Assembly: GCF_000016165.1 (NCBI RefSeq)
Contig: NC_009253.1
Span: forward strand, 1,460,332 to 1,524,331
Direction of reading: 5' to 3'
From: Desulforamulus reducens MI-1
GTDB lineage: Bacteria; Bacillota; Desulfotomaculia; Desulfotomaculales; Desulfotomaculaceae
Length of the DNA stretch: 64,000 nt
The notes under the pieces are model-generated. The model worked only from the letters and a program-made list of their open reading frames with translations, did not search any database and had not been told where the DNA came from. Position numbers and translations under genes: made by a program. This document shows, piece by piece, positions 1 to 64,000 of the stretch (its first letter is position 1; the number at the start of each line of letters is the position of its first letter).

Positions 1-116
1 TGTCAGTCGTTCCGGTTTGGAGCTGGTTCCACTGCCTATCACGCTGTCCTCACCACGATTTTCGAAGGTAGTATTGACCGTTTTGTAGAGTGGCTGTCCA
101 AATGCTGCAAGCTTCA

Positions 117-281
117 CGTTCTTGTTTTATTTTTCTTGTTGTGCTTTTCTAGTTTTTGGTAGGCCTTTCTTTTTATACATTACATATCACAATCAACTCC
201 GTTCATAAGATTGTCAATCTCCTTTTCTATCAGATCATCATCAAGGTTGTTTAATAACTTGATTAATTTATCTTCATTCAC
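117..281 (-). pseudogene. Decayed anti-sigma factor N-terminus (probable)
   Basis: Reading leftwards from a GTG at 281, the frame encodes a short acidic segment (NEDKLIKLLNNLDDDLIEKE) and meets TAA at 182-180. The same frame then continues with a basic stretch (KAYQKLEKHNKKNKTR) to a TGA at 116-114. This layout, an acidic start followed by a basic stretch before an expected membrane segment, resembles the cytoplasmic N-terminus of anti-sigma proteins encoded directly behind clostridial ECF sigma genes. It lies 15 bp behind the broken sigma gene, in the expected order. Bases 1-116 are open in one frame on each strand, but I could not identify them. Function is inferred from position and composition only. 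Confidence 0.45.
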
Positions 282-296
282 AACTTAATCCCTTAC

Positions 297-841
297 TCAA
301 TGAAATAAGTTTTTCTCCTTTATAACTTTTCTGCCCCTTAGGAGTCTATTATCTATGGCAGATCTCGATAAATTAAAAGCATTTGCCAAATCACTTATTT
401 TGTCACCAAAGAAGTATCTTCTAATGAATATTTTTTTGTCTGTTTCGTTAAAGGAGCTTATAATTTCCAGAACCTTTTCTTGGTCTTGTTTTAAAATAAT
501 TTATTTCTCTAGACTAAAGTTCTCTTTTATTTCTAATCCTTCGATAGTAACAACATTTGTAGAACTTTTTTGCGTTTATATATAAGTGCTTTGCATTTTG
601 TTAAAATTAAAAGCCATGTTCTAAAATTCCCTTTTTCTTGATCAAAATCATTAATTTTAACCCATGCATCTAAAAATACATCAGACACACATTCTTCAAT
701 ATCTTCTCTATTAAGTGACTGGCACAAAATATTATAAGCCAAGCAGTAAATTGTTTTTGTGTACTTATTTATCATATATTCATATGCAAGTACGTCTTTA
801 TTTTTTATTCCTTCCACAAGTGCACTTTGTGAGTAGCCCAA
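297..841 (-). pseudogene. Broken ECF-type RNA polymerase sigma factor
   Basis: The gene starts at a TTG (841-839) about 11 bp after a GAGGAG ribosome site. The first part encodes sigma-70 region 2 (AYEYMINKYTKTIYCLAYNI, then DIEECVSDVFLDAWVKI and GNFRTWLLILTKCKA). At the A-rich run near 570-575 the frame is lost. Adding one base restores SSTNVVTIEGLEIKENF, which meets an in-frame TAA and then continues as region 4 (DKKIFIRRYFFGDKISDLAN, then LSRSAIDNRLLRGRKVI) to TGA at 299-297. Two independent lesions, one frameshift and one nonsense, argue for a true pseudogene rather than a sequencing slip. Family assignment is solid; the signal it once answered is unknown. Confidence 0.8.
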
Positions 842-968
842 GTTTTATTCAACTCCTCTCATATATTACTACGTCCTTAATAAATTTTTCTCTTAATGAA
901 TTTTAAGTTTTTGATTAGACAACTGGCTTCTGCCATACCAGCAGGATATGAGAAACTTTCTTATAAGC

Positions 969-998
969 AAAAAACCGACCTACAAAAAGGTCGGTTTA
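969..998 (-). terminator. Terminator of trpB
   Basis: An inverted repeat, ACCGACCT/AGGTCGGT around a short A-rich loop, is followed on the minus strand by a run of T. It lies 17 bp after the trpB stop codon. Confidence 0.8.
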
Positions 999-1014
999 GT
1001 AAACTTTTTCAATT

Positions 1015-2190
1015 TTATTTTAACATGTAAAAAACTTGCTCCACATCCTTATCCCCACGTCCGGAGATGTTAACGATGATAATTTGATCTTGTTGCAGGG
1101 TAGGAGCGATTTTAATGGCATGGGCCACAGCATGGGCACTTTCAAGTGCCGGTATAATACCCTCTGTTTTAGATAATTCTTTAAAGGCATCTAATGCTTC
1201 GGTGTCATTAATGGCTACATACTCGGCCCTGCCCGTAGCCTTTAAATAACTGTGTTCCGGCCCAACACCAGGGTAATCTAATCCAGCGGATATTGAATGC
1301 GTTGTTAATGGTTCCCCATTTTCATCCTGCATTAAGTAGCATTTAAAGCCATGTAAAATTCCTGGTTTTCCTGCACATAAGGGTGCGGCATGTTGACCTG
1401 TTGCCAGACCTTTACCGCCTGGTTCTACGCCAATAATATTAACTTCTTTATCCTCCACAAAGGGATAAAACAAACCAATGGCATTACTACCGCCGCCAAC
1501 ACAGGCCATTATATAGTCCGGTAAGCGTCCTTCAATTTTTCGAAGTTGGTCCTTCGCTTCTATGCCAATTATCGACTGAAAATGTCGAACAATTAGAGGG
1601 TAAGGATGGGGACCTACGGCAGAACCTAACATATAATAAGTATTTTCGTGGTTCTCTACCAGATCTTGTAAAGCCACATCAACAGCATCTTTAAGGGTTT
1701 TTGTGCCTGTAGTTACTGTTACTACTTTAGCACCTAGCAATTCCATACGAAAAACATTTAGTGCCTGACGCTTGGTATCTTCTTCACCCATATAAATAAC
1801 ACATTCCATATTAAACATAGCACAGGCCGTAGCCGTGGCTACTCCGTGCTGACCAGCCCCGGTTTCGGCGATAACTCTTTTAATGCCCATTCTTTTGGCC
1901 AGTAAAACCTGACCAAGTACATTGTTGATCTTGTGTGAGCCAGTATGGTTAAGATCTTCTCTTTTAAGGTAAATTTTGGCTCCGCCCAGTTTTTTGGTCA
2001 GTCTTTCTGCAAAATAAAGCGGGTTAGGTCGCCCAACATATTGTTGCAGATAATAAGTAAGTTCGGAAATAAAATCAGGGTCATCCTTATAGCGCATAAA
2101 AGCTACTTCAAGATCACCCAATACTTTTCTAAGTGAATCCGGGACAAAGGCCCCCCCAAATTCTCCGTAGAAGCCTGTTAAATTACTCAT
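1015..2190 (-). CDS. trpB: Tryptophan synthase beta chain
   Basis: This 391-aa PLP enzyme condenses indole with L-serine to give L-tryptophan in the cytoplasm, normally as an alpha2-beta2 complex with TrpA. The sequence is full length for the family. It has the N-terminal [14 protein letters not shown] block, the PLP lysine K87 in HTGSHKINN, the [10 protein letters not shown] substrate loop and the GGGSNAIG phosphate-binding loop. An AGGAGGAG ribosome site precedes the ATG. The gene stands alone: no trpA or other trp gene is adjacent, and it diverges from a second PLP enzyme at 2444. It has its own promoter (2250-2278) and terminator (969-998). The N-terminus fits the TrpB1 type that partners TrpA, so a trpA elsewhere in the genome is expected. 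Confidence 0.95.
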
Positions 2191-2249
2191 CTCTTCTCCT
2201 CCTCTAATTTAAAAACTAAGCTCAGCTAAACAAAAATCAAACTAGTGTT

Positions 2250-2278
2250 ATTTTAACATGTATAATAATTCTATACAA
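2250..2278 (-). promoter_or_regulatory. Sigma-A-type promoter of trpB
   Basis: On the minus strand TTGTAT (2278-2273) is followed after 17 bp by TAAAAT (2255-2250), about 60 bp before the trpB start. No leader-peptide Trp codon run or T-box was seen between this site and the gene. Confidence 0.5.
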
Positions 2279-2443
2279 TCATTTTTTTATGGTCCCTAGG
2301 AATTTTTTACTTAAAGAACTTTTAGTACTAAAATAATCCAAAGGGGCTTCTTCAAAACAAATATTATAAGATGTGTTAATCAAGAGTATTGTTTTAACCA
2401 GTAAAAATGAATAATATAGTACAATAACAAACTGGAGGTATTC

Positions 2444-3403
2444 ATGTTTTCAAAAATTTCTTCATCTGTGTTAGAGGCCATCGGCCATACACCATTAATT
2501 GAATTATCACGCATCGCCGGAGAAGTACCAGGAAAACTATATGCTAAGGCAGAGTTTATGAACCCCACCGGTAGTATGAAGGACCGAATTGCCCTGAAGA
2601 TGATCGAAGATGCTGAAAAAGAGGGGAAACTTCGGCCAGGTAGCGTTGTCATAGAAGAAACCAGTGGTAATACCGGGATTGGTCTAGCTATGGTCTGTGC
2701 TATAAAGGGATATAAGTTTATTGCCGTTATGTCGGAGGGAAATAGCCCTGAACGACGGCAGATCTTGCAAGCGATGGGAGCAAGGGTTGAATTAGTTCCT
2801 CAGGTTGAGGGAGGTAAACCCGGTAGGGTAACCGGAGAGGATTTGGCTTTGGTAGAAAAAAGAGCAGAGGCATTAACGGAAGAAATGGGAGCACTATGGG
2901 TCAATCAATTTCACAATCCTAGCAACTGTGTGGCCCATTATGAAACCACAGCCCAGGAAATATGGCAACAAATGGATGGTAAAATTGATTATTTTTTAGA
3001 TGTTGTTGGAACTTCCGGTACATTTACCGGCATTGCCAGCGCCCTAAAGGATAAGGACTCCAAAATTCAATGTTGGGCTGTGGAACCAGCCACAGCACCG
3101 GTGCTGGCAGGCAAACCGGTAACGAATCCACAGCATGTCTTGCAGGGTTCCAGTTATGCTAAAGTACCAGATCTTTGGAATTCCCAGGTCTGTGATGGCT
3201 ATCTTTCGGTAACCGATGGGGAGGCAGTTCGGGCTGCCCGACGATTGGCCACCGAAGAAGGACTCTTTTGTGGTTATACTGCTGGGGGTAATGTTGCTGC
3301 TGCCCTGCGACTGGCGGGTTGGTGCGACCCAGGGGCAAGAATTGTTACGATTCTTTGTGATAGTGGAATGAAATACCTCTCTACGGATCTGTTCAAAGTT
3401 TAG
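2444..3403 (+). CDS. PLP-dependent cysteine synthase family protein
   Basis: This 319-aa fold-type II PLP enzyme most likely makes cysteine from O-acetylserine (or O-phosphoserine) and sulfide. PLP lysine K46 sits in NPTGSMKDR. The substrate loop SGNTGIG and the glycine-rich VGTSGTFTGIA phosphate loop are present. The C-terminal ILCDSGMKYLSTDLF motif is typical of CysK/CysM proteins. A GGAGG ribosome site lies 7 bp before the ATG. It is divergent from trpB and 74 bp before the selenoprotein gene. I do not assign CysK or CysM because substrate preference cannot be read from the sequence; a cystathionine-beta-synthase-like role is less likely but possible. Confidence 0.85.
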   Translation: MFSKISSSVLEAIGHTPLIELSRIAGEVPGKLYAKAEFMNPTGSMKDRIALKMIEDAEKEGKLRPGSVVIEETSGNTGIGLAMVCAIKGYKFIAVMSEGNSPERRQILQAMGARVELVPQVEGGKPGRVTGEDLALVEKRAEALTEEMGALWVNQFHNPSNCVAHYETTAQEIWQQMDGKIDYFLDVVGTSGTFTGIASALKDKDSKIQCWAVEPATAPVLAGKPVTNPQHVLQGSSYAKVPDLWNSQVCDGYLSVTDGEAVRAARRLATEEGLFCGYTAGGNVAAALRLAGWCDPGARIVTILCDSGMKYLSTDLFKV

Positions 3404-3476
3404 TATAACCAATATTTGCCTACAAATTATTAAATGTTATAATGATACTATAAAAACGTATATGGGGGTAATGATT

Positions 3477-3713
3477 ATGGAAGGCATTAGGTTGTCCATT
3501 GAGTACTGTACTTCTTGAGGTTATTTACCAAAAGCAGCCGGTCTGGCTGAAATATTGCTGCGGATGTACCGGAACAAAATTTCTTCCTTTGAATTGATTC
3601 CCTCCAGTGGAGGTGTATTCGAAGTAAAAAAAGATGGGGAATTAATTTTCTCCAAAAAGGTAGAAGGTCGCTTCCCAGAAAAAATTGAGATTACATCAAA
3701 GTTAGGAATATAA
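3477..3713 (+). CDS. Selenoprotein W-like (Rdx family) protein, UGA = Sec14
   Basis: Standard translation stops at a TGA (3516-3518), but the frame continues to TAA at 3711-3713 and gives a 78-aa protein. It starts MEGIRLSIEYCTSU and continues GYLPKAAGLAEILLRMYRN. This is a CxxU redox motif (C11, U14) directly after the first beta strand, exactly where SelW/SelT/SelH (Rdx) proteins carry CxxU or CxxC. Downstream SSGGVFEV and the C-terminal FPEKIEI block also fit the family, which has a thioredoxin-like fold and thiol-redox function. The start at 3477 is chosen because a GGGGG ribosome site ends 8 bp upstream; an ATG at 3471 is too close. It requires SelB/SelC elsewhere in the genome. It lies 74 bp after the cysteine synthase gene and has its own terminator. 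Confidence 0.85.
3516..3549 (+). promoter_or_regulatory. Bacterial SECIS-like element
   Basis: Sixteen bases after the UGA comes a perfect 5-bp stem CAGCC/GGCTG (3535-3539 with 3545-3549) closing the loop GGTCT. The apical loop of the E. coli fdhF SECIS is also GGUCU, and the short distance from UGA fits bacterial elements read by SelB. The lower stem is weak. Confidence 0.7.
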
Positions 3714-3749
3714 AAATATCCCGGCAAAGAGTTGCCGGGATATTTTTAT
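3713..3749. terminator. Terminator after the selenoprotein gene
   Basis: A long perfect stem (ATATCCCGGCAA / TTGCCGGGATAT) around AGAG, with A-run before and T-run after, begins at the stop codon. It could work in both directions. Confidence 0.85.
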
Positions 3750-3905
3750 ATTCCATTCACAAAGAAAAGCTTAAATTAAGCCAAGTCTTTATAACTATTT
3801 TTGACGAAGATAAATTCCTCTTCCACGAATATCTTTTGGGTATACTTTGGCAAACTATAGATAGTCTGATTAACTGCAATTACGTCACAGGTTAGGGGGA
3901 AGATT

Positions 3906-6455
3906 ATGTATTTTTTTCGAACTATTACTGTAAACCCTACAATTCCAGATAGGATTTCCCAATTAGGGGAATTGTCTTATAATCTTTGGTTTAGCTGGAA
4001 TCCTGATGCTCTGATGCTCTTCCAGAAAATTAATAAGGAAAAGTGGCAAGACCTAAATCACAATCCGGTTAAATTTTTACTGGAAGTTGATCAAGGTGAT
4101 CTAGCAAGAGCAGTTGAGGATCCAGAGTATCTGGCCTTGTATGACAAGGTTATGGCAGATTTTGATAGCTACATGAAGAGTGATACTTGGTATAAAAATA
4201 AATACCCTAACTTGGCAGATAAATCGGTGGCTTATTTTTCTGCAGAATTTGGTTTTCACGAATCCTTGCCCATCTACTCCGGGGGGCTTGGCGTTTTAGC
4301 AGGGGATCACTGTAAAGCAGCCAGTGATATAGGATTACCCTTAGTGGGTGTGGGGTTGTTGTATAAGCAGGGGTATTTTACGCAAAAAATTAACCGTGAA
4401 GGTTGGCAAGAAGCCCATTACCATTATCAAAACTACAACCAGATGCCGGTAAAGCCTGCTTTAGATCAAGAAGGCCGGGAAATTATTATTCCCGTTGAGT
4501 TACCGGGTAGAATTGTCTATGTAAGGCTTTGGCAGATTCAGGTAGGACGAATAAAAATATACTTGATGGATGCCGATATTACCATGAATAATGATGATGA
4601 CAGGCAATTAACAGCCCAGCTTTATGGAGGGGATAAGGATACGCGAATTTCCCAGGAGATGTTGCTGGGAATTGGTGGAGTAAAGGCTCTTAGGCAACTT
4701 GGTATCAATCCCGCTGCTTGGCATATTAACGAAGGACATGCGGCTTTCTTATGTATAGAAAGACTGCGTGAATTGGTGGAGGTCGGCATACCCCTTGCTA
4801 CTGCCAAAGAGGCAGTTAGGGCAAGTACAATCTTTACCACGCACACCCCTGTGCCGGCGGGGCATGATGTTTTCGACCATGAAAAGGTGAATCACTATCT
4901 AAGTAGGTATTATGAGTTGCTGGGTGTTGATCGTAATGGGTTTATGGCTCTGGGCTGGGACCCTAAACGTAATAATTTTAATATGACGATATTGGCTATG
5001 AATTTTGCCTCTTACTGCAATGGTGTTAGTAAACTTCACGGTGAAATAACCAGAAAAATGTTTCATTATGTTTATGACAACATTCCGGTGGAAGAAGTAC
5101 CGGTCTTTTCAGTAACAAATGGTATCCATACTTTAACTTGGCTTTCAGATGAATTAAGAAATCTATTTAATGCTTATCTTGAACCAACATGGCGCAATAA
5201 CATTAGTGATCAAAATATATGGCAAGCTATTGATAAAATTCCAGATAAAGAACTGTGGGATTTGCATGTGGGGTTAAAGAAAAAGGCCATTCAATTCATT
5301 CGGGCTTCTTTACGAAATCAAAAATATCGTAACCAAGAAGCTTCAGAGAGTATTGGTGAGGTAGAGGAATATTTAAATCCGGATGCCTTTACCATTGGTT
5401 TTGCCAGACGGTTTGCTACCTATAAAAGAGCAACATTGTTGTTTAGAGATCAAGAAAAGCTAGCAAAATTATTTACTGATCCAGAACATCCGGTACAAAT
5501 AATTTTTGCAGGAAAGGCACATCCCGCAGATCGTCCTGGGCAAGAACTCATAAGAGACATTTATGAAATGTCACAAAGGGATCCTTTTAAAGGGAAAATT
5601 ATTTTTATTGAAAACTACGATATGAATGTGGCAAGGCACATGGTTCAAGGAGTAGATATGTGGTTAAATACTCCCCGCTGGCCCATGGAAGCAAGTGGGA
5701 CCAGTGGCATGAAAGCAGCAGCAAATGGGGTTATCAACTGCAGTGTTCTGGACGGCTGGTGGCCGGAAGCATACAAAGAAGAAAATGGATATGCTATTGG
5801 AAAACAAACCGGATACCGTACAGAGGAAGATCAAGATAACGATGATGCCTATCATTTGTATTCATTGTTAGAGGATAACATTATACCCACCTACTACAGT
5901 CAGGAGGCAGGCTATCCTAAACAGTGGGTGCAATTCATGAAAAATTCTATCAAGACCATATTGCCGGAATTTAGTACTGAACGGATGGTAAAAGAATATA
6001 CAGAACGTTTCTATACCAAGGCTACTCAGAGAGGGGAAAAATTTTCTCAAAATCATTTTCAGGTAGCCCTGGAGGTTCAGGATTTTAAACGGTACATAAA
6101 AGAAAATTGGCACCACGTGTCAATTGAGTCAGTCGATGCTGATGGAATATCAGAACGGGATCTGAAAGTAGGAGACAGGCTTGAATTGGCAGTGGATGTC
6201 TACCTGGGCCCAATAAAACCAAGTGATGTTGTGGTAGAAATTGTTCATGGCTGTGAGAGCGACCACTCTCTGGTAAATGTAAAAACAACTTCATTGGAGG
6301 TCCAGGAACAAGAAAGTGAAGGAATTTATCACTACCGGGGCGGGTTTAACCTTGAACAAGGAAGTTGTGGGTTTACTGTGAGAATTAGACCACATCACTA
6401 CCTATTTGCATCAAATTTTGAACTTCCATTGGCCAGCTGGGCAAAGAATTTTTAA
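3906..6455 (+). CDS. glgP: Alpha-glucan (glycogen) phosphorylase
   Basis: This 849-aa GT35 enzyme releases glucose-1-phosphate from storage glucan using phosphate and PLP. The N-terminal region (SQLGELSYNLWFSWNPDALM) is the DUF3417-like domain found in the short archaeal/Thermotoga-type phosphorylases. Catalytic landmarks follow: YFSAEFGFHESLPIYSGGLG, the HINEGHAAF block, and the PLP lysine K603 in ASGTSGMKAAANG. Length fits that subfamily. A GGGGGA ribosome site precedes the ATG. No glgABCD genes are adjacent, so it acts as a stand-alone degradative gene here. Spore formers commonly store glycogen before sporulation, but a link to the right-hand island is not shown. Confidence 0.95.
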   Translation: MYFFRTITVNPTIPDRISQLGELSYNLWFSWNPDALMLFQKINKEKWQDLNHNPVKFLLEVDQGDLARAVEDPEYLALYDKVMADFDSYMKSDTWYKNKYPNLADKSVAYFSAEFGFHESLPIYSGGLGVLAGDHCKAASDIGLPLVGVGLLYKQGYFTQKINREGWQEAHYHYQNYNQMPVKPALDQEGREIIIPVELPGRIVYVRLWQIQVGRIKIYLMDADITMNNDDDRQLTAQLYGGDKDTRISQEMLLGIGGVKALRQLGINPAAWHINEGHAAFLCIERLRELVEVGIPLATAKEAVRASTIFTTHTPVPAGHDVFDHEKVNHYLSRYYELLGVDRNGFMALGWDPKRNNFNMTILAMNFASYCNGVSKLHGEITRKMFHYVYDNIPVEEVPVFSVTNGIHTLTWLSDELRNLFNAYLEPTWRNNISDQNIWQAIDKIPDKELWDLHVGLKKKAIQFIRASLRNQKYRNQEASESIGEVEEYLNPDAFTIGFARRFATYKRATLLFRDQEKLAKLFTDPEHPVQIIFAGKAHPADRPGQELIRDIYEMSQRDPFKGKIIFIENYDMNVARHMVQGVDMWLNTPRWPMEASGTSGMKAAANGVINCSVLDGWWPEAYKEENGYAIGKQTGYRTEEDQDNDDAYHLYSLLEDNIIPTYYSQEAGYPKQWVQFMKNSIKTILPEFSTERMVKEYTERFYTKATQRGEKFSQNHFQVALEVQDFKRYIKENWHHVSIESVDADGISERDLKVGDRLELAVDVYLGPIKPSDVVVEIVHGCESDHSLVNVKTTSLEVQEQESEGIYHYRGGFNLEQGSCGFTVRIRPHHYLFASNFELPLASWAKNF

Positions 6456-6487
6456 AACAATTTAAATACTAAGCTTTATCTGTTTGC

Positions 6488-6527
6488 CCTTATGCAAATC
6501 AGAAAGTTGTATACTTTTTGGATTTGC
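6488..6527. repeat. Palindromic repeat, copy 1
   Basis: CCTTATGCAAATC, then GAAAGTTGTATACTTTT and GATTTGC form an imperfect hairpin. A near-identical copy lies at 17036-17074. Both sit just after a gene and just before a rho-independent terminator. Confidence 0.7.
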
Positions 6528-6532
6528 TAATA

Positions 6533-6561
6533 AAAGGCCCGTCATGGTACGACGGGCCTTT
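6533..6561. terminator. Bidirectional terminator between glgP and the NAPRTase gene
   Basis: AAAGGCCCGTC / GACGGGCCTTT around ATGGTAC, lying between two convergent genes. A/T runs on both sides are short. Confidence 0.8.
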
Positions 6562-6578
6562 GACTGTGCATGCTTTGA

Positions 6579-7928
6579 TTAATCCTTGATCCTTTCTAAG
6601 TTTGGATTGTCACATACCTTCCTTCCCACTTTGGCCATGGGGTACCATTGGCCATCAATAAAAATCTGAACAATGTCAGCTGTAAAATCACTGCTGGTAC
6701 CATGATTGCAGCAATTCTCTAACAGGGAAGAACCCACACCATAGATATCTATAGGTACTTGTAGCTTTTCAAATTTCTTAATTTTATCAGCATTAAAACC
6801 ACCGGTTGCCACAATTTTTATATCTTGACACCACTGCCTAGCCAGGTCATTGGCGGAGGCTGGTATATTCCAAAGGAGATAGGCGCCATCAATGGCTTTT
6901 CTTAAATTCCATATTAGTCTAGGGTTAACACCAAGATCAAGCAATTCATCACCTAAGGGTTCCACAGATACATCTCTCATATTCCCTGAGGTATCTGATC
7001 TTACAGCAAAGAGTTTATACTTTTTGGCTTCTTCCAGGTCCCCTTCGGAATAATACTGCCAGTACTTTTCAAACATTTTGGTCATGACCTTTAATGTTTC
7101 GCCAACGCAATCGTTATGAAAATCTACCAAGGCGATCCTGGGCACTTCCACAGGAATAATTCTGGAGAATTGTATCATTGTTTCGGCCGTATCACCTAGA
7201 AAACAAGCAATGGAGGAGTGGGCAATGGTCCCCCCACCTTTGCCGCCCCACCAATCCCCTTGGTCATCGGTGGATACAAAGGTAGCCGAATTTTTATTAT
7301 GTTTATGATTGTAGGCTTGTACAGCCAGTGAATAGGCATAACCATGCAGGGCCTGTAGTTTATAATGCGCGAAGCGGGCAGGGAAAAATAAGACATCTTT
7401 ACCCCTGGTGGCTTCCAGAACATTGTATACATTGGTGGCAACCCGAGTAGCTTCAGTGAGGGCCCCTAGGATTGGTGTTTCCAGTTTAGCGAAATCTCTG
7501 TAACGTCCACGAATTTTTATAACAGGTTGTACATTTAAGGGGTCGCCATCGTAAGAAGCAAAGGAACCGTCTTGAACAGCCTCAACTTCTAATTCTTTGT
7601 AAGTGTTAATAAAGTGGTTATTGTTATCAAAATAACCAGTGCACTCTTCTAAGATGGCAAGTGATTCGTCAACTCCAGCTATTAGACTAAAGGGCCTTCT
7701 TCGGGTGAAAATCTGCATTTCAACCTTAATATCACCAGTCTTCAATAATTTTGTATCTATTTCTTTAAGATCACTGATTCCTTGGAAAGTATAACTATCC
7801 CGTGACAAAACTTGCAATATGTTAAAAATATTAATAAAATAGGCATCTGAATACCAGCCCTGTCGCATTCTAGCGACATCAATAGCAAATAAGTTTTTGT
7901 CTAATCTTTTTCCATTAAATATACTCAT
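6579..7928 (-). CDS. Nicotinate phosphoribosyltransferase
   Basis: This 449-aa enzyme converts nicotinate and PRPP to nicotinate mononucleotide in the Preiss-Handler NAD salvage route. Family marks are the N-terminal YFINIFNILQ helix, the central TDDQGDWWGGKGGGTIAHSS block, which corresponds to the GT-PH phosphate-binding region, and the C-terminal ATGGFNADKIKKFE and PIDIYGVGSSL segments. I chose the ATG at 7928 (MSIFNGKR); the frame is open 12 bp further to a TTG with no clear ribosome site. The gene is monocistronic and convergent with glgP, sharing the terminator at 6533-6561. Quinolinate or nicotinamide specificity is less likely given the GGTIAHS-type loop. Confidence 0.85.
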   Translation of the reverse strand: MSIFNGKRLDKNLFAIDVARMRQGWYSDAYFINIFNILQVLSRDSYTFQGISDLKEIDTKLLKTGDIKVEMQIFTRRRPFSLIAGVDESLAILEECTGYFDNNNHFINTYKELEVEAVQDGSFASYDGDPLNVQPVIKIRGRYRDFAKLETPILGALTEATRVATNVYNVLEATRGKDVLFFPARFAHYKLQALHGYAYSLAVQAYNHKHNKNSATFVSTDDQGDWWGGKGGGTIAHSSIACFLGDTAETMIQFSRIIPVEVPRIALVDFHNDCVGETLKVMTKMFEKYWQYYSEGDLEEAKKYKLFAVRSDTSGNMRDVSVEPLGDELLDLGVNPRLIWNLRKAIDGAYLLWNIPASANDLARQWCQDIKIVATGGFNADKIKKFEKLQVPIDIYGVGSSLLENCCNHGTSSDFTADIVQIFIDGQWYPMAKVGRKVCDNPNLERIKD

Positions 7929-8067
7929 ATAATTCACCAACTTGGAATTTTTTAAAGTAAATTTATTGTAACATAAGTGGTTAAGAAAACCTCTACTTTA
8001 AAATAAAACTCTTCCTAATATTCATTTGCCTAATCAATAAGTTTTATAAAAATCCCCCTATAGAAAT

Positions 8068-8253
8068 TTATTTAACTAATGTAACCGGACAATGGGCTAG
8101 GTGTAGAACGCTGTGACTTACACTTCTTAATATTATACCTTGAAAGTTTGTCAGTCCCCTGGATCCTAAAACAATATGATGAAAATTGTTTAGTCTGGCG
8201 AATTCGGTAATTTTGATACCAGGATCTCCGTTAATGAGTTGTCTCTTAGACCA
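8068..8253 (-). pseudogene. Universal stress protein (UspA family) C-terminal remnant
   Basis: The minus strand encodes LINGDPGIKITEFARLNNFH, then HIVLGSRGLTNFQG, SVSHSVLHLAHCPVTLV and a stop at 8070-8068. This is the second half of a UspA domain, with the GSRG..(10)..S nucleotide-binding signature. No start codon or N-terminal half (strand beta1 and the first alpha/beta units) exists upstream: the frame runs into a stop before 8285 and into a terminator-like palindrome. The remaining sequence between 7929 and 8434 shows no other gene. The truncation looks old, because no mobile element is present at the breakpoint. Confidence 0.75.
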
Positions 8254-8256
8254 GAT

Positions 8257-8280
8257 AAAAACCGGCCTAGGCCGGTTTTT
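8257..8280. terminator. Perfect palindrome, terminator-like
   Basis: AAAAACCGGC / GCCGGTTTTT around CTAG is a perfect 24-bp palindrome with A/T ends, at the breakpoint of the UspA remnant. It may be the terminator of a lost gene. Confidence 0.55.
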
Positions 8281-8434
8281 ATGTCCAAAAGTATAACGTT
8301 AAAATTTTTTCATAACTCTTACAAAAAGTTATCCTTTTAAGCAGGTTAGGGCGGATTACTGTCGAATTTGAAAGTTCATATAAACAAATGTCCCTTCTTA
8401 AAGAACAGATCAATTTTTGGTGGAGGTAGTTTAT

Positions 8435-9109
8435 ATGAACGAAAAGAATAAAGATATCCACCCAAGTCTTCAAAGTTTAATTCCTATAGCCCGGGGTATT
8501 AATCAGATGTTTGGGAAATACTGTGAAGTTGCAGTGCACGACCTTTGCAAACCTGAAACATCCTTAGTATTTTTGGCAGGTAATGTTACTAAACGTCATA
8601 AGGGTGCTCCTATTACCAACCTTGTGTTGGAAAGTATTCGTAATCATGGCGACAACTGTCTGGATTTAATAGGTTATAAAAATGTAACAAAGGATGGGCG
8701 TATACTAAAATCATCAACTATTTTTGCTAGGGATCAGAAGGGGAAAATTGTCGGTTGTCTCTGTATAAACTACGATATCACAGAACTAATCATCCACAAG
8801 AACCATCTCGAAGAGTTTATAGCCGTTGGGGAAAAGATTAATAATGGGGCAAGTAATGAATTCTTTGCTTCGGATATAACTGAAGTCCTCGAAGGAATGA
8901 TTGATGCCGTTTTAACCAACCTCAATATTCCAGTGGCAATGATGCAAAAAGAGGATAAAATTCATGTTGTTCGTGAGTTGGACTTGAAGGGCGTCTTTAT
9001 GATCAAAGGGGCAGTGGATAAAGTAGCTGCTGTGTTGGGGGTTTCTCGTTATACAATTTATAACTATCTGGAAGAAGATCGATCAAACCGAAGTAATAAT
9101 GTAATCTAA
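8435..9109 (+). CDS. YheO-like PAS-HTH transcriptional regulator
   Basis: This 224-aa protein has an N-terminal YheO-type PAS domain (residues about 10-115; PIARGINQMFGKYCEVAVHD is characteristic) and a C-terminal helix-turn-helix (about 185-218; GAVDKVAAVLGVSRYTIYNY). Members of this family are DNA-binding regulators, one of which controls D-amino acid or dipeptide metabolism in enterics; the ligand here is unknown. The start at 8435 follows a TGGAGG site by 9 bp; an upstream GTG at 8417 overlaps that site. It is monocistronic, followed by a weak terminator at 9112-9139 and the FtsA-like gene. Confidence 0.8.
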   Translation: MNEKNKDIHPSLQSLIPIARGINQMFGKYCEVAVHDLCKPETSLVFLAGNVTKRHKGAPITNLVLESIRNHGDNCLDLIGYKNVTKDGRILKSSTIFARDQKGKIVGCLCINYDITELIIHKNHLEEFIAVGEKINNGASNEFFASDITEVLEGMIDAVLTNLNIPVAMMQKEDKIHVVRELDLKGVFMIKGAVDKVAAVLGVSRYTIYNYLEEDRSNRSNNVI

Positions 9110-9111
9110 AA

Positions 9112-9139
9112 ATGGGCTCTGCATGAGTCCTGTTTTTTT
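9112..9139 (+). terminator. Terminator of the YheO-like gene
   Basis: GGGCTC / GAGTCC around TGCAT followed by seven T residues, just after the stop codon. Confidence 0.6.
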
Positions 9140-9227
9140 GTGCCAGGAAGCAGCTAAGAAGAAGGGTTATAGAGAAAAATTGTCGAACAATATCATCTTA
9201 AAGAACTGGTGTGAGGAGTTTTTGTAA

Positions 9228-11081
9228 ATGTCCAAAATAACCTTCGATGAAAACAATACTCTATTCGCTCTGGATATTGGAACTAGAACGGTGATTGGTT
9301 TAGTGGTTTCTGTGAATGAAGGAAACATCAAAATTTTAGCTCAGACAATGGTAGAACATCAAAGCCGGTCAATGCTGGATGGGCAGATTCACGATATTCC
9401 CCAAGTGGCAGAGGCAGTGCAAAGGGTCAAAGCAGATTTAGAAAAACAGGTAAAGTTCAAATTAAAAAAGGTTGCCCTTGCCGCTGCAGGAAGATCATTA
9501 AAAACCAGCCGTTATCGGGTGGATCAAGAATTGGTAGAGGATATTGAAATCGATCTGGTTATGATCAATACGCTTGAGCTTTTAGGAGTTCAGGGTGCAC
9601 AGGAACAGCTGGAAAAAGAAGTAAAGCAGGAACAAGAAAAGTATTATTGTGTTGGTCACAGTGTCTTGGGGTATTATTTAAATGATTATGGCATTGCCAA
9701 TCTGGAAGGACACCGTGGTAAAAAGATCGGGGCGGATATTTTAGCAACCTTTTTACCTTCATCTGTTGTTACCAGTCTTTATGCGGTACTGGCAAGGGTT
9801 AATCTTGAACCTTTGTACTTGACGCTGGAACCGATAGCTGCCAGCGAGGTGATTATACCAAAACAACTTAGACTCCTTAATTTGGCTCTGGTGGATGTAG
9901 GGGCAGGAACCTCCGACATCGCCATTTCCCAAAATGGTTCCATTACTGCCTATGGTATGGTACCTATGGCGGGAGATGAGATAACCGAGGTTCTTGTAGA
10001 ATCTCTGATGGTAGATTTTATGACTGCAGAACAAATTAAACGTAGACTCTCCAAGGGTAAAGAAATCCACTATCAAGATATTCTCGGCATTGAGTATACT
10101 ACCACTTGTGAAGAAATCAAAGAAATTATTGAACCAGTGGTGGAGAAACTGGCAGGGGAACTTAGCAGAAATATCCTGGAATTAAACAAAGGTATTCCCC
10201 CTAAGTCAGTAATGTGCGTGGGCGGGGGAGCCCAAGTACCATTTTTAATAGAAAAGATCGCATCAAAACTAAACTTGGTTAAACAAAGGGTGGTAATACG
10301 GAATCGTTCCAATATCACTGCCCTTGTGGATCTGAAGAAAAAAGAAATAGCAGGGCCCGAAGGTGTTACAGTGGTTGGTATAGCGGCCTCAGCAATTAAA
10401 AAATTGGATCAGAAGTTTATCACTGTTCATGTTAACGGGCAACCCTTTACTTTGTTTAATACCAGGCAACTTACTGTTTTGCAAGCCCTAGGATTATTAA
10501 ATTTTAACCCCAGGGATTTATTGGCGAAGGATGGCAAAGATCTACAGTTTAGCATTAACGGTAAGACGAAAAACATATATGGTGAGTTTGGTAAACCGGC
10601 GGTTATTACTTTGAACGGACAACCTGCCAACTTGCAGACAGAGGTTAGGGATAATGATGTTATCCTGGTGGAAAAGGCCGTTCATGGTCGGGATGCCGTG
10701 ATAACCATAGGGGCTCTTTTAGAGGAATATGAGGGTGTAATCGGGGTGAAGCTTAACGGAGAGCCAGTGGCCCCCCAACAGGTGATTTCACAGGGTGATA
10801 GGGTGGAAATAGAGTTTGCCCCGGAGGAAAAGACAACTAATTTAGAATTGGTTCCGGAGAATGTTCCGATAAAGGATGAAAAGAATTCTATAAAAGTAAC
10901 CGTAAATGGTCAATGCATTGAAATGAAAGGAAAGAATGAGTATATTTTAATAGATATATTTAATTATTATGAAATTGATCGAACAAAAAGTAGTGGGTTA
11001 GTTGAAATAACGAGAAATGGGCAAGGAGCAGAATATACTGAGGTTTTACAAAATGGAGATATTATAGAAATTCGGTGTTAA
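9228..11081 (+). CDS. FtsA/PilM-like actin-fold protein with C-terminal ubiquitin-like domains
   Basis: This 617-aa protein has an actin-like ATPase core (residues about 10-360). It shows phosphate 1 (LFALDIGTRTVIGLVV), an SHS2/1C-like insertion, phosphate 2 (ALVDVGAGTSDIAI) and the adenosine motif (VMCVGGGAQVPFL). That is the FtsA/PilM/EutJ architecture. The remaining 250 residues are three short modules each starting with a V-NGQ strand and ending with a D-V/I-I/V-E-I strand (about 398-486, 487-530, 555-617), resembling ThiS/MoaD-like beta-grasp folds. It lacks a visible C-terminal amphipathic membrane anchor like that of FtsA. It is not in a division gene cluster, so a role in division is unproven; a pilus, compartment or scaffold role is equally possible. 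Confidence 0.75.
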   Translation: MSKITFDENNTLFALDIGTRTVIGLVVSVNEGNIKILAQTMVEHQSRSMLDGQIHDIPQVAEAVQRVKADLEKQVKFKLKKVALAAAGRSLKTSRYRVDQELVEDIEIDLVMINTLELLGVQGAQEQLEKEVKQEQEKYYCVGHSVLGYYLNDYGIANLEGHRGKKIGADILATFLPSSVVTSLYAVLARVNLEPLYLTLEPIAASEVIIPKQLRLLNLALVDVGAGTSDIAISQNGSITAYGMVPMAGDEITEVLVESLMVDFMTAEQIKRRLSKGKEIHYQDILGIEYTTTCEEIKEIIEPVVEKLAGELSRNILELNKGIPPKSVMCVGGGAQVPFLIEKIASKLNLVKQRVVIRNRSNITALVDLKKKEIAGPEGVTVVGIAASAIKKLDQKFITVHVNGQPFTLFNTRQLTVLQALGLLNFNPRDLLAKDGKDLQFSINGKTKNIYGEFGKPAVITLNGQPANLQTEVRDNDVILVEKAVHGRDAVITIGALLEEYEGVIGVKLNGEPVAPQQVISQGDRVEIEFAPEEKTTNLELVPENVPIKDEKNSIKVTVNGQCIEMKGKNEYILIDIFNYYEIDRTKSSGLVEITRNGQGAEYTEVLQNGDIIEIRC

Positions 11082-11115
11082 TACAAGCTGGAAATAACAT
11101 AAAGGAAAATACACA

Positions 11116-11337
11116 ATGACAAAAACCTATCCCGCCATGGCAGCTAGCCTTGTGGCGATTATTTTGGCTTATTTTTTAAACCTGATTCCATTGGTATCCG
11201 TCGTGGCTGGTGTGGTTTTTTACGGTGAAAGACTTAGTGTGTGGCAATCAGTGGGCTGTACTGCCATTATAGTGGGGGTTTGGGGTACCAACTACTTTTC
11301 CAGTAAAGGAACAACAAGGGAGGATACCGTTAATTAA
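11116..11337 (+). pseudogene. EamA/DMT transporter C-terminal fragment
   Basis: The 73-aa frame contains two hydrophobic segments (ASLVAIILAYFLNLIPLVSV; CTAIIVGVWGTNYF) and the FYGERLSVWQSVGCTAII motif that ends many DMT-superfamily (EamA) permeases. Whole members have ten membrane segments and about 290 residues, so only the last two are present. No obvious ribosome site precedes the ATG. It lies 34 bp after the FtsA-like gene and may be a truncated gene that is still co-transcribed. A genuine small membrane protein cannot be excluded. Confidence 0.6.
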
Positions 11338-11345
11338 AGAAAAAA

Positions 11346-11370
11346 TGCCCGGGAAGCTAACCCGGGCCTG
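11346..11370 (-). terminator. Terminator of the holin-like gene
   Basis: GCCCGGG / CCCGGGC around AAGCTAA, followed by a T-run on the minus strand only. It serves the minus-strand gene that ends at 11374 and could also stop plus-strand transcripts. Confidence 0.7.
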
Positions 11371-11373
11371 CCT

Positions 11374-11706
11374 TTAGGGTGGAGTAAGGTCCTTCTTCCA
11401 AGTTCTATTAACAACTACTTTACCCATTCCGTAAAGGCCCCCTGCTTTCATGCCGATTTCCAGGCCATCCTTAAGAATCTGTTGCCATTGGAAGGTGGTC
11501 CAAAAGGTTTGATAGTCCTTTACCTCGAGTAGTAGAATGGTACTTAAATTTAACAACATACCAATCAGAATAGCACAAAAGGGTGACCAGAACTTTGCTT
11601 CTTCCTCTGGAATTTGCTTATTCATTAAATAACGTTTGAAGGCTTCGGTTAAGAAAACTGTAAGAGTCATAACAATGGTTGTGATATCTATCATAGATTC
11701 AGCCAA
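11374..11706 (-). CDS. Small membrane protein, holin-like
   Basis: This 110-aa protein starts at TTG 11706, 8 bp after a perfect AAGGAGG; longer upstream reading has no such site. It has two predicted membrane helices (about residues 5-25, [18 protein letters not shown], and 41-60, [20 protein letters not shown]). A glycine-rich amphipathic tail ([18 protein letters not shown]) follows. Size and layout resemble phage or phage-derived holins, but no lysin or phage gene is nearby, so it may be a domesticated gene. It diverges from the YaiI/YqxD gene. Function is unproven. Confidence 0.55.
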
Positions 11707-11794
11707 CTTACAAACCTCCTTCCTAGACATTGGTTTAGACTGGAATTGCTTTACTATATTCAAGACGCAGGCGAAGGGTGAGGAAATAAGGAGT

Positions 11795-12253
11795 ATGAGA
11801 GACTTGAAGGTTATTATTGATGCAGATGCCTGTCCTAAGTCAGTGATGTCCATAACCCAAAGGGTGTGTCAGGTGCATGATATAGAACTTTGGACAGTAG
11901 CCAGCTTTAATCATCAGATCAATTCAGAACATCATATAACCGTAGGAAATGCCTCCCAGGAGGCAGATATTCAAATTCTTAATCTTACCCAAAAAAATGA
12001 TATTGTGATAACACAGGACTGGGGCTTGGCATCCATTGTTTTGGCAAAGGGAGCCGGGGCCATATCACCCACAGGTCGAGTTTTTTCTGACAAAACTATC
12101 GATTTTTTATTGGAAGAACGTGAGATAAAAGCAAAATATCGCCGGGCTGGGGGTCGTACTAAGGGGCCCCAGAAACGTAGCAGTGAAGATGATATTCGGT
12201 TTGAAAGGCAGTTTAAAAGACTCATTGAAGAGATAGCAAAGGGGTTGTCCTAA
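11795..12253 (+). CDS. YaiI/YqxD family (DUF188, PIN-like) protein
   Basis: This 152-aa protein begins with the family signature [13 protein letters not shown]. It continues with the [19 protein letters not shown] block, the [12 protein letters not shown] loop, the [18 protein letters not shown] basic segment and the terminal helix [13 protein letters not shown]. The conserved aspartates resemble a PIN-like nuclease site, but the biochemical function of the family is unknown. The chosen ATG at 11795 matches the usual N-terminus of the family. It diverges from the holin-like gene. Confidence 0.9.
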
Positions 12254-12461
12254 GGTTAATAATTAGTGTTGTAATGAATTAAATGAAAGACTGTTTTTAA
12301 CCGTTAAACATGTTAGTATTATTCTGAAAAGAATTAATTGATTGTGAATAGTTTCTGGTCGAAAGAATCAGGCAAAATGGATATTTTTATTTGAATACTG
12401 TCCAGAAGGGAAATTGTTTTTTTTGTCGAAATATTTAATTAAGAAGTTTTTGTCCGTACTT

Positions 12462-12472
12462 TGGTCTGACCA
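12462..12472. promoter_or_regulatory. Candidate GntR/LldR-type operator upstream of glcD
   Basis: The palindrome TGGT-CTG-ACCA lies 71 bp before the glcD start. FadR-subfamily GntR regulators, including LldR of lactate operons, bind TGGTnnnACCA. The rest of the 289-bp gap between 12254 and 12542 is AT-rich and shows no gene. Confidence 0.4.
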
Positions 12473-12542
12473 GCATACGGTAATACAAAAAGCTTGTATG
12501 AACAGTAACTAATCAATTAGAACATATGGAGGGGATATTTAA

Positions 12543-13922
12543 ATGTCCAAGGCACAAGCCATCGAAGCATTGGTTAAGGCACTGGGAAAAGAGAATGTAA
12601 TCACAGAGCATGAAGAATTAGTATGTTATTCCTTTGATGCCACAGCGGATATGCCTAGCCAGATGCCGGATGTGGTGGTTACTCCCACGAACACCCATGA
12701 TGTGACTGAAATTCTTAAAGTAGCAAATCAATACAAGATACCTGTCTACCCCAGAGGTTCTGGGACCAACCTGTGCGGTGACACCATTCCCCTCAAGGGC
12801 GGCATTATTTTAAGAATGCAGAAAATGAATAAAATTATAGAAGTTGATGCTGATAATCTGGTGGCAGTTGTACAGCCCGGTGTTATTATTAATGATCTGA
12901 ATGTTGCTGTGGCTCCCTTTGGTCTAATTTATCCTCCAGATCCCGGTACCGTTGCCACTGCAACCATGGGTGGCAGTGTTTCTGAGTGCTCCGGCGGTCT
13001 TAGGGGTCTTAAGTACGGCGTTACTAAGCATTATGTAATGGGTTTGGAAGTTGTTATGATTGATGGCACCGTCGCCCGTTTTGGTGGAAAAACCGTTAAG
13101 AACGTGACTGCCTATGATATGGTGAAACTGTTTACCGGAGCAGAGGGAACCCTAGGTGTTATTACTGAAATTACAGTAAAACTGATTCCTGCACCAGAAA
13201 CAAAAAAATCCATGCTGGCATACTTTGATAAACTAGAGGATGCAGGTAACACTGTAACAGAAATTGTACGTAGCAAGGTTATCCCTGCTACTATGGAAAT
13301 AATGGATCAAGTTACAATTCGTACTGTAGAAAACTTTTCCAAAGTAGGTTTGCCTACAGATTGTGAAGCCCTCTTGTTGATTGAAGTTGATGGTATTCCT
13401 GAGGTTGTTGAACGTGAAGCGGCAACGGTTGTAAAAGTAGTAGGGAATAACAATGGTAAAATTAAAGTTGCAAAGGATGATGTAGAACGTGATGGCCTCT
13501 GGGCTGCTCGCCGTGCTGCATTGCCTGCCCTGGCCCAGATGAAACCCACAACCGTTCTAGAAGATGCTACCGTACCACGTAGTAAATTGACTGAAATGCT
13601 GGTTGCACTGCAGAACATCGCTAAGAAATACAACCTTCATATTGGTACCTTTGGCCATGCCGGTGATGGTAATCTGCACCCTACCATTTTAACCGATGAA
13701 CGTGATGCCGAAGAAATGAAGAGAGTACATCAGGCTGTTGACGAAATCTTTAAAGTGGCCCTTGAACTTGGAGGCACCATCAGCGGAGAGCATGGAATTG
13801 GTATGGCGAAAGCCAAATACCTGCCTTTAGAATTTGGGGAACAGGGTGTAGAGGTTATGCGCAAAGTGAAAAGAGCACTGGATCCTGAAAACTTATTAAA
13901 CCCTGGAAAAATGATGGGCTAA
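12543..13922 (+). CDS. glcD: FAD-linked glycolate/D-lactate oxidase subunit, GlcD type
   Basis: This 459-aa member of the FAD-binding 4 family oxidises a 2-hydroxyacid (D-lactate or glycolate) and passes electrons to its Fe-S partner. The PCMH FAD domain shows PVYPRGSGTNLCGD and the LRGLKYGVTKHYVMGLEVVM segment. The C-terminal FAD-oxidase domain shows TFGHAGDGNLHP and GGTISGEHGIGMAKAKYL, which carries the substrate-site histidine. A GGAGGGG ribosome site precedes the ATG. It forms an operon with the Fe-S gene 13 bp downstream. In sulfate reducers such pairs serve lactate oxidation; the precise substrate is not readable from the sequence. Confidence 0.9.
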   Translation: MSKAQAIEALVKALGKENVITEHEELVCYSFDATADMPSQMPDVVVTPTNTHDVTEILKVANQYKIPVYPRGSGTNLCGDTIPLKGGIILRMQKMNKIIEVDADNLVAVVQPGVIINDLNVAVAPFGLIYPPDPGTVATATMGGSVSECSGGLRGLKYGVTKHYVMGLEVVMIDGTVARFGGKTVKNVTAYDMVKLFTGAEGTLGVITEITVKLIPAPETKKSMLAYFDKLEDAGNTVTEIVRSKVIPATMEIMDQVTIRTVENFSKVGLPTDCEALLLIEVDGIPEVVEREAATVVKVVGNNNGKIKVAKDDVERDGLWAARRAALPALAQMKPTTVLEDATVPRSKLTEMLVALQNIAKKYNLHIGTFGHAGDGNLHPTILTDERDAEEMKRVHQAVDEIFKVALELGGTISGEHGIGMAKAKYLPLEFGEQGVEVMRKVKRALDPENLLNPGKMMG

Positions 13923-13935
13923 GGGAGGGCAGTCA

Positions 13936-15207
13936 ATGGCTATCTACGACAACATCAAGGGAATTGAAGAAGAAATTATTAAATGCATGAAATGTGGAAA
14001 CTGCCAGGCCGTTTGCCCTGTCTACAAGGAAACCCTAGCTGAATCTGGCGTAGCCAGAGGGAAAATCCAACTGGCCGCCAAAATTCTTAAGGGGGAAGCT
14101 AAGTATACCCCAGAGCTATATAAAAAATTTGATCTTTGTTTACAATGTCAGGCCTGCAGTGCTAACTGTCCCTGTGGAGTTAAGGCCCACAAGATTATTA
14201 TGGCAGCCAGGGCTGAATTGACCAGACAAAATGCCCTGCCCTTTGCTAAAAAGGCTGCATTTAATGTATTAAGAAAACCTGCCTTATTTGATTTCGGTCT
14301 TCGATTGGGCAGTACTTTTCAGGGATTGGCTTTCCGTAAAAATGCCACTGGCATGAGTCCAAGGTTTCCAATAGGATTAGAAATGCGCCGGGTAATTCCA
14401 TCTCTGGCCAATAAACCACTGCGTTCTGAACTGCCAGAAACAAATAAAGCATCGAAATCCCGTAAGAAGGTTGCTTTCTTTACCGGCTGTGTAACCAACT
14501 ATATCTATACCAATGTTGGTAAAGCCGTTGTGGAAGTATTAAACCATAACGGTGTGGATGTTATTATTCCTAAAGAACAGCACTGCTGTGGTGCTCCGGC
14601 AACCATCAATGGAGATATAGAAACTGGTAAAGCAATGGCTAAATCCCATGTTGATATCTTTAGTAAATTAGATGTGGATGCCATTATTACTGTTTGTGGT
14701 ACCTGCGGTGGAACCTTTGAGCAAAAATATGTTGAGCTGCTGGCCGATGATCCTGTGTATGCAGAAAAGGCCAAGGCAGTGGCTAAAAAAATTCGTGATA
14801 TATCTGAATATCTGGTTGATGACTTAAAGGTAGATTTTAGCAAGTTAGGTAAGGTAAATATGACCTTTACCTATCATGAGCCCTGTCATATTGGAAGGGG
14901 AATGGGCCTAACCCGTCAACCTTTGGAAATGTTGACAAAGATTCCGGGAATTTCCTATAAGGCTATGAAGCAACCTAATCGCTGCTGTGGTGGAGCAGGT
15001 TCTTTCAGCTTGACAAACTATCCTGTATCCTATCAAATCCTAAAGAAAAAGCTGGATGATATTCAGGGGACTGATTCCACTGTGGTTGTTACTGGATGTG
15101 GGTCCTGCCGGATGCAAATTGAGGATGGTTTATCCCAAGAAAAGATGCCTCATCATGTTATGCACGTTATTGAAGTAGTACAAAGGGCTTACCAAAGTAA
15201 AAAATAG
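13936..15207 (+). CDS. glcF: Fe-S subunit of lactate/glycolate oxidase, GlcF type
   Basis: This 423-aa protein has two 4Fe-4S clusters at its N-terminus (CMKCGNCQAVCP at about residues 17-28 and CLQCQACSANCPCG at about 68-81). Two CCG domains follow (HCCGAPATING near 218 and RCCGGAGSF near 351). That is the GlcF / HdrD-like arrangement that accepts electrons from the FAD subunit and delivers them to quinone or another carrier. A GGGAGG site lies before the ATG. It is the second gene of the operon and is followed by a strong terminator. It lacks membrane segments, so membrane contact would be through partners. Confidence 0.9.
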   Translation: MAIYDNIKGIEEEIIKCMKCGNCQAVCPVYKETLAESGVARGKIQLAAKILKGEAKYTPELYKKFDLCLQCQACSANCPCGVKAHKIIMAARAELTRQNALPFAKKAAFNVLRKPALFDFGLRLGSTFQGLAFRKNATGMSPRFPIGLEMRRVIPSLANKPLRSELPETNKASKSRKKVAFFTGCVTNYIYTNVGKAVVEVLNHNGVDVIIPKEQHCCGAPATINGDIETGKAMAKSHVDIFSKLDVDAIITVCGTCGGTFEQKYVELLADDPVYAEKAKAVAKKIRDISEYLVDDLKVDFSKLGKVNMTFTYHEPCHIGRGMGLTRQPLEMLTKIPGISYKAMKQPNRCCGGAGSFSLTNYPVSYQILKKKLDDIQGTDSTVVVTGCGSCRMQIEDGLSQEKMPHHVMHVIEVVQRAYQSKK

Positions 15208-15212
15208 ACGTT

Positions 15213-15244
15213 AAAACACCTCTACCTTTGGTAGAGGTGTTTTA
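15213..15244 (+). terminator. Terminator of the glcD-glcF operon
   Basis: AAAACACCTCTACC / GGTAGAGGTGTTTT, a perfect 14-bp stem around TTT followed by T residues, 5 bp after glcF. Confidence 0.9.
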
Positions 15245-15336
15245 ACTCTTAAGAAGAGGATTAATCATAAGAAAATCAAAGAAAACGAAAGCTATCTTGA
15301 GTATAAATATTATTTTTATAAAAATTAAAAATAATA

Positions 15337-15365
15337 TTGACTTATACCAAGAAAAAACGTAAAAT
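15337..15365 (+). promoter_or_regulatory. Sigma-A-type promoter of the amino acid permease gene
   Basis: TTGACT (15337-15342), a 17-bp spacer and TAAAAT (15360-15365). The resulting leader of about 150 nt contains GC-rich pieces, such as a possible CCTGGC/GTCAGG hairpin near 15482-15501. I recognise no known riboswitch in it. Confidence 0.6.
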
Positions 15366-15522
15366 TTTATCGTTCTGCGTTATTTTTAGTCCTTCATTTT
15401 GTATGGAGAAAAGACGGTAAAAAGGCAGAAGGTCCGTCCTACGATGGGCAAAAATTCGGGGGTGTTATATATAAACACGCATGCCTGGCAAAACTGTCAG
15501 GTCTTGGAAGGAGAAATGAAAG

Positions 15523-16959
15523 ATGTCAGTAAAAGAGGAACTAAAGCCTGGAGGGGGAAGCAGCGGAGAGGGATTGCAAAGGGGTCTTAAGTCAAGACAC
15601 TTGCAATTGATCGCTCTGGGAGGCATTATTGGCAGTGGCTATTTTCTTGGTACCGGTTATGTAATTGACTCAGCCGGACCGTCAGCATTTCTGGCCTATT
15701 TGTTAGGAGGACTGATCGTTCTCTGTGTTATGCTCTGTATGGGCGAACTGGCGGTGGCGATACCCATTTCCAGTTCCTTTGTAACCTATGCAAATGACTT
15801 TATCTCGCCATCCTGGGCCTGTGGTGTGGGATGGTCCTATTGGCTAACTTGGATCTTTTACGTACCGGCGGAGATGATAGCGGCCGGAATTATCATGAAT
15901 AACTTTTTCCCGGCCATTGATACTATTTATTGGGCTGTGGGTTTTGGACTTATTATTACGTATATTAATTTATCTTACGTAGGTACCTTTGGTGAGTTGG
16001 AATTTTGGCTAGCCATTGTTAAAATTTTGGCCATTATCATGTTTATTGTCTTAGGCACACTAATTTTCTTAGGAGTAATAGGTAGCGAAGGGTTTAAAGG
16101 TACCTCTGTTCTACTGGGTGATGGTGGGTTTATTCCTAAGGGATCCTGGGCAATTCTTTTGACGATGGTCATAATTTTGGTTAATTTTCAAGGTTCCGAG
16201 ATCATTGGTCTGGCCGCTGGAGAAAGTAAAGAACCGGAGAAAACCATACCCATTGCCATTAAAAGTGTTACTTGGCGTATCATTGCTCTCTATATTATTC
16301 CCCTATTCTTACTGGTGAGTATCTTCCCCTGGAAAGAGGCTGGCCTGCAAGAAAGTGCCTTTGCTGCGGCACTTAATTCCTATGGATTCACGTGGGCTGG
16401 TGGGCTGTTCTCCTTCGTTGTACTGACAGCAGCCATATCCTGTTCAAATTCTGGCCTTTATGGTTGCACCAGGGCATTATATGCACTGGCTCGAGAGGGT
16501 ATGGCACCAGAATTTTTGGGGCGTGTAAATAAAAATGGAGTACCCCAAAATGCGACCCTGCTCTCCATTGCCGGGTGCTGGATCTGTGTTTTAGCCTATA
16601 CCTTTGATACCAGCGAAACTGTGTTCACTTATTTGCTGGCTTTGTCAGGTTTTTCTGGGGCCATTGCCTGGATTTCTATTTGCTGGTCTCAGCTAAATTT
16701 CCGACGCAAATTGGAAAGGGAAGGTTTTGATATAAACTCCCTAAAATACCGGACACCATTTTTCCCTTATCTAACCCACTTTGCCATTTGGGTTCAAGTG
16801 GCCTGTTTGGGTATTATTGCCTTTAATGAAGATCTTAGAGTATCTTTGTACATTGGTTTACCACTCTTATTATTACCAATTATTTGGTATAAAATTTGGG
16901 GTTACAAGCTGAAACCACATGAAATCAGAGTTAAATTTGAGGATGTTTTTGTAAAATAA
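15523..16959 (+). CDS. APC-family amino acid permease
   Basis: This 478-aa inner-membrane transporter has about 12 hydrophobic segments. The N-terminal signature LQLIALGGIIGSGYFLGTGY is the substrate-binding TM1 motif of the amino acid transporter (AAT) subfamily of APC permeases. VNFQGSEIIGLAAGESKEPE in TM6 to loop and RALYALAREGMAP in the TM8 region also fit. The AAT subfamily imports single amino acids by proton symport; the substrate cannot be named. A GGAGAAATGAAAG stretch precedes the ATG. It is monocistronic, with its own promoter and a long leader. Confidence 0.9.
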   Translation: MSVKEELKPGGGSSGEGLQRGLKSRHLQLIALGGIIGSGYFLGTGYVIDSAGPSAFLAYLLGGLIVLCVMLCMGELAVAIPISSSFVTYANDFISPSWACGVGWSYWLTWIFYVPAEMIAAGIIMNNFFPAIDTIYWAVGFGLIITYINLSYVGTFGELEFWLAIVKILAIIMFIVLGTLIFLGVIGSEGFKGTSVLLGDGGFIPKGSWAILLTMVIILVNFQGSEIIGLAAGESKEPEKTIPIAIKSVTWRIIALYIIPLFLLVSIFPWKEAGLQESAFAAALNSYGFTWAGGLFSFVVLTAAISCSNSGLYGCTRALYALAREGMAPEFLGRVNKNGVPQNATLLSIAGCWICVLAYTFDTSETVFTYLLALSGFSGAIAWISICWSQLNFRRKLEREGFDINSLKYRTPFFPYLTHFAIWVQVACLGIIAFNEDLRVSLYIGLPLLLLPIIWYKIWGYKLKPHEIRVKFEDVFVK

Positions 16960-16976
16960 CTATAAAGAAAACTTAA

Positions 16977-17025
16977 CTTACGCCATACTCTATAGGGCAC
17001 GAGAGCCTATAGGCGACGGCGTAAG
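16977..17025. other. Two-tier inverted repeat after the permease gene
   Basis: An outer stem CTTACGCC / GGCGTAAG (16977-16984, 17018-17025) encloses an inner stem CTATAGG / CCTATAG (16990-16996, 17006-17012). No T-run follows, so it is not a simple terminator. The remaining gap up to 17285 holds the palindromic repeat copy 2, a terminator, and otherwise AT-rich sequence with no gene. Confidence 0.6.
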
Positions 17026-17035
17026 CCTTAGTTGT

Positions 17036-17074
17036 CCTTATGCAAATCGGAAAGTTTTATACTTTCTGATTTGC
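17036..17074. repeat. Palindromic repeat, copy 2
   Basis: CCTTATGCAAATC, then GAAAGTTTTATACTTTC and TGATTTGC. It differs from copy 1 (6488-6527) at only a few positions, and several of these keep the pairing. Confidence 0.7.
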
Positions 17075-17075
17075 A

Positions 17076-17109
17076 AAAAAAGCAGTTGCTTAAAGCACCT
17101 GCTTTTTTT
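17076..17109 (+). terminator. Terminator downstream of the permease gene
   Basis: AAAGCAG-T-TGC / GCA-C-CTGCTTT with one internal mismatch, followed by seven T residues. Confidence 0.75.
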
Positions 17110-17285
17110 GTTACATATTCCCATAGGGAAGTTATTTTAAGAATTCTATATGTATTCTTATTATAAAGAATATCCTTAGGGCAATTGCGAAAATAATTAG
17201 TATTTGTTGAGTTGCTACATAAATATAAAAATATTACTATTAGGGAGCGTAATGATTCGAGAAAGCAACAAGAGAGGAGAAAATA

Positions 17286-17942
17286 ATGAAAAAACTATTA
17301 ACAGTGTTCACAGGACTTACAATGGGAGCCGTTGCTTTTATGCTTGCAATGACTTTACCAGGTGCCGGAACTGCAGAAGCTTACACTTCCTATAACTATA
17401 CCAGCAAGAGCAACTATACCACCTATAACAACTACAGTGGTTATAATTACAGCAAATATCAGAGACCTTCTTATGCAACACCTGCACCCGTTCAGCAGAC
17501 CCCTGTGAATCAGCCTAATACCACACCCAGCACTCAACCAACCAATCAGCCGATGAATGTCAGTGTTGCGGACGAGCAAGCTATGTTAAACCTGATTAAC
17601 AAGGAACGTGCTGCGGCAGGTCTTAAGCCCCTGGCTTACGATGCTAAACTGACGGAACTGGCACGGATGAAGGCCCAGGATATGATTACCAATAATTACT
17701 TTAGCCACACATCCCCTACCTACGGTTCCCCCTTTGATATGATGAAAAAATTTGGCGTTGTATACCACTACGCGGGGGAAAACTTAGCAGGGGCAGCGGA
17801 TGTTAATACAGCCCATGTTAACTTAATGAATTCCCCGGGACACAAAGCCAATATCCTAAAACCTGAATATACAAAGGTGGGAATTGGGGTTGTGAAAGGC
17901 GGACGTTATAGCAAGATTTTTGTACAATTATTTAATGGTTAG
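17286..17942 (+). CDS. Secreted CAP-domain (SCP/YkwD-like) protein
   Basis: This 218-aa protein has a signal peptide (MKKLLTVF, hydrophobic core, cleavage near AEA-YTS at residue 32). A Tyr/Asn/Ser-rich then Pro/Thr/Gln-rich linker (about 33-92) leads to a CAP domain (about 95-218). The CAP marks are LINKERAAAGLKPLAYDAKL, NNYFSHTSPTYGSPFDMM, AGENLAGA and NSPGHKANILKPEYTKVGIG, with the expected His residues. Bacterial CAP proteins of the YkwD type occur in cell walls and spore coats, but their activity is unknown. A GAGGAG ribosome site precedes the ATG. It is monocistronic with a terminator at 17951-17981. Confidence 0.9.
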   Translation: MKKLLTVFTGLTMGAVAFMLAMTLPGAGTAEAYTSYNYTSKSNYTTYNNYSGYNYSKYQRPSYATPAPVQQTPVNQPNTTPSTQPTNQPMNVSVADEQAMLNLINKERAAAGLKPLAYDAKLTELARMKAQDMITNNYFSHTSPTYGSPFDMMKKFGVVYHYAGENLAGAADVNTAHVNLMNSPGHKANILKPEYTKVGIGVVKGGRYSKIFVQLFNG

Positions 17943-17950
17943 TAAAAGAA

Positions 17951-17981
17951 AGGCGCCCTTGAGAAAACTCAGGGGCGCTTA
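17951..17981 (+). terminator. Terminator of the CAP-protein gene
   Basis: GGCGCCCTTGAG / CTCAGGGGCGCT around AAAA. T-run is short. The following 225 bp up to the ABC transporter operon shows no gene. Confidence 0.7.
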
Positions 17982-18206
17982 CCTATTTTACCCTTCCACA
18001 AGCCCTCATTCCTAAGGTTACAATTTATATTAATCTTAAATACTCCTCGGCTATAGCATGGCAGGAACCAGAATTTTGATTTAATCGTCTAACTATATAG
18101 AAGTAGTTTTATAATATGCTAGGGGGGATTTGCTTGAGAGTAAAATCCATGGTTAATTTTCAAGGGTTGTTTTATTAGTTTTCCATAATAACATTGTTAA
18201 GTGGTT

Positions 18207-18998
18207 TTACACCACCTGGGAGAAGGGTTCCTTTTCATATCCTCGTAAAACACTACTTAAGAATTCCCTCGTTCTTGGATGACGCGGTTTAGAAAAAATC
18301 TGCTCAGGATTGCCCATTTCAACAATTTTTCCCTCATCCATAAAGATAACACGATCTGCCACTTCGCGGGCAAAGGCCATTTCGTGAGTAACGATAATCA
18401 TGGTCATACCTTCAGTTGCCAAATTTTTAATGACGGAGAGAACTTCACCAACCAACTCTGGGTCCAGAGCACTGGTAGGCTCATCAAAAAGCATCAGTTT
18501 TGGTTGCATGGCCAAAGCCCGGGCTATGGCAACCCGTTGCTGTTGACCGCCGGAAAGTTGGCTAGGGAAGTTTTCTGCCTTATTAGCCAAGCCTACTTTA
18601 CCCAAAAGTTCAAGGGCTAAGTCACGGGCATCGGGTTTAGTTTTGCCCAGAACCGTTAAAGGACCTTCCATAACATTATTTAGCGCTGTCATATGGGGGA
18701 ACAGGTTAAATCTTTGGAAGACCATGCCCATTTGGCTGCGTAGTTGGCATAATTCTTTACCCTTAATCGGTATTTTTTTACCATCAGGGGTTTGTTTAAA
18801 ACCAACAGGTTTATCCTCGAAGAAAATATTGCCACTGTTAATGGATTCAAGGTGGTTTAGGCAACGGAGAAAGGTACTTTTACCAGAACCACTGGGACCA
18901 ATGATGACCACCACTTCACCTTGTTTTACTTCCAGGTCGAGTCCCCTTAGCACTTTTAGTTTACCAAAGTCTTTGGTAATATTTTGAACCTTAATCAT
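18207..18998 (-). CDS. glnQ: Polar amino acid ABC transporter, ATP-binding protein
   Basis: This 263-aa ATPase energises import through the permease encoded just upstream. It has Walker [10 protein letters not shown] (residues 34-42), the Q-loop, the ABC signature [14 protein letters not shown], Walker [15 protein letters not shown] and the H-loop [10 protein letters not shown]. These fit the GlnQ/HisP family for polar amino acids. It is the last gene of a three-gene minus-strand operon, 11 bp behind the permease, with a GGAGGGG site. No convincing terminator was seen after the stop codon. Which amino acid is carried cannot be told from the ATPase. Confidence 0.93.
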
Positions 18999-19009
18999 CT
19001 GTACCCCTC

Positions 19010-19681
19010 CTAATCACCTTCGGAGACCGCTAATTTTTTTTCCAAGCGGTTTACCACCATTGTAAAGAAAGTTGTCATTATCAGATAAAGGAGTCCTGCA
19101 ACAACATAAATCTCAATGGGACGAAAAGTAGCGTTTTGCAACAGGTTAGCTGCCCTTAATAGTTCAGTCATACAAATAACAGAGACCAGTGCACTGTCTT
19201 TCATTAATGTAATAAATTCGTTACCCATTGGAGGAAGCAGGCGTTTATATGCTTGGGGAAGAATAACCCGGCGCATGGCCTGGGGGTAAGTCATACCCAT
19301 GGAAAGTGCTGCTTCCATCTGACCTTTATCAATGGACTGAATACCGGCCCGCATAATTTCTGCAATATAGGCACCGCCGCACACAGACATACCAATGACA
19401 GCCACGGTAAATTCATTCAGAGTAAGTCCCATAAAGGGTAGGCCATAATATAAAAACATTAGTTGAAGAAGAAGGGGGACACCACGGATAACCCAGGTGT
19501 AGAGTCCCCCAAACCAACGTAATATTTTAAAGCTGGAAATTTTAGCTAGGGCGACAAGCAAACCAATTAAGGTCCCAAAGGTAATGGCAAAAAAAGTTAA
19601 CTTAATTGTCATGACAGCTCCCAATAATAAATTGGGTAGAATTTTTATGATAAAATTTATGTCCAATGGGCCTACGTGCAT
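19010..19681 (-). CDS. glnP: Polar amino acid ABC transporter, permease
   Basis: This 223-aa membrane protein has about five hydrophobic segments and the HisM/GlnP-type motif [20 protein letters not shown] followed by [20 protein letters not shown], the EAA loop that contacts the ATPase. The single permease gene suggests a homodimer. It lies between the binding protein gene and the ATPase gene. The family marks are clear; substrate is unproven. Confidence 0.92.
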
Positions 19682-19714
19682 GTTGTCACCAACCTAACCA
19701 GTTTTTTATTATTC

Positions 19715-20548
19715 TTACTTAACGGTAATATCTCTGTTAAACCACTTCATAGAAATTTTAGTTAAGGTTCCATCCTTTTTCATTTCGTTCAGTACGTTAT
19801 CTATAGCTTCTTTTAACTCTGGATCGGATTTACGAAGACCAATTGCCAGAGGTTCGTCTGTGATTTTTTCTCCTACGATTTCGTAGGTATCAGCACGCTT
19901 GCTGATGTAGTGACTGGCGGTGATGCGGTCACAGACAACCACGGGAATACGACCGATTTGCAGATCGGTAAAGGCTTCGGGATAGGTTTTATATAGTTTA
20001 ACTTCTTTAATCCCTTCAACTTTCTTAACAGCTTCTTCACCGGAACTACCAGCCTGGGTTCCTACTACCTTACCCTTTAAATCTGCTGCTGTATTAAAAC
20101 CAGTGGTACCTTTCTTAACTACCATAATCTGGCCATCCCCAACATAGGGAACAGAGAAATTAATGGACTTTTTACGTTCTTCGGTAACAGTCATACCGGA
20201 TAAAATTATGTCAAAACGCTTAGAGTCTAAAGCCATAATGATACCGTCCCACTGGGTGGGCTGCCACTGAATTTTAACACCCAAACGTTTAGCCATTTCT
20301 TCGCCCATGTCAATATCAAAACCAACCAATTTATTGCTTTCGTCACGGTAGCCCATAGGTGCGAAGGTGTCATCCAAACCAGCAACAATTACACCTTTTT
20401 CTTTGATTTGATCCAAGGTATTTTTCTCAGTCTGCTTTGCGGGTTCTTGATTAGCGGCTTGTTTTTCTTTTTCTCCGCCGCCACATCCCATAGTCACCAG
20501 AGCTAAGGTAAGAACCAAAACCAAAAACCACAAACCTCTCTTTTTCAC
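19715..20548 (-). CDS. glnH: Polar amino acid ABC transporter, substrate-binding lipoprotein
   Basis: This 277-aa protein has a lipoprotein signal (LALVTMGCGGG, lipidated Cys near residue 22), so it is membrane-anchored outside the cell. The SBP_bac_3 domain shows the family motifs GFDIDMGEEMAKRLGVKIQW, FDIILSGMTVTEERKKSINF and GTQAGSSGEEAV. It is the first gene of the operon and follows a good sigma-A-type promoter. The pocket residues resemble glutamine, arginine or general polar amino acid binders, and I cannot choose between them. Confidence 0.9.
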   Translation of the reverse strand: MKKRGLWFLVLVLTLALVTMGCGGGEKEKQAANQEPAKQTEKNTLDQIKEKGVIVAGLDDTFAPMGYRDESNKLVGFDIDMGEEMAKRLGVKIQWQPTQWDGIIMALDSKRFDIILSGMTVTEERKKSINFSVPYVGDGQIMVVKKGTTGFNTAADLKGKVVGTQAGSSGEEAVKKVEGIKEVKLYKTYPEAFTDLQIGRIPVVVCDRITASHYISKRADTYEIVGEKITDEPLAIGLRKSDPELKEAIDNVLNEMKKDGTLTKISMKWFNRDITVK

Positions 20549-20592
20549 GTGACTTCCCCTCCCGTTATGTATTAAATATCTACTACTTTGAT

Positions 20593-20621
20593 ATTTTAAC
20601 TAACTAAAGTGCAAAGGTCAA
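20593..20621 (-). promoter_or_regulatory. Sigma-A-type promoter of the glnHPQ operon
   Basis: On the minus strand TTGACC (20621-20616), 17 bp, then TAAAAT (20598-20593), 45 bp before the start codon. Confidence 0.65.
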
Positions 20622-20765
20622 TAGATATGATATAAATAAATATATAAGTGCAATGAACTCCCATATTTTGTTTGAATGCAAAGGAAAGAGCTTGTTTTTA
20701 TTTTCCTTTTAACATATTCTTAATAAAATTAACTGTTGTTGTTCTAGTACTGGGAGGTGATGTAA

Positions 20766-22436
20766 GTGCAATGGCAGTATGCACTGTTTAATATGATTGG
20801 CGGAGTGGGCTTATTGTTATATGGTATGTCATTGATGAAAGATAATTTACAAAAAGTGGCTGGCAAAAAGTTTCGTGAGGTTTTAATATTACTTACCAAG
20901 AACAGGTTGGTGGGTCTGGGGTTAGGTACTCTGATGACACTTTTATTTCAAAGTAGTACAGCAACCACTGTGTTGTTAATTGGCTTAACCAGTGCGTCCA
21001 TAATAACCCTACGTCAAACCCTGGCCGTCCTGCTGGGTGCAGATATAGGCAGTACCATAACAGCACAACTAATTGCTCTTAAGGCAACTGAAATCTCATT
21101 ACCCATTATCTTTGTAGGATCGTTTATTTTTTTATTCTCAAAAAGTAATCGAAAAAAACGGTTTTCTTTAGCTTTAATTGGTTTTGGAATTTTGTTTTTA
21201 GGGTTAAAAATGATGGCAGACACCATGTATCCGCTAAAAAATGACCCTTCTTTTGGGAAAATTCTTATGCAAATCAGTAGCAACCCATTTCTAGATATTA
21301 TTGTAGCTGCTCTGTTTACTTTTTTAATCTCCAGCAGCGCAGCCACCATTGGGATTATTATGCTGCTGACTATGCAGCACATGATTGAACTAAAACCAGC
21401 TATTTATATGCTTTTGGGAGCTAACATTGGCACGACATTTACACCGATGCTGTCCAGTATTGGGTCATCCCGAGAATCACAAAGGGTTGCTGTGGCACAT
21501 TTTTTATTTAAAGTATTAGGAGTATTGTTGGCGTTTCCGCTAGTTGATTATATCATTGAATTGATGAAACTAGTGACAAATTCCCCTGGTTTTCAGGTGG
21601 CCAACACCCATACTTTCCTTAATATCATCATGGCCTTTTTGTTTTTACCCTTTATTCAATATATCGCTCGACTCTTAGAAATTATTGTTCCTGAGAAAAA
21701 GAATGTTGCCAATGAAATAAAACCTAAATATTTAGATGAAAATCTACTGGCCAGCCCGGTTGTAGCCATTGGTATGGCAACTAAGGAAATTATTAATATT
21801 TCGGACTATATTGCAGAGATGGTAAAATCGGTATCAACTTTGTTTGATCGTTATAACCAGGATATGGCTGATAAAATTCTGGAAAAGGAAGATAAAGTGG
21901 ATTTGTTATCCATTGCTACCACTCAGTACCTCACGGCGCTGTTGAGACAACCTTTAACAAAGGAGGAGTTCAAGCGGGCGATGGAGTTGCTAAACATCGT
22001 CAGGGAATATGAATTTATTGGGGATGTAATAGAAAGAAATATTATTACGAAGGCAGAGAACATGAATAATCGTAACCTGGAATTTTCATTGAGTGGTGCG
22101 AAGGAAATACAGTCCTTGAGTGAAAGGGTGGTTCATCTTTTACAGCTTGTGAATACGGCCTTTGCCACAAATAATGATGGTTTGGCAGAACAGGCAAAGT
22201 TATTTTATGAGGAAATTGTTGACTTGCAGTTTCGCTTGCAGATGAGTCATCTAATAAGGATGAAGGAAGGATCCCGTGAAACAGAAAGAACTAGTTTTTC
22301 TCATATGGAATTAATAAACTGTTATATACGAATGAGTGAACATCTTAAAAATATTGCCATGCTAATGAGTTTGAGTAATGATGTGCCCTGTACTTGGCAG
22401 GACGGGATGATGCAGCTAAATACTAATTCTCAATAA
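20766..22436 (+). CDS. Na/Pi cotransporter family protein with PhoU-like tail
   Basis: This 556-aa protein starts at GTG 20766 after GGGAGGTGAT. The first 310 residues hold about eight to nine membrane segments with two inverted QSS repeats (LFQSSTATTVLL near 60-71 and ISSSAATIGIIML near 190-202), the hallmark of NptA/PF02690 sodium-phosphate symporters. The C-terminal 220 residues are a helical PhoU-like cytoplasmic domain. It probably imports phosphate with sodium, with the PhoU domain regulating it. It is monocistronic and convergent with thrC. Confidence 0.9.
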   Translation: MQWQYALFNMIGGVGLLLYGMSLMKDNLQKVAGKKFREVLILLTKNRLVGLGLGTLMTLLFQSSTATTVLLIGLTSASIITLRQTLAVLLGADIGSTITAQLIALKATEISLPIIFVGSFIFLFSKSNRKKRFSLALIGFGILFLGLKMMADTMYPLKNDPSFGKILMQISSNPFLDIIVAALFTFLISSSAATIGIIMLLTMQHMIELKPAIYMLLGANIGTTFTPMLSSIGSSRESQRVAVAHFLFKVLGVLLAFPLVDYIIELMKLVTNSPGFQVANTHTFLNIIMAFLFLPFIQYIARLLEIIVPEKKNVANEIKPKYLDENLLASPVVAIGMATKEIINISDYIAEMVKSVSTLFDRYNQDMADKILEKEDKVDLLSIATTQYLTALLRQPLTKEEFKRAMELLNIVREYEFIGDVIERNIITKAENMNNRNLEFSLSGAKEIQSLSERVVHLLQLVNTAFATNNDGLAEQAKLFYEEIVDLQFRLQMSHLIRMKEGSRETERTSFSHMELINCYIRMSEHLKNIAMLMSLSNDVPCTWQDGMMQLNTNSQ

Positions 22437-22528
22437 TAATTCAGTCAGCAGATCCGCTAAAATATTTGCCGGGTCTATTTTTTTGTACTGCCTAAAGCCA
22501 CCCTATAACAAAGAGGGCTAATACAGAT

Positions 22529-22555
22529 AAATTCCCCGGCAGAACCGGGGAATTT
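22529..22555. terminator. Terminator between the Na/Pi gene and thrC
   Basis: AAATTCCCCGG / CCGGGGAATTT around CAGAA, between two convergent genes. A second, weaker hairpin with a T-run lies near 22452-22486 after the Na/Pi gene. Confidence 0.75.
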
Positions 22556-22558
22556 ATG

Positions 22559-24058
22559 TTAACCAATTAAAATATTTTTAACAGAGTTACCGATTTCATC
22601 CTTGTTGGTCAACCTTTGGTGTAGGACCGGGCGCTTATCCAAATTCCGTAGACCTACAGGTATGGACCAGTTGGTAAAGGAAGCTAAGTCATTCAATAAT
22701 GCAAACTCACTTTTGCCAGACACTGCTTTTTCACCAAGAATAGCCTTTGTTACGCTACCGTTAAACTTAAAAGGGCTAGCCGTGGAAGCCACCACAGAAT
22801 AGGTATTATCCCCTGTGGCAGCTCGATATTTTTCTAGAACATTCATGGCAACTGCTGTATGGGTGTCCATTAAATAATTATGGTCTAACCAAACTTTGTG
22901 AATGGTGTCTAATGTTTCTTCATCGGTGGCATAGTCAGACCAGAAATGTTGTTGGATTAGGTCCAGCAAATCAGAGTCAACCCTATAGATGCCGGTACTC
23001 TTCAATTGCGTCATCCATTCATTGATTTTATCAGACTGTTTGCCGGTTAATTCGTACAGCAGTCGTTCCAGATTACTGGAGATTAAAATATCCATAGAAG
23101 GTGAGTTGGTTTTGAAAAATTCTCGTTTGCGGTTATAGGTACCTGTTCGGATAAAATCTGTTAGTACGTTATTGGTATTTGATGCACAAATCAAGCGATT
23201 TACTGGTAGGCCCATACTTTTAGCATAATAGCCTGCCAGGATGTTGCCAAAGTTTCCTGTAGGCACCACAAAGTTGATGGACTCACCATTTTTAACAGTA
23301 CCATTTTTTACAATATCCGCATAGGCGGAGAAGTAGTAAACAATCTGAGGGACCAGACGACCCCAGTTTATGGAGTTGGCCGAAGATAAACGGAAACCCT
23401 TGTTAGCCAGTAAAGCTGCAAATTCCTGGTCGCTAAATACCTTCTTAACCCCGGTTTGGGCATCATCAAAATTACCCTTAACCCCAACTACATACACATT
23501 TTTACCTTCCTGAGTTAGCATCTGCAGCCTTTGTACTTCACTAACTCCTTGTTGTGGGAAAAATACTATAATGCTTGTACCAGGAACATTTGCAAAACCT
23601 TCCAAAGCTGCTTTACCTGTGTCCCCGGAGGTGGCTACAAGTATAACAATTTCAGATGCTTCACCGGTCTTTGTAAGGGATCTCACTAAAAATTGGGGCA
23701 GAATTTGCAAGGCCATGTCTTTAAAGGCACAGGTGGGACCGTGCCAGAGTTCCAAAATCGCTGTGTTGTCAGTAAGTGGTTTAACAGGGGCAACATCCGG
23801 TGAGGAAAAATTACTATTGCCATAGGCTGCATCAACACACTGAATTAATTCGTCGTCACTAAAGTCTGTCAGAAAATGTTTTAATACGAAGGTAGCCCTT
23901 TCAGGATAGGATAAAGAACTTAGGGCTTCAATTTTACTTAGATCTATTGATACCTTCTCAGTTGGTACATATAATCCCCCGTCAGGGGCTATACCTTTTG
24001 TTATTGCTTCAGCGGATGAAACAACAGGAGAGTGACCTCGTGTGCTTTCGTATCTCAT
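22559..24058 (-). CDS. thrC: Threonine synthase
   Basis: This 499-aa enzyme converts O-phosphohomoserine to L-threonine with PLP. It has the long class of ThrC architecture (N-terminal YESTRGHSPVVSSAEAITKG). PLP lysine K113 lies in HGPTCAFKDMALQ, the ATSGDTGKAALEG loop binds phosphate, and NSINWGRLVPQIVYYFSAY is typical of this class. A GGAGG ribosome site precedes the ATG. No hom or thrB is adjacent, so it stands alone here. Confident by conserved blocks and length. Confidence 0.95.
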   Translation of the reverse strand: MRYESTRGHSPVVSSAEAITKGIAPDGGLYVPTEKVSIDLSKIEALSSLSYPERATFVLKHFLTDFSDDELIQCVDAAYGNSNFSSPDVAPVKPLTDNTAILELWHGPTCAFKDMALQILPQFLVRSLTKTGEASEIVILVATSGDTGKAALEGFANVPGTSIIVFFPQQGVSEVQRLQMLTQEGKNVYVVGVKGNFDDAQTGVKKVFSDQEFAALLANKGFRLSSANSINWGRLVPQIVYYFSAYADIVKNGTVKNGESINFVVPTGNFGNILAGYYAKSMGLPVNRLICASNTNNVLTDFIRTGTYNRKREFFKTNSPSMDILISSNLERLLYELTGKQSDKINEWMTQLKSTGIYRVDSDLLDLIQQHFWSDYATDEETLDTIHKVWLDHNYLMDTHTAVAMNVLEKYRAATGDNTYSVVASTASPFKFNGSVTKAILGEKAVSGKSEFALLNDLASFTNWSIPVGLRNLDKRPVLHQRLTNKDEIGNSVKNILIG

Positions 24059-24366
24059 ACATTTGCCTCCTACTAGGATACATGACTAACTATAACATAC
24101 ATTAAACAATAAAATTCCGGTCAAGTAAAGACGGGTATTGGAAAAGTTACGTTAAGGTAAATATTTTTTTCGTAATTAGGAACAATAATAAAAATAATAA
24201 TTGCAAACAGAGGGGCAATTTTTTAGAGCAAATGGGTTTTTTGGGATGCTTTATAAGCTTATCAAGTTTGAACAAAAATATTATTTTTACAGGATCTATT
24301 TTCGGAGAAATTTCGTCAATAAATTAGGATGTTTTGCCCTAATTTGATGAAGGAAGGAAGAAAAAA
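24059..24366. other. Intergenic region, no gene seen
   Basis: This is a 308-bp AT-rich gap between thrC and the small protein gene. It must hold promoters for both, but no spacing-correct pair stood out. I see no RNA gene. Confidence 0.5.
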
Positions 24367-24654
24367 TTGATCAGCTTTTTTAAATTACTTATAGCAAAAA
24401 TAAAGGCTAAAATCCAGCAGCGATATGAACAGAAAATGATAAAAGAGATATCAGAAAACATGACACCTGTTAGCGGGATGATTATTTACCTAGAGCAGTT
24501 TAAGAAAGGTAAGTTTAAGTATAAAATCCTTGTTAAGGCTGGAGCCAATAAAACGGTTATGCTAAAAGTTAAAAATAAGATTAGACTTAAACAAGGGGAT
24601 CGTGTACACGGATACTACGATAAGGATCGAATAGCCTTGATTGAAGTGGCATAA
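24367..24654 (+). CDS. Small basic protein of unknown function
   Basis: This 95-aa protein starts with TTG after GGAAGGAAG. The first 35 residues form a basic amphipathic helix (KLLIAKIKAKIQQRYEQKMI). The rest (about 36-95) is a beta-rich domain with the segments GMIIYLEQFK and GDRVHGYYDKDRIALIEV, reminiscent of a small OB-like or SH3-like barrel. I do not recognise the family. It has its own terminator. Codon use looks like its neighbours. Confidence 0.65.
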   Translation: MISFFKLLIAKIKAKIQQRYEQKMIKEISENMTPVSGMIIYLEQFKKGKFKYKILVKAGANKTVMLKVKNKIRLKQGDRVHGYYDKDRIALIEVA

Positions 24655-24673
24655 GAAATGAGAGAGAATGAGT

Positions 24674-24703
24674 AACAACTCGGGTTTCCCGGGTTGTTTT
24701 TAT
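24674..24703 (+). terminator. Terminator of the small basic protein gene
   Basis: AACAACTCGGG / CCCGGGTTGTT around TTT, followed by a T-rich tract. Confidence 0.85.
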
Positions 24704-25125
24704 TTAAGCCAAAGGTAAAAAATACCCTATACTACAGACATAGTTCACAAAAGCCATAGTTGGGCAATTGTAGCCGTAGTACGGCTCTTTAATATGTATA
24801 TTATTATAAGAGAATATTTTACTCCTTAATTTTGGTAACAATTTCAGACTGTTGAAAAAGTAGTAAGAGGGATTTTATCAGTTACTATTTTGGTGTTCAA
24901 GTATAATTATGTATAACTACCTAATATTGGATAAAACTGCTGGGCCATTACGGTACAGTAGTTTTTTAGGTTAAGCAGGGTCACGATTTGCAATATAAAA
25001 TGAAAAATATGGTTGTTCCATATTTATCACCTATTAAAGCCTTACTCAATAAAATGGTAGCAACAATTTATTGATTTTTGTTAGTGTACAATTTTCTGGT
25101 AGATAAGGTATTGAGGAGGCGAAGC
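24704..25125. other. Intergenic region, no gene seen
   Basis: This gap of about 420 bp is AT-rich. A short perfect hairpin AGCCGT/ACGGCT (near 24770-24787) was seen, but no gene, RNA or repeat. It marks the border between housekeeping genes and the surface/glycosylation island. Confidence 0.45.
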
Positions 25126-25650
25126 ATGAAAGGAACCATTAGTGAAATCTGGGAGGTAGTTGATCAAATGGTAGAAGAAAATATTGATACGTTTCTAGAG
25201 GATAAAGTGGAAGAGGATATTGTTGAAGATAATCTTAAGGATATTGAAGAATATGATGATGACATAGGAATAGACTTTAATGAAATAGAGAAAGATGAGA
25301 AGTTTAAAACTTTTGATCCAGTCGAAGAAAATAAAGAGGAGTGGTTGCAGGAATTTGAAAGGATACTGGCGGATTACAAACTCCAGCCAACTTATAAAAT
25401 AGAAACTATTAAAAGAAATTCGTCATCAGAGGCACTAAAGGCTGTTTTATTGGTTGGGGGTGGCATTATCATTCTTGGTTTAGTCGCAGGGGGATTTATG
25501 GTCAATAGAAATTACTGCAGGAGAGCCGTGGTTCAGACGTTGCCGGTTAAGGAAGAACCGGCAGTTAAGGAACCGGTAATAGAAACAATTTCCGCACAAC
25601 CTTTTCCCAAAAGGGAAAGAATGCCGTGGCCGTTTTTTTATTTTAGGTAA
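25126..25650 (+). CDS. Acidic single-pass membrane protein, unknown function
   Basis: This 174-aa protein starts at ATG 25126 after GAGGAGG; an upstream in-frame start lacks such a site. Residues 1-85 are strongly acidic (VEEDIVEDNLKDIEEYDDDI). One membrane helix follows at about 108-126 (AVLLVGGGIIILGLVAGGF). A Pro/Glu/Val-rich tail ends in RERMPWPFFYFR. The layout suggests an acidic cytoplasmic domain and a short outside tail. No family recognised. It lies 29 bp before the methyltransferase-like gene and may be co-transcribed with it. Confidence 0.6.
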   Translation: MKGTISEIWEVVDQMVEENIDTFLEDKVEEDIVEDNLKDIEEYDDDIGIDFNEIEKDEKFKTFDPVEENKEEWLQEFERILADYKLQPTYKIETIKRNSSSEALKAVLLVGGGIIILGLVAGGFMVNRNYCRRAVVQTLPVKEEPAVKEPVIETISAQPFPKRERMPWPFFYFR

Positions 25651-25679
25651 TTGAAGACAATGGAGTCTGGAGGTAACAA

Positions 25680-26498
25680 ATGAACAAAGGTCATTTGATA
25701 ATATTGGATTACCCTGTGAATCCTCAACCACGTTATGGTTATGGCAAGTCACCCCATCGGCAGCTGACTGAAATAATTAGCAGAAATATTCACATATATA
25801 AAGATTATTTACAGAGTTTTCTACCATTTAAAGCTTGTTTTTCCAATATACCTATAGTACAAACCAACGATAATTCTACAGAACCTGCCTGGATTAATGG
25901 TTGGTTACCGGGTTTGGACTCCGTTGCCATTTACGGTTTTCTTACTCTGCATAACCCTCAAAGATATATTGAAATAGGCTCCGGCAATTCCACTAGGTTT
26001 GCCCGGCGAGCTATAAAAGATCACAATCTTAGGACTAAAATAACTTCCGTTGATCCCCAGCCCAGAGCTGAAATTAATGAGATTTGTGATAATGTAATTA
26101 GACAGCCAGTAGAAGAGGTGGATCTGGCATTATTTGACGAACTTAAAGCGGGAGATATTTTATTTGTGGACAATTCCCATCGTTCTTTTATGAATTCAGA
26201 TGTTACCGTTGTTTTTTTAGAGATCTTACCCAGGTTAAAACCGGGTGTAATGGTAGAGTTTCATGATATTTTGTTGCCCTTTGATTATCCTTTGGCCTGG
26301 AAAAACAGGTATTACAATGAGCAGTATCTCTTAGCCTGCTACCTATTAGCTGAGGGGAACAAGTTTGAAATTATCCTACCCAATTTCTTTATCAGCTGCC
26401 ATTACGAATTGAGCAAGGTTTTATCTGGTTTGTGGGAAGAACCTAATTTACAAAGAGTTGAAAAGCACGGGTCTTCTTTTTGGATTAGAATAAAGTAA
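25680..26498 (+). CDS. Class I SAM-dependent methyltransferase-like protein
   Basis: This 272-aa protein has a Rossmann-like core. Motif I is YIEIGSGNSTRFARRAIKDH (about residues 97-116), the next strand end is TSVDPQPRAEI (acidic residue for the ribose), and GDILFVDNSHRSF lies near 158-170. This matches the Methyltransf_24 type often found in polysaccharide and glycan clusters. The substrate may be a sugar or glycan. It is placed between the acidic membrane protein and a sugar-nucleotide synthesis gene, which supports a glycan role. GGAGG precedes the ATG. Confidence 0.75.
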   Translation: MNKGHLIILDYPVNPQPRYGYGKSPHRQLTEIISRNIHIYKDYLQSFLPFKACFSNIPIVQTNDNSTEPAWINGWLPGLDSVAIYGFLTLHNPQRYIEIGSGNSTRFARRAIKDHNLRTKITSVDPQPRAEINEICDNVIRQPVEEVDLALFDELKAGDILFVDNSHRSFMNSDVTVVFLEILPRLKPGVMVEFHDILLPFDYPLAWKNRYYNEQYLLACYLLAEGNKFEIILPNFFISCHYELSKVLSGLWEEPNLQRVEKHGSSFWIRIK

Positions 26499-26540
26499 AT
26501 TATAAAGCGTATTGTGATGGAGTGAAGTGAGGTAATTATT

Positions 26541-27608
26541 GTGAAGGCTTTAATACCATGCGGCGGCAAGGGAACACGATTACGTCCTTTAACCTTCACC
26601 ACGGCAAAGCCACTTATTCCAGTAGCCAACAAACCTATAGTTCACTTTATCATTGAGCAGATTTTAGAAGCGGGGATAAATGATATTGGCATTATCGTTG
26701 CTCCTGAAACAGACCAGTGCTTTAGGGCGACTCTAGGCGATGGCTCACGGTGGGGGGCAAAAATAACCTATATTTTACAGGAAAAGCAGACAGGATTGGC
26801 AGACACTGTAAATAAAGCCAGAGATTTTTTAGGTGATTCTTCATTTTTAATGTTTCTGGGGGACAACTTGATTCAAGGCAGGGTTAAGGAGATTGTAGCC
26901 GATTTTCAGAATTCCGATACCGACGCCATCATACAGTTTAAAAAAGTTAAGGACCCCAGGCAATTTGGGGTAGCGGTTCTGGATCAAAACCAACGGGTAA
27001 TAAAATTAGTGGAAAAACCCCAAGATCCCCCCACCGATTTAGCTGTTGCTGGCATTTACCTATTCCGACCGGTAATCCATCAAGCTGTGCAAGAGATAAA
27101 GCCGTCCTGGCGGGGCGAACTGGAGATAACTGATGCTATTCAAAGATTGGTGGATATGAATTGCCGGGTGGAAGCCAGGGAATTAAAGGGTTGGTGGTTG
27201 GATACCGGAAAAAAGGAAGATATTCTAGAGGCTAATCGTGTTATCCTTGATGATTATGCTCAGTTTGACATCCTGGGTGAAGTGGATAAAGAGAGCAGTA
27301 TTACCGGTAGGGTTGAGCTTGGTACAGGTTCAAAAGTTAAAAACAGTATAATTCGAGGACCAGTAAGAATAGGAGACAATGTAACCATTATTAATTCCTT
27401 TATAGGACCCTATACAACCATTGGTAGTGGTTGTATGGTTGAAAATGTAAGCTTACAATATTCAGTGGTTTTGGATAATTGTGACCTGAATAATGTGGAT
27501 ACCATTGAAGATAGTTTAATCGGTTATAACAGCAAGGTTTACCGGCAAGAAACCCGGAGAAAGACATTACGCTTAATGGTGGGGGATGATTCTGAAATTA
27601 CGATATAA
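26541..27608 (+). CDS. Sugar-1-phosphate nucleotidyltransferase (glucose-1-phosphate thymidylyltransferase type)
   Basis: This 355-aa enzyme has an N-terminal nucleotidyltransferase domain with the signature ALIPCGGKGTRLRPLTFTTA and the sugar-binding FLGDNL and GELEITDAIQ segments. A C-terminal left-handed beta-helix follows (about 250-340; hexapeptides such as SIIRGPVRIGDNVTIINSF). This long form matches StrD/RmlA-long proteins that make dTDP-glucose; UDP-glucose or another NDP-sugar is possible. No rmlBCD genes are in the window. It begins 42 bp after the methyltransferase gene, probably in one operon, and supplies activated sugar to the glycosyltransferases of the island. Confidence 0.85.
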   Translation: MKALIPCGGKGTRLRPLTFTTAKPLIPVANKPIVHFIIEQILEAGINDIGIIVAPETDQCFRATLGDGSRWGAKITYILQEKQTGLADTVNKARDFLGDSSFLMFLGDNLIQGRVKEIVADFQNSDTDAIIQFKKVKDPRQFGVAVLDQNQRVIKLVEKPQDPPTDLAVAGIYLFRPVIHQAVQEIKPSWRGELEITDAIQRLVDMNCRVEARELKGWWLDTGKKEDILEANRVILDDYAQFDILGEVDKESSITGRVELGTGSKVKNSIIRGPVRIGDNVTIINSFIGPYTTIGSGCMVENVSLQYSVVLDNCDLNNVDTIEDSLIGYNSKVYRQETRRKTLRLMVGDDSEITI

Positions 27609-27725
27609 ACAAAAAGATGGCAATGCCAGGAAGGTAATATGTAAGAACAATGTTAAGGCTGTAGATATATATTTCTACAGTCTTATATGTTTTCTGCCAT
27701 AAAATGTAACCACAATGCCGTGCAT

Positions 27726-27744
27726 TGAATAACTTATAGTAAAA
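27726..27744 (+). promoter_or_regulatory. Shared upstream motif of the SPOCS-like genes (copy 1)
   Basis: TGAATA-a-CTTATAGTA-AAA lies 20 bp before the start codon. The other three paralogous genes have TGAATA followed one base later by CATGnAnTA at the same place. It may be the -10 part of a sporulation promoter. The rest of the gap from 27609 holds a weak hairpin (27658-27682). Confidence 0.45.
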
Positions 27745-27763
27745 AGAGTAGGGGGTTAAGTAT

Positions 27764-28789
27764 ATGTCAGAATTTAAGTGCGGCTCAAAGCCAGCCCGTG
27801 TGTGTGTTGATGTTACCTGTGGAACCCAATCGGATTGTGTTAGCAATTCCGTTCTCATAACCGCATTAAGTACAGGTACCATAGCAAAGATTCCTGTAAC
27901 GCTGGCTGAATTCACTGTGCAGGTAAACATAGATTCATTTATTACTCTGCCTGAACCGGCATTGGAAATAAAGGATATCAAAAAAAGGGTGAAAGTTACT
28001 CAGTGCCTGTTACTCCAACCTACCAATGTACTTTTCCTAGAAGGTTTTATACGTAAAAACATTGATTATTCTACCCGTACCTGTTCCAATGCGGAAGGTG
28101 TATGTGGTGATATCCGTCACTGTACCGTGGATGTTCCCTTTAAGTGTACAACAACCGTACCCTTTAACAGTGGTGTGATGCCTGAGGATATCAGGTTTAA
28201 TTCTACTAACGAGTTTGAATATTTTAAAAGACAGAATTTACCCCGTGAGTTTGCAGAAAAAGATAAACTGCTATCTGGTGATTTTTCCGAATTTAACCAG
28301 ATTAGTGAGGAATTTTTCAATGAGCTTCCCTACTGCGAATTAATCAGTGCCAGGATTGTGGAGTTTGATGAGTTTCTAAATCGCAGGCGTCTCCATGGTG
28401 AAAAACTTCCCTTTGAGGAAAGGTTGTTTAGGAGATTTGAAGAAAAGGCAGTTTTAAACATTACTCTAAAAATCCTGCAAAATCGCCAAGTATGTATTCC
28501 ACCTACCACCTGCAACGTACGCGGTCAGGTAGCAGATCATTACGGAACTGGTGTTAGTGGTGTAACCATGACCTTTACCATTGAACCTGGTCAACAACTT
28601 CCCTGCGGTACTATTCCTTTACCTAGCTCTGTGACAACTAACGCCGGCGGTTTCTATAACCAGATGGGTTTTGCCAACGGCATCACCTACAAGGTAACAC
28701 CAAGTAAAGCTAATTGCACGTTCGATCCACCCTTCCGTACATTCCAGTGTCCGGCAATTCTGAACTTCGAAGCCCAATGTAGAGGATAA
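27764..28789 (+). CDS. SPOCS/DUF3794-like spore-surface protein with C-terminal Ig-like domain
   Basis: This 341-aa protein has no signal peptide. Residues about 10-245 form a core shared with three paralogs at 37344, 38523 and 39465. Shared blocks are CVSN-V(I)..A, LPEPALEIKDIKKRVKVTQC, FIRKNIDY, GVCGDIRHCTVDVPF, LLSGDFSEFNQ and ELPYCEL.A.IVEFDEFLNRR. The strand pattern resembles SPOCS (DUF3794) domains known in spore coat and exosporium proteins such as CsxC-like proteins. Only this copy adds a C-terminal domain (about 247-341; VRGQVADHYGTGVSGVTMTF) of carboxypeptidase-regulatory/Ig-like type. I infer a spore surface role. GGGGG precedes the ATG. Confidence 0.7.
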   Translation: MSEFKCGSKPARVCVDVTCGTQSDCVSNSVLITALSTGTIAKIPVTLAEFTVQVNIDSFITLPEPALEIKDIKKRVKVTQCLLLQPTNVLFLEGFIRKNIDYSTRTCSNAEGVCGDIRHCTVDVPFKCTTTVPFNSGVMPEDIRFNSTNEFEYFKRQNLPREFAEKDKLLSGDFSEFNQISEEFFNELPYCELISARIVEFDEFLNRRRLHGEKLPFEERLFRRFEEKAVLNITLKILQNRQVCIPPTTCNVRGQVADHYGTGVSGVTMTFTIEPGQQLPCGTIPLPSSVTTNAGGFYNQMGFANGITYKVTPSKANCTFDPPFRTFQCPAILNFEAQCRG

Positions 28790-28790
28790 A

Positions 28791-28825
28791 GAGAAAGGAG
28801 CAGCCCTGGGCGCTGCTCCTTTCTC
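28791..28825. terminator. Terminator between convergent genes
   Basis: GAGAAAGGAGCAGC / GCTGCTCCTTTCTC, a perfect 14-bp stem around CCTGGGC. It separates the plus-strand SPOCS-like gene from the minus-strand glycosyltransferase operon. Confidence 0.85.
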
Positions 28826-28845
28826 CTTTGTCTGGTATGGGGCAC

Positions 28846-29979
28846 CTATAAAAATGAAATCATGGTTTCAATCATTTGGGTATAACATTCTTCGTCAGGT
28901 GTCTTTTTAAGCTGCTGGAAAGCTGTGTCTAGGGCTGTATATGCCTGTGCTTTGTTCCCCTGAATAAATAATTCCAATCCCTGGCGAATCAAGCCTTCCG
29001 TAATGTTTTGTATAAAACTCTTAGGTTTTTCATCGGCAATTCCGTGAACAGAGAAAAGGTTTATCGGTGGAGGTCCCATGGCTATACATTGGTTCATGCA
29101 CTCCAAAGCTTGGGGAATGTTGTCCAGGTGGGAGTACAATATCCCTTTTAGATAAACCAGATCTGTATAATTGGGGAATACTTTTAGAAATTTATCAGCA
29201 AAGTCCAATCCCTCTTGATATTGCTGCAGGTTAATGTAACAAGTTACCATGCTGCGAATCATAGACGGGACATAGTTTTCATTTATATCAGATCTTCCTA
29301 GGGATAAAGTGTAATAATCTAAGGCCTTTTGGTAATCTCCCATTTTCTGGTGTTCCACCGCTATATAAAAAGGGATAAAACCGGTGTTACCGTAATCTTG
29401 GTGTGCCTTGTGCAGGATTCTTAGATTCCGTTCTATTTTATTTTTATTTGCTGCTTCGTCAATATCATAACCGTAATGATATATTGTAATATCACTCTGG
29501 CCGATTTTATCGCGTGAAGAATTACGAATCACCGAAGGTAATATTTGTTCATGAATGGGACATTCAAAGCGATGTAGGGGGCTGTTTCTAAACATCCGGA
29601 AGCCCAAAAACCTAGTACCGGGCTGGTTATTAAACATGTTTATTATTTTTAAACTGTAACCGTTGAAATTTTCGTTCTCTATAACCCCTTTGAGCAATGG
29701 AGCTGTATCAGGGTCCAGTTCTTCATCACAGTCCAGAAACAGAATCCAGTCACCCGTGGCGTGTTCCAGGGATTTATTCCTGGCCAGGGCGAAGTCATCC
29801 TGCCAAATAAAGTGATATACCTCCGCACCTAATTCCTCGGCTAATTCTACTGTGTAATCTGTGGAACCGGTATCTACCACTATAATTTGATCTACATAAT
29901 CTTTAGCACTGTTAATACAGCGGGCAATGTTCTGTTCTTCGTCTTTGGCAATGATACACAAGCTGATGGTTTTAGCCAT
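28846..29979 (-). CDS. GT2 glycosyltransferase with TPR-like tail
   Basis: This 377-aa protein has a GT-A domain of the SunS-like GT2 type (residues 1-200). Its marks are SLCIIAKDEEQNIARCINSA, VDTGSTDYTVELAEELGAEV, the metal site FLDCDEEL (DxD) and the acceptor-site HEQ motif in FECPIHEQI. The C-terminal half has TPR-like helical pairs (QKMGDYQKALDYYTLSLG). Relatives transfer a sugar from an NDP-sugar onto a protein or peptide. It starts directly after the stop codon of the 657-aa paralog, with a GGGGG site inside that gene's end, so the two are one operon. The acceptor is unknown; nearby Ser-rich repeat proteins are candidates. Confidence 0.85.
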   Translation of the reverse strand: MAKTISLCIIAKDEEQNIARCINSAKDYVDQIIVVDTGSTDYTVELAEELGAEVYHFIWQDDFALARNKSLEHATGDWILFLDCDEELDPDTAPLLKGVIENENFNGYSLKIINMFNNQPGTRFLGFRMFRNSPLHRFECPIHEQILPSVIRNSSRDKIGQSDITIYHYGYDIDEAANKNKIERNLRILHKAHQDYGNTGFIPFYIAVEHQKMGDYQKALDYYTLSLGRSDINENYVPSMIRSMVTCYINLQQYQEGLDFADKFLKVFPNYTDLVYLKGILYSHLDNIPQALECMNQCIAMGPPPINLFSVHGIADEKPKSFIQNITEGLIRQGLELFIQGNKAQAYTALDTAFQQLKKTPDEECYTQMIETMISFL

Positions 29980-31953
29980 TTAGTGTCCCCCCTTTAACCG
30001 GGTATCTGTCATAAGGTCTTTCTGAAGGTGGATAAGGCAATTGTTAAATCTGGGATTATGGGGGTAATTTTCCAGTGCTTTTAGTACCATCTGCAAAGCT
30101 TGCTTACGATAAATAGTTTTTAATAACCTTTGGTACTGGTCTGCTTCGGGAAGTATGGCTAACGCTTGGTGTATCATGTTATGGGCAGATTCCAGATCTT
30201 CGTTGTTTAAAAAGTATAGGCCTAGTACATAATAGTAGTCCGGGTGGGTAGACCCCTGCTTCAGTTCCTGTAAAGCCAGCCTAGCTGCCAGTTCTAACTT
30301 TTCATTATTTAGATTAGAGTTACTTAAATAGGTAATTTTACTTTCTGTTGTATCTAGTCCGGCTAATGAAAGAACATCATTAGCCAGTTTAAATCCTTTT
30401 GTTGCTAAAAGTTTGTTCATTATTAGAAGGAAAGCTTCGGAGTTAATATCAAACTTACAAGTAGTAGGACAGTTGAATAACCTGTCATTTATATAACTCA
30501 GTATTTTGATTAATTCCTGATCCGGGTCAGTTTGTTGTTCCAGATATATTGAAGCGTCCAGTGGGGGAGAGGAGTTCCAGTGGGCTAGAATTAGTTCCTG
30601 TAAAACATCATGATATAAAGCAATGTTGTTAATTTGTTTTAAAGTTTGAGTCACCTCATTGTGACGGGCTGTTTTTATAAAGTATAAACACTTGTAATAA
30701 GCAACTTCCTCGCTTTTAACTGGGATTTTATCAAATAGTTTACCGGCCAGTTCATACTCTTCAATCTGATAAAGCATTCGGGCTAGTATGAACTTCTCTG
30801 CAGTCTTATCCGCATGTTTTATATTTGCTTTTAAAATTTTGTATACTATTTGCCCGTTGCCAAGAGCAGTTTTTAGTATTTTGGCAAGGGTTAGATATTG
30901 TTTCATATCATTATTTTTAAGCTTTAAGCCCATTATTTGATAGTCCAGGGCTTTTTTCAAATCTCCCTGGTCTATATAAATTTGAGCTAACTCAAATAAG
31001 GGCATAAAGCTGCCTACGCCTGTTCTGGTGGTATATTTACTGATTTTTTGTTCCCCCAACTGCAGGCATTTTTCAAAACAAAGTATGGCCCTGCTTACAT
31101 GGCCTAACCTTTTATACAGTTCTCCTTCTATAAAATGAATATCCACATAATCTGGATAATGGGTTTTACATTTCTCTATATACTCAGCCGCTTCAACAAT
31201 TTTGCCAATTTTTAATAGGCAGGTTATTAAAGAAATAAAAATACTAGGGGCGTACATAGCTTGTAAACTAACATTTTTAAGGGCTTTAAGGTAATAATTG
31301 GTTGCTCCTTCCAGGTCATTTAAATTGACACATGAACCTCCCAGGGTATAGAGGTAAAAGGGATTATTTGGTTCCTTATCTACTAGGGCTTTGTTAATAC
31401 GGTAATTTCTTTGGGCTTTATCTTTGGCAATAAATTCTGAAGCTAGGTAGCCGTAGTGTAGAATCGTAATGCCGGAGTTTACTACCGGAGGTTGATTTGG
31501 GCTGGCAGCTGAAATTGAGCTGATAATTTGCTCGTGGAGTTTACCCTCAAAACGGTATTCAGGTTTGTTTTTAAACATACGTATGTTAAGGTGTTTCAGA
31601 GGATCATTGCCGTCAGTTAAGTTAATAATTTGGAAGTAATAGGCCTCATACTGGGGCAGGTTACTCAGTGCCCTTAATCGCTGGCAGCAGTTAGCCTCCA
31701 GTTCTTCGTCTGCATCCAGGTAAAGTATCCAATCCCCGGCAGCTTTGGAAAGGCTAAAATTTCGGGCTGCGGCAAAGTCCTCATCCCACTGATAAGTATA
31801 GATTTTAGCATCAAATTTCTTGGCTATATTAACGGTATTATCCACCGAACCGGTATCAACAATAATAATCTCATCCACACAATCCTTGGCGCTGTTAAGA
31901 CATCTAGCCAGGTTGCGTTCTTCGTTCTTTACAATCATGCATAATGAGATCAT
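29980..31953 (-). CDS. GT2 glycosyltransferase with long TPR tail
   Basis: This 657-aa protein has the N-terminal GT2 domain (SLCMIVKNEERNLARCLNSA; VDTGSVDNTVNIAKKFDAKI; DxD in YLDADEEL; HEQ in FEGKLHEQI; about 1-190). It continues with about 450 residues of TPR-like repeats (NNPFYLYTLGGSCVNLNDLE and others), ending with a module (NPRFNNCLIHLQKDLM) closely like the end of the paralog at 33118. GGGAGG precedes the ATG. It is the first gene of an operon with the GT2 at 28846 and is preceded by a sigma-K-like promoter (31981-32008). The TPR tail may bind protein acceptors or partner enzymes. Confidence 0.87.
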   Translation of the reverse strand: MISLCMIVKNEERNLARCLNSAKDCVDEIIIVDTGSVDNTVNIAKKFDAKIYTYQWDEDFAAARNFSLSKAAGDWILYLDADEELEANCCQRLRALSNLPQYEAYYFQIINLTDGNDPLKHLNIRMFKNKPEYRFEGKLHEQIISSISAASPNQPPVVNSGITILHYGYLASEFIAKDKAQRNYRINKALVDKEPNNPFYLYTLGGSCVNLNDLEGATNYYLKALKNVSLQAMYAPSIFISLITCLLKIGKIVEAAEYIEKCKTHYPDYVDIHFIEGELYKRLGHVSRAILCFEKCLQLGEQKISKYTTRTGVGSFMPLFELAQIYIDQGDLKKALDYQIMGLKLKNNDMKQYLTLAKILKTALGNGQIVYKILKANIKHADKTAEKFILARMLYQIEEYELAGKLFDKIPVKSEEVAYYKCLYFIKTARHNEVTQTLKQINNIALYHDVLQELILAHWNSSPPLDASIYLEQQTDPDQELIKILSYINDRLFNCPTTCKFDINSEAFLLIMNKLLATKGFKLANDVLSLAGLDTTESKITYLSNSNLNNEKLELAARLALQELKQGSTHPDYYYVLGLYFLNNEDLESAHNMIHQALAILPEADQYQRLLKTIYRKQALQMVLKALENYPHNPRFNNCLIHLQKDLMTDTRLKGGH

Positions 31954-31980
31954 GGTTTTCCTCCCTTGAAGTCTCTAAGC

Positions 31981-32008
31981 CAGTATATGTAGTGGAGTGT
32001 AATAGGGT
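31981..32008 (-). promoter_or_regulatory. Sigma-K-like promoter of the GT operon
   Basis: On the minus strand AC (32008-32007), 17 bp, then CATATACTG (31989-31981). The B. subtilis sigma-K consensus is AC-N16/17-CATAnnnTA, so one position differs. It lies 27 bp before the start codon. Confidence 0.5.
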
Positions 32009-32017
32009 GAAAAAAAT

Positions 32018-32044
32018 AAGGTCGGCAACGAGCTTGCCGACCAG
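32018..32044 (-). terminator. Terminator of the short coiled-coil protein gene
   Basis: GGTCGGCAA / TTGCCGACC around CGAGC, followed on the minus strand by TTATTTTTT. Confidence 0.85.
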
Positions 32045-32055
32045 GTTATATTTGG

Positions 32056-32988
32056 TTAGCTACAGAAAGTTGCTACAGGTACCCATTCCGCATGTTTAAA
32101 TTCATTAACCTTGCTGCCTTGGCTATCGGGTAGACCGGTTTTTGTTGCAGCATAAACCAGGACTCCAGTGGCAGAGCTAAGCATGGCCCTGACTTCAACA
32201 TTTCTTTCACCGTAACTAGGTAGAGAGACCTCTTCAGACTCTCCACAGCAGGCAGGGATAGTTAAGAATACGTCACTTACATCGGTAACCGGACAACTGT
32301 CTAAATTACGAATAGTAAAGGTTACACTTTGGGTTTCATTGGTATTGTTAAGGGCTTTCAGAAGAAGGGTTTGTTCTTCGCAATCAACAAAGAAAGGTCC
32401 GGAGGTTAAAAAGGGTGTTACACCCTGGTTAGCTAGTATCTGGCTTACTTCAGACTTGATTTCTTGTAGTCCATAAGTCTCGCTAAATACTGCGTTTTCA
32501 ATTGCAGATACTTCAGCTTTAATCTCACTGAGACCAAAGGTTGGGTTGAGGACAATATCCAGAGCAATATCTCGTATTTCAGTAGAAATTTCCAGTATCT
32601 GTGATACTTCAGTTTTAATCTCACTGAGGCCAAAGGTTGGGTTTGAGATCTCATCTTGAATACCGCCTACTATGGTTTGTATCATGGATATTTCAGACTT
32701 AATCTCCGGCAGGCCGAAGGTGGGGCTAAAAACACCATGTTCAATACGCCAGACTTCTTTCTTAATTTCTTTTAAACCAAATCTAGGATTGCATAGCATT
32801 TCTTCGCATTTTGCTATTTCTCGCTTAAGAATACATAAGCATTTGATAATTTTATACAACAAATGTTGGTCATGACCGCAATCTACATTACCGTAATGGC
32901 TGTCGTCATAATCGTTACCATCGTCTTGCCAGTCACTGTATTTTTTCTCCTCTTTTTTCCACGGATTGTCATCGTCCCAATCCCACAT
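32056..32988 (-). CDS. Short coiled-coil repeat protein, spore-surface candidate
   Basis: This 310-aa protein starts at ATG 32988, 9 bp after AAGGAGG; an ATG at 33006 lies upstream of that site. Residues 1-40 are rich in Asp, Trp and His. Residues about 60-190 contain about five degenerate copies of the repeat (N/S)PTFGLSEIK(S/T/A)EVS-I, a heptad-like pattern typical of coiled coils. The last 115 residues are a Cys-containing module (SGPFF, CPVTD, IPACCGESEE, ATFCS end) that also ends the giant paralog at 34496. No signal peptide. It lies between two glycosyltransferase genes. No known family recognised; a structural role on the spore surface is inferred from context. Confidence 0.7.
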   Translation of the reverse strand: MWDWDDDNPWKKEEKKYSDWQDDGNDYDDSHYGNVDCGHDQHLLYKIIKCLCILKREIAKCEEMLCNPRFGLKEIKKEVWRIEHGVFSPTFGLPEIKSEISMIQTIVGGIQDEISNPTFGLSEIKTEVSQILEISTEIRDIALDIVLNPTFGLSEIKAEVSAIENAVFSETYGLQEIKSEVSQILANQGVTPFLTSGPFFVDCEEQTLLLKALNNTNETQSVTFTIRNLDSCPVTDVSDVFLTIPACCGESEEVSLPSYGERNVEVRAMLSSATGVLVYAATKTGLPDSQGSKVNEFKHAEWVPVATFCS

Positions 32989-33018
32989 AAGAAAAACCTC
33001 CTTCATAATGTTCTCTTA

Positions 33019-33045
33019 CATAATATGACAAATTAAGATATTTGT
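33019..33045 (-). promoter_or_regulatory. Sigma-K-like promoter of the short coiled-coil protein gene
   Basis: On the minus strand AC (33045-33044), 16 bp, then CATATTATG (33027-33019), one mismatch to the sigma-K consensus. Confidence 0.4.
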
Positions 33046-33081
33046 TACTTATGTGGGTTATTAAAGTAATTAAACTAACTT

Positions 33082-33120
33082 AAAGACAGGGTCGTTAACT
33101 ATTTTACGATCCTGTCTTTA
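33082..33120 (-). terminator. Terminator overlapping the stop codon of the GT gene
   Basis: AAAGACAGG-g-TCGT / ACGA-t-CCTGTCTTT, a 13-bp stem with one mismatch. Its upstream arm includes the last codons of the gene ending at 33118. Confidence 0.75.
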
Positions 33121-34383
33121 ATAATCATTTTGCAGTAATTCTTTTTGAATATCGATTAACCAGTTATTTAAGATGGGGTCATGTGGATACTTTTGCATTG
33201 CTGCAAGAATTTTTGTTAATGACTTTTTAAGGTATATAATTTTTAATTCATCTTTGTCATTTGGTAATCCGGCTAATAATTTGCCGGAAAGGTGATACTC
33301 CTTATTTTCATATAGCAGGTGAGCCAGGGTAATAAAATCCTTAATGTTATTGTTTTTAAGTTTTAATCCCTGGGTTTGATAATAGATTGCTTTTTTAATA
33401 TCACCATAGGTTTTATAAATTTGTGCCAGCTCAAAAAGAGGCAGGAAACTCCCAACACCTGTTCTGCTTGTATACTTACCCTTAGTTTGTTCACCAAGGC
33501 TAAGACATTTTTCAAAACAAAGCCTAGCCCTCTCGGTATGGCCTAACCGGCTGAAAAGTTGCCCTTCCAGAAAATGAATGTCCACGTAATCCGGGTAGTA
33601 TATTTTGGATTCTTCTATATATTTTACTGCTTCGGCAAGTTGGCCCAGTTTTATCAGGCAGGATATATAGGAGAGGAATATGTTTGGCGCATATAATGCC
33701 TTTAGGTCTACCATTTCTAGGGCTTTACGATAATTGGCTGCTGCCCCTTCCAGGTCGTCTAAATTAATATAGGCTCCTGCCAGGTTATAAAGATAAAAGG
33801 GTTGGTTTGGGTATTCTTCTACCAAACGCTTGTTGATACGGTAATTTCTCCTGGCCTTGTTTTTAGCAATAAATTCGGAACTCAAATAACCGTAATGAAA
33901 AATATTTATCCTAGAGTTAACCACAAGCCCTCCATTTGATGTAATTGAATTCATAATCTGCTCGTGAAGTCGGCCCTCAAAACGGTGTTCTGGCTTGTTT
34001 TTAAACATGCGTACATTGATGTGCCTAATGGTATCATTGCTGTCAGAAAGATTATTTATTTGAAAGAAATAACCATCGATTCCCGGTTTGTTTGCTAGAG
34101 CTTTTAAGCGTTGGCAGCAGTTGGTTTCAAGTTCTTCGTCTGCATCTAAATAAAGTATCCAATCGCCAATGGCCTTTGAGATACTGAAATTGCGAGCTGC
34201 GGCAAAGTCGTCATCCCAGTGGTAAGAATAAACCTTGGCGTCGAACTGCTTGGCAATGTCAACTGTAGTATCCTTAGAACCAGTGTCAACGATGATCATT
34301 TCATCTACAGAATCTTTAACACTGTTAAGGCATCTTGCCAAATTATGTTCTTCATTCTTTACAATCATACATAATGTGATCAT
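33118..34383 (-). CDS. GT2 glycosyltransferase with TPR-like tail
   Basis: This 421-aa protein starts at ATG 34383, 5 bp after GGAGGAAA; the frame is open far upstream but without a ribosome site and into the next gene. It is a close paralog of the 657-aa enzyme at 29980: SLC-type start ITLCMIVKNEEHNLARCLNS, DxD in YLDADEEL, HEQ in FEGRLHEQI and a matching C-terminus (DPILNNWLIDIQKEL). The middle of the TPR region is missing compared with that paralog, suggesting loss or gain of repeat units after duplication. A textbook sigma-K-like promoter lies in front of it. It sits between the two coiled-coil repeat protein genes. Confidence 0.87.
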   Translation of the reverse strand: MITLCMIVKNEEHNLARCLNSVKDSVDEMIIVDTGSKDTTVDIAKQFDAKVYSYHWDDDFAAARNFSISKAIGDWILYLDADEELETNCCQRLKALANKPGIDGYFFQINNLSDSNDTIRHINVRMFKNKPEHRFEGRLHEQIMNSITSNGGLVVNSRINIFHYGYLSSEFIAKNKARRNYRINKRLVEEYPNQPFYLYNLAGAYINLDDLEGAAANYRKALEMVDLKALYAPNIFLSYISCLIKLGQLAEAVKYIEESKIYYPDYVDIHFLEGQLFSRLGHTERARLCFEKCLSLGEQTKGKYTSRTGVGSFLPLFELAQIYKTYGDIKKAIYYQTQGLKLKNNNIKDFITLAHLLYENKEYHLSGKLLAGLPNDKDELKIIYLKKSLTKILAAMQKYPHDPILNNWLIDIQKELLQNDY

Positions 34384-34409
34384 GGGTTTCCTCCAGAAAG
34401 TTATTAGGT

Positions 34410-34437
34410 TAGTATATGTTAAAGTAGTAAATGAAGT
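34410..34437 (-). promoter_or_regulatory. Sigma-K-like promoter of the 421-aa GT gene
   Basis: On the minus strand AC (34437-34436), 17 bp, then CATATACTA (34418-34410), a full match to AC-N16/17-CATAnnnTA, 27 bp before the start codon. Confidence 0.55.
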
Positions 34438-34464
34438 GTCAAAAGGAAAATATTTGTAAATAGG

Positions 34465-34492
34465 GAAGTCGGCAACAAATGTTGCCGACTTC
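34465..34492 (-). terminator. Terminator of the giant repeat protein gene
   Basis: GAAGTCGGCAAC / GTTGCCGACTTC around AAAT, 3 bp after the stop codon; the T-tract on the minus strand is weak. Confidence 0.75.
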
Positions 34493-34495
34493 TGT

Positions 34496-37192
34496 CTAGC
34501 TGCAAAGGGTGCCAAAGGGGAGAAAATCTCCTGATTTAAATGATACTGGTATGTTTTGTCCTGTATTTCCAGCAACGTAAAGGAAGATGCCAAAAGTGGA
34601 ACTGGTTTGGGCATTTATTATTAAATTTTTATCTTCGTTAAAAGGATTACTAAAAATAAAATGAGTACCACAACAGTTAGTAATATTAGAGAAACCAATT
34701 GTGTTTATTTGCGATATTGGACAAGTTCCAATATCGAAGGTTTTAAATGTTACACTTGCGGTTGTCCCGCTGGCATTGAACATTTTATATTCAAGATCCA
34801 TTATAGTTTTTATTAGAAGGAAGGGGCCGGTGGTTAGATTCTGTGCTGGACCCCGGAGGGCAAGCAATGATGAAACCTCAGCCTTGATTTCAGATAACCC
34901 GAAGGTCTCACTGAACACAGCGGATTCAATGGCAGATACTTCAGACTTAATTTCGGATAACCCGAAGGTCTCACTGAATACAGCGGATTCAATGGCAGAT
35001 ACTTCAGACTTAATTTCGGATAACCCGAAGGTCTCACTGAATACAGCGGATTCAATGGCAGATACTTCAGACTTAATCTCGGACAAACCAAAGGTCTCAC
35101 TGAACACAGCAGACTCGATAGCAGAGATTTCAGACTTAATATCGCCGAAGTCAACAATACTTAGGCTGCTGACCAGAGCAAGGATATCAGAAACCTCAGC
35201 CTTGATTTCAGACAAACCAAAGGTCTCACTGAATACAGCGGATTCGATAGCAGAGATCTCGGACTTAATATCGCCGAAGTCAACAATACTCAGGCTACTG
35301 ACCAGAGCAAGGATATCAGAAACCTCAGCCTTGATTTCGGATAACCCGAAGGTCTCACTGAACACAGCAGACTCGATGGCAGATACTTCAGACTTAATTT
35401 CGGACAAACCAAAGGTCTCACTGAACACAGCAGACTCGATGGCAGATACTTCAGACTTAATCTCGGATAACCCAAAGGTCTCACTGAATACAGCGGACTC
35501 GATAGCAGAGATCTCGGACTTAATATCGCCGAAGTCAACAATACTCAGGCTGCTGACCAGAGCAAGGATATCAGAAACCTCAGCCTTGATTTCAGACAAA
35601 CCAAAGGTCTCACTGAACACAGCGGATTCGATAGCAGAGATTTCGGACTTAATATCGCCGAAGTCAACAATACTCAGGCTGCTGACCAGAGCAAGGATAT
35701 CAGAAACCTCAGCCTTGATTTCAGACAAACCAAAGGTCTCACTGAACACAGCAGACTCGATGGCAGATACTTCAGACTTAATCTCGGATAACCCAAAGGT
35801 CTCACTGAATACAGCGGACTCGATAGCAGAGATTTCAGACTTAATATCGCCGAAGTCAACAATACTCAGGCTGCTGACCAGAGCAAGTATATCAGAAACC
35901 TCAGCCTTGATTTCGGATAACCCGAAGGTCTCACTGAACACAGCAGACTCGATGGCAGAGATCTCGGACTTAATCTCGGACAAACCAAAGGTCTCACTGA
36001 ACACCGCAGATTCGATAGCAGAGATTTCGGACTTAATATCGCCGAAGTCAACAATACTCAGGCTGCTGACCAGAGCAAGGATATCAGAAACCTCAGCCTT
36101 GATTTCAGACAAACCAAAGGTCTCACTGAACACAGCAGACTCGATGGCAGATACTTCAGCCTTAATTTCAGACAAACCAAAGGTCTCACTGAACACAGCA
36201 GATTCGATAGCAGAGATCTCGGACTTAATATCGCCGAAGTCAACAATACTCAGGCTACTGACCAGAGCAAGGATATCAGAAACCTCAGCCTTGATTTCGG
36301 ATAACCCGAAGGTCTCACTGAACACAGCAGACTCGATGGCAGATACTTCAGACTTAATCTCGGACAAACCAAAGGTAGGATTATTAATTTCGTCATCAAT
36401 ACCGGCTACAATTGTTAGAATAATAGAAACTTCAGACTTAATCTCTGGTAATCCAAAGGTGCAACTGAAAACACCATTTTCAATGCGGTTAACTTCTCTT
36501 TTAATTTCTTTCAGGCCAAATCTCCGGTTAAAGATAGCCTCTTCAATGCATTTAATTTCTTTCTTAATCTCCCTAAGCCCAAACTTTTTATTTTTTAGCA
36601 GGCAGAGAATAATTTTTAGTTTGAGGCAGGTGAAAATAAAGCACTTGAGTAGTTTGTCATCAAAGCAGGGATCTTTATGATGGTCATGGTGATGGCAATG
36701 GTGGTGATCATGATGGCCGGGATCATTACAATTAAAGGGATCATTAATATCGCAAGAATCTTTGAATGGATTCTTTTGATCATAAGGATCACAAGTGTCG
36801 CCGTAACTGCCAAATTCCTTAAGGCCTGCCCAGTCAATAAGGTCATTCCAGTCTGAAATATCTCCCCAATCGTCTTTAAAACCAAAGTTTTTTTCTAAAT
36901 ACTCTATGTCATCTGATAGTTCATCAACGATCTCATCGGCTATGTCTTCTGTCAAGTCCTCAGAGAAATCTGCTGCATCTTCCGTTAAGTCCTGTGAAAA
37001 ACTCTGTGGTAGATCTTCATCAAAGTCATCTAAAAAATTACCTATGGGTTTTTTTGATGACTCTTTAGCGAATTCCTCCGGCAAATCATCTTTTAGGAGT
37101 TCTTCCAGGTCTTGTTCACTGTAGTTTGGAACTTTTTCCAACATCGAGTTAACCATATTTTTAATGTATTGTTTGAACTCGTTTTGATTCAT
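34496..37192 (-). CDS. Giant coiled-coil repeat protein, spore-surface filament candidate
   Basis: This 898-aa protein has no signal peptide. Residues 1-155 are acidic (SEDLTEDIADEIVDELSDDI). A His-rich cluster (HHDHHHCHHHDHH) follows at about 158-172. From about 200 to 785 it is built of the 21-residue unit FGLSEIKSEVSAIESAVFSE-T: 16 near-identical AIESAVFSETFGL copies, seven of them separated by the variant DILALVSSLSIVDFGD, plus four degenerate copies at the N-terminal end. The heptad-like I/L/V spacing predicts a long coiled coil. The final 115 residues form the Cys-containing module shared with the protein at 32056. GGGGG precedes the ATG. Function unknown; a rod-like, possibly glycosylated surface protein is inferred. 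Confidence 0.75.
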   Translation of the reverse strand: MNQNEFKQYIKNMVNSMLEKVPNYSEQDLEELLKDDLPEEFAKESSKKPIGNFLDDFDEDLPQSFSQDLTEDAADFSEDLTEDIADEIVDELSDDIEYLEKNFGFKDDWGDISDWNDLIDWAGLKEFGSYGDTCDPYDQKNPFKDSCDINDPFNCNDPGHHDHHHCHHHDHHKDPCFDDKLLKCFIFTCLKLKIILCLLKNKKFGLREIKKEIKCIEEAIFNRRFGLKEIKREVNRIENGVFSCTFGLPEIKSEVSIILTIVAGIDDEINNPTFGLSEIKSEVSAIESAVFSETFGLSEIKAEVSDILALVSSLSIVDFGDIKSEISAIESAVFSETFGLSEIKAEVSAIESAVFSETFGLSEIKAEVSDILALVSSLSIVDFGDIKSEISAIESAVFSETFGLSEIKSEISAIESAVFSETFGLSEIKAEVSDILALVSSLSIVDFGDIKSEISAIESAVFSETFGLSEIKSEVSAIESAVFSETFGLSEIKAEVSDILALVSSLSIVDFGDIKSEISAIESAVFSETFGLSEIKAEVSDILALVSSLSIVDFGDIKSEISAIESAVFSETFGLSEIKSEVSAIESAVFSETFGLSEIKSEVSAIESAVFSETFGLSEIKAEVSDILALVSSLSIVDFGDIKSEISAIESAVFSETFGLSEIKAEVSDILALVSSLSIVDFGDIKSEISAIESAVFSETFGLSEIKSEVSAIESAVFSETFGLSEIKSEVSAIESAVFSETFGLSEIKSEVSAIESAVFSETFGLSEIKAEVSSLLALRGPAQNLTTGPFLLIKTIMDLEYKMFNASGTTASVTFKTFDIGTCPISQINTIGFSNITNCCGTHFIFSNPFNEDKNLIINAQTSSTFGIFLYVAGNTGQNIPVSFKSGDFLPFGTLCS
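34870..36390 (-). repeat. Coding tandem-repeat array (63-bp unit, 192-bp higher-order period)
   Basis: The 63-bp unit coding FGLSEIK..FSET and a 66-72-bp variant alternate. Much of the array repeats exactly every 192 bp (for example around 35674, 35866 and 36058). Copies are nearly identical in DNA, indicating recent expansion or gene conversion. Assembly and copy number should be treated with care. Confidence 0.9.
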
Positions 37193-37267
37193 TTAAGCTA
37201 GCTACCCCCTTTCTATATGTTGTTAATTTATTCCACGCTAAGTAAATAGGTGACGTTTTAAGACTAA

Positions 37268-37300
37268 AAAAACACTCGAAACCTAAATATCGAGTGTTTT
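37268..37300 (-). terminator. Terminator of the SPOCS-like gene at 37344
   Basis: AAAACACTCGA / TCGAGTGTTTT with a 10-base loop; on the minus strand it is followed by a T-run. Confidence 0.8.
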
Positions 37301-37343
37301 AGACCTGTACCATAAGAAAAGGTATTTAATTACATTTATATCT

Positions 37344-38108
37344 TTAGTAGATACTTGGGGGAATTTGCACCTGGCGTTTCTGTAGTATTTTAAGAGTAAG
37401 GTATAGAACCATTTTTTGCTCAAATTGCCTAAATTCTTTTTCTTCAAAGGGTAGAGTTACGCCCTTTGGGTGTCTACGATTGAGGTATTCATCATACTGG
37501 ACGATTCTTGCACTGACTAATTCACAGAAGGGAAGTTCATTATAGAATTCTTCGCTAACCTGGTTAAACTCTGACAGATCACCGGAAAGTAACTCATCTT
37601 TCTCTGCGAAGCCATGACCCTTCAACTTTTCTCTCCGGAAGTATTCAAATTCTTCCGATGTATTTGGCATGGGGGGAAGTGGGTAAGTACCATTAATTTC
37701 GATAGGTGTATTACAGCTAAAGGGAACGTCAACAGTACAATGGCGAATATCCCCGCAAACTCCTTCGGTATTAGAGCAAAGACGATTAGAATAATCTATA
37801 TTATTACGAATAAATCCCTTAACACAAAGAGTTATAGGACCGCTGGTTTGACCGGGAGCTTGCAATAACATACACTGAGTAACTTTTACCCTTTTTTTAC
37901 AACCCTTTATTTCTAATGCGCGCTCAGGAAGAGTGATGGTTGAATTAACATCTATTTGCAGCGTTGTTTCAGCAACAACTACCGGTATTTTTGAGGTTAA
38001 AGGGCCATATAGTGCTTCAATGGGGACAGAAGTACTAACACAGGTTGGTTGGGTTCCGCCGGTTACTATTTTTTTAGAAGGTTTATGGGGTGGACAACAA
38101 TAACTCAT
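37344..38108 (-). CDS. SPOCS/DUF3794-like spore-surface protein
   Basis: This 254-aa paralog of the protein at 27764 starts at ATG 38108 (MSYCCPPHKP), 10 bp after GGAGG; a TTG three codons earlier is too close to that site. It has the shared core: VTGGTQPTCVSTSVPIEAL, LPERALEIKGCKKRVKVTQC, GVCGDIRHCTVDVPFSC, LLSGDLSEFNQVSEEFYNEL and LTLKILQKRQVQIPP. It ends directly after the core, without any added domain. Conserved cysteines (TQC, VCGDIRHC, PFCEL) may cross-link the protein, as in coat proteins. Spore surface location is inferred from the family resemblance and from the promoter motif. Confidence 0.7.
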   Translation of the reverse strand: MSYCCPPHKPSKKIVTGGTQPTCVSTSVPIEALYGPLTSKIPVVVAETTLQIDVNSTITLPERALEIKGCKKRVKVTQCMLLQAPGQTSGPITLCVKGFIRNNIDYSNRLCSNTEGVCGDIRHCTVDVPFSCNTPIEINGTYPLPPMPNTSEEFEYFRREKLKGHGFAEKDELLSGDLSEFNQVSEEFYNELPFCELVSARIVQYDEYLNRRHPKGVTLPFEEKEFRQFEQKMVLYLTLKILQKRQVQIPPSIY

Positions 38109-38134
38109 ATTTCTCAATCCTCCTTTTATAATTT

Positions 38135-38162
38135 TACTGCATGTTATTCAATCTACCAGTGT
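38135..38162 (-). promoter_or_regulatory. Sigma-K-like promoter and shared motif (copy 2)
   Basis: On the minus strand AC (38162-38161), 17 bp including TGAATA, then CATGCAGTA (38143-38135). CATG replaces CATA of the consensus. Confidence 0.45.
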
Positions 38163-38366
38163 TGTGTTACTTATTCTGGAAAAAAATCCATAATGTATCA
38201 CAATTTCCGTGTGTATCCTAGGTAACTTATGGAATGTAATATAACAGATTAATTTCAAAATAAAATTACCAAAAAAAGTAACATCTATAAAAATGGTAGA
38301 ATATTATGCAGTAAAATATGGAAAATCAAGAAGATAATGTATATAATTAGTTATGAGTATAAAGAC

Positions 38367-38423
38367 AACAATGCAAAAGAGCAACCGCTGGCCTTTTACC
38401 TTCGGCTACTCTATTGCATTGTT
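38367..38423. other. Long imperfect hairpin in a 405-bp gap
   Basis: AACAATGCAA (38367-38376) pairs with TTGCATTGTT (38414-38423), continued inwards by AGAG/CTCT and CCG/CGG. No T-run follows on the plus strand. It lies between two SPOCS-like genes; the rest of 38163-38522 is AT-rich with no gene. It could be a terminator remnant or a small structured RNA. Confidence 0.5.
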
Positions 38424-38522
38424 ACCTATAAAATTATTTATAAAAAGTTACAAACAGTGATACGCCCATAAATTCTGTAGAAAGAGCAAATGGTATATAA
38501 TGGGATTATGTTACACTGGTAC

Positions 38523-39317
38523 CTAAATCCCAGGAATTTGTACCTGTTGATTTTGCAGAATCTTAAGAGTGATGTATAGAACCATTTTTTCTTCAATTTT
38601 CCTAAATTCTTTTTCTTCAAAAGGAAGATCATCATCGTAAGGACGTTTACAATTTAGAAATTCGTCAAACTCAACAATTCTTGCACTAATTAGCTCACAG
38701 AAGGGTAGCTCTGTAAAATATTCATCACTAACCTGGTTAAATTCTGAAAAATCACCGGACAGCAATTGATCTTTTTCTGCAAATTTACTATCCGGTAAAT
38801 CCTGTGTCTTAAAATATTCAAATTCCCATGAAGAATTGGGTACAGGATTAATCGGTGGTGTAGCAAAGTTTTCTATGGTTGTTGTACAGCTAAAGGGGAC
38901 ATCTATAGTGCAGTGACGAATATCTCCGCAGACACCTTCTTTATTGGAACAACTGCGGGTAGCATAGTCAATATTTTTACGAACAAAACCTTTTAAGAAT
39001 AAAACATTAGTATCTTGTAGGAGCAGACATTGAGTAACTTTCAGGCGTTTTTTAATTCTTTTGATTTCTAGGGCAGGTTCAGGAAGTTTGATAGTGGAAT
39101 TCATATTAACCTGAACTTCCACTTCTGCAAGTACTACCGGTATTTTTGCTACTGCCCCCATAGCATATGCGTTAATAGGAACTGTATTACTAACACATTC
39201 CTGCTGAGTTCCGCCTGTAACCTTAACGCATTTGCCTTTTGTGTGTTCTTTTTTGCAGTTCTGGTCCTTATCTCCTGGAATATCAAAGTATGATTCTTTT
39301 TGATCACTTTTTGACAT
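38523..39317 (-). CDS. SPOCS/DUF3794-like spore-surface protein
   Basis: This 264-aa protein carries the shared core: VTGGTQQECVSNTVPINAYA, LPEPALEIKRIKKRLKVTQC, FVRKNIDYATRSCSNKEG, GVCGDIRHCTIDVPFSC, LLSGDFSEFNQ, ELPFCELISARIVEFDEFLN. It has a charged, Lys-rich N-terminal extension of about 30 residues (DQNCKKEHTKGKCVK) that the other copies lack, and no C-terminal domain. It is closest to the copy at 27764 in the core. GGGGGATC precedes the ATG. Its upstream region has the TGAATA-CATGCACTA motif. Confidence 0.7.
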   Translation of the reverse strand: MSKSDQKESYFDIPGDKDQNCKKEHTKGKCVKVTGGTQQECVSNTVPINAYAMGAVAKIPVVLAEVEVQVNMNSTIKLPEPALEIKRIKKRLKVTQCLLLQDTNVLFLKGFVRKNIDYATRSCSNKEGVCGDIRHCTIDVPFSCTTTIENFATPPINPVPNSSWEFEYFKTQDLPDSKFAEKDQLLSGDFSEFNQVSDEYFTELPFCELISARIVEFDEFLNCKRPYDDDLPFEEKEFRKIEEKMVLYITLKILQNQQVQIPGI

Positions 39318-39341
39318 AATTTGATCCCCCTTAATGTTTTA

Positions 39342-39357
39342 TAGTGCATGGTATTCA
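39342..39357 (-). promoter_or_regulatory. Shared upstream motif of SPOCS-like genes (copy 3)
   Basis: On the minus strand TGAATA-c-CATGCACTA, followed by TAAAAC, 24 bp before the start codon. No AC is present at the -35 spacing. Confidence 0.4.
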
Positions 39358-39464
39358 AATCGCCCCAACGATGTTACATTATGGCAAAAAAGCAAGAATT
39401 TTTTGTACTCCCAGCTGCTTTCTGACAACCTATGCTTTTAGCAGGAGTTTTTTGTTGGATAGAT

Positions 39465-40718
39465 TTAATCGGAAATTACAGTCGTTTCTTCTATATGAAT
39501 ATCATCAGGATCTTCGATTAGTTTTTCTATAAGCACATTATCTTGAGGAACATTTGGGGCAGTATCTTCTAAAAGGTCAGCTTCAGAAACTTCAAAGGTT
39601 ACATCTACATCTACCGGGTGGTCGTCTTCAACAGCAGCAGAGGATATATCTGTGGAAAGATCATCTTCTGAATCAGGGGTCTCTTCTACTAAAAATTCCT
39701 CCTCCAATAATTCAGGTATTGATTCTGTAGAATCATCTTCTTCAATAACCACATGGGCTAAAGTTTGTAACTGTACTGATTCAACAGGACTGGTTTCGTT
39801 TCTTATTTCCCCATTTACATGGACAGGGGGGATATATACCTGGTGATTTTGGAGTAACTTAATGGTAAGGTAAAGAACCATTTTTTCTTCTATCTGTGAG
39901 AATTCTCTTTCTTCAAAAGGAAGATTAATATCGCATGGACGTTTACGATTTAGAAATTCGTCAAACTCAATAATCTTGCTGCAGATTAATTCACAGAAAG
40001 GAAGCTCATTGTAAAATTCTTGACTTACCTGGTTAAACTCTGATAAATCACCTGAAAGCAATTGGTCTTTATCTGCAAACCCGGGACCGGATAGGTTTTG
40101 GGTTCGAAAATATTCAAATTCGCTTACTGTATTGGCAACGGGTGGTAAGGGCATAATGCCGTTGAAGATAACCTTTGTTACGCAGCTAAAAGGAACATCT
40201 ACAGTACAGTGACGAATATCTCCGCATACACCTTCTTCATTTGAGCAATTCCGAGTAGCGTAGGCAATGTTTTTACGGACAAAACCTTTTATGAACAGAT
40301 CTCCCGGGTTAGATACTATACCGGGTTCCTGTATAAGCAGACATTGGGTAAGCTTGACCCGTTTCTTAACCTCCTTAATTTCCAGGGCCTTTTCAGGTAG
40401 AGTAATGATGGAGTTTATATTTACCTGTACCTGAAATTCAGCTAAAACTACCGGGATTTTTACTACAACGTCTGATATTCCCATTACGCCAAGCTGTGTA
40501 TTGGTACAGCTTTGGATATTTCCGTCGGTAACGTCAACACATGCATCCTTTTGGTGGCGAAACACCTGGACCTCAGATACGGTGGATTCAACTTGGACTT
40601 GTTCGTTCTTATCGGTTTCTTCCAACGGTTCCTCTAATTCTTGCTGTTCTACTTCAACATTTTTTTGTATTTGTTTAACAGGCTTGGGATCAAAGAAGTC
40701 TGTCATATGATTAAACAT
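39465..40718 (-). CDS. SPOCS/DUF3794-like protein with acidic extensions at both ends
   Basis: This 417-aa protein holds the shared core at about residues 55-300 (CVDVTDGNIQSCTNTQLGVM, LPEKALEIKEVKKRVKLTQC, GVCGDIRHCTVDVPFSC, LLSGDLSEFNQVSQEFYNEL). An acidic Glu/Gln-rich N-terminal segment (EVEQQELEEPLEETDKNEQV) precedes it. A 115-residue acidic tail rich in Glu, Asp, Ser and Thr follows (EEDDSTESIPELLEEE, SEDDLSTDISSAAVEDD). The tail is disordered by composition and could be a glycosylation or metal/cation-binding region. AGGAGGGAG precedes the ATG. It is the largest of the four paralogs. Confidence 0.7.
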   Translation of the reverse strand: MFNHMTDFFDPKPVKQIQKNVEVEQQELEEPLEETDKNEQVQVESTVSEVQVFRHQKDACVDVTDGNIQSCTNTQLGVMGISDVVVKIPVVLAEFQVQVNINSIITLPEKALEIKEVKKRVKLTQCLLIQEPGIVSNPGDLFIKGFVRKNIAYATRNCSNEEGVCGDIRHCTVDVPFSCVTKVIFNGIMPLPPVANTVSEFEYFRTQNLSGPGFADKDQLLSGDLSEFNQVSQEFYNELPFCELICSKIIEFDEFLNRKRPCDINLPFEEREFSQIEEKMVLYLTIKLLQNHQVYIPPVHVNGEIRNETSPVESVQLQTLAHVVIEEDDSTESIPELLEEEFLVEETPDSEDDLSTDISSAAVEDDHPVDVDVTFEVSEADLLEDTAPNVPQDNVLIEKLIEDPDDIHIEETTVISD

Positions 40719-40745
40719 GATTGTCTCCCTCCTTAAAAAGATTTT

Positions 40746-40761
40746 TATTACATGCTATTCA
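40746..40761 (-). promoter_or_regulatory. Shared upstream motif of SPOCS-like genes (copy 4)
   Basis: On the minus strand TGAATA-g-CATGTAATA, followed by AAAATC, 28 bp before the start codon. No AC at the -35 spacing. Confidence 0.4.
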
Positions 40762-40898
40762 GCCCGGACCAATCCGGTTATTAATAAAACCATAAATATT
40801 ATGGAAATAGACTATTTTGTTAGGAAATTTTATAGTTGAGTGTAAAAGTATGAAATATTTAAAAATTACTAAATTTTTGACTTAAAACTCTAGGGCAT

Positions 40899-40928
40899 AA
40901 AAAAGTACCGGTTTTTTACACCAGTACT
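40899..40928 (-). terminator. Terminator of the GT2 gene at 40936
   Basis: AGTAC-C-GG / CC-A-GTACT with one mismatch, then a T-run on the minus strand. Confidence 0.65.
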
Positions 40929-40935
40929 GAACAAG

Positions 40936-42057
40936 TTAATTATTTGCAAATAAAAAATTATTCCAAGACCGATCCAGCAAATTCAACCCTTTTAGGCCAC
41001 CGATTGCTTTTAAGTTATCAAGAGGTTCTAGATAAAGGGGATTTAACTGTAGTGCTTTTAAAAAGTGAGCAAAGGCTTTCTCCATCTGTCCTAATAAGGC
41101 ATAGGTTTCTCCAACATAATTTTCAACCACAGGGTTTTGTTCAGGGTAGGAATGAAGGAAATTCAAAGCATTTTTATAGTTACCTAATATTATATGACCG
41201 ATGGCATTTACAATAGAATCGTTGGAACCATTTAGTGTTTCAAGTGATCTGTTATACCATGCTTGACAATCATGAACCATCCTACGTCTTAATAAGAATA
41301 AGGAAATAATGGCACATGCTCTGGCCTGGTTCTCTTTTAATTCGGCATTGTGCCAATCAAGTTCCGGAACCAATTCTTCAAGGGTATGACTGTCTAAGAA
41401 TTTTTGCATATGGGCAAATAAAACATGATAGTCTTTTTCATTAGTTAAATTATTAGTATGTCGGCGGTATAGAAGTAACGGCTTCGGAACATGAACTGCA
41501 TCCCAGCTTTTGGCCACATGAGAGATCATTTCAGTATCTTCCCCAATTCGCAGGGATGGATCATAGCGTAAATTTTCTAATGCTTTCCGTCGTAACATTA
41601 AACTATTATTATTAAAGGGCGTTCCTATTTTAAGAAAAAACCTTAACATACTACTCTTTTCAATGTTACTGGCTGCCCAGTAGCCCATTGGGTGATTTTC
41701 TTCGTTTATTAGTAAAACATCTGAATGGACAATTCCAACAGTTGGAGAGGTGAATTGACTTTTTAGAACTTCAAAACGGTTTGGTAAAGATATGTCATCT
41801 GCATCTTGAATAACCACAAAATCACCACAAGCTTTTTCTAATCCCCTGTTCCTTGCCGCTGCTGCTCCACTATTTTCCTGTTTAAAGTATAGAATGCGTG
41901 GGTCAGAGAAGGATAATATAACATCCTCACTCTGATCGGTAGATCCGTCGTTAATGATAATCAACTCAAAGTTTTTTTCTGTTTGGTTTAATACACTTTC
42001 AATGGTTTCTTTTAAAAATTCTGCCCCGTTATAGACAGGCATAATAACACTGATCAC
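40936..42057 (-). CDS. GT2 glycosyltransferase (polysaccharide type) with short TPR tail
   Basis: This 373-aa protein starts most likely at GTG 42057 (residues VISVIMPVYNGA), 9 bp after AAAGGGGG; an ATG at 42084 has no ribosome site. The GT-A domain (1-220) has SVIMPVYNGAEFLKETIESV, NDGSTDQSEDVI, SGAAAARNRGLE and DADD as the metal motif (VVIQDADDIS). It differs from the SunS-like group in lacking the VKNEE start and HEQ motif, so it resembles general GT2 enzymes for surface glycans. The last 80 residues contain a TPR-like pair (LLGQMEKAFAHFLKALQLNP). It diverges from gmd. Confidence 0.85.
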   Translation of the reverse strand: MISVIMPVYNGAEFLKETIESVLNQTEKNFELIIINDGSTDQSEDVILSFSDPRILYFKQENSGAAAARNRGLEKACGDFVVIQDADDISLPNRFEVLKSQFTSPTVGIVHSDVLLINEENHPMGYWAASNIEKSSMLRFFLKIGTPFNNNSLMLRRKALENLRYDPSLRIGEDTEMISHVAKSWDAVHVPKPLLLYRRHTNNLTNEKDYHVLFAHMQKFLDSHTLEELVPELDWHNAELKENQARACAIISLFLLRRRMVHDCQAWYNRSLETLNGSNDSIVNAIGHIILGNYKNALNFLHSYPEQNPVVENYVGETYALLGQMEKAFAHFLKALQLNPLYLEPLDNLKAIGGLKGLNLLDRSWNNFLFANN

Positions 42058-42082
42058 TGGAGAAAACCCCCTTTGCCTACGC

Positions 42083-42109
42083 ACATAATTAACTATCTAA
42101 CATATATTT
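42083..42109 (+). promoter_or_regulatory. Possible sigma-K-like promoter of the gmd operon
   Basis: AC (42083-42084), 16 bp, CATATATTT (42101-42109), two positions off the consensus ending. An opposed CATATAAAT-type sequence overlaps it for the divergent GT2 gene. The AT-rich context makes chance matches likely. Confidence 0.3.
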
Positions 42110-42160
42110 ATATGAAGTAAATGTGAGTTGTAGACTTCTAAAACGGGGGTGTAAATAAAT

Positions 42161-43267
42161 TTGAAAGTTGAAGGCAGGATGGGAAAAACAGCCTTGATCA
42201 CCGGTATTACCGGCCAGGACGGTGCGTACCTGGCTGAATTTTTGCTTGACAAGGGCTACCAGGTACACGGAGTAAAAAGACGGTCATCTTTGTTTAACAC
42301 AGCCCGGGTGGATCACTTGTATAAGGACCCCCATGAAGAAAAGGTAAACTTTTTTATGCATTATGGTGACCTTACAGACTCTACGAACTTAATTAGAATC
42401 ATTCAGGAGGTGCAGCCGGACGAAATCTATAACCTGGCAGCCCAGAGCCATGTCAAGGTCTCCTTTGAAACACCGGAGTATACCGCCAATGCCGATGCCA
42501 TTGGCACATTACGGTTGCTGGAGGCCATTCGTATCCTGGGGCTAACGGGTAGGACTAGGTTTTACCAGGCTTCAACCAGTGAGCTTTACGGTAAAGTTCA
42601 AGAAATTCCCCAGACTGAAAAAACTCCCTTTTACCCCCGTAGCCCCTACGCAGCAGCTAAACTCTATTCCTACTGGATTACCGTAAACTACCGGGAAGCT
42701 TACAATATTTTTGCCTGTAACGGAATTTTGTTTAACCACGAATCTCCCATACGGGGCGAGACCTTTGTCACCCGGAAGATAACCAGGGCGGTGTCTAGGA
42801 TTAAGTTGGGTTTGCAGGAAAAGCTCTACCTGGGAAACCTGAACGCCAAAAGGGACTGGGGACATGCGGTTGATTATGTAAAGGCCATGTGGCTTATATT
42901 GCAGCAAGAGCAGCCCGAGGACTATGTTATTGCCATCGGAGATACCCATTCGGTACGAGAGTTTGTAGAATTAGCCTTTGCGGAAGTAGGTATTACCATA
43001 GAGTGGCGGGGCAAGGGATTGGAAGAGAAAGGATTGGATAAAGCTACTGGCAGAGTTCTGGTGGAGGTAGATCCCTGCTACTTTAGGCCGACAGAAGTGG
43101 ATATTTTAATCGGTGATCCTACCAAGGCAAAGAATAAACTGGGCTGGATACCAGAAATATCCTTTAATCAACTGGTTAAAGAAATGATGACAGAGGATTT
43201 ACTGGAAACAAAACGAGATTTGTTATGTAAAAGGGAAGGTTTTAAGGTAAATCAATATCATGAATAA
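42161..43267 (+). CDS. gmd: GDP-mannose 4,6-dehydratase
   Basis: This 368-aa extended short-chain dehydrogenase converts GDP-mannose to GDP-4-keto-6-deoxymannose with NADP. It has the NAD(P) loop [20 protein letters not shown], the [17 protein letters not shown] block, catalytic ST..YxxxK in [10 protein letters not shown] and [14 protein letters not shown], and [20 protein letters not shown]. The TTG start at 42161 is 9 bp after GGGGGTG; the ATG at 42179 would match usual N-termini better, so the start is uncertain. It is followed 14 bp later by fcl, and the two steps together give GDP-L-fucose. Confidence 0.95.
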
Positions 43268-43281
43268 GGTAGGAGTTTACT

Positions 43282-44244
43282 ATGGATAAACATTCTAAAA
43301 TATATATTGCCGGTCACAGGGGGCTGGTGGGATCAGCCATTAAGCGAAGGCTTGAGCAACTGGGCTACACAAATTTGGTTTACCGAAGCAGCAAGGAGTT
43401 AGAACTGCGGAACCAAAAGGCTGTAGAAGAATTCTTTTGTGCAGAAAAACCAGCCTATGTATTCTTGGTAGCGGCAAAGGTTGGAGGGATTCTGGCCAAC
43501 AATACCTACCCAGCGGAATTTATATATGATAACCTGTCTATTCAAACCAACGTTATCCATACCTCCTACCTACACAGTGTAAAAAAACTACTTTTTTTAG
43601 GTAGCTCTTGCATATATCCCAAATTAACTCCCCAGCCCATGAAGGAGGAGTATCTGTTAAGTGGAAAATTAGAACCCACTAACGAACCCTATGCCATTGC
43701 CAAAATTGCCGGTATAAAAATGTGCCAGGCCTACAACCGCCAGTATGGTACCAATTTTATCTCTGTCATGCCTACCAATCTTTATGGACCCAATGATAAT
43801 TTTGATCTGGAAAATTCCCATGTACTGCCAGCCCTTATTAGGAAATTTCATGAAGCTAAAACAAAAATTCAGCCCGCTGTCACTGTTTGGGGAACCGGGA
43901 CACCCAAAAGAGAATTTTTACACGTAGATGATCTGGCAGATGCATGTGTGTTTCTAATGGAGCATTATCAGGACAGTGAAATTATCAACATTGGCACCGG
44001 ACAGGACCTTACCATCAAAGAACTGGCCGAACTGGTCAAAGCTAAAGTCGGTTACCAGGGAGAGATAGTATATGATAATACTAAACCAGACGGAACGCCA
44101 AAAAAACTACTGGATGTATCAAAGCTGAAGTCCATGGGATGGCAAGCCCAAATCCCCCTGAAGGAAGGTCTTGTCGGGACCTATGAATGGTATCAAAAGA
44201 ATGTTAGCCGGAATTTGCAACAAATTCAAGACGTATACCAGTAA
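43282..44244 (+). CDS. fcl: GDP-L-fucose synthase
   Basis: This 320-aa epimerase-reductase turns GDP-4-keto-6-deoxymannose into GDP-L-fucose with NADPH. Marks are the N-terminal [20 protein letters not shown] loop, [20 protein letters not shown], the catalytic [10 protein letters not shown] and [10 protein letters not shown] (YxxxK) segments and [27 protein letters not shown] precedes the ATG. It is the second gene of the gmd operon, with a methyltransferase-like gene 14 bp behind it. Confidence 0.95.
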
Positions 44245-44258
44245 AAGGGGCGATAAAA

Positions 44259-44987
44259 ATGAAAGGCAAGGAAACCTTTGAAAAGCTTTGTAATAATGGT
44301 CTCATTCAAGAGAACAAACCGCTAAAACTTCATTTGGGCTGCGGGGAGCAGCATTTCGAGGGCTATATTAACATCGATTATCCCCCCGTAGAACATAATT
44401 TAATGAATGTAGCAGCAGACGTATATGCTGATATTAATCAGCTGGATTTTCCGGCTGGTGTCATTGATGAGGTACGCCTGCACCATGTTTTTGAACATTT
44501 TAATCGTGTAACAGCTCTGGCTTTATTAATCCGCTGGCATTCATGGCTAAAAATAGGGGGTAAGCTGATTATTGAAACGCCCGACCTGATGGGTAGCGCC
44601 AGAACAATTCTTTCTGATGCTTCTTTCCAGGAGAAAATGGCTGTGGTACGTCACTTGACGGGAGACCAGGCAGCAAGGTGGGCCTATCACGTGGACCAAT
44701 GGTTTCAGGAGAGGTTTGAAAAAACCCTAGAGAAACTAGGTTTTCAGGTACTGCAGACATACCAAATGTCCTGGTCACGGGAACCTTACCTTTCCAATAT
44801 ACTGGTAGTTGCTCAAAAAATACAAGATCTACCTCTAGATGAACAATTTAAAAAAGCCAGTGATCTACTATGGTATAGCACTGTGGATTCTACAGAAATA
44901 GCCATGCATCAGGTGTGGCGGGATCAGCTTGCCGCCTTGCTATTTCCGGTAGAAAAGACCGCACAGGACAAACCGGTGGGTGAGTAG
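44259..44987 (+). CDS. SAM-dependent methyltransferase-like protein
   Basis: This 242-aa protein has motif I as LKLHLGCGEQHFEGYINIDY (about residues 23-42), an HHVFEHF block and LKIGGKLIIETPDL (about 95-108). These mark the methyltransferase 11-type family common in glycan clusters. It may methylate a sugar of the surface glycan or the nucleotide sugar. It shares an operon with gmd and fcl. The frame after its stop (44987 onwards) carries a short remnant of another coding region. Confidence 0.75.
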   Translation: MKGKETFEKLCNNGLIQENKPLKLHLGCGEQHFEGYINIDYPPVEHNLMNVAADVYADINQLDFPAGVIDEVRLHHVFEHFNRVTALALLIRWHSWLKIGGKLIIETPDLMGSARTILSDASFQEKMAVVRHLTGDQAARWAYHVDQWFQERFEKTLEKLGFQVLQTYQMSWSREPYLSNILVVAQKIQDLPLDEQFKKASDLLWYSTVDSTEIAMHQVWRDQLAALLFPVEKTAQDKPVGE

Positions 44988-45154
44988 ATACAAAAGTTGA
45001 ACAGGATTTCTTAAACTATCTTACGGAATATCAAGAACTGGTAACTTCTGATCCGGCTAAGGCCAATTGGCATTACCTGCCTGTTTTCTTGGTCCGCTGA
45101 CACCTTAATCATTATTACGACCAAGTATCAACGGTGTTGCCGTTTCGTCATTAA
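44987..45154 (+). pseudogene. Remnant of an unidentified coding region
   Basis: In the frame starting at 44987 the sequence reads VEQDFLNYLTEYQELVTSDP, AKANWHYLPVFLVR, a TGA at 45098-45100, then HLNHYYDQVSTVLPFRH and TAA. TGA for TGG would give a continuous 55-residue segment. No start codon or ribosome site precedes it. It appears to be the decayed C-terminus of a gene whose front was lost; family unknown. Confidence 0.4.
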
Positions 45155-45207
45155 GAAACTGAAGGAGCTAACAAGAAAGGAGCGGTAAAAATAGATAAAT
45201 AAAATTG

Positions 45208-45235
45208 AAACGGCTGAAAAATCAGCCGTTTTTTG
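45208..45235 (+). terminator. Terminator of the gmd-fcl-methyltransferase operon
   Basis: AACGGCTGA / TCAGCCGTT around AAAA, followed by a T-run. Confidence 0.85.
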
Positions 45236-45251
45236 CTGAAGATGGATTTGT

Positions 45252-45420
45252 TTAAAATATTAGATGGACTCCAGCTAACATATTGATTTCATCACCCTGA
45301 CGGACAACCTTCCAGCAGGGCCATTAGATCATAGGCTTTAATAGTTGCTTCCTTATCAATCAGTTCATTAATAATAACAATGGAGGGAGCTTCCCGCGTA
45401 TCATCGGTTTGTGGTGAGTT
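45252..45420 (-). pseudogene. Remnant of an unidentified coding region (minus strand)
   Basis: The minus strand reads EAPSIVIINELIDKEATIKA, YDLMALLEGCP, then a frame change, then VRQGDEINMLAGVHLIF and TAA at 45254-45252. Joining both parts gives a continuous C-terminal segment of about 55 residues. No start or upstream portion is present. The family is not recognised. With the remnant at 44987, it marks this gap as a site of past gene loss. Confidence 0.35.
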
Positions 45421-45448
45421 AATTGTTACTTAACATGATTATCATTTA

Positions 45449-45476
45449 ACCCTTTGTAACTTAAATGCATATTTTA
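45449..45476 (+). promoter_or_regulatory. Sigma-K-like promoter of manC
   Basis: AC (45449-45450), exactly 17 bp, CATATTTTA (45468-45476): a full match to the sigma-K consensus AC-N16/17-CATAnnnTA, 39 bp before the manC start. Confidence 0.55.
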
Positions 45477-45515
45477 TATCATGTTATTTTAAATTATGAC
45501 CTGGGGGAGCAAACA

Positions 45516-46901
45516 ATGAAAGTAATCATTCTGGCTGGCGGGATCGGAACAAGGTTGTGGCCTCTAAGCCGAACTAACTACCCCAAGCAGTTCTTAAAGA
45601 TTAAAAAGATGGCAAGATCCATATTTCAAATGACCTATGAAAGGTGTCTCAAACTTACAGATCATCAGCAAATCTATATTGTTACCAATATTAACTACAA
45701 ATTTCTGGTTGTGGGGCAAATTGAAGAACTGGGCCATCAAATAGATGACCGACAGATTTTAATTGAACCTGTGGGTAAAAATACATTACCCGCTATTTAT
45801 TACGGAGTGAAAGAGATTCAAAAGCAGGGAGATGATATTACTGTCGTTTTCCCTTCTGACCATTTGATTAAGGATGAAGAGCGGTTTATAAATACCATCA
45901 AACAAGGTGAAAATCTAGCGGATCAATACATTATTACCTTTGGCATTTGTCCTACTAAACCTCACACCGGTTACGGCTACATTAAACCCAAAGAGCCCCT
46001 GCAGGTTGGTAACCGTGTGGATCAGTTTAAAGAAAAACCGGATAAAGAAACGGCTGTAAACTATTTAGCAATGGGTTACCTCTGGAATAGTGGCATGTTT
46101 ATGTTTAGAACAGATATTTTTTGCCAGGAAGTAAAAGAGTACTTACCGGATGTATGCGATGCTTTTAAGTCCCCAAATATTCTTGATATTTATGACCAAA
46201 CACCAAGTGTATCAATTGATTATGGTTTAATGGAAAAATCTAAAAATGTAGCTGTTATTCCCCTGGATGTACACTGGAGCGATTTAGGAAGTTTTGATGC
46301 CTTTTACGATGAATTTGATGTGGATGAACAGGGAAATCTCAACTTTGATAAGGACATTTTAATTGACTCATCTAACAACATGCTTTACTCAAACAAAGAG
46401 AAAGCAGTGGCTTTGATAGGAGTACATGATCTTATTTTGGTGGATCAGAAGGATGCCTTGCTTGTTTGTCGGAGAGACCATTCCCAACGGGTTAAAGAAG
46501 TTGTCGATCGTTTAAAAGAACTGAATGATCCCAGAGCGGATTATCATTTAACCGCCTACCGCCCCTGGGGGTCCTACACTATTTTAGAAGAGGGTTTTTT
46601 CTATAAAATTAAACGTATAACAGTACTGCCGGGAAAGAAATTAAGCTACCAACTGCACCACCATCGTAGTGAACACTGGGTTGTGGTTAAGGGGACAGCG
46701 AAGGTTACTATAGAAGGTAAAGAAACCTTTGTCAGAAGCGGTGAAAGTACCTTTGTACAGACCGGCTTTAAGCACAGGTTGGAAAATCCAGGTAAAGTTT
46801 TACTGGAAGTCATAGAAGTACAGCTTGGTGAGTATTTAAATGAAGACGATATCGTAAGATTAGATGATGATTTTGGTAGGTCTAGTGGAACTTTGGAGTA
46901 G
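45516..46901 (+). CDS. manC: Mannose-1-phosphate guanylyltransferase / mannose-6-phosphate isomerase
   Basis: This 461-aa bifunctional-type enzyme makes GDP-mannose from mannose-1-phosphate and GTP; the C-terminal domain may interconvert fructose-6-P and mannose-6-P. The nucleotidyltransferase part has VIILAGGIGTRLWPLSRTNY, FPSDHLI and FKEKPDKETA. The C-terminal cupin part (about 345-455) has YRPWGSYTIL, LSYQLHHHRSEHWVVVKGTA and HRLENPG. The start at ATG 45516 follows GGGGGAG by 6 bp; the frame is open further but lacks a site. It heads an operon with manB and an unknown GT-like gene. A full sigma-K-like promoter precedes it. Confidence 0.95.
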   Translation: MKVIILAGGIGTRLWPLSRTNYPKQFLKIKKMARSIFQMTYERCLKLTDHQQIYIVTNINYKFLVVGQIEELGHQIDDRQILIEPVGKNTLPAIYYGVKEIQKQGDDITVVFPSDHLIKDEERFINTIKQGENLADQYIITFGICPTKPHTGYGYIKPKEPLQVGNRVDQFKEKPDKETAVNYLAMGYLWNSGMFMFRTDIFCQEVKEYLPDVCDAFKSPNILDIYDQTPSVSIDYGLMEKSKNVAVIPLDVHWSDLGSFDAFYDEFDVDEQGNLNFDKDILIDSSNNMLYSNKEKAVALIGVHDLILVDQKDALLVCRRDHSQRVKEVVDRLKELNDPRADYHLTAYRPWGSYTILEEGFFYKIKRITVLPGKKLSYQLHHHRSEHWVVVKGTAKVTIEGKETFVRSGESTFVQTGFKHRLENPGKVLLEVIEVQLGEYLNEDDIVRLDDDFGRSSGTLE

Positions 46902-46927
46902 CAAACAAGAAGTGCTTAGGGGGGAGT

Positions 46928-48304
46928 TTGAGCGGTTTGGATGGTATAAACTTTCATATCTTTCGTGAGTATGATATCAGGGGGAAGGAACAAACGGATT
47001 TTACCGATGAGGCGGTGGAATTGCTGGGCCTTGGCCTAGGTACCTATTTTCTTCAAAAAGGGGAAAGGGATGTGGTGGTCTGTCAAGACAACCGGGCCAG
47101 TTCCCCCAGGCTAAAAACAGCCTTAAACAAAGGTCTGTTACAGACTGGCTGTAACGTCATAGACATCGGCGAAAACCCGACACCGGTATGCTACTTTGGA
47201 TTACAGCACCTGTCATTAACAGCAGGGGTTATGATTACCGGCAGTCACAATCCGCCAGAGGATAACGGTTTTAAAATTTCTTCCGCAGGTAGCACCATCT
47301 TCGGAAAAGAGATACAAAGGATTAAGGAAATTGTTGTAGATGGCCATTTTTTATCTGGTTTAGGTCAACTAACTAAATATGATATTAAAGAAGATTATCT
47401 AAAGTATTTAATTTCCAGAATACACTTATACCGTCCCCTGAAAGTAGTAATAGACGCGGGTAACGGCACTGCCGGTCCGCTGGCAGTGGAATTGTTTAAT
47501 AGGCTGGGCTGTGAGGTAATTGAGTTATATTGTGAGTCTGATTCATGTTTTCCCAACCATCATCCTGATCCTACCGTTCCCGATAATTTAAGAGATCTGC
47601 AGCAAAGGGTTTTACAGGAGAAGGCCGATGTGGGCCTGGCCTTTGATGGGGATGGTGACCGGTTGGGGGTGGTGGATAACCTGGGGAAAATAATTTGGGG
47701 AGACATCTTGCAGATTTTATTCTGGCGGGAGATATTGCCCCAAAACCCCGGTACCCCCGTAATAGTGGAAGTAAAATGCAGCCAGGCCCTGGTGGAGGAG
47801 GCCAAAAGCTTAGGCGGCAACCCCTTCTTTTATAAAACCGGCCACTCGTTGGTTAAGGCCAAAATGAAAGAAGTAGGTGCTTTATTTACTGGTGAAATGA
47901 GCGGTCACTTCTTTTTTGCGGACGAATATTTTGGCTATGACGATGCCCTTTATGCCGGGGCTAGGTTGTTAAGACTGCTAAGCCAATCCAAGAAATCTTT
48001 AAGCCAGCTGTTGAACAATATACCTTCCTATGTTTCAACGCCTGAGATTCGATTGCCTTTTTCGGATAATTATAAGAAGGAATTAATCCAAAGGATTAAA
48101 GAAAAATTTGTTGGTGAAGGTTACGAGGTCATTGATGTAGATGGAGCCAGAGTTATCTTTCCCAATGGCTGGGGGGTACTTCGATATTCAAATACCCAGC
48201 CAGTGGTGGTAATGAGGGCAGAGGCTAAAGATCAAGCCTCTTTAGGAGATATTGTTAACATATTAAAGACAACTTTTGTTGATACATTGGAGAGAATGAA
48301 ATGA
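46928..48304 (+). CDS. manB: Phosphomannomutase/phosphoglucomutase
   Basis: This 458-aa alpha-D-phosphohexomutase interconverts hexose-6-P and hexose-1-P; here it most likely feeds mannose-1-P to ManC. It has FREYDIRGKEQTDFTDEAVE near the start, the phosphoserine loop MITGSHNPPEDNGFK, the metal loop AFDGDGDRLG, the sugar loop GEMSGHFFF and the C-terminal phosphate site RYSNTQPVVVMRAEA. The start is a TTG: 46928 lies very close to the GGGGGGAG site, and the TTG at 46937 has better spacing, so the first residues are uncertain. Its stop overlaps the next start (ATGA). Confidence 0.93.
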   Translation: MSGLDGINFHIFREYDIRGKEQTDFTDEAVELLGLGLGTYFLQKGERDVVVCQDNRASSPRLKTALNKGLLQTGCNVIDIGENPTPVCYFGLQHLSLTAGVMITGSHNPPEDNGFKISSAGSTIFGKEIQRIKEIVVDGHFLSGLGQLTKYDIKEDYLKYLISRIHLYRPLKVVIDAGNGTAGPLAVELFNRLGCEVIELYCESDSCFPNHHPDPTVPDNLRDLQQRVLQEKADVGLAFDGDGDRLGVVDNLGKIIWGDILQILFWREILPQNPGTPVIVEVKCSQALVEEAKSLGGNPFFYKTGHSLVKAKMKEVGALFTGEMSGHFFFADEYFGYDDALYAGARLLRLLSQSKKSLSQLLNNIPSYVSTPEIRLPFSDNYKKELIQRIKEKFVGEGYEVIDVDGARVIFPNGWGVLRYSNTQPVVVMRAEAKDQASLGDIVNILKTTFVDTLERMK

Positions 48305-49170
48305 ATGTTATGAACGGGAGCATGGAAAACCATACCGTTGGATTAATCTTTAGTAAAGACAGAGCTATGCAGTTAGATGCTACAATAAGGTCCCTTTATC
48401 TTCATTGTAAGGATGTACAAAATATTGATTTAAAAATTCTTTACAAGGCCTCTGATGCTTATCACCTGAAGCATTATAATCAATTAATAAAAGAGTATAG
48501 CTCAGTGCAATTCATATCTGAAAATAATTTTAGGGAGCAAGTTCTTTCTAATTTATTCAACTATGCCTATATATTGTTTTTAGTCGATGATAATATTTTT
48601 GTACATGACTTTTCCATAAACAAAATAATCCTAAATTTAGAAAAACAATCTGACGCCCTGGGTTTTTCCCTGAGATTAGGGAGTAATATCAATTACTGCT
48701 ATGCTTTAAACTCTGCACAAGCACGCCCTGTTTTTTGTGAACTGGAGCATGAGACTTTAAAATATGATTGGACAGTAGCAGAGCATGATTTTGGCTACCC
48801 CCTGGAGGTCTCCAGTTCGGTATACAGAGTAGAAGATATCTTGCCATTGTTATTCCAACTTCCCTTCGCCAACCCCAACACCCTGGAAGCATATATGAGT
48901 TCCAATAAAGGATGCTATGTGGATAGCAAACCATACATTCTTTGTTATAAACAATCTATTACCTTTTGCAACCCGGTTAATAAAGTACAAAACATCTTTA
49001 ATAATCGAGCAGGAGATGAAATTAGCTATTCGATTCATGAATTAAGTAAGATGTTTGAGCAGGGGTACAGAATTGATGTTGAGAATTATTCCGGTTTTAT
49101 ACCCAATGCTTGTCATCAAGAAGTAAAACTACAATTCTTAAAACCAGAACAAGAGTATAGTGAAAAATGA
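48301..49170 (+). CDS. Unknown protein, GT-A glycosyltransferase-like
   Basis: This 289-aa protein is translationally coupled to manB by an ATGA overlap. Residues 12-125 resemble a GT-A fold: GLIFSKDRAMQLDATIRSLY (nucleotide-binding strand and helix), then ILFLVDDNIFVHDFSI, where VDDN takes the place of a DxD metal motif. The second half has no recognised motifs. Close operon linkage to manC-manB suggests that it uses GDP-mannose or a derivative. The family is not named with confidence. A terminator follows at 49253. Confidence 0.6.
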   Translation: MNVMNGSMENHTVGLIFSKDRAMQLDATIRSLYLHCKDVQNIDLKILYKASDAYHLKHYNQLIKEYSSVQFISENNFREQVLSNLFNYAYILFLVDDNIFVHDFSINKIILNLEKQSDALGFSLRLGSNINYCYALNSAQARPVFCELEHETLKYDWTVAEHDFGYPLEVSSSVYRVEDILPLLFQLPFANPNTLEAYMSSNKGCYVDSKPYILCYKQSITFCNPVNKVQNIFNNRAGDEISYSIHELSKMFEQGYRIDVENYSGFIPNACHQEVKLQFLKPEQEYSEK

Positions 49171-49252
49171 GGTTGTCTAAAATTACGGATTTTACGGAAC
49201 CCTTTCAGCTATAAAGTTAATACACAAAAAATAATCAAAGAGAATCACTTAT

Positions 49253-49286
49253 AAACTCCTACCCAAAATATTTAGGTAGGAGTTTG
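49253..49286 (+). terminator. Terminator of the manC-manB operon
   Basis: AAACTCCTACC / GGTAGGAGTTT around CAAAATATTTA, followed by a T-rich tract. Confidence 0.8.
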
Positions 49287-49310
49287 TCTTATTGTTCATT
49301 ACAAAAAAAT

Positions 49311-49331
49311 TACCGGCATTGTTTGCCGGTA
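49311..49331 (-). terminator. Terminator of the GT operon 49360-55393
   Basis: TACCGGCA / TGCCGGTA around TTGTT, followed on the minus strand by a run of seven T. Confidence 0.8.
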
Positions 49332-49359
49332 GGTTGATAACAGAACCACCACTGCCTAT

Positions 49360-51075
49360 TTACTCAGTTATAAGCTCTTTTGTCCTAATATATTCCGGAA
49401 ATTCCACCGCATCGCCCAAAGTCCTTATGGTACCTTTTATATTTTCTGACTGCTGAAGATGCCCCAATTGTTGGCATAACAAGCCATATAAATAATGTAG
49501 GTCTATATAGGATGGGTATGATTTTAACCCTTTCTCAAGTAATCTTATGGCCTTACCATAATGTTCCGACTTAATTAAACACCAGGCCACCCACCTTAAT
49601 AATACCGCTGCTTCCAAGAGATTGCTGGTTTGAGCTAGATGAGCATTAAATTTTTTTATAGCCTCACCATATCTTTGTTCAAGCAGCTCATGTACAGCAT
49701 CATTGTAAGGATAATCAACTAACGAACGATCTTTAAAGGAACAATAAAGACAGTCTACTTGACCGCTCATAGCAAGTACTCTTTGGAATACCGGCTGCCA
49801 GCGAACAATAGAGATTTCATCAGCAAAATTATAGGTAAAGGGCATAGAAACGACATCTGCCGCTGTTCCACTTAAAAGCTGTTCGAGGGCTAGCACCTCT
49901 TCCCGGCTAAAATCCATTGGCAGAAGTTTTACCCAATCCTTTTCGGTATTTATGCCAACTGGTTGGTAACCGGATACTTGTTCATAATAAGCTTTTAGTT
50001 TAGGTATTATCTGCTCCCAGCTATAACGGGCTGCAGTCTTATAGCCATTTTCCTGCAGTTTTTTATAGAGATTAGGGTTTTCTAGCAGGAGGGTAATTTT
50101 GTCAGCCAGTTCCTGGGTGTTGCCTGGCTGAAAGGTTAAACAGTTCTCTCCATCCCGTCCATAGGCCAGTACCCCGTCATTTGGAGTGGTAATTACCGGG
50201 GTGCCGCAGGCCATTGCCTCCAGGGGGGGCAGTGGAAAGGTTTCATATTCAGAAGCACATACATAGACCCAGGCCTGGCGGTAAATGTTTCCCAATTCCT
50301 CTTGGGTAGGGTTTATTTTCACCGTTCCCAAAGGGATTTTCGGAGGCTGGGGTGTTACCCAGGTAAAGCTTATGTTATGCCCCCTGTCCTGAACTATTTG
50401 ACATGCTTCCCAAATATCAGGTATTCTTTTGAAGTTTGTAATATCACGGCCTACACCCAAGACAATATGTTCTATGGGTGCTTGTTCTTTGGCAAAAAAT
50501 ACTTGGTTATTCAGGGCATTGTGAAATACCGGTGCCTCCCGATTAAAGACTTCTTTAATTTTTTTAGCTCCTGTTTCCGAGCAGGTAATTACATGACTTG
50601 GTAGTTGATAGAGCTTTGAGATGATTTCTTTTCTATCCGGGCTAACGTTATCCCAATCCCATAAATGAAAATCTCCCTGCTCAAAATATACAACCGGGGC
50701 AATACATGACTCGACACAGGTTCCCAGGTGATCCCAGTAGGTGGCAACTATTAGGTCGCAGTTAGGGGGAATACCCCGGGCCAGTTCGATACCGAAAGGG
50801 ATTTGAATATAATTAGCGTTTATGTCAAACCAACTCGGTTTAGGATAGTGACTCAATAAGCTAACCTGAACACCCTGGTTAATCAGTTCATTAGCGTGTT
50901 CTAAGATTATTTTTACTCCGCCGCATACACTGACGTGGGTTAATAAATAAACTACGTGTACGGTATCTTCTTTCTGATCAGCAGGTTTCTTTTGGATAAT
51001 CTGTTTTTGAATAAATTTAACCCGTGCAGCCCGCAGTTGATATTCCTTTACTCGAAAGTAACTTACCAAGTTCAT
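49360..51075 (-). CDS. GT4 glycosyltransferase with C-terminal helical domain
   Basis: This 571-aa protein has a GT-B fold of the GT4 family (about residues 38-370). The N-terminal VHVVYLLTHVSVCGGVKIIL strand-loop and the C-terminal donor site ASEYETFPLPPLEAMACGTP are clear. The E-x7-E pattern lies in YETFPLPPLE. After about 400 it continues with a helical domain, including TPR-like pairs (HYGKAIRLLEKGLKSYPSYI), which GT4 enzymes normally lack. It is the last gene of a three-gene GT operon; its ATG overlaps the stop of the upstream gene by 4 bp. It probably adds mannose, fucose or another hexose to a surface glycan. Confidence 0.85.
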   Translation of the reverse strand: MNLVSYFRVKEYQLRAARVKFIQKQIIQKKPADQKEDTVHVVYLLTHVSVCGGVKIILEHANELINQGVQVSLLSHYPKPSWFDINANYIQIPFGIELARGIPPNCDLIVATYWDHLGTCVESCIAPVVYFEQGDFHLWDWDNVSPDRKEIISKLYQLPSHVITCSETGAKKIKEVFNREAPVFHNALNNQVFFAKEQAPIEHIVLGVGRDITNFKRIPDIWEACQIVQDRGHNISFTWVTPQPPKIPLGTVKINPTQEELGNIYRQAWVYVCASEYETFPLPPLEAMACGTPVITTPNDGVLAYGRDGENCLTFQPGNTQELADKITLLLENPNLYKKLQENGYKTAARYSWEQIIPKLKAYYEQVSGYQPVGINTEKDWVKLLPMDFSREEVLALEQLLSGTAADVVSMPFTYNFADEISIVRWQPVFQRVLAMSGQVDCLYCSFKDRSLVDYPYNDAVHELLEQRYGEAIKKFNAHLAQTSNLLEAAVLLRWVAWCLIKSEHYGKAIRLLEKGLKSYPSYIDLHYLYGLLCQQLGHLQQSENIKGTIRTLGDAVEFPEYIRTKELITE

Positions 51076-53468
51076 TTTAATGCCTCCGTTTTAAAATAAT
51101 GTGCTACTCGGAGTAACTGTTGTGAGGCAGGATTTTGTTTTACAGCTTCACCATAGGTATCCCCCAGCAATTGAAACATTGCTTTAGCTATATATTGATA
51201 ATCCTGAGTATTTTGGGAATGGGTAAATTTTTCTACCGCTACCTGCCAAAGCTCCAGACTCTCCAATAAACAGCCATTTTTAATGGTGCTGATGGCAGCT
51301 TGACAAAGATTATGGCAGGAATCCAGTTCATTTTCCGTAAAATACTGCAGTACCTTACCCTGTTCATAATTTGATAATAATAATTGGGTAAGGTGTGGGA
51401 TAGCTTCAACTGCTCCTGCAGGATTTACTGCAGCAAAACTGTAATGTTCTAGACTTTTCTTGATATTACCTTGCTGGAAGTATAACTCGGCTAACCGGCA
51501 GTGGGGTAAATAACTACTAACCCCTGAATGGACGGTGTATTTTTGCCAGGGTGCATCACCGAGTATGAAGCACCTTTCAAAACATTCCAGTGCCTCAGGA
51601 CAGTTTTTTAACTTTAAATGACAATAGCCCTGGTAGTAGATTAAATCCGTATAGTCCGGGAATTGATTAACTGAAGTATTGGCTAGTTCTAATCCTTCTC
51701 TATATTGTGTTAGTTTGCATAGACATTTAATTACAGCGAGATAAAGACCCGCAGCGACTTTTTCTTTGGATAAAACCATAGCACGCTTAAAGTGAGCCAG
51801 GGCTGGTTTATATCTTCTCATTTTATAAAACTCATTGCCCATAGCCTGGTGCAGAAGGGCATTTTTACCCAATGTTTTAAAATCTTTAACTATTAATTTA
51901 AGGTTGCTTTTAAAATCAGCTTCCCTTAAGTGGGATCTTAATTTTGGCCCATGATTGAAGATGGTAACAGGGAGGCAGGATATCCTGTTATGATCATGTT
52001 TATGGATAATGGACTGATCAATATCTTCGAGTAACCTGGAACTGTAGCACAATGTCTTATCGTTACGCACAATTTTACAGCAAGAGCTGTCCTGGTAATT
52101 TCTATCATCATCTCCCCAGAATGTCCTTATTCTAACTTTGTAACCACTATCGATTGCTTTATTTAGTTCCTTAATTAAAACCGGCAGGTCAGCTTGACAT
52201 AGTTCTTCATCCCCGTTTAGAAACAAAATCCAGTCCCCATCAACCCGCTGTAGGGCAAAATTTCTCAACTTAGCAAAGCTGTCTTCCCAGTTTACTCGGT
52301 AAAGATGGGCACCCATCTGGTAAGCTATATGCAAAGTGTTATCTGAACATTCAGTTACAATGATTAAAACTTTATCAGCTATTTCACTTATACTGCGAAT
52401 GCATTTATGAATGTTTTTCTCTTCATTCTTGGTCAGTATAGAAACATTTAATTTAAATTTTTTGAACTTAGCTAGCAAAAGGGGCTGTAATTGAGACAGG
52501 ATTTGTTCAGGGGATTGGTTAAAAATGGTACCTTCTGAGGGATAATTTGGATTCAAATTTTTTCTGTGTTGGGCTTTATTTATGCTTTGGGCAGCCAGGG
52601 AATAACGGCCGCACCTTAAATGGCAGGCGGCCTCCAAAAGATACAAGTCACTGTAGTCCGGGTAAACACTTTGAAAGTAGGAAAGCTGCTCCAGGGCGTC
52701 CCGGTACCTATTTAGTTCTATCAGACAGACAATTAGCTTATTCACCAGTGGTGGGGCATAGCCGGAGGTATTATTTGTAACCTTTAAAGATTGAATAAAG
52801 TTCTCCAAAGCCCTTTGGTATTGCCCCTGACGTACATATTCAACACCTATGTTATAAAAATAAAATCCTTCCTGTCCTTCGGGTTGATGCTGTTGTTTTT
52901 CCAGCAGATGAACATTCCTGGCAATTTTAGATTGAATATTAACCTGCTCTGGATTGTAACCATGGTGAATTAGATTAAAATTTAGCCTGCCTATTCTTCC
53001 GGCACCGGAATGCTGTAGGACAGAATCAGAAATTTGCTCATGGATTTTTCCTTTAAACCTGAACTGGGATAAATTACGAAATAACCTTATTGACTGGAAG
53101 GTCACAGTATTATTCCCCCCCAGTAAGTTTCTTACATTGATATAATAGGCATCATACTTACTTGATTCTACCCCGGCCAGCAGGTTTTCTACTTGGGTCT
53201 GATCAAATTCTTCATCACAATCCATAAATATAACCCAGTCCCCCGTTGCCTTTTCCAGGGAGAAATTTCTGGCCGCACTGAAGTCATCTATCCAGGAAAA
53301 GTGCCAAACTTCAGCTCCAAGTTCTTCAGCAATTTCTGGTGTTTTGTCGCTTGAACCTGTGTCAACTACGACAACCTGGTTTACGTAAGGAAGGGCACTT
53401 TGGATACACCGGCCAATAAACTGGTCTTCATTTTTAGCAATCATACACAAACTTATGGTAGCTGGCAA
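51072..53468 (-). CDS. Double GT2 glycosyltransferase with TPR tail
   Basis: This 798-aa protein holds two GT2 domains. The first (about 1-200) has SLCMIAKNEDQFIGRCIQSA, FMDCDEEF as DxD and HEQ in FKGKIHEQI. TPR-like repeats follow, and a second GT2-like domain starts near residue 343 (NVSILTKNEEKNIHKCIRSI). In the second domain the metal motif reads FLNGDEEL, so the first Asp of DxD is replaced by Asn, and no HEQ motif is visible. The second domain may be inactive or regulatory. More TPR repeats end the protein. It overlaps the upstream gene by 16 bp and the downstream gene by 4 bp, so the operon is tightly coupled. Confidence 0.85.
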   Translation of the reverse strand: MPATISLCMIAKNEDQFIGRCIQSALPYVNQVVVVDTGSSDKTPEIAEELGAEVWHFSWIDDFSAARNFSLEKATGDWVIFMDCDEEFDQTQVENLLAGVESSKYDAYYINVRNLLGGNNTVTFQSIRLFRNLSQFRFKGKIHEQISDSVLQHSGAGRIGRLNFNLIHHGYNPEQVNIQSKIARNVHLLEKQQHQPEGQEGFYFYNIGVEYVRQGQYQRALENFIQSLKVTNNTSGYAPPLVNKLIVCLIELNRYRDALEQLSYFQSVYPDYSDLYLLEAACHLRCGRYSLAAQSINKAQHRKNLNPNYPSEGTIFNQSPEQILSQLQPLLLAKFKKFKLNVSILTKNEEKNIHKCIRSISEIADKVLIIVTECSDNTLHIAYQMGAHLYRVNWEDSFAKLRNFALQRVDGDWILFLNGDEELCQADLPVLIKELNKAIDSGYKVRIRTFWGDDDRNYQDSSCCKIVRNDKTLCYSSRLLEDIDQSIIHKHDHNRISCLPVTIFNHGPKLRSHLREADFKSNLKLIVKDFKTLGKNALLHQAMGNEFYKMRRYKPALAHFKRAMVLSKEKVAAGLYLAVIKCLCKLTQYREGLELANTSVNQFPDYTDLIYYQGYCHLKLKNCPEALECFERCFILGDAPWQKYTVHSGVSSYLPHCRLAELYFQQGNIKKSLEHYSFAAVNPAGAVEAIPHLTQLLLSNYEQGKVLQYFTENELDSCHNLCQAAISTIKNGCLLESLELWQVAVEKFTHSQNTQDYQYIAKAMFQLLGDTYGEAVKQNPASQQLLRVAHYFKTEALK

Positions 53469-55393
53469 AATGACTCTTCCTTTCTTGCAAGTTTAGCTTT
53501 AAAGGTTGATAAAGATAAGAAATGCTTATTTATTAAGGGAAAGTGGGGTAATGATGCGGTGATATTTTGCAAAGAATTGATGAAATATTGAGATAGGTTA
53601 TTTAATAAAAGGATATAATTTTTACTGTCTTGTTGTTCCCGGCAGGCAAGTATACCCAAATACACTCCTTCGATATCATGACCCAACTTGGTAAAAGTCT
53701 GCCCCAGTAGGTTAAGAATATCGGAATCCCTGTAACCATGGGAGATGGCCATAACCTGTAGTTTCTGTGTTAACGGGTAATTATTATGAGAAAAGGCATA
53801 CTGGCTAAGTTGGTGGTAAAAAACGGGTAGATCATTACTGTTCAATACTTGGGCAAAGAATTTAAGAGCTTGTTTTTGATCATAGATAATTAACTGATAA
53901 GCAAAATTAAGAAAAGAAGAGGAACATGGGTTATTAATATTGGCAAACTCATTGACAGTAACCTCTAAATTATCAATAACCGGAGTTTCTGCATCAGAGC
54001 TTATAATATTGCCAATACATACTAATAACCGAGCCTCCTCCAATTCCTTACTTCCAGGGGGGATTTGGGATATTAGCCTTTTAATTTTTGACCAATCCCT
54101 TAGATAAAGACAGGATTTAATACCCAGTAACAATATGCCAGGTGTAGGTTGTGGTATTGATTCTAGTTTTTGTAAGAAAAGCCGGTGCTCATTAATTTTG
54201 AATAATAACTTAATTAAATCCAGATGTTTTAAATGAGTAAGATTATTTTGTAGAAAGCTAAATGTTTCCTCAGGGCTTAGAAAATGTTGAGAAGCTATTT
54301 GGGCCAGTCTCTGGGCGGCAGCATAGGTTTTTGCCCCGGAGTTAACTGCCCTTAACTGGTAATCCAGTGCTTTATTCCACTGCTGCAGGTAACAATAAAT
54401 ATCTGCCAGTTGTTCGCAGGCTAAGTAATTTGTTACCCCTGTGGTGGAGATATAGTTTGGGTTAACCTTGGTAAACCGGAGACATTGAAGAAAACTGTCT
54501 TCAGCAGCAACGTACAGTTTTAAATCAGTGTAGACTTGACCCTGCAGGAAGTAAAGGTCGGGGTAGTCTGGAAAAAGAGATAATCCCTCCTGAAGAAGGT
54601 TTAGGAATGTCTCGTATTCCCCAAGGCTGCATAGACATACCGCATAATTTCTAAAGAGGCCCGGTAGGTAGCTGGCTGTTTTAGAAGCATATTTTTTAGC
54701 CAGGTGATAATGTTCCCTGGCCTTTTCCCATTGACCGTTGACATAATAACTAACCCCTAAATTATAGTGGCTGAAATCATCTGCGGGTTTTTCAGCCAGC
54801 ATTTGTAGCAATATGGCAATGTTACGTTGTGTTTTTTTGGTACGCTCAGGATTATTCAGGCAATACCCGTAGTGTAATATTTCTAAATCGGTATACAAAA
54901 TTTTTGCTTCAGGGTTATGGCGAAGAATACTAGGTTGAATCTGCTCGTGGAGGGCACCTTCAAAAACATAGTTAGGGTTGTTTTTAAACATCCTGATATT
55001 TATGCCTTGTGATTTTTGGGCACCGTCAGAAGAGGATGTAAAATTAATTATTTTGAAGGAAAAGGCTTCGGCTTCACTTTTATTTGCTAACCGGCGCAGT
55101 TCCCGGCCGGTTTCCGGCGGTAGTTCTTCGTCTGCATCTAGATATAAGATCCATTCCCCTCGAGCCTGTTGTAAGCTTTGATTTCTGGCCTTGCTAAAAT
55201 CATTTTCCCACTGGCCAAACCGAACAATAGCCCCCTGTTCTCTGGCTAACAAAGGTGTCAGGTCACTGGAGCCTGTATCCAACACAAGCATTTCATCTAC
55301 GTAATCCCGAACACTTGATAAACAGCGTTCGATATTGGACTCTTCATTTTTTACAATCATACATAGGCTAATTAGGCACTGGTTATGGCACAA
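53453..55393 (-). CDS. GT2 glycosyltransferase with long TPR tail
   Basis: This 646-aa protein starts most likely at TTG 55393, 8 bp after GGGGG; a TTG at 55408 overlaps that site. The GT2 domain (about 10-200) has SLCMIVKNEESNIERCLSSV, VLDTGSSDLTPLLAREQGA, YLDADEEL and HEQ in FEGALHEQI. The rest is TPR-like repeats. It is the first gene of a three-gene operon ending at 49360 and is preceded by a CATATGGTA element that fits the sigma-K -10. Same architecture as the other SunS-like enzymes of the island, with about 35-50% visible motif identity in the front domain only. Confidence 0.85.
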   Translation of the reverse strand: MCHNQCLISLCMIVKNEESNIERCLSSVRDYVDEMLVLDTGSSDLTPLLAREQGAIVRFGQWENDFSKARNQSLQQARGEWILYLDADEELPPETGRELRRLANKSEAEAFSFKIINFTSSSDGAQKSQGINIRMFKNNPNYVFEGALHEQIQPSILRHNPEAKILYTDLEILHYGYCLNNPERTKKTQRNIAILLQMLAEKPADDFSHYNLGVSYYVNGQWEKAREHYHLAKKYASKTASYLPGLFRNYAVCLCSLGEYETFLNLLQEGLSLFPDYPDLYFLQGQVYTDLKLYVAAEDSFLQCLRFTKVNPNYISTTGVTNYLACEQLADIYCYLQQWNKALDYQLRAVNSGAKTYAAAQRLAQIASQHFLSPEETFSFLQNNLTHLKHLDLIKLLFKINEHRLFLQKLESIPQPTPGILLLGIKSCLYLRDWSKIKRLISQIPPGSKELEEARLLVCIGNIISSDAETPVIDNLEVTVNEFANINNPCSSSFLNFAYQLIIYDQKQALKFFAQVLNSNDLPVFYHQLSQYAFSHNNYPLTQKLQVMAISHGYRDSDILNLLGQTFTKLGHDIEGVYLGILACREQQDSKNYILLLNNLSQYFINSLQNITASLPHFPLINKHFLSLSTFKAKLARKEESFCQLP

Positions 55394-55424
55394 GTCAGAT
55401 ACCCCCAATAGGTTCTTTTCTTAG

Positions 55425-55433
55425 TACCATATG
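55425..55433 (-). promoter_or_regulatory. Sigma-K -10-like element upstream of the GT operon
   Basis: CATATGGTA on the minus strand matches CATAnnnTA, but no AC lies 16-17 bp upstream; a run of nine T fills the spacer. Confidence 0.3.
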
Positions 55434-55539
55434 CAAAAAAAAATTACTTGGACACTATTGAAAAAATTTACACTCCTTGTAACCAATGTCAAAAGTTAGA
55501 ATATTATACATTAACTTAATCAAAGGGGAGGTATTTCCA

Positions 55540-55998
55540 TTGGCAAGGAAAATATGTGTTCAGGAGATTACAGACCTGAATAAGACACACAGTATGACTG
55601 TAGTTTGCACTAGCCCCGCTCATACCCCGGTAGGCCAGGGGGATGTGTCGGAATGTAACTGCCTCTTACGTAATGTTGCTTTCACCGTTAATCCAGTGCC
55701 TACCATTTCTTTCTCCTATGATGTTCAGTTCAAGTATTCCTACAACTACGAGGGTGGAACCTTTGAGGAGTTTTGCAGTGTAATGGATCAGTCCGGTGCA
55801 CTGACCTTTAATTCCGGAGTTGGTACCTGTGACTGTGCCGATGCCTTTACAATGACTCATGCTATGACTAGCGACCCAGCTGCTATTACCTGGACCCAGA
55901 GTCCCAATACAGTTTTAGGACCAGTAACCTTCAGCTTTACCCTGCAAAACCTATGTGCCCAAACTATTATTTGTGTGGAGGAAGGTACCTGTCCATAA
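55540..55998 (+). CDS. Small cysteine-containing beta-rich protein, spore-surface candidate
   Basis: This 152-aa protein starts at TTG 55540 (ARKICVQEITDLNK), 8 bp after AAAGGGGAGGT; the frame is open upstream but without a site. It has no signal peptide or membrane helix. It is rich in Thr, Ser and Val with eight cysteines (VVCTSP, ECNC, CDCAD, NLCAQTIICVEEGTC). The alternating hydrophobic strands (FTVNPVPTISFSYDVQFKY) suggest a beta-sandwich. Size and Cys content recall small self-assembling spore appendage proteins, but I cannot place it in a family. It diverges from the GT operon and has its own terminator. Confidence 0.6.
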   Translation: MARKICVQEITDLNKTHSMTVVCTSPAHTPVGQGDVSECNCLLRNVAFTVNPVPTISFSYDVQFKYSYNYEGGTFEEFCSVMDQSGALTFNSGVGTCDCADAFTMTHAMTSDPAAITWTQSPNTVLGPVTFSFTLQNLCAQTIICVEEGTCP

Positions 55999-56021
55999 AC
56001 ATAAGTGTTTACAAAAACATC

Positions 56022-56056
56022 AAAGTAACCCTACAGTGAACTGTAGGGTTACTTTA
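56022..56056. terminator. Terminator between convergent genes
   Basis: AAAGTAACCCTACAG / CTGTAGGGTTACTTT around TGAA; perfect 15-bp stem. Confidence 0.85.
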
Positions 56057-56077
56057 TATTTTAAGAGATTTATCTTT

Positions 56078-57134
56078 TTACCATAATTCTTCCCAGGATA
56101 TTCCCACGTCAATTTCCGTAGCACTTGCTGAAGCTGCCGAAATGGTTAAGGTATCGCCGGGAGTTAATTTTATATTTAGTGGCTGCAGAATTAACTGCGT
56201 AGCGTCTACTTTAGACAGTTTAAAATTTAGAATTCTTATGCCCCCTGTCAGAGTGGTTCCTGCTGTGTCATATTCCACAACGCTAGTGTCAGTGTTAATG
56301 TCTGTGTATGACGGGGTACCGCCTAGCGTGGTGTTTTTTATCAGGCGAATAGTAACAGTTTTGTTGCCGTCTGAACCCGCCGACAGATAGGCCAGTTTAA
56401 TGTTAACCCGGTTAGTTTTTGTTAGGAAAGTATCTTTATTACGGATAGTTAATATAGCCACTTCTGTGGTAATTCCAGTTTTGTAAGTGTCAATGGAGTT
56501 CTTTGTTATGATTGCATTATTATCTAACATACCTTCAATAAAGCCCATAGCCGAGGCGGTTTCTAATTTGATATTGGTGTTATTGGTAGTGTTTGACACC
56601 TGGGCCATAAGGGGCAGGACTGGGTTAAAGATTGAAGGGTCTGTATTTGCGTTGGCATAGGGTATTTTGTGTACTAACAGCAGATCACCGGTATTCTGGT
56701 TTTCAATGTAAAAATAAATCATGCCAAAGCCAAGCCATTGATATTGGATTGAATATACATTACCTTTGGTGGGGTCCAGGATTAAGCCACTCGATCCGGT
56801 GCCGTCAAGCTTATCCATGTTCCAACTTGCTTGGGGTGTCCAGTTATCTAACCCGTTTTTCCTGCGTAAAACTCCGAAGGATGAACCGTTATAGCCAAAG
56901 AAAAAACCGTCGTTAGTATCACCGATACCGATAATTTGCGTACTGCCTGAATTACCGGTGGTAAACAAGGCGGTAAACCGTACCAGGGCACCCATACCGG
57001 GTTGATAGCGCAGTGTACTTTTTGTTTCAATCTTGGCGGTTGAGCTTGTGGTTGCAGAAGTTTGCAAAATGGCTTTACTGTTGGACTGTGTCACCGTACC
57101 GCTTCCGGTTGTGGTGGAGTTAATAAGATCAGAA
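56078..57134 (-). pseudogene. 3' part of a surface-type protein gene interrupted by an IS
   Basis: The minus-strand frame from 57134 to 56078 encodes SDLINSTTTGSGTVTQSNSK and then about 330 residues rich in Thr, Asn and Gly. It includes YQPGMGALVRFTALFTTGNS, IGIGDTNDGFFFGYNGSSFG and a C-terminal VGISWEELW. This looks like a jelly-roll or lectin-like domain of the kind found in surface and phage tail proteins. An internal GTG at 57094 could still start translation, but it has no good ribosome site. The missing front lies at 58835-59145 on the other side of the IS; joined without the element and one 5-bp duplicate, the frame is exactly 456 codons. Confidence 0.8.
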
Positions 57135-57139
57135 TTAAT
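57135..57139. repeat. Target-site duplication TTAAT (left copy)
   Basis: TTAAT flanks the left end of the insertion sequence; the right copy is at 58835-58839. Confidence 0.75.
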
Positions 57140-58834
57140 CCTGAATCCGTGAGTTACCTATTCTGTAACCTTATCTTTCAGTAAAATATGTAAAAATTTA
57201 TATTTTAAGAATTGCCACTAGCATTTAATGAATCTCTCAATAGTATTGAGCTTAAATTTGGCAATAAAAATCTAAGCACTCCTTTTAGTGCAAAGTTTTA
57301 TCGTTCTGTGGATATTTCTATCTTGCTAAACACACAGAGTAAGCTTGTTTAAATGTTTCAAACCAGGGACTGTGCTTTCCAAATCGTAATTTCTTCTTTC
57401 TTGCATGTGAAACTAACCGTGATGCCAACGTGATTAAGTTCTGAATCACCGTCCTAATCCTACGGCGTTCTGCCTGCTTTCGCAAGGGCACATGCTGCAT
57501 TCTAGTTGTTGATTGTCCTATCATGCGCAACAGATTGTAGGCCACTACTCCAAAATGTAGTATTAGGTTGTTAGTGTCAAATTTGCCAGAGGGCAGTCTT
57601 TCTAAATCCAGGTCTGTCTTAAGTTCGCTGTGAAACTGCTCACTGGTGCCATGTTCGTGGTATAGTCTTTCGATTACATGTGGAGGGTCTGGCAATGAGG
57701 TCCAATAGGTTTCTGCCTCCACCTGGGGTACGAGAAATATCTGGCCATCTTTACCAAAGGTTCTTTCGGTAATTTTGTAAACTACCCTGATTTCTCTTTT
57801 CAGCTCCTTTTTGTATTTCATCATGGAACCATAGTAGACTTTTTTACCTTCACGTTCCTGGCAGTAAATATCTTTATTGTTCTTTGCCAATAGTAGCCAC
57901 CCTTCAGGGGTTTCTTTGCGAAGGTTTCGCTTAATAATGAAATCAGCCTTAGTATCATCATTTAAGCAAATTTCAATATTACTAGCGCTGTCATTGCCTG
58001 AGTCCATCCTTAAAAGCAAAGGCAACTGGGTAATTTTTCTGGCATAGCGAATGCTTTCGGCAACGAATTCTGAGGTGTTCTTTTGGCAATGTTCACTCCC
58101 TTGGCGTAGCTCAGTATTTACGCAATAACCTTCCTTTGCTAGATATGCAAAGATGGGAGCGTAACCATCGGTGCCTTTGTAGGTGCGGGAGACCCCTTCT
58201 TTTTTGGTGTTGGAGTTATCAAAGGGAGACACATCAATATCTAGTGGAAGATAAGCTCTATTTTCTTGACCCAGGTACACTGGGGTTAGTGGTGCATTTG
58301 TTTTTTTGATTAGCCCCGCAGATTCTTCCAACAGGATATTATTCCATTGCTTATCTTTAGCAACCATATCTAATCGTTGGCGAAGGGTTGGGCTTGACGG
58401 TGTCTCTTTGATGTTTAACGAGATTGCAAAGAAATTATCTTCTCGAAAGGGTTCAATGTGGTCAAAATCACTCTTGCCTTGGCATAACAAGCCAATGTAG
58501 GCAATACCAACACTTCCATTAGAAATATGGGGTTTCTTTTGTTCAGCAGACATTGTATTGTTCAGTCGTGTTTTTATCTTGGTATTAGTCAGTAAGGCTC
58601 CGATAAGAGCTAAGCCCGAATGGGTGGTTAGCTCTTCGTCACCTTGTTCAATTTCAAAGATAGTGAGCCTATCATCGTCTCTGTTTTTGGTTTTGATTTT
58701 CTTGTTTCTTATCTTTTTCATGTTGCACCCCTGAGGTGAAGATTAGAAATATCGATTAGATGTATATTTCTACATATTCCTTCATTTCCCTATAAATTAT
58801 GGGGTGAGGCAGAAAATTACTTTACGGATTCAGG
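57140..58834 (-). mobile_element. IS1380-family insertion sequence, complete (1695 bp)
   Basis: The left end CCTGAATCCGTGA and the reverse complement of the right end, CCTGAATCCGTAA, form 13-bp terminal inverted repeats with one mismatch. CCTG-ends and a length near 1.7 kb are typical for IS1380. One intact transposase gene is inside. The 5-bp flanking duplicate and the clean interruption of a gene show recent insertion. Confidence 0.9.
57318..58721 (-). CDS. IS1380-family transposase (DDE)
   Basis: This 467-aa transposase appears intact. It has the N-terminal helical region with TTHSGLALIGALL, the first catalytic Asp in YLPLDIDVSPFDNSNTKK, the second in LLRMDSGNDSAS and the C-terminal Glu region YHEHGTSEQFHSELKTDLDL. 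These follow the DDE order of IS1380 elements (Tnp DDE group 1). It cuts and pastes the element in which it lies. A ribosome site GGGGTG precedes the ATG. There are no frameshifts, so the element could still be active. Confidence 0.9.
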   Translation of the reverse strand: MKKIRNKKIKTKNRDDDRLTIFEIEQGDEELTTHSGLALIGALLTNTKIKTRLNNTMSAEQKKPHISNGSVGIAYIGLLCQGKSDFDHIEPFREDNFFAISLNIKETPSSPTLRQRLDMVAKDKQWNNILLEESAGLIKKTNAPLTPVYLGQENRAYLPLDIDVSPFDNSNTKKEGVSRTYKGTDGYAPIFAYLAKEGYCVNTELRQGSEHCQKNTSEFVAESIRYARKITQLPLLLRMDSGNDSASNIEICLNDDTKADFIIKRNLRKETPEGWLLLAKNNKDIYCQEREGKKVYYGSMMKYKKELKREIRVVYKITERTFGKDGQIFLVPQVEAETYWTSLPDPPHVIERLYHEHGTSEQFHSELKTDLDLERLPSGKFDTNNLILHFGVVAYNLLRMIGQSTTRMQHVPLRKQAERRRIRTVIQNLITLASRLVSHARKKKLRFGKHSPWFETFKQAYSVCLAR

Positions 58835-58839
58835 TTAAT
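58835..58839. repeat. Target-site duplication TTAAT (right copy)
   Basis: Identical to 57135-57139 and directly next to the right inverted repeat of the IS. Confidence 0.75.
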
Positions 58840-59145
58840 ATTGTAGTTAAAGGTCCAGCCAACCACCGGGGTAATGGACGCCACTCGGAGGTCTTTAAAT
58901 GCCGATAGCGGTAACCCCTGTAATTGTTGGTTGACATCGTATAATTGGGTTTTAAGGGGTATCTCATTAGAAACTTTAAAATTTTGACGAGGTAATTCTA
59001 GTAAACCTCTTTGGTTCTGATGGGTTTTTGTTAGCCCCTGTAATTGGTTGACGGTTTCTTTCAATAAAGATAATTGCATCTTCTGCAGTTCAAGCATTTG
59101 TGACTGCTGAGCAATTAGTTGTTCCAAATATTTTTTTTGGGTCAT
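58835..59145 (-). pseudogene. 5' part of the IS-interrupted gene
   Basis: From ATG 59145 (after GGGGATG) the frame encodes a Gln/Leu-rich coiled-coil start (QQSQMLELQKMQLSLLKETV) and then LPLSAFKDLRVASITPVV. It reaches GWTFNYNIN at the insertion point. In the present state the frame runs 13 bp into the IS and stops at 58822. The rejoined protein would have 455 residues: an N-terminal coiled coil followed by a beta-rich domain. This is a common layout for trimeric fibre proteins, though that is inference. Confidence 0.8.
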
Positions 59146-59240
59146 AATATCATCCCCTTAATAGCGAAGCCTTATAGCTAAACGTACATTCACAAAAGCC
59201 TGATCCAAAAAGGCAACGATCTTGCATTTGTCTTCAGTTC

Positions 59241-60287
59241 TTAAGAGGTCTGACCCTGGAAGAAGATGTTTAGTGTCACGGCACTACCTGCGCTAACTGC
59301 TGCGTAGGAAATCCGGGCATACTTCAGGAAGGTAGTTGCAACAAAGGTTTTTACAGTATTTTGGTTAATGGTAACGTTGCTAATTTCATCTATCCAGTTA
59401 ACGGCATCGGGGCTAATCTGAAGTTTAACCAGAGCCTGGGCATCGGCAACTGTAGAGGCGTTTACCACCCCAAAGGTCCAGGCGGCAATACCCAGAACGT
59501 TGTAGGTTTCGTCTGGTGAACTGGTTGTATTGGTTTTATTTGCTATTGTTGCTGATACATCGGTGGTAGCCAGTGTGGTAGACAGTGTGCCTGTAACAGC
59601 TAACCCGGTTGAAGTAATTAATATACCGTTGGTAGGTGGAGTAATAGCTAACCCGTCTGCAGAGGCAGTAACGGTAAGACCGTTAGTGGGTGCAGTAATG
59701 GCCAGACCAGTAGAGGTAATTGTTAAGCCGTTAGTAGGCGGTGTAATGGCTAAACCACCGGAGGGTGGAGTAATAGCTAACCCGTCTGCAGAGGCAGTAA
59801 CGGTAAGACCGTTAGTGGGTGCAGTAATGGCCAGACCAGTAGAGGTAATTGTTAAGCCGTTAGTAGGCGGTGTAATGGCTAAACCACCGGAGGGTGGAGT
59901 AATAGCTAACCCGTCTGCAGAGGCAGTAACGGTAAGACCGTTAGTGGGTGCAGTAATGGCCAGACCAGTAGAGGTAATTGTTAAGCCGTTAGTAGGCGGT
60001 GTAATGGCTAGACCACCGGAGGGTGGAGTAATAGCTAACCCGTCTGCAGAGGCAGTAACGGTAAGACCGTTAGTGGGTGCAGTAATGGCCAGACCAGTAG
60101 AGGTAATTGTTAAGCCGTTAGTAGGCGGTGTAATGGCTAGACCACCGGAGGGTGGAGTAATAGCTAACCCGGTTGAGGTGATGCCAAGGTTACCCGAGGT
60201 ATCTGTATTAACAGAAACATCCTTATTACCATAGATTTTTATCCTGGCGTAATCCGGGTTATCTTGAAAAATTTTAAAGTTAGGCAT
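59241..60287 (-). CDS. Repeat protein with beta-solenoid-like array and C-terminal beta domain
   Basis: This 348-aa protein has a short N-terminal segment (MPNFKIFQDNPDYARIKIYG). It then has about 190 residues of 7-9-residue repeats starting GL-(A/T)-(I/V)-T: GLAITPPSG, GLAITPPTN, GLTITST, GLAITAPTN, GLTVTASAD, together a 43-residue super-unit present about four times. The Thr-rich, regular strand pattern suggests a beta-solenoid or fibre shaft and offers many O-glycosylation sites. The last 110 residues (WTFGVVNASTVADAQALVKL and FLKYARISYAAVSAGSAVTL) resemble the DUF6385-like domain of firmicute surface proteins. GGAGG precedes the ATG. Function unknown. Confidence 0.65.
   Translation of the reverse strand: MPNFKIFQDNPDYARIKIYGNKDVSVNTDTSGNLGITSTGLAITPPSGGLAITPPTNGLTITSTGLAITAPTNGLTVTASADGLAITPPSGGLAITPPTNGLTITSTGLAITAPTNGLTVTASADGLAITPPSGGLAITPPTNGLTITSTGLAITAPTNGLTVTASADGLAITPPSGGLAITPPTNGLTITSTGLAITAPTNGLTVTASADGLAITPPTNGILITSTGLAVTGTLSTTLATTDVSATIANKTNTTSSPDETYNVLGIAAWTFGVVNASTVADAQALVKLQISPDAVNWIDEISNVTINQNTVKTFVATTFLKYARISYAAVSAGSAVTLNIFFQGQTS
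59641..60160 (-). repeat. Coding tandem repeat, exact 129-bp period, four units
   Basis: The sequence GTAATAGCTAACCC recurs at 59641, 59770, 59899, 60028 and 60157, that is every 129 bp. Units are almost identical, so copy number may vary between strains or be misassembled. Confidence 0.9.
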
Positions 60288-60364
60288 TATAAATTTCCTC
60301 CTTTGTAAATTTATGCTTTGCTTTAGGTTATTTTGTAAAAGTGTGGAAAGTTACAATTCTCATG

Positions 60365-60373
60365 CATATTTTA
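60365..60373 (+). promoter_or_regulatory. Sigma-K -10-like element upstream of the GT2 pair
   Basis: CATATTTTA, the same as in the manC promoter and preceded by the same ATG; no AC at -35 spacing. Confidence 0.3.
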
Positions 60374-60403
60374 AAAAAAAAATTACTACAAGGAGTTATA
60401 ACT

Positions 60404-62326
60404 ATGGGTAACCGGATTAGTTTGTGTATGATCGTTAAAAATGAGGAAGGTAACATACGTCGGTGTCTGGCAAGTGTTACCGGTGTTGTTAACGAAATAA
60501 TTGTAGTAGACACGGGGTCCACTGATAATACCTGTAAAATAGCCCGTGAAATGGGAGCAAGAATTTACTCCTTTGAGTGGAATAATAACTTCAGTGATGC
60601 CCGCAACTTTTCTTTAGCCAAGGCTACAGGTGATTGGATTTTATTTTTAGATGCTGATGAGGAACTTGCTGGGGAGAGTAGAGAGGTACTGGTCAAGTAT
60701 GTGGCTGATGAGCAGGTGGAGGGTTACTTTATTAAAATTATTAACTATCTAGGCAAAGAGGGCTGGACGGAAACCTGCCCGGATCTGGTCTTTCGGCTTT
60801 TTAAAAACAGGTCACAATACAGGTTTCGTGGGGCCATACATGAGCAAATAGCTGATGTTATCCTGGAAAAAAACAAACAGGCTACCTATCGTATAGCAGA
60901 AGATATTATTATCATTCACTACGGATATTTAGACAGTCAAATAGACCAGAAGGATAAAAAAAACAGGAATCTTCATATCATTCAAAAGGAAATGGTAGAG
61001 AACCCGGGAAATTACCTGTTGAAATACCACTACGGAGTGGAACTGTACCGGGCTGAAAGATACGGGGAAGCAGCGGAGGTATTGATTCAGGCAGCTAACA
61101 ATACAGATAGCAGTACCATCTATTTCCCCAAGTTATTAAGGTATATTGTTCTTGCTTACCATTCCGGCGGTCAGCCGGCAAAAGCCCTAGATGTAATCAG
61201 GCAGGGGCTGCAGCTTTTCCCCAACTATGCAGACTTGCATTATTACGGTGGACTTAGTTTACTGCAGTTAAAACACTACCATAAAGCTGTAGAGCTTTTC
61301 TTACAAGCGGTTGCCTTACCGGAACAGCCGCCTCAATATGCTTCCTTTGCCGGGGTAAGGGGTTTTAGGTCCTTGTATCACCTGGGTGAAATAGCAGAAG
61401 TTTTTTTAAACTACGAAGAAGCGCTACGCTATTACCTGGAAAGCTTACGTGACAATCCCGGCTTTCAACCTGCCCTGGAAAGGATTATTAAAATCCTAAA
61501 ACCTAGGGAAAACCCTGAATACACCAGGGAATGTTTGGAAAAAGTCCTTGACTTTAGCAGTCCCCAGGCCACTCTTATCCTGTCAAATATATTTTTTCAA
61601 CAAGGGGCCTATAAGTTAACTTTAGAATTTTTGGAAAGATTAATCAGAATGGGTAACTCATCTGCAGAAATACTTTTTAGAAAGTCCTTTTGTTTAATAC
61701 AGGAAAGAAGGTTTCTGGAAGCTCTCAGGATATTGAATGAATATACTGCGGACAGCTATATTTATCCCCTGGCAAAATTTAACCAAATATTATGTTTTTG
61801 GGTTCAGGGCAAAAAGCGAAAGGTTCGATCCCTTGTTCAGGAAATTCGCACCCTAGAACCTGCGGAGGACACGGAGAGTATTTTAAGACTTTTATTAAGG
61901 TCTCAGGAAAAGAGAAAATATGTTCACAGAATATTCCTGGGTAAAGATGCTGTTACACTTTTACTGGATATAGTCGGGAGATTGCTTTATCTTAGCGAAC
62001 TGACCAGGGTAGAAGAACTCTTTAGCAGGGTAGACCCTAAATGCTTGGGTGATCGGATGTTGGACATTATAAGACTTTACCACGAGCATGGTTACTATGA
62101 AAAAACAGTAGAACTTTTACAAGAATATATAGAAGCAAACCAGAACGGTGAGGCTCATTTTTTACTGGCGGAAACCCACCGGGAGTTAGGGGATTTTATA
62201 GAGGCTGACCACCATTACCGTTACGCCATCGAGCTTGACCCGTCCCAGCCACGCTACTATATTAGCCAAAGTAAGCTTTACGAGGATCGGTCTGAGAAGA
62301 TCAAAGGGGAGGTTCCTCTTGAATGA
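60404..62326 (+). CDS. GT2 glycosyltransferase with long TPR tail
   Basis: This 640-aa protein starts at ATG 60404, 8 bp after AAGGAG; the frame is open upstream but without a site. The GT2 domain has SLCMIVKNEEGNIRRCLASV, VDTGSTDNTCKIAREMGARI, FLDADEEL (DxD) and HEQ in FRGAIHEQI (about 1-195). The C-terminal 440 residues are TPR-like (YHYGVELYRAERYGEAAEVL; LPLAKFNQILCFWVQGKKRK). It overlaps the next GT2 gene by 4 bp (ATGA), so the two are translated together. It reads away from the repeat protein gene at 59241, with which it shares an intergenic region. Confidence 0.87.
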   Translation: MGNRISLCMIVKNEEGNIRRCLASVTGVVNEIIVVDTGSTDNTCKIAREMGARIYSFEWNNNFSDARNFSLAKATGDWILFLDADEELAGESREVLVKYVADEQVEGYFIKIINYLGKEGWTETCPDLVFRLFKNRSQYRFRGAIHEQIADVILEKNKQATYRIAEDIIIIHYGYLDSQIDQKDKKNRNLHIIQKEMVENPGNYLLKYHYGVELYRAERYGEAAEVLIQAANNTDSSTIYFPKLLRYIVLAYHSGGQPAKALDVIRQGLQLFPNYADLHYYGGLSLLQLKHYHKAVELFLQAVALPEQPPQYASFAGVRGFRSLYHLGEIAEVFLNYEEALRYYLESLRDNPGFQPALERIIKILKPRENPEYTRECLEKVLDFSSPQATLILSNIFFQQGAYKLTLEFLERLIRMGNSSAEILFRKSFCLIQERRFLEALRILNEYTADSYIYPLAKFNQILCFWVQGKKRKVRSLVQEIRTLEPAEDTESILRLLLRSQEKRKYVHRIFLGKDAVTLLLDIVGRLLYLSELTRVEELFSRVDPKCLGDRMLDIIRLYHEHGYYEKTVELLQEYIEANQNGEAHFLLAETHRELGDFIEADHHYRYAIELDPSQPRYYISQSKLYEDRSEKIKGEVPLE

Positions 62327-64000
62327 AAAATACCATTACCCTGGTTATGATTGTAAAGAATGAATCGGAAAACCTTGGTACCTGCCTTGATAGTGTCAGA
62401 GACCAGGTGGATGAGATTGTTATAGTGGATACCGGTTCTACGGATAATACCCTGGAGGTAGCCGCTAAATATACGGATAAAGTATATTTTTATCTTTGGG
62501 ACGAAGATTTTAGTGCGGCCCGGAACTATGCTATTGCCAGGGCAGGTGGGGATTGGATTCTGTTCCTTGATGCTGACGAAAGCTTGGTTTGTGAACCGGG
62601 ACAACTGAAAGAACTGGTTTCACGGGACAATAAAATAGATGCCTATATGTTGCCACTAGACTACCCCATTGCTAAATCCACTGACGAATACAACCGCTTT
62701 CTTGTACTTCGTTTGTTTAGAAATAACAAAGGTTACCACTTTAAGGGTAAAATTCACGAGCAGGTAGTTGTTCATAATCACGAGGTTGTGGGGCTGGCGG
62801 ATAATATATTTATTAAACATAGCATGATTTCTCCGAAGGAGCGTAATCGTAAGAGAGGCCGGAACTTAACGGCACTGAAAAAAGCAATTTCTGAAGAGCC
62901 GGATAACTATTTTTTACAATATTATATTGGTGTAGAATGGCTGGGATTGGGTAAGCCCGCAAGGGCCCTTCCATTTTTGCAAAGTGCTTACCAAAACCTT
63001 ACTGATAACCATTTACTTTTTCGTGCCCCGTCCTTACGCTATTTGTTAATTTGTCTTAATGCCTTGGGAAATTATGACCAAACCATCTGTCTAAGTCAGG
63101 AGACGGCTTTCAAATATCCTGATTATACGGATATTTATTATCTTGGCGGCATAGCCTTTGAAGAAAAAGCAGAGTATAAGCTGGCTATTAAATGGCTTGA
63201 GCAGGCCGTTAAATGCGGCGTTCCGCCGGTTATCTACAGCCACATGAACGGCACCGGGGGTTTTTTAGCCCATTACCACCTGGGATTTTGTTATGAGAAA
63301 CTTGGTCAGGTTGACGTGGCACAGGAATGTTACGAACGGGCCTTAGAGGTAAATGACAGCTATATTTACCCGGTATGCAATTTATTTTTGTTAATGTTAG
63401 GCAGGTTCGGTCCCGGTTACACCCTTAACTATTTCAAAAAGAAAGGTTATTTAAAAAAATCGGATCTCGCTTTGACCGTAGCTGACTTGTTTTTTAACTC
63501 GGGATATCCCGGCTTAGCCAAAGGGTGTCTGGAATTGTTAGAGGAAATTTCACATAAAACAGAAGAAGTTGTTTTTCAACTAGGGAGGTACAACATCTAT
63601 TCTGGCAGATTTCAAATGGGGCTGAACTATATGGTTCAAATCCCTGAAGCCAGTGATTTATTCACCACAGCACAAACCCACAGGGCAGTGGCCTTGCTGT
63701 TAGCGGGGCGATTTAAAGAAGGTAGGAACCTGGGTCTTGAAATGTGGAAAAACAAAATGTCCAAGGATACTGCAAGGGCGGTATTAACTTTAAGCAACTT
63801 TATGCAAGGAGAAGAGATTTTAAGGTATCCTGCCAAGGTTAATGATTTGGAATTAATGAAAAGTTCAATAACCCTACTGGATATGTGCTATCACTATCTA
63901 CCGGATAGAGATGGTCAAAGATGTCCTTATCTTAATCAAGTGATTAGTATTTTGGAAAAGATGATAACAGGTTCTTCGCCGGACGGTTACCTTACCTTGG
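62323..64000 (+). CDS. GT2 glycosyltransferase with TPR tail, runs off the window
   Basis: This frame starts at ATG 62323, inside the stop of the preceding gene, and is open to the window end (559 codons visible). The GT2 domain has TLVMIVKNESENLGTCLDSV, VDTGSTDNTLEVAAKYTDKV, FLDADESL and HEQ in FKGKIHEQV. The following TPR-like region includes NYFLQYYIGVEWLGLGKPAR and AHYHLGFCYEKLGQVDVAQE. It is the seventh SunS-like member of the island. GGGGAGG lies 14 bp before the ATG, inside the upstream gene. Its end and any further genes cannot be seen. Confidence 0.85.
   Translation, partial: MKNTITLVMIVKNESENLGTCLDSVRDQVDEIVIVDTGSTDNTLEVAAKYTDKVYFYLWDEDFSAARNYAIARAGGDWILFLDADESLVCEPGQLKELVSRDNKIDAYMLPLDYPIAKSTDEYNRFLVLRLFRNNKGYHFKGKIHEQVVVHNHEVVGLADNIFIKHSMISPKERNRKRGRNLTALKKAISEEPDNYFLQYYIGVEWLGLGKPARALPFLQSAYQNLTDNHLLFRAPSLRYLLICLNALGNYDQTICLSQETAFKYPDYTDIYYLGGIAFEEKAEYKLAIKWLEQAVKCGVPPVIYSHMNGTGGFLAHYHLGFCYEKLGQVDVAQECYERALEVNDSYIYPVCNLFLLMLGRFGPGYTLNYFKKKGYLKKSDLALTVADLFFNSGYPGLAKGCLELLEEISHKTEEVVFQLGRYNIYSGRFQMGLNYMVQIPEASDLFTTAQTHRAVALLLAGRFKEGRNLGLEMWKNKMSKDTARAVLTLSNFMQGEEILRYPAKVNDLELMKSSITLLDMCYHYLPDRDGQRCPYLNQVISILEKMITGSSPDGYLTL

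Follow-up and report, generated by a model that had tools for sequence, protein, structure and literature searches.

The window analyzed here, a 64-kb stretch of the genome of Desulforamulus (Desulfotomaculum) reducens MI-1, a species that the NCBI taxonomy now places in Desulforamulus, contains a short selW-like gene on its forward strand. The frame begins with an ATG at 3477, passes through an in-frame TGA and consists of 13 codons, the TGA and 64 further codons, which are the same coordinates and counts that the first-pass annotation had given. When the TGA is read as U, the product has 78 residues, with the motif CTSU at residues 11 to 14. The features assigned to the locus are collected in Table 1.

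Table 1. Features at the selW-like locus, with positions in the 64-kb window
Feature	Position	Strand	Basis
selW-like gene, 78 residues, Sec predicted at residue 14 (CTSU), ends in TAA (3711..3713)	3477..3713	+	Family models, conservation, predicted fold
In-frame UGA, predicted selenocysteine codon, with partial decoding as cysteine possible	3516..3518	+	Conservation and decoding machinery
Ribosome-binding site GGGGG, 8 bases 5' of the ATG	3464..3468	+	Sequence
Promoter-like site TTGCCT-16-TATAAT; a TG precedes the second hexamer	3416..3443	+	10 of 12 matches, weak
Bacterial SECIS hairpin within the coding region, with a stem of 5 pairs and the loop GGUCU	3535..3549	+	Covariation
Perfect inverted repeat of 23 pairs, loop AGAG, which overlaps the stop codon; probable terminator	3705..3754	+	z = -10.63

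The ribosome-binding site that had been ascribed to the gene was recovered, and G-rich stretches precede the starts of most of the 21 loci that were aligned. The promoter-like site is weak evidence, since three such sites occur in 541 bases where 2.1 are expected in shuffled sequences. The proposal that the gene has its own terminator was upheld in part: the perfect hairpin at its 3' end lies far outside the range of chance folding, but it is absent from the forward-strand terminators of the pattern scan, apparently because its T run sits inside the stem. This hairpin is a probable transcription terminator, and the selW-like gene is probably its own transcription unit. The upstream gene (window 2444 to 3403), which we take to be cysteine-synthase-like, is kept at five of nine genus loci, and the downstream gene (window 3906 to 6455), presumably glgP-like, is found at two of the nine as well as at three loci of another family, in flanks of up to 1.5 kb in each case. 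An operon with these conserved neighbors was considered; the association was judged to be one of shared position instead, because selW has its own hairpin terminator.

The first-pass annotation had also claimed that standard gene calling would miss the gene. In partial support of that claim, the table-11 ORF list has no forward-strand ORF of 60 aa at this position. An antisense ORF of 68 residues (window 3521 to 3727, minus strand) covers the UGA-containing gene, and a gene caller may report that ORF instead. A survey of stop codons published in 2007 missed SelW-like proteins, in part because the stop codon is near the N terminus (PMC1914089). Within the 64-kb window, there was no Rfam match at gathering thresholds and no tRNA according to ARAGORN, selC being located elsewhere in the genome. 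A scan for other UGA-interrupted frames in the window, which required 40 or more codons on either side of the UGA and at least 150 in total (limits that selW itself falls short of), yielded six, none of which was selenoprotein-like as judged from coordinates and sequences. Two long ORFs of the window overlap on opposite strands, one at 34496 to 37192 on the minus strand (898 aa) and the other at 34701 to 36680 on the plus strand (659 aa).

Several family models recognize the window protein. It matched Pfam Rdx (PF10262) with an E value of 1e-22 and 80.5 bits (cut-off, 22.6), NCBIfam NF041051 with 94.2 bits (cut-off, 88) and TIGR02174 CXXU_selWTH with 64.7 bits (cut-off, 34.2). The short name of NF041051, SelTWH_Campy, suggests Campylobacterota if the name is taken literally, whereas the present protein is from a Firmicute; it exceeds the curated cut-offs of both this model and TIGR02174 all the same. 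A profile was built from alignment A2 with the window row left out (20 rows) and used to search all six frames of the 64 kb, translated through stops. Its single match was the selW-like gene (E = 6e-34), so that a chance open frame is excluded. Similarly, the whole D. reducens genome (one contig of 3,608,104 bases) has one Rdx match, with one TGA inside it. In the 21 sequences of A2, C11, residue 14, A20, G46, F48, V50 and K60 are invariant, residue 14 being the U of the CxxU motif. In the predicted fold, the motif lies between the first strand and the first helix, and a GxFEV block (G46, F48 and V50) is also present; a CxxU/CxxC motif and tGxFEI(V) have been named as traits of this family (PMC10650576). 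Together with the conservation, SECIS and machinery data below, these comparisons make it very probable that the locus is an Rdx (SelT/SelW/SelH) selenoprotein gene, with Sec predicted at residue 14.

Structural modeling is consistent with this assignment. The AlphaFold2 model, made with C in place of U for the window protein together with three relatives, had a pLDDT of 92.3 and placed a strand at residues 4 to 11 (E4-11) and a helix at residues 17 to 30 (H17-30). In the model, Cys11 is predicted to end the first strand and Sec14 to lie in the loop that leads into the first helix. SelW-related bacterial proteins ranked first in the Foldseek search, the best being 2fa8 (chain 2fa8_A; TM score, 0.92; 36% identity), followed mostly by thioredoxins, and a PDB sequence search agreed, with eight distinct sequences at E values up to 0.01. 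The bacterial SelW-related structures 2fa8, 2obk, 2oka, 2p0g and 3dex have the fold in common with the window protein (TM scores of 0.81 to 0.93 by query length) at 32 to 39% identity. These five we take to be Cys proteins; the present gene has a UGA. Mouse selenoprotein W (2npb) shares family and fold at a greater distance (sequence E = 1.6e-6; TM score, 0.67). The window protein is therefore predicted to have a thioredoxin-like fold, as in the solved SelW-related proteins, and from this fold and the CxxU motif a role in selenol/thiol redox chemistry follows. The product is probably a small cytosolic selenol/thiol oxidoreductase that would form a selenenylsulfide. According to a review, the exact functions of the animal members of the family are still unknown (PMC10650576).

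The UGA is conserved well beyond D. reducens, in agreement with what the first-pass annotation had expected of relatives at position 14. Of the 10 family genomes, 9 contain a relative; these belong to one genus (9 of 9 genomes, D. reducens included), and each has a single TGA. The tenth genome comes from another genus and has a completeness of 70%. The class, with 113 genomes, gave 19 matches, again with one TGA in every case. A phylum sample of 398 genomes, drawn evenly from a larger group and including 6 genomes already counted, gave 31 matches, 28 of which have one TGA and 3 of which have no stop. One of these three is a Cys form (L059), one has Arg encoded by CGA (L066) and one is a fragment that covers 28 profile positions and stops short of the site. 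A scan of genome contigs returned only three distant loci, each with a UGA. These three, together with 18 of the 19 class loci, make up the 21 loci of alignments A1 and A2; the remaining class locus, L040, was missed by local tblastn, but it was recovered by the profile among the further loci and has a TGA. There were 25 such further loci, comprising 23 with UGA, one with Cys and one with Arg; L042 to L047 were left out because their genomes had already been used, and the pairs L052/L054 and L067/L071 are near identical and hence not independent. Cys homologues of SelW-like proteins are very few among organisms that use Sec, as reported by Zhang et al. in 2006 (PMC1794560).

Two further observations were made among these relatives. 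In L066, a hairpin is still predicted downstream of the CGA codon, and the substitution may reflect either the loss of Sec or an error in the sequence. In addition, one branch of Rdx selenoproteins (L040, L065 and L067 to L071) carries a C-terminal extension of approximately 190 to 225 residues, which in the three proteins scanned (L040, L065 and L068) is DUF2703 (PF10865; E = 1.7e-31 or better), making these Sec-Rdx/DUF2703 two-domain proteins. Among the papers searched, none paired DUF2703 with selenoprotein.

A stem-loop with the sequence CAGCC-GGUCU-GGCUG lies just 3' of the UGA, with 21 bases separating the UGA from the loop, and a G is present in its small apical loop, as described for bacterial SECIS elements (PMC1088965). 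The hairpin corresponds to the one that had been proposed at SECIS distance. Its single-sequence folding energy was not beyond chance (z scores of -1.73 to +0.23 in four stretches), and since the energy is unsupportive, the argument for a SECIS element rests on covariation. In the gapless alignment of 21 loci, 98.1% of the 105 stem cells are paired. The covariation score was 0.505, compared to 0.168 ± 0.032 in shuffled alignments, none of 500 of which reached it, and to a maximum of 0.120 with the partner strand slid; the shuffle ignores the relatedness of the sequences, but the slid-strand control does not. The number of standard pair types, by comparison, was not beyond that in the shuffles (149 of 500). 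Four of the five stem pairs are altered on both sides in some sequence. The second pair, for example, is G-C in 8 loci, A-U in 7, C-G in 3 and U-A in 3, and is thus paired in all 21; it links the third positions of two codons, and constraint on the protein would not yield such covariation. RNAalifold returned the same stem with one more pair. In the 23 further UGA loci, which lie outside the 21, 107 of the 115 cells of the five pairs hold a standard pair, and four of the eight failures fall at one pair (offset 18-28), in 4 of the 23 loci. In eukaryotes, the SECIS element sits in the 3' untranslated region. The present element therefore differs from that of the mammalian selenoprotein W gene in being located inside the coding region, adjoining the UGA.

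The absence of selB and selC had been named beforehand as evidence that would count against the selenoprotein reading, and the D. reducens genome proved to contain a complete set of selA, selB, selC and selD. selB is located at C1:2386863-2388755 (387.8 bits; cut-off, 242.25), with selA directly upstream of it (623.7 bits); selD (399 bits) has its own TGA inside; and the tRNA-Sec gene selC (L004; C1:2373134-2373227) scored 66.9 bits with the Rfam tRNA-Sec model and was called tRNA-SeC with anticodon TCA by ARAGORN. Across the class, 18 of the 19 genomes with selW have selB above the cut-off; however, so do 109 of all 113 genomes, and selB co-occurrence is therefore uninformative as a test. In G040, a genome with a UGA-containing selW that is 84% complete, there was no selB match at an E value of 1e-40. 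From established selenoprotein biology, SelD would make selenophosphate and SelA would convert seryl-tRNA-Sec to selenocysteinyl-tRNA-Sec, which SelB, on binding the hairpin, would bring to the UGA at 3516. The family models, the conserved UGA, the covarying SECIS stem and the Sec machinery together bear out the original proposal of a UGA-encoded SelW-like protein.

These data also bear on two other ways of explaining an interrupted frame. If an ordinary nonsense mutation had struck what was once a Cys-type Rdx gene, the locus would be a pseudogene, and it is true that a single base change separates TGA from TGT and TGC, the Cys codons, and that a Cys form is known (L059). However, the TGA is kept in 44 loci (21 plus 23), the residues 3' of it are still conserved and the stem of the SECIS shows covariation at synonymous sites, and we give this explanation practically no credence. 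Nothing specific speaks for unspecific readthrough of the UGA, for example as Trp and without selenocysteine; one relative, L066, does have another residue, Arg, at this place. The CxxU motif is the redox site of the family, occupied by Cys in the non-UGA form L059, and the genome has both a SECIS hairpin and the complete Sec machinery. Readthrough of this kind is very improbable.

A different proposal, which is a refinement of the selenocysteine reading and compatible with it, is that two tRNAs recode the selW UGA: tRNA-Sec would insert Sec when selenium is available, and a SelB-carried selC* tRNA-Cys would insert Cys when it is not. The selC* tRNA-Cys found in anaerobes, including Firmicutes, resembles tRNA-Sec but has a GCA anticodon and U73 and is further characterized by an 8/4 structure, an unpaired A51a in the T stem and the use of SelB (PMC7609411); in the related D. 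nigrificans, among other species, a tRNA of this type is reported to be delivered by SelB and to decode Sec UGA as Cys (PMC11415595). A locus outside the window (L005; G000:C1:2514030-2514122) was called tRNA-Cys(gca) by ARAGORN, yet it scored 49.8 bits with the Rfam tRNA-Sec model, for which the gathering threshold is 47, and like selC it is absent among the 70 matches listed for the general tRNA model (150 of 226 candidates scored). The tRNA-Sec-like structure, GCA anticodon and U73 are all found in it, and on sequence grounds the L005 gene (L005:1501-1593) is probably a selC* tRNA-Cys. A match to it occurs in all 10 genomes of the family, the 12 aligned copies all share the anticodon loop with GCA and carry a T just before CCA, and the genome contains ordinary tRNA-Cys(gca) genes as well (L087 and L089). 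A Moco (molybdenum/tungsten) riboswitch (L005:2723-2842; 74.6 bits) is located downstream of this tRNA-Cys-like gene.

Other observations weaken this proposal. L005 exceeds the tRNA-Sec gathering threshold by only 2.8 bits, which is weak by itself, and it is one of two further loci above that threshold among the 150 of 259 candidates scored; the other, C1:24602-24687, passes with 47.3 bits yet scores 56.5 bits on the general tRNA model, and it probably represents an ordinary tRNA whose variable arm is long. In an ARAGORN comparison that covered 30 of the 41 loci L072 to L112, a tRNA-Cys was called at the corresponding place in 6 of 11 copies from other genomes (L073, L074, L075, L077, L078 and L080), but no tRNA was called there in the other 5 (L072, L076, L079, L081 and L082). 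Furthermore, a GCA anticodon does not match UGA by standard pairing, and nothing ties the L005 tRNA to selW in particular. Decoding by two tRNAs is therefore a tentative and rather unlikely refinement; Sec is the likely outcome at residue 14, which might be Cys in part.

With regard to earlier work, Zhang et al. listed eight selenoproteins for D. reducens in 2006, namely, SelD, two FdhA, two FrhD, HdrA, a SelW-like protein and a DsbA-like protein (PMC1794560, Table 3). The organism, the family and the copy number of one agree with those of the present gene. The table passages give neither coordinates nor a sequence for that entry, and identity rests on the single copy: since there is one Rdx match in the genome and one copy in the table, the present gene is almost surely the SelW-like protein listed there. 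The D. reducens SelW-like selenoprotein has thus been known since 2006, and what is added here is the covariation test and the demonstration of genus-wide conservation. A literature search for Desulfotomaculum reducens MI-1 and selenoprotein together found nothing, and the text of a 2026 review of prokaryotic selenoproteins contains neither "SelW-like" nor "Rdx."

In conclusion, our analysis confirms a selenoprotein that is invisible in a table-11 ORF list, and because the two sides of its stem covary at synonymous positions, the hairpin provides strong evolutionary evidence for a SECIS element within a bacterial coding sequence. It can be envisioned, although we regard it as doubtful, that in Desulforamulus the selW UGA is read as Sec or Cys depending on the selenium supply, through two SelB-delivered tRNAs, so that one gene would give rise to the enzyme in both a seleno- and a thiol-form. 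Being tiny and having a single UGA, selW would be a convenient reporter for Sec versus Cys insertion.
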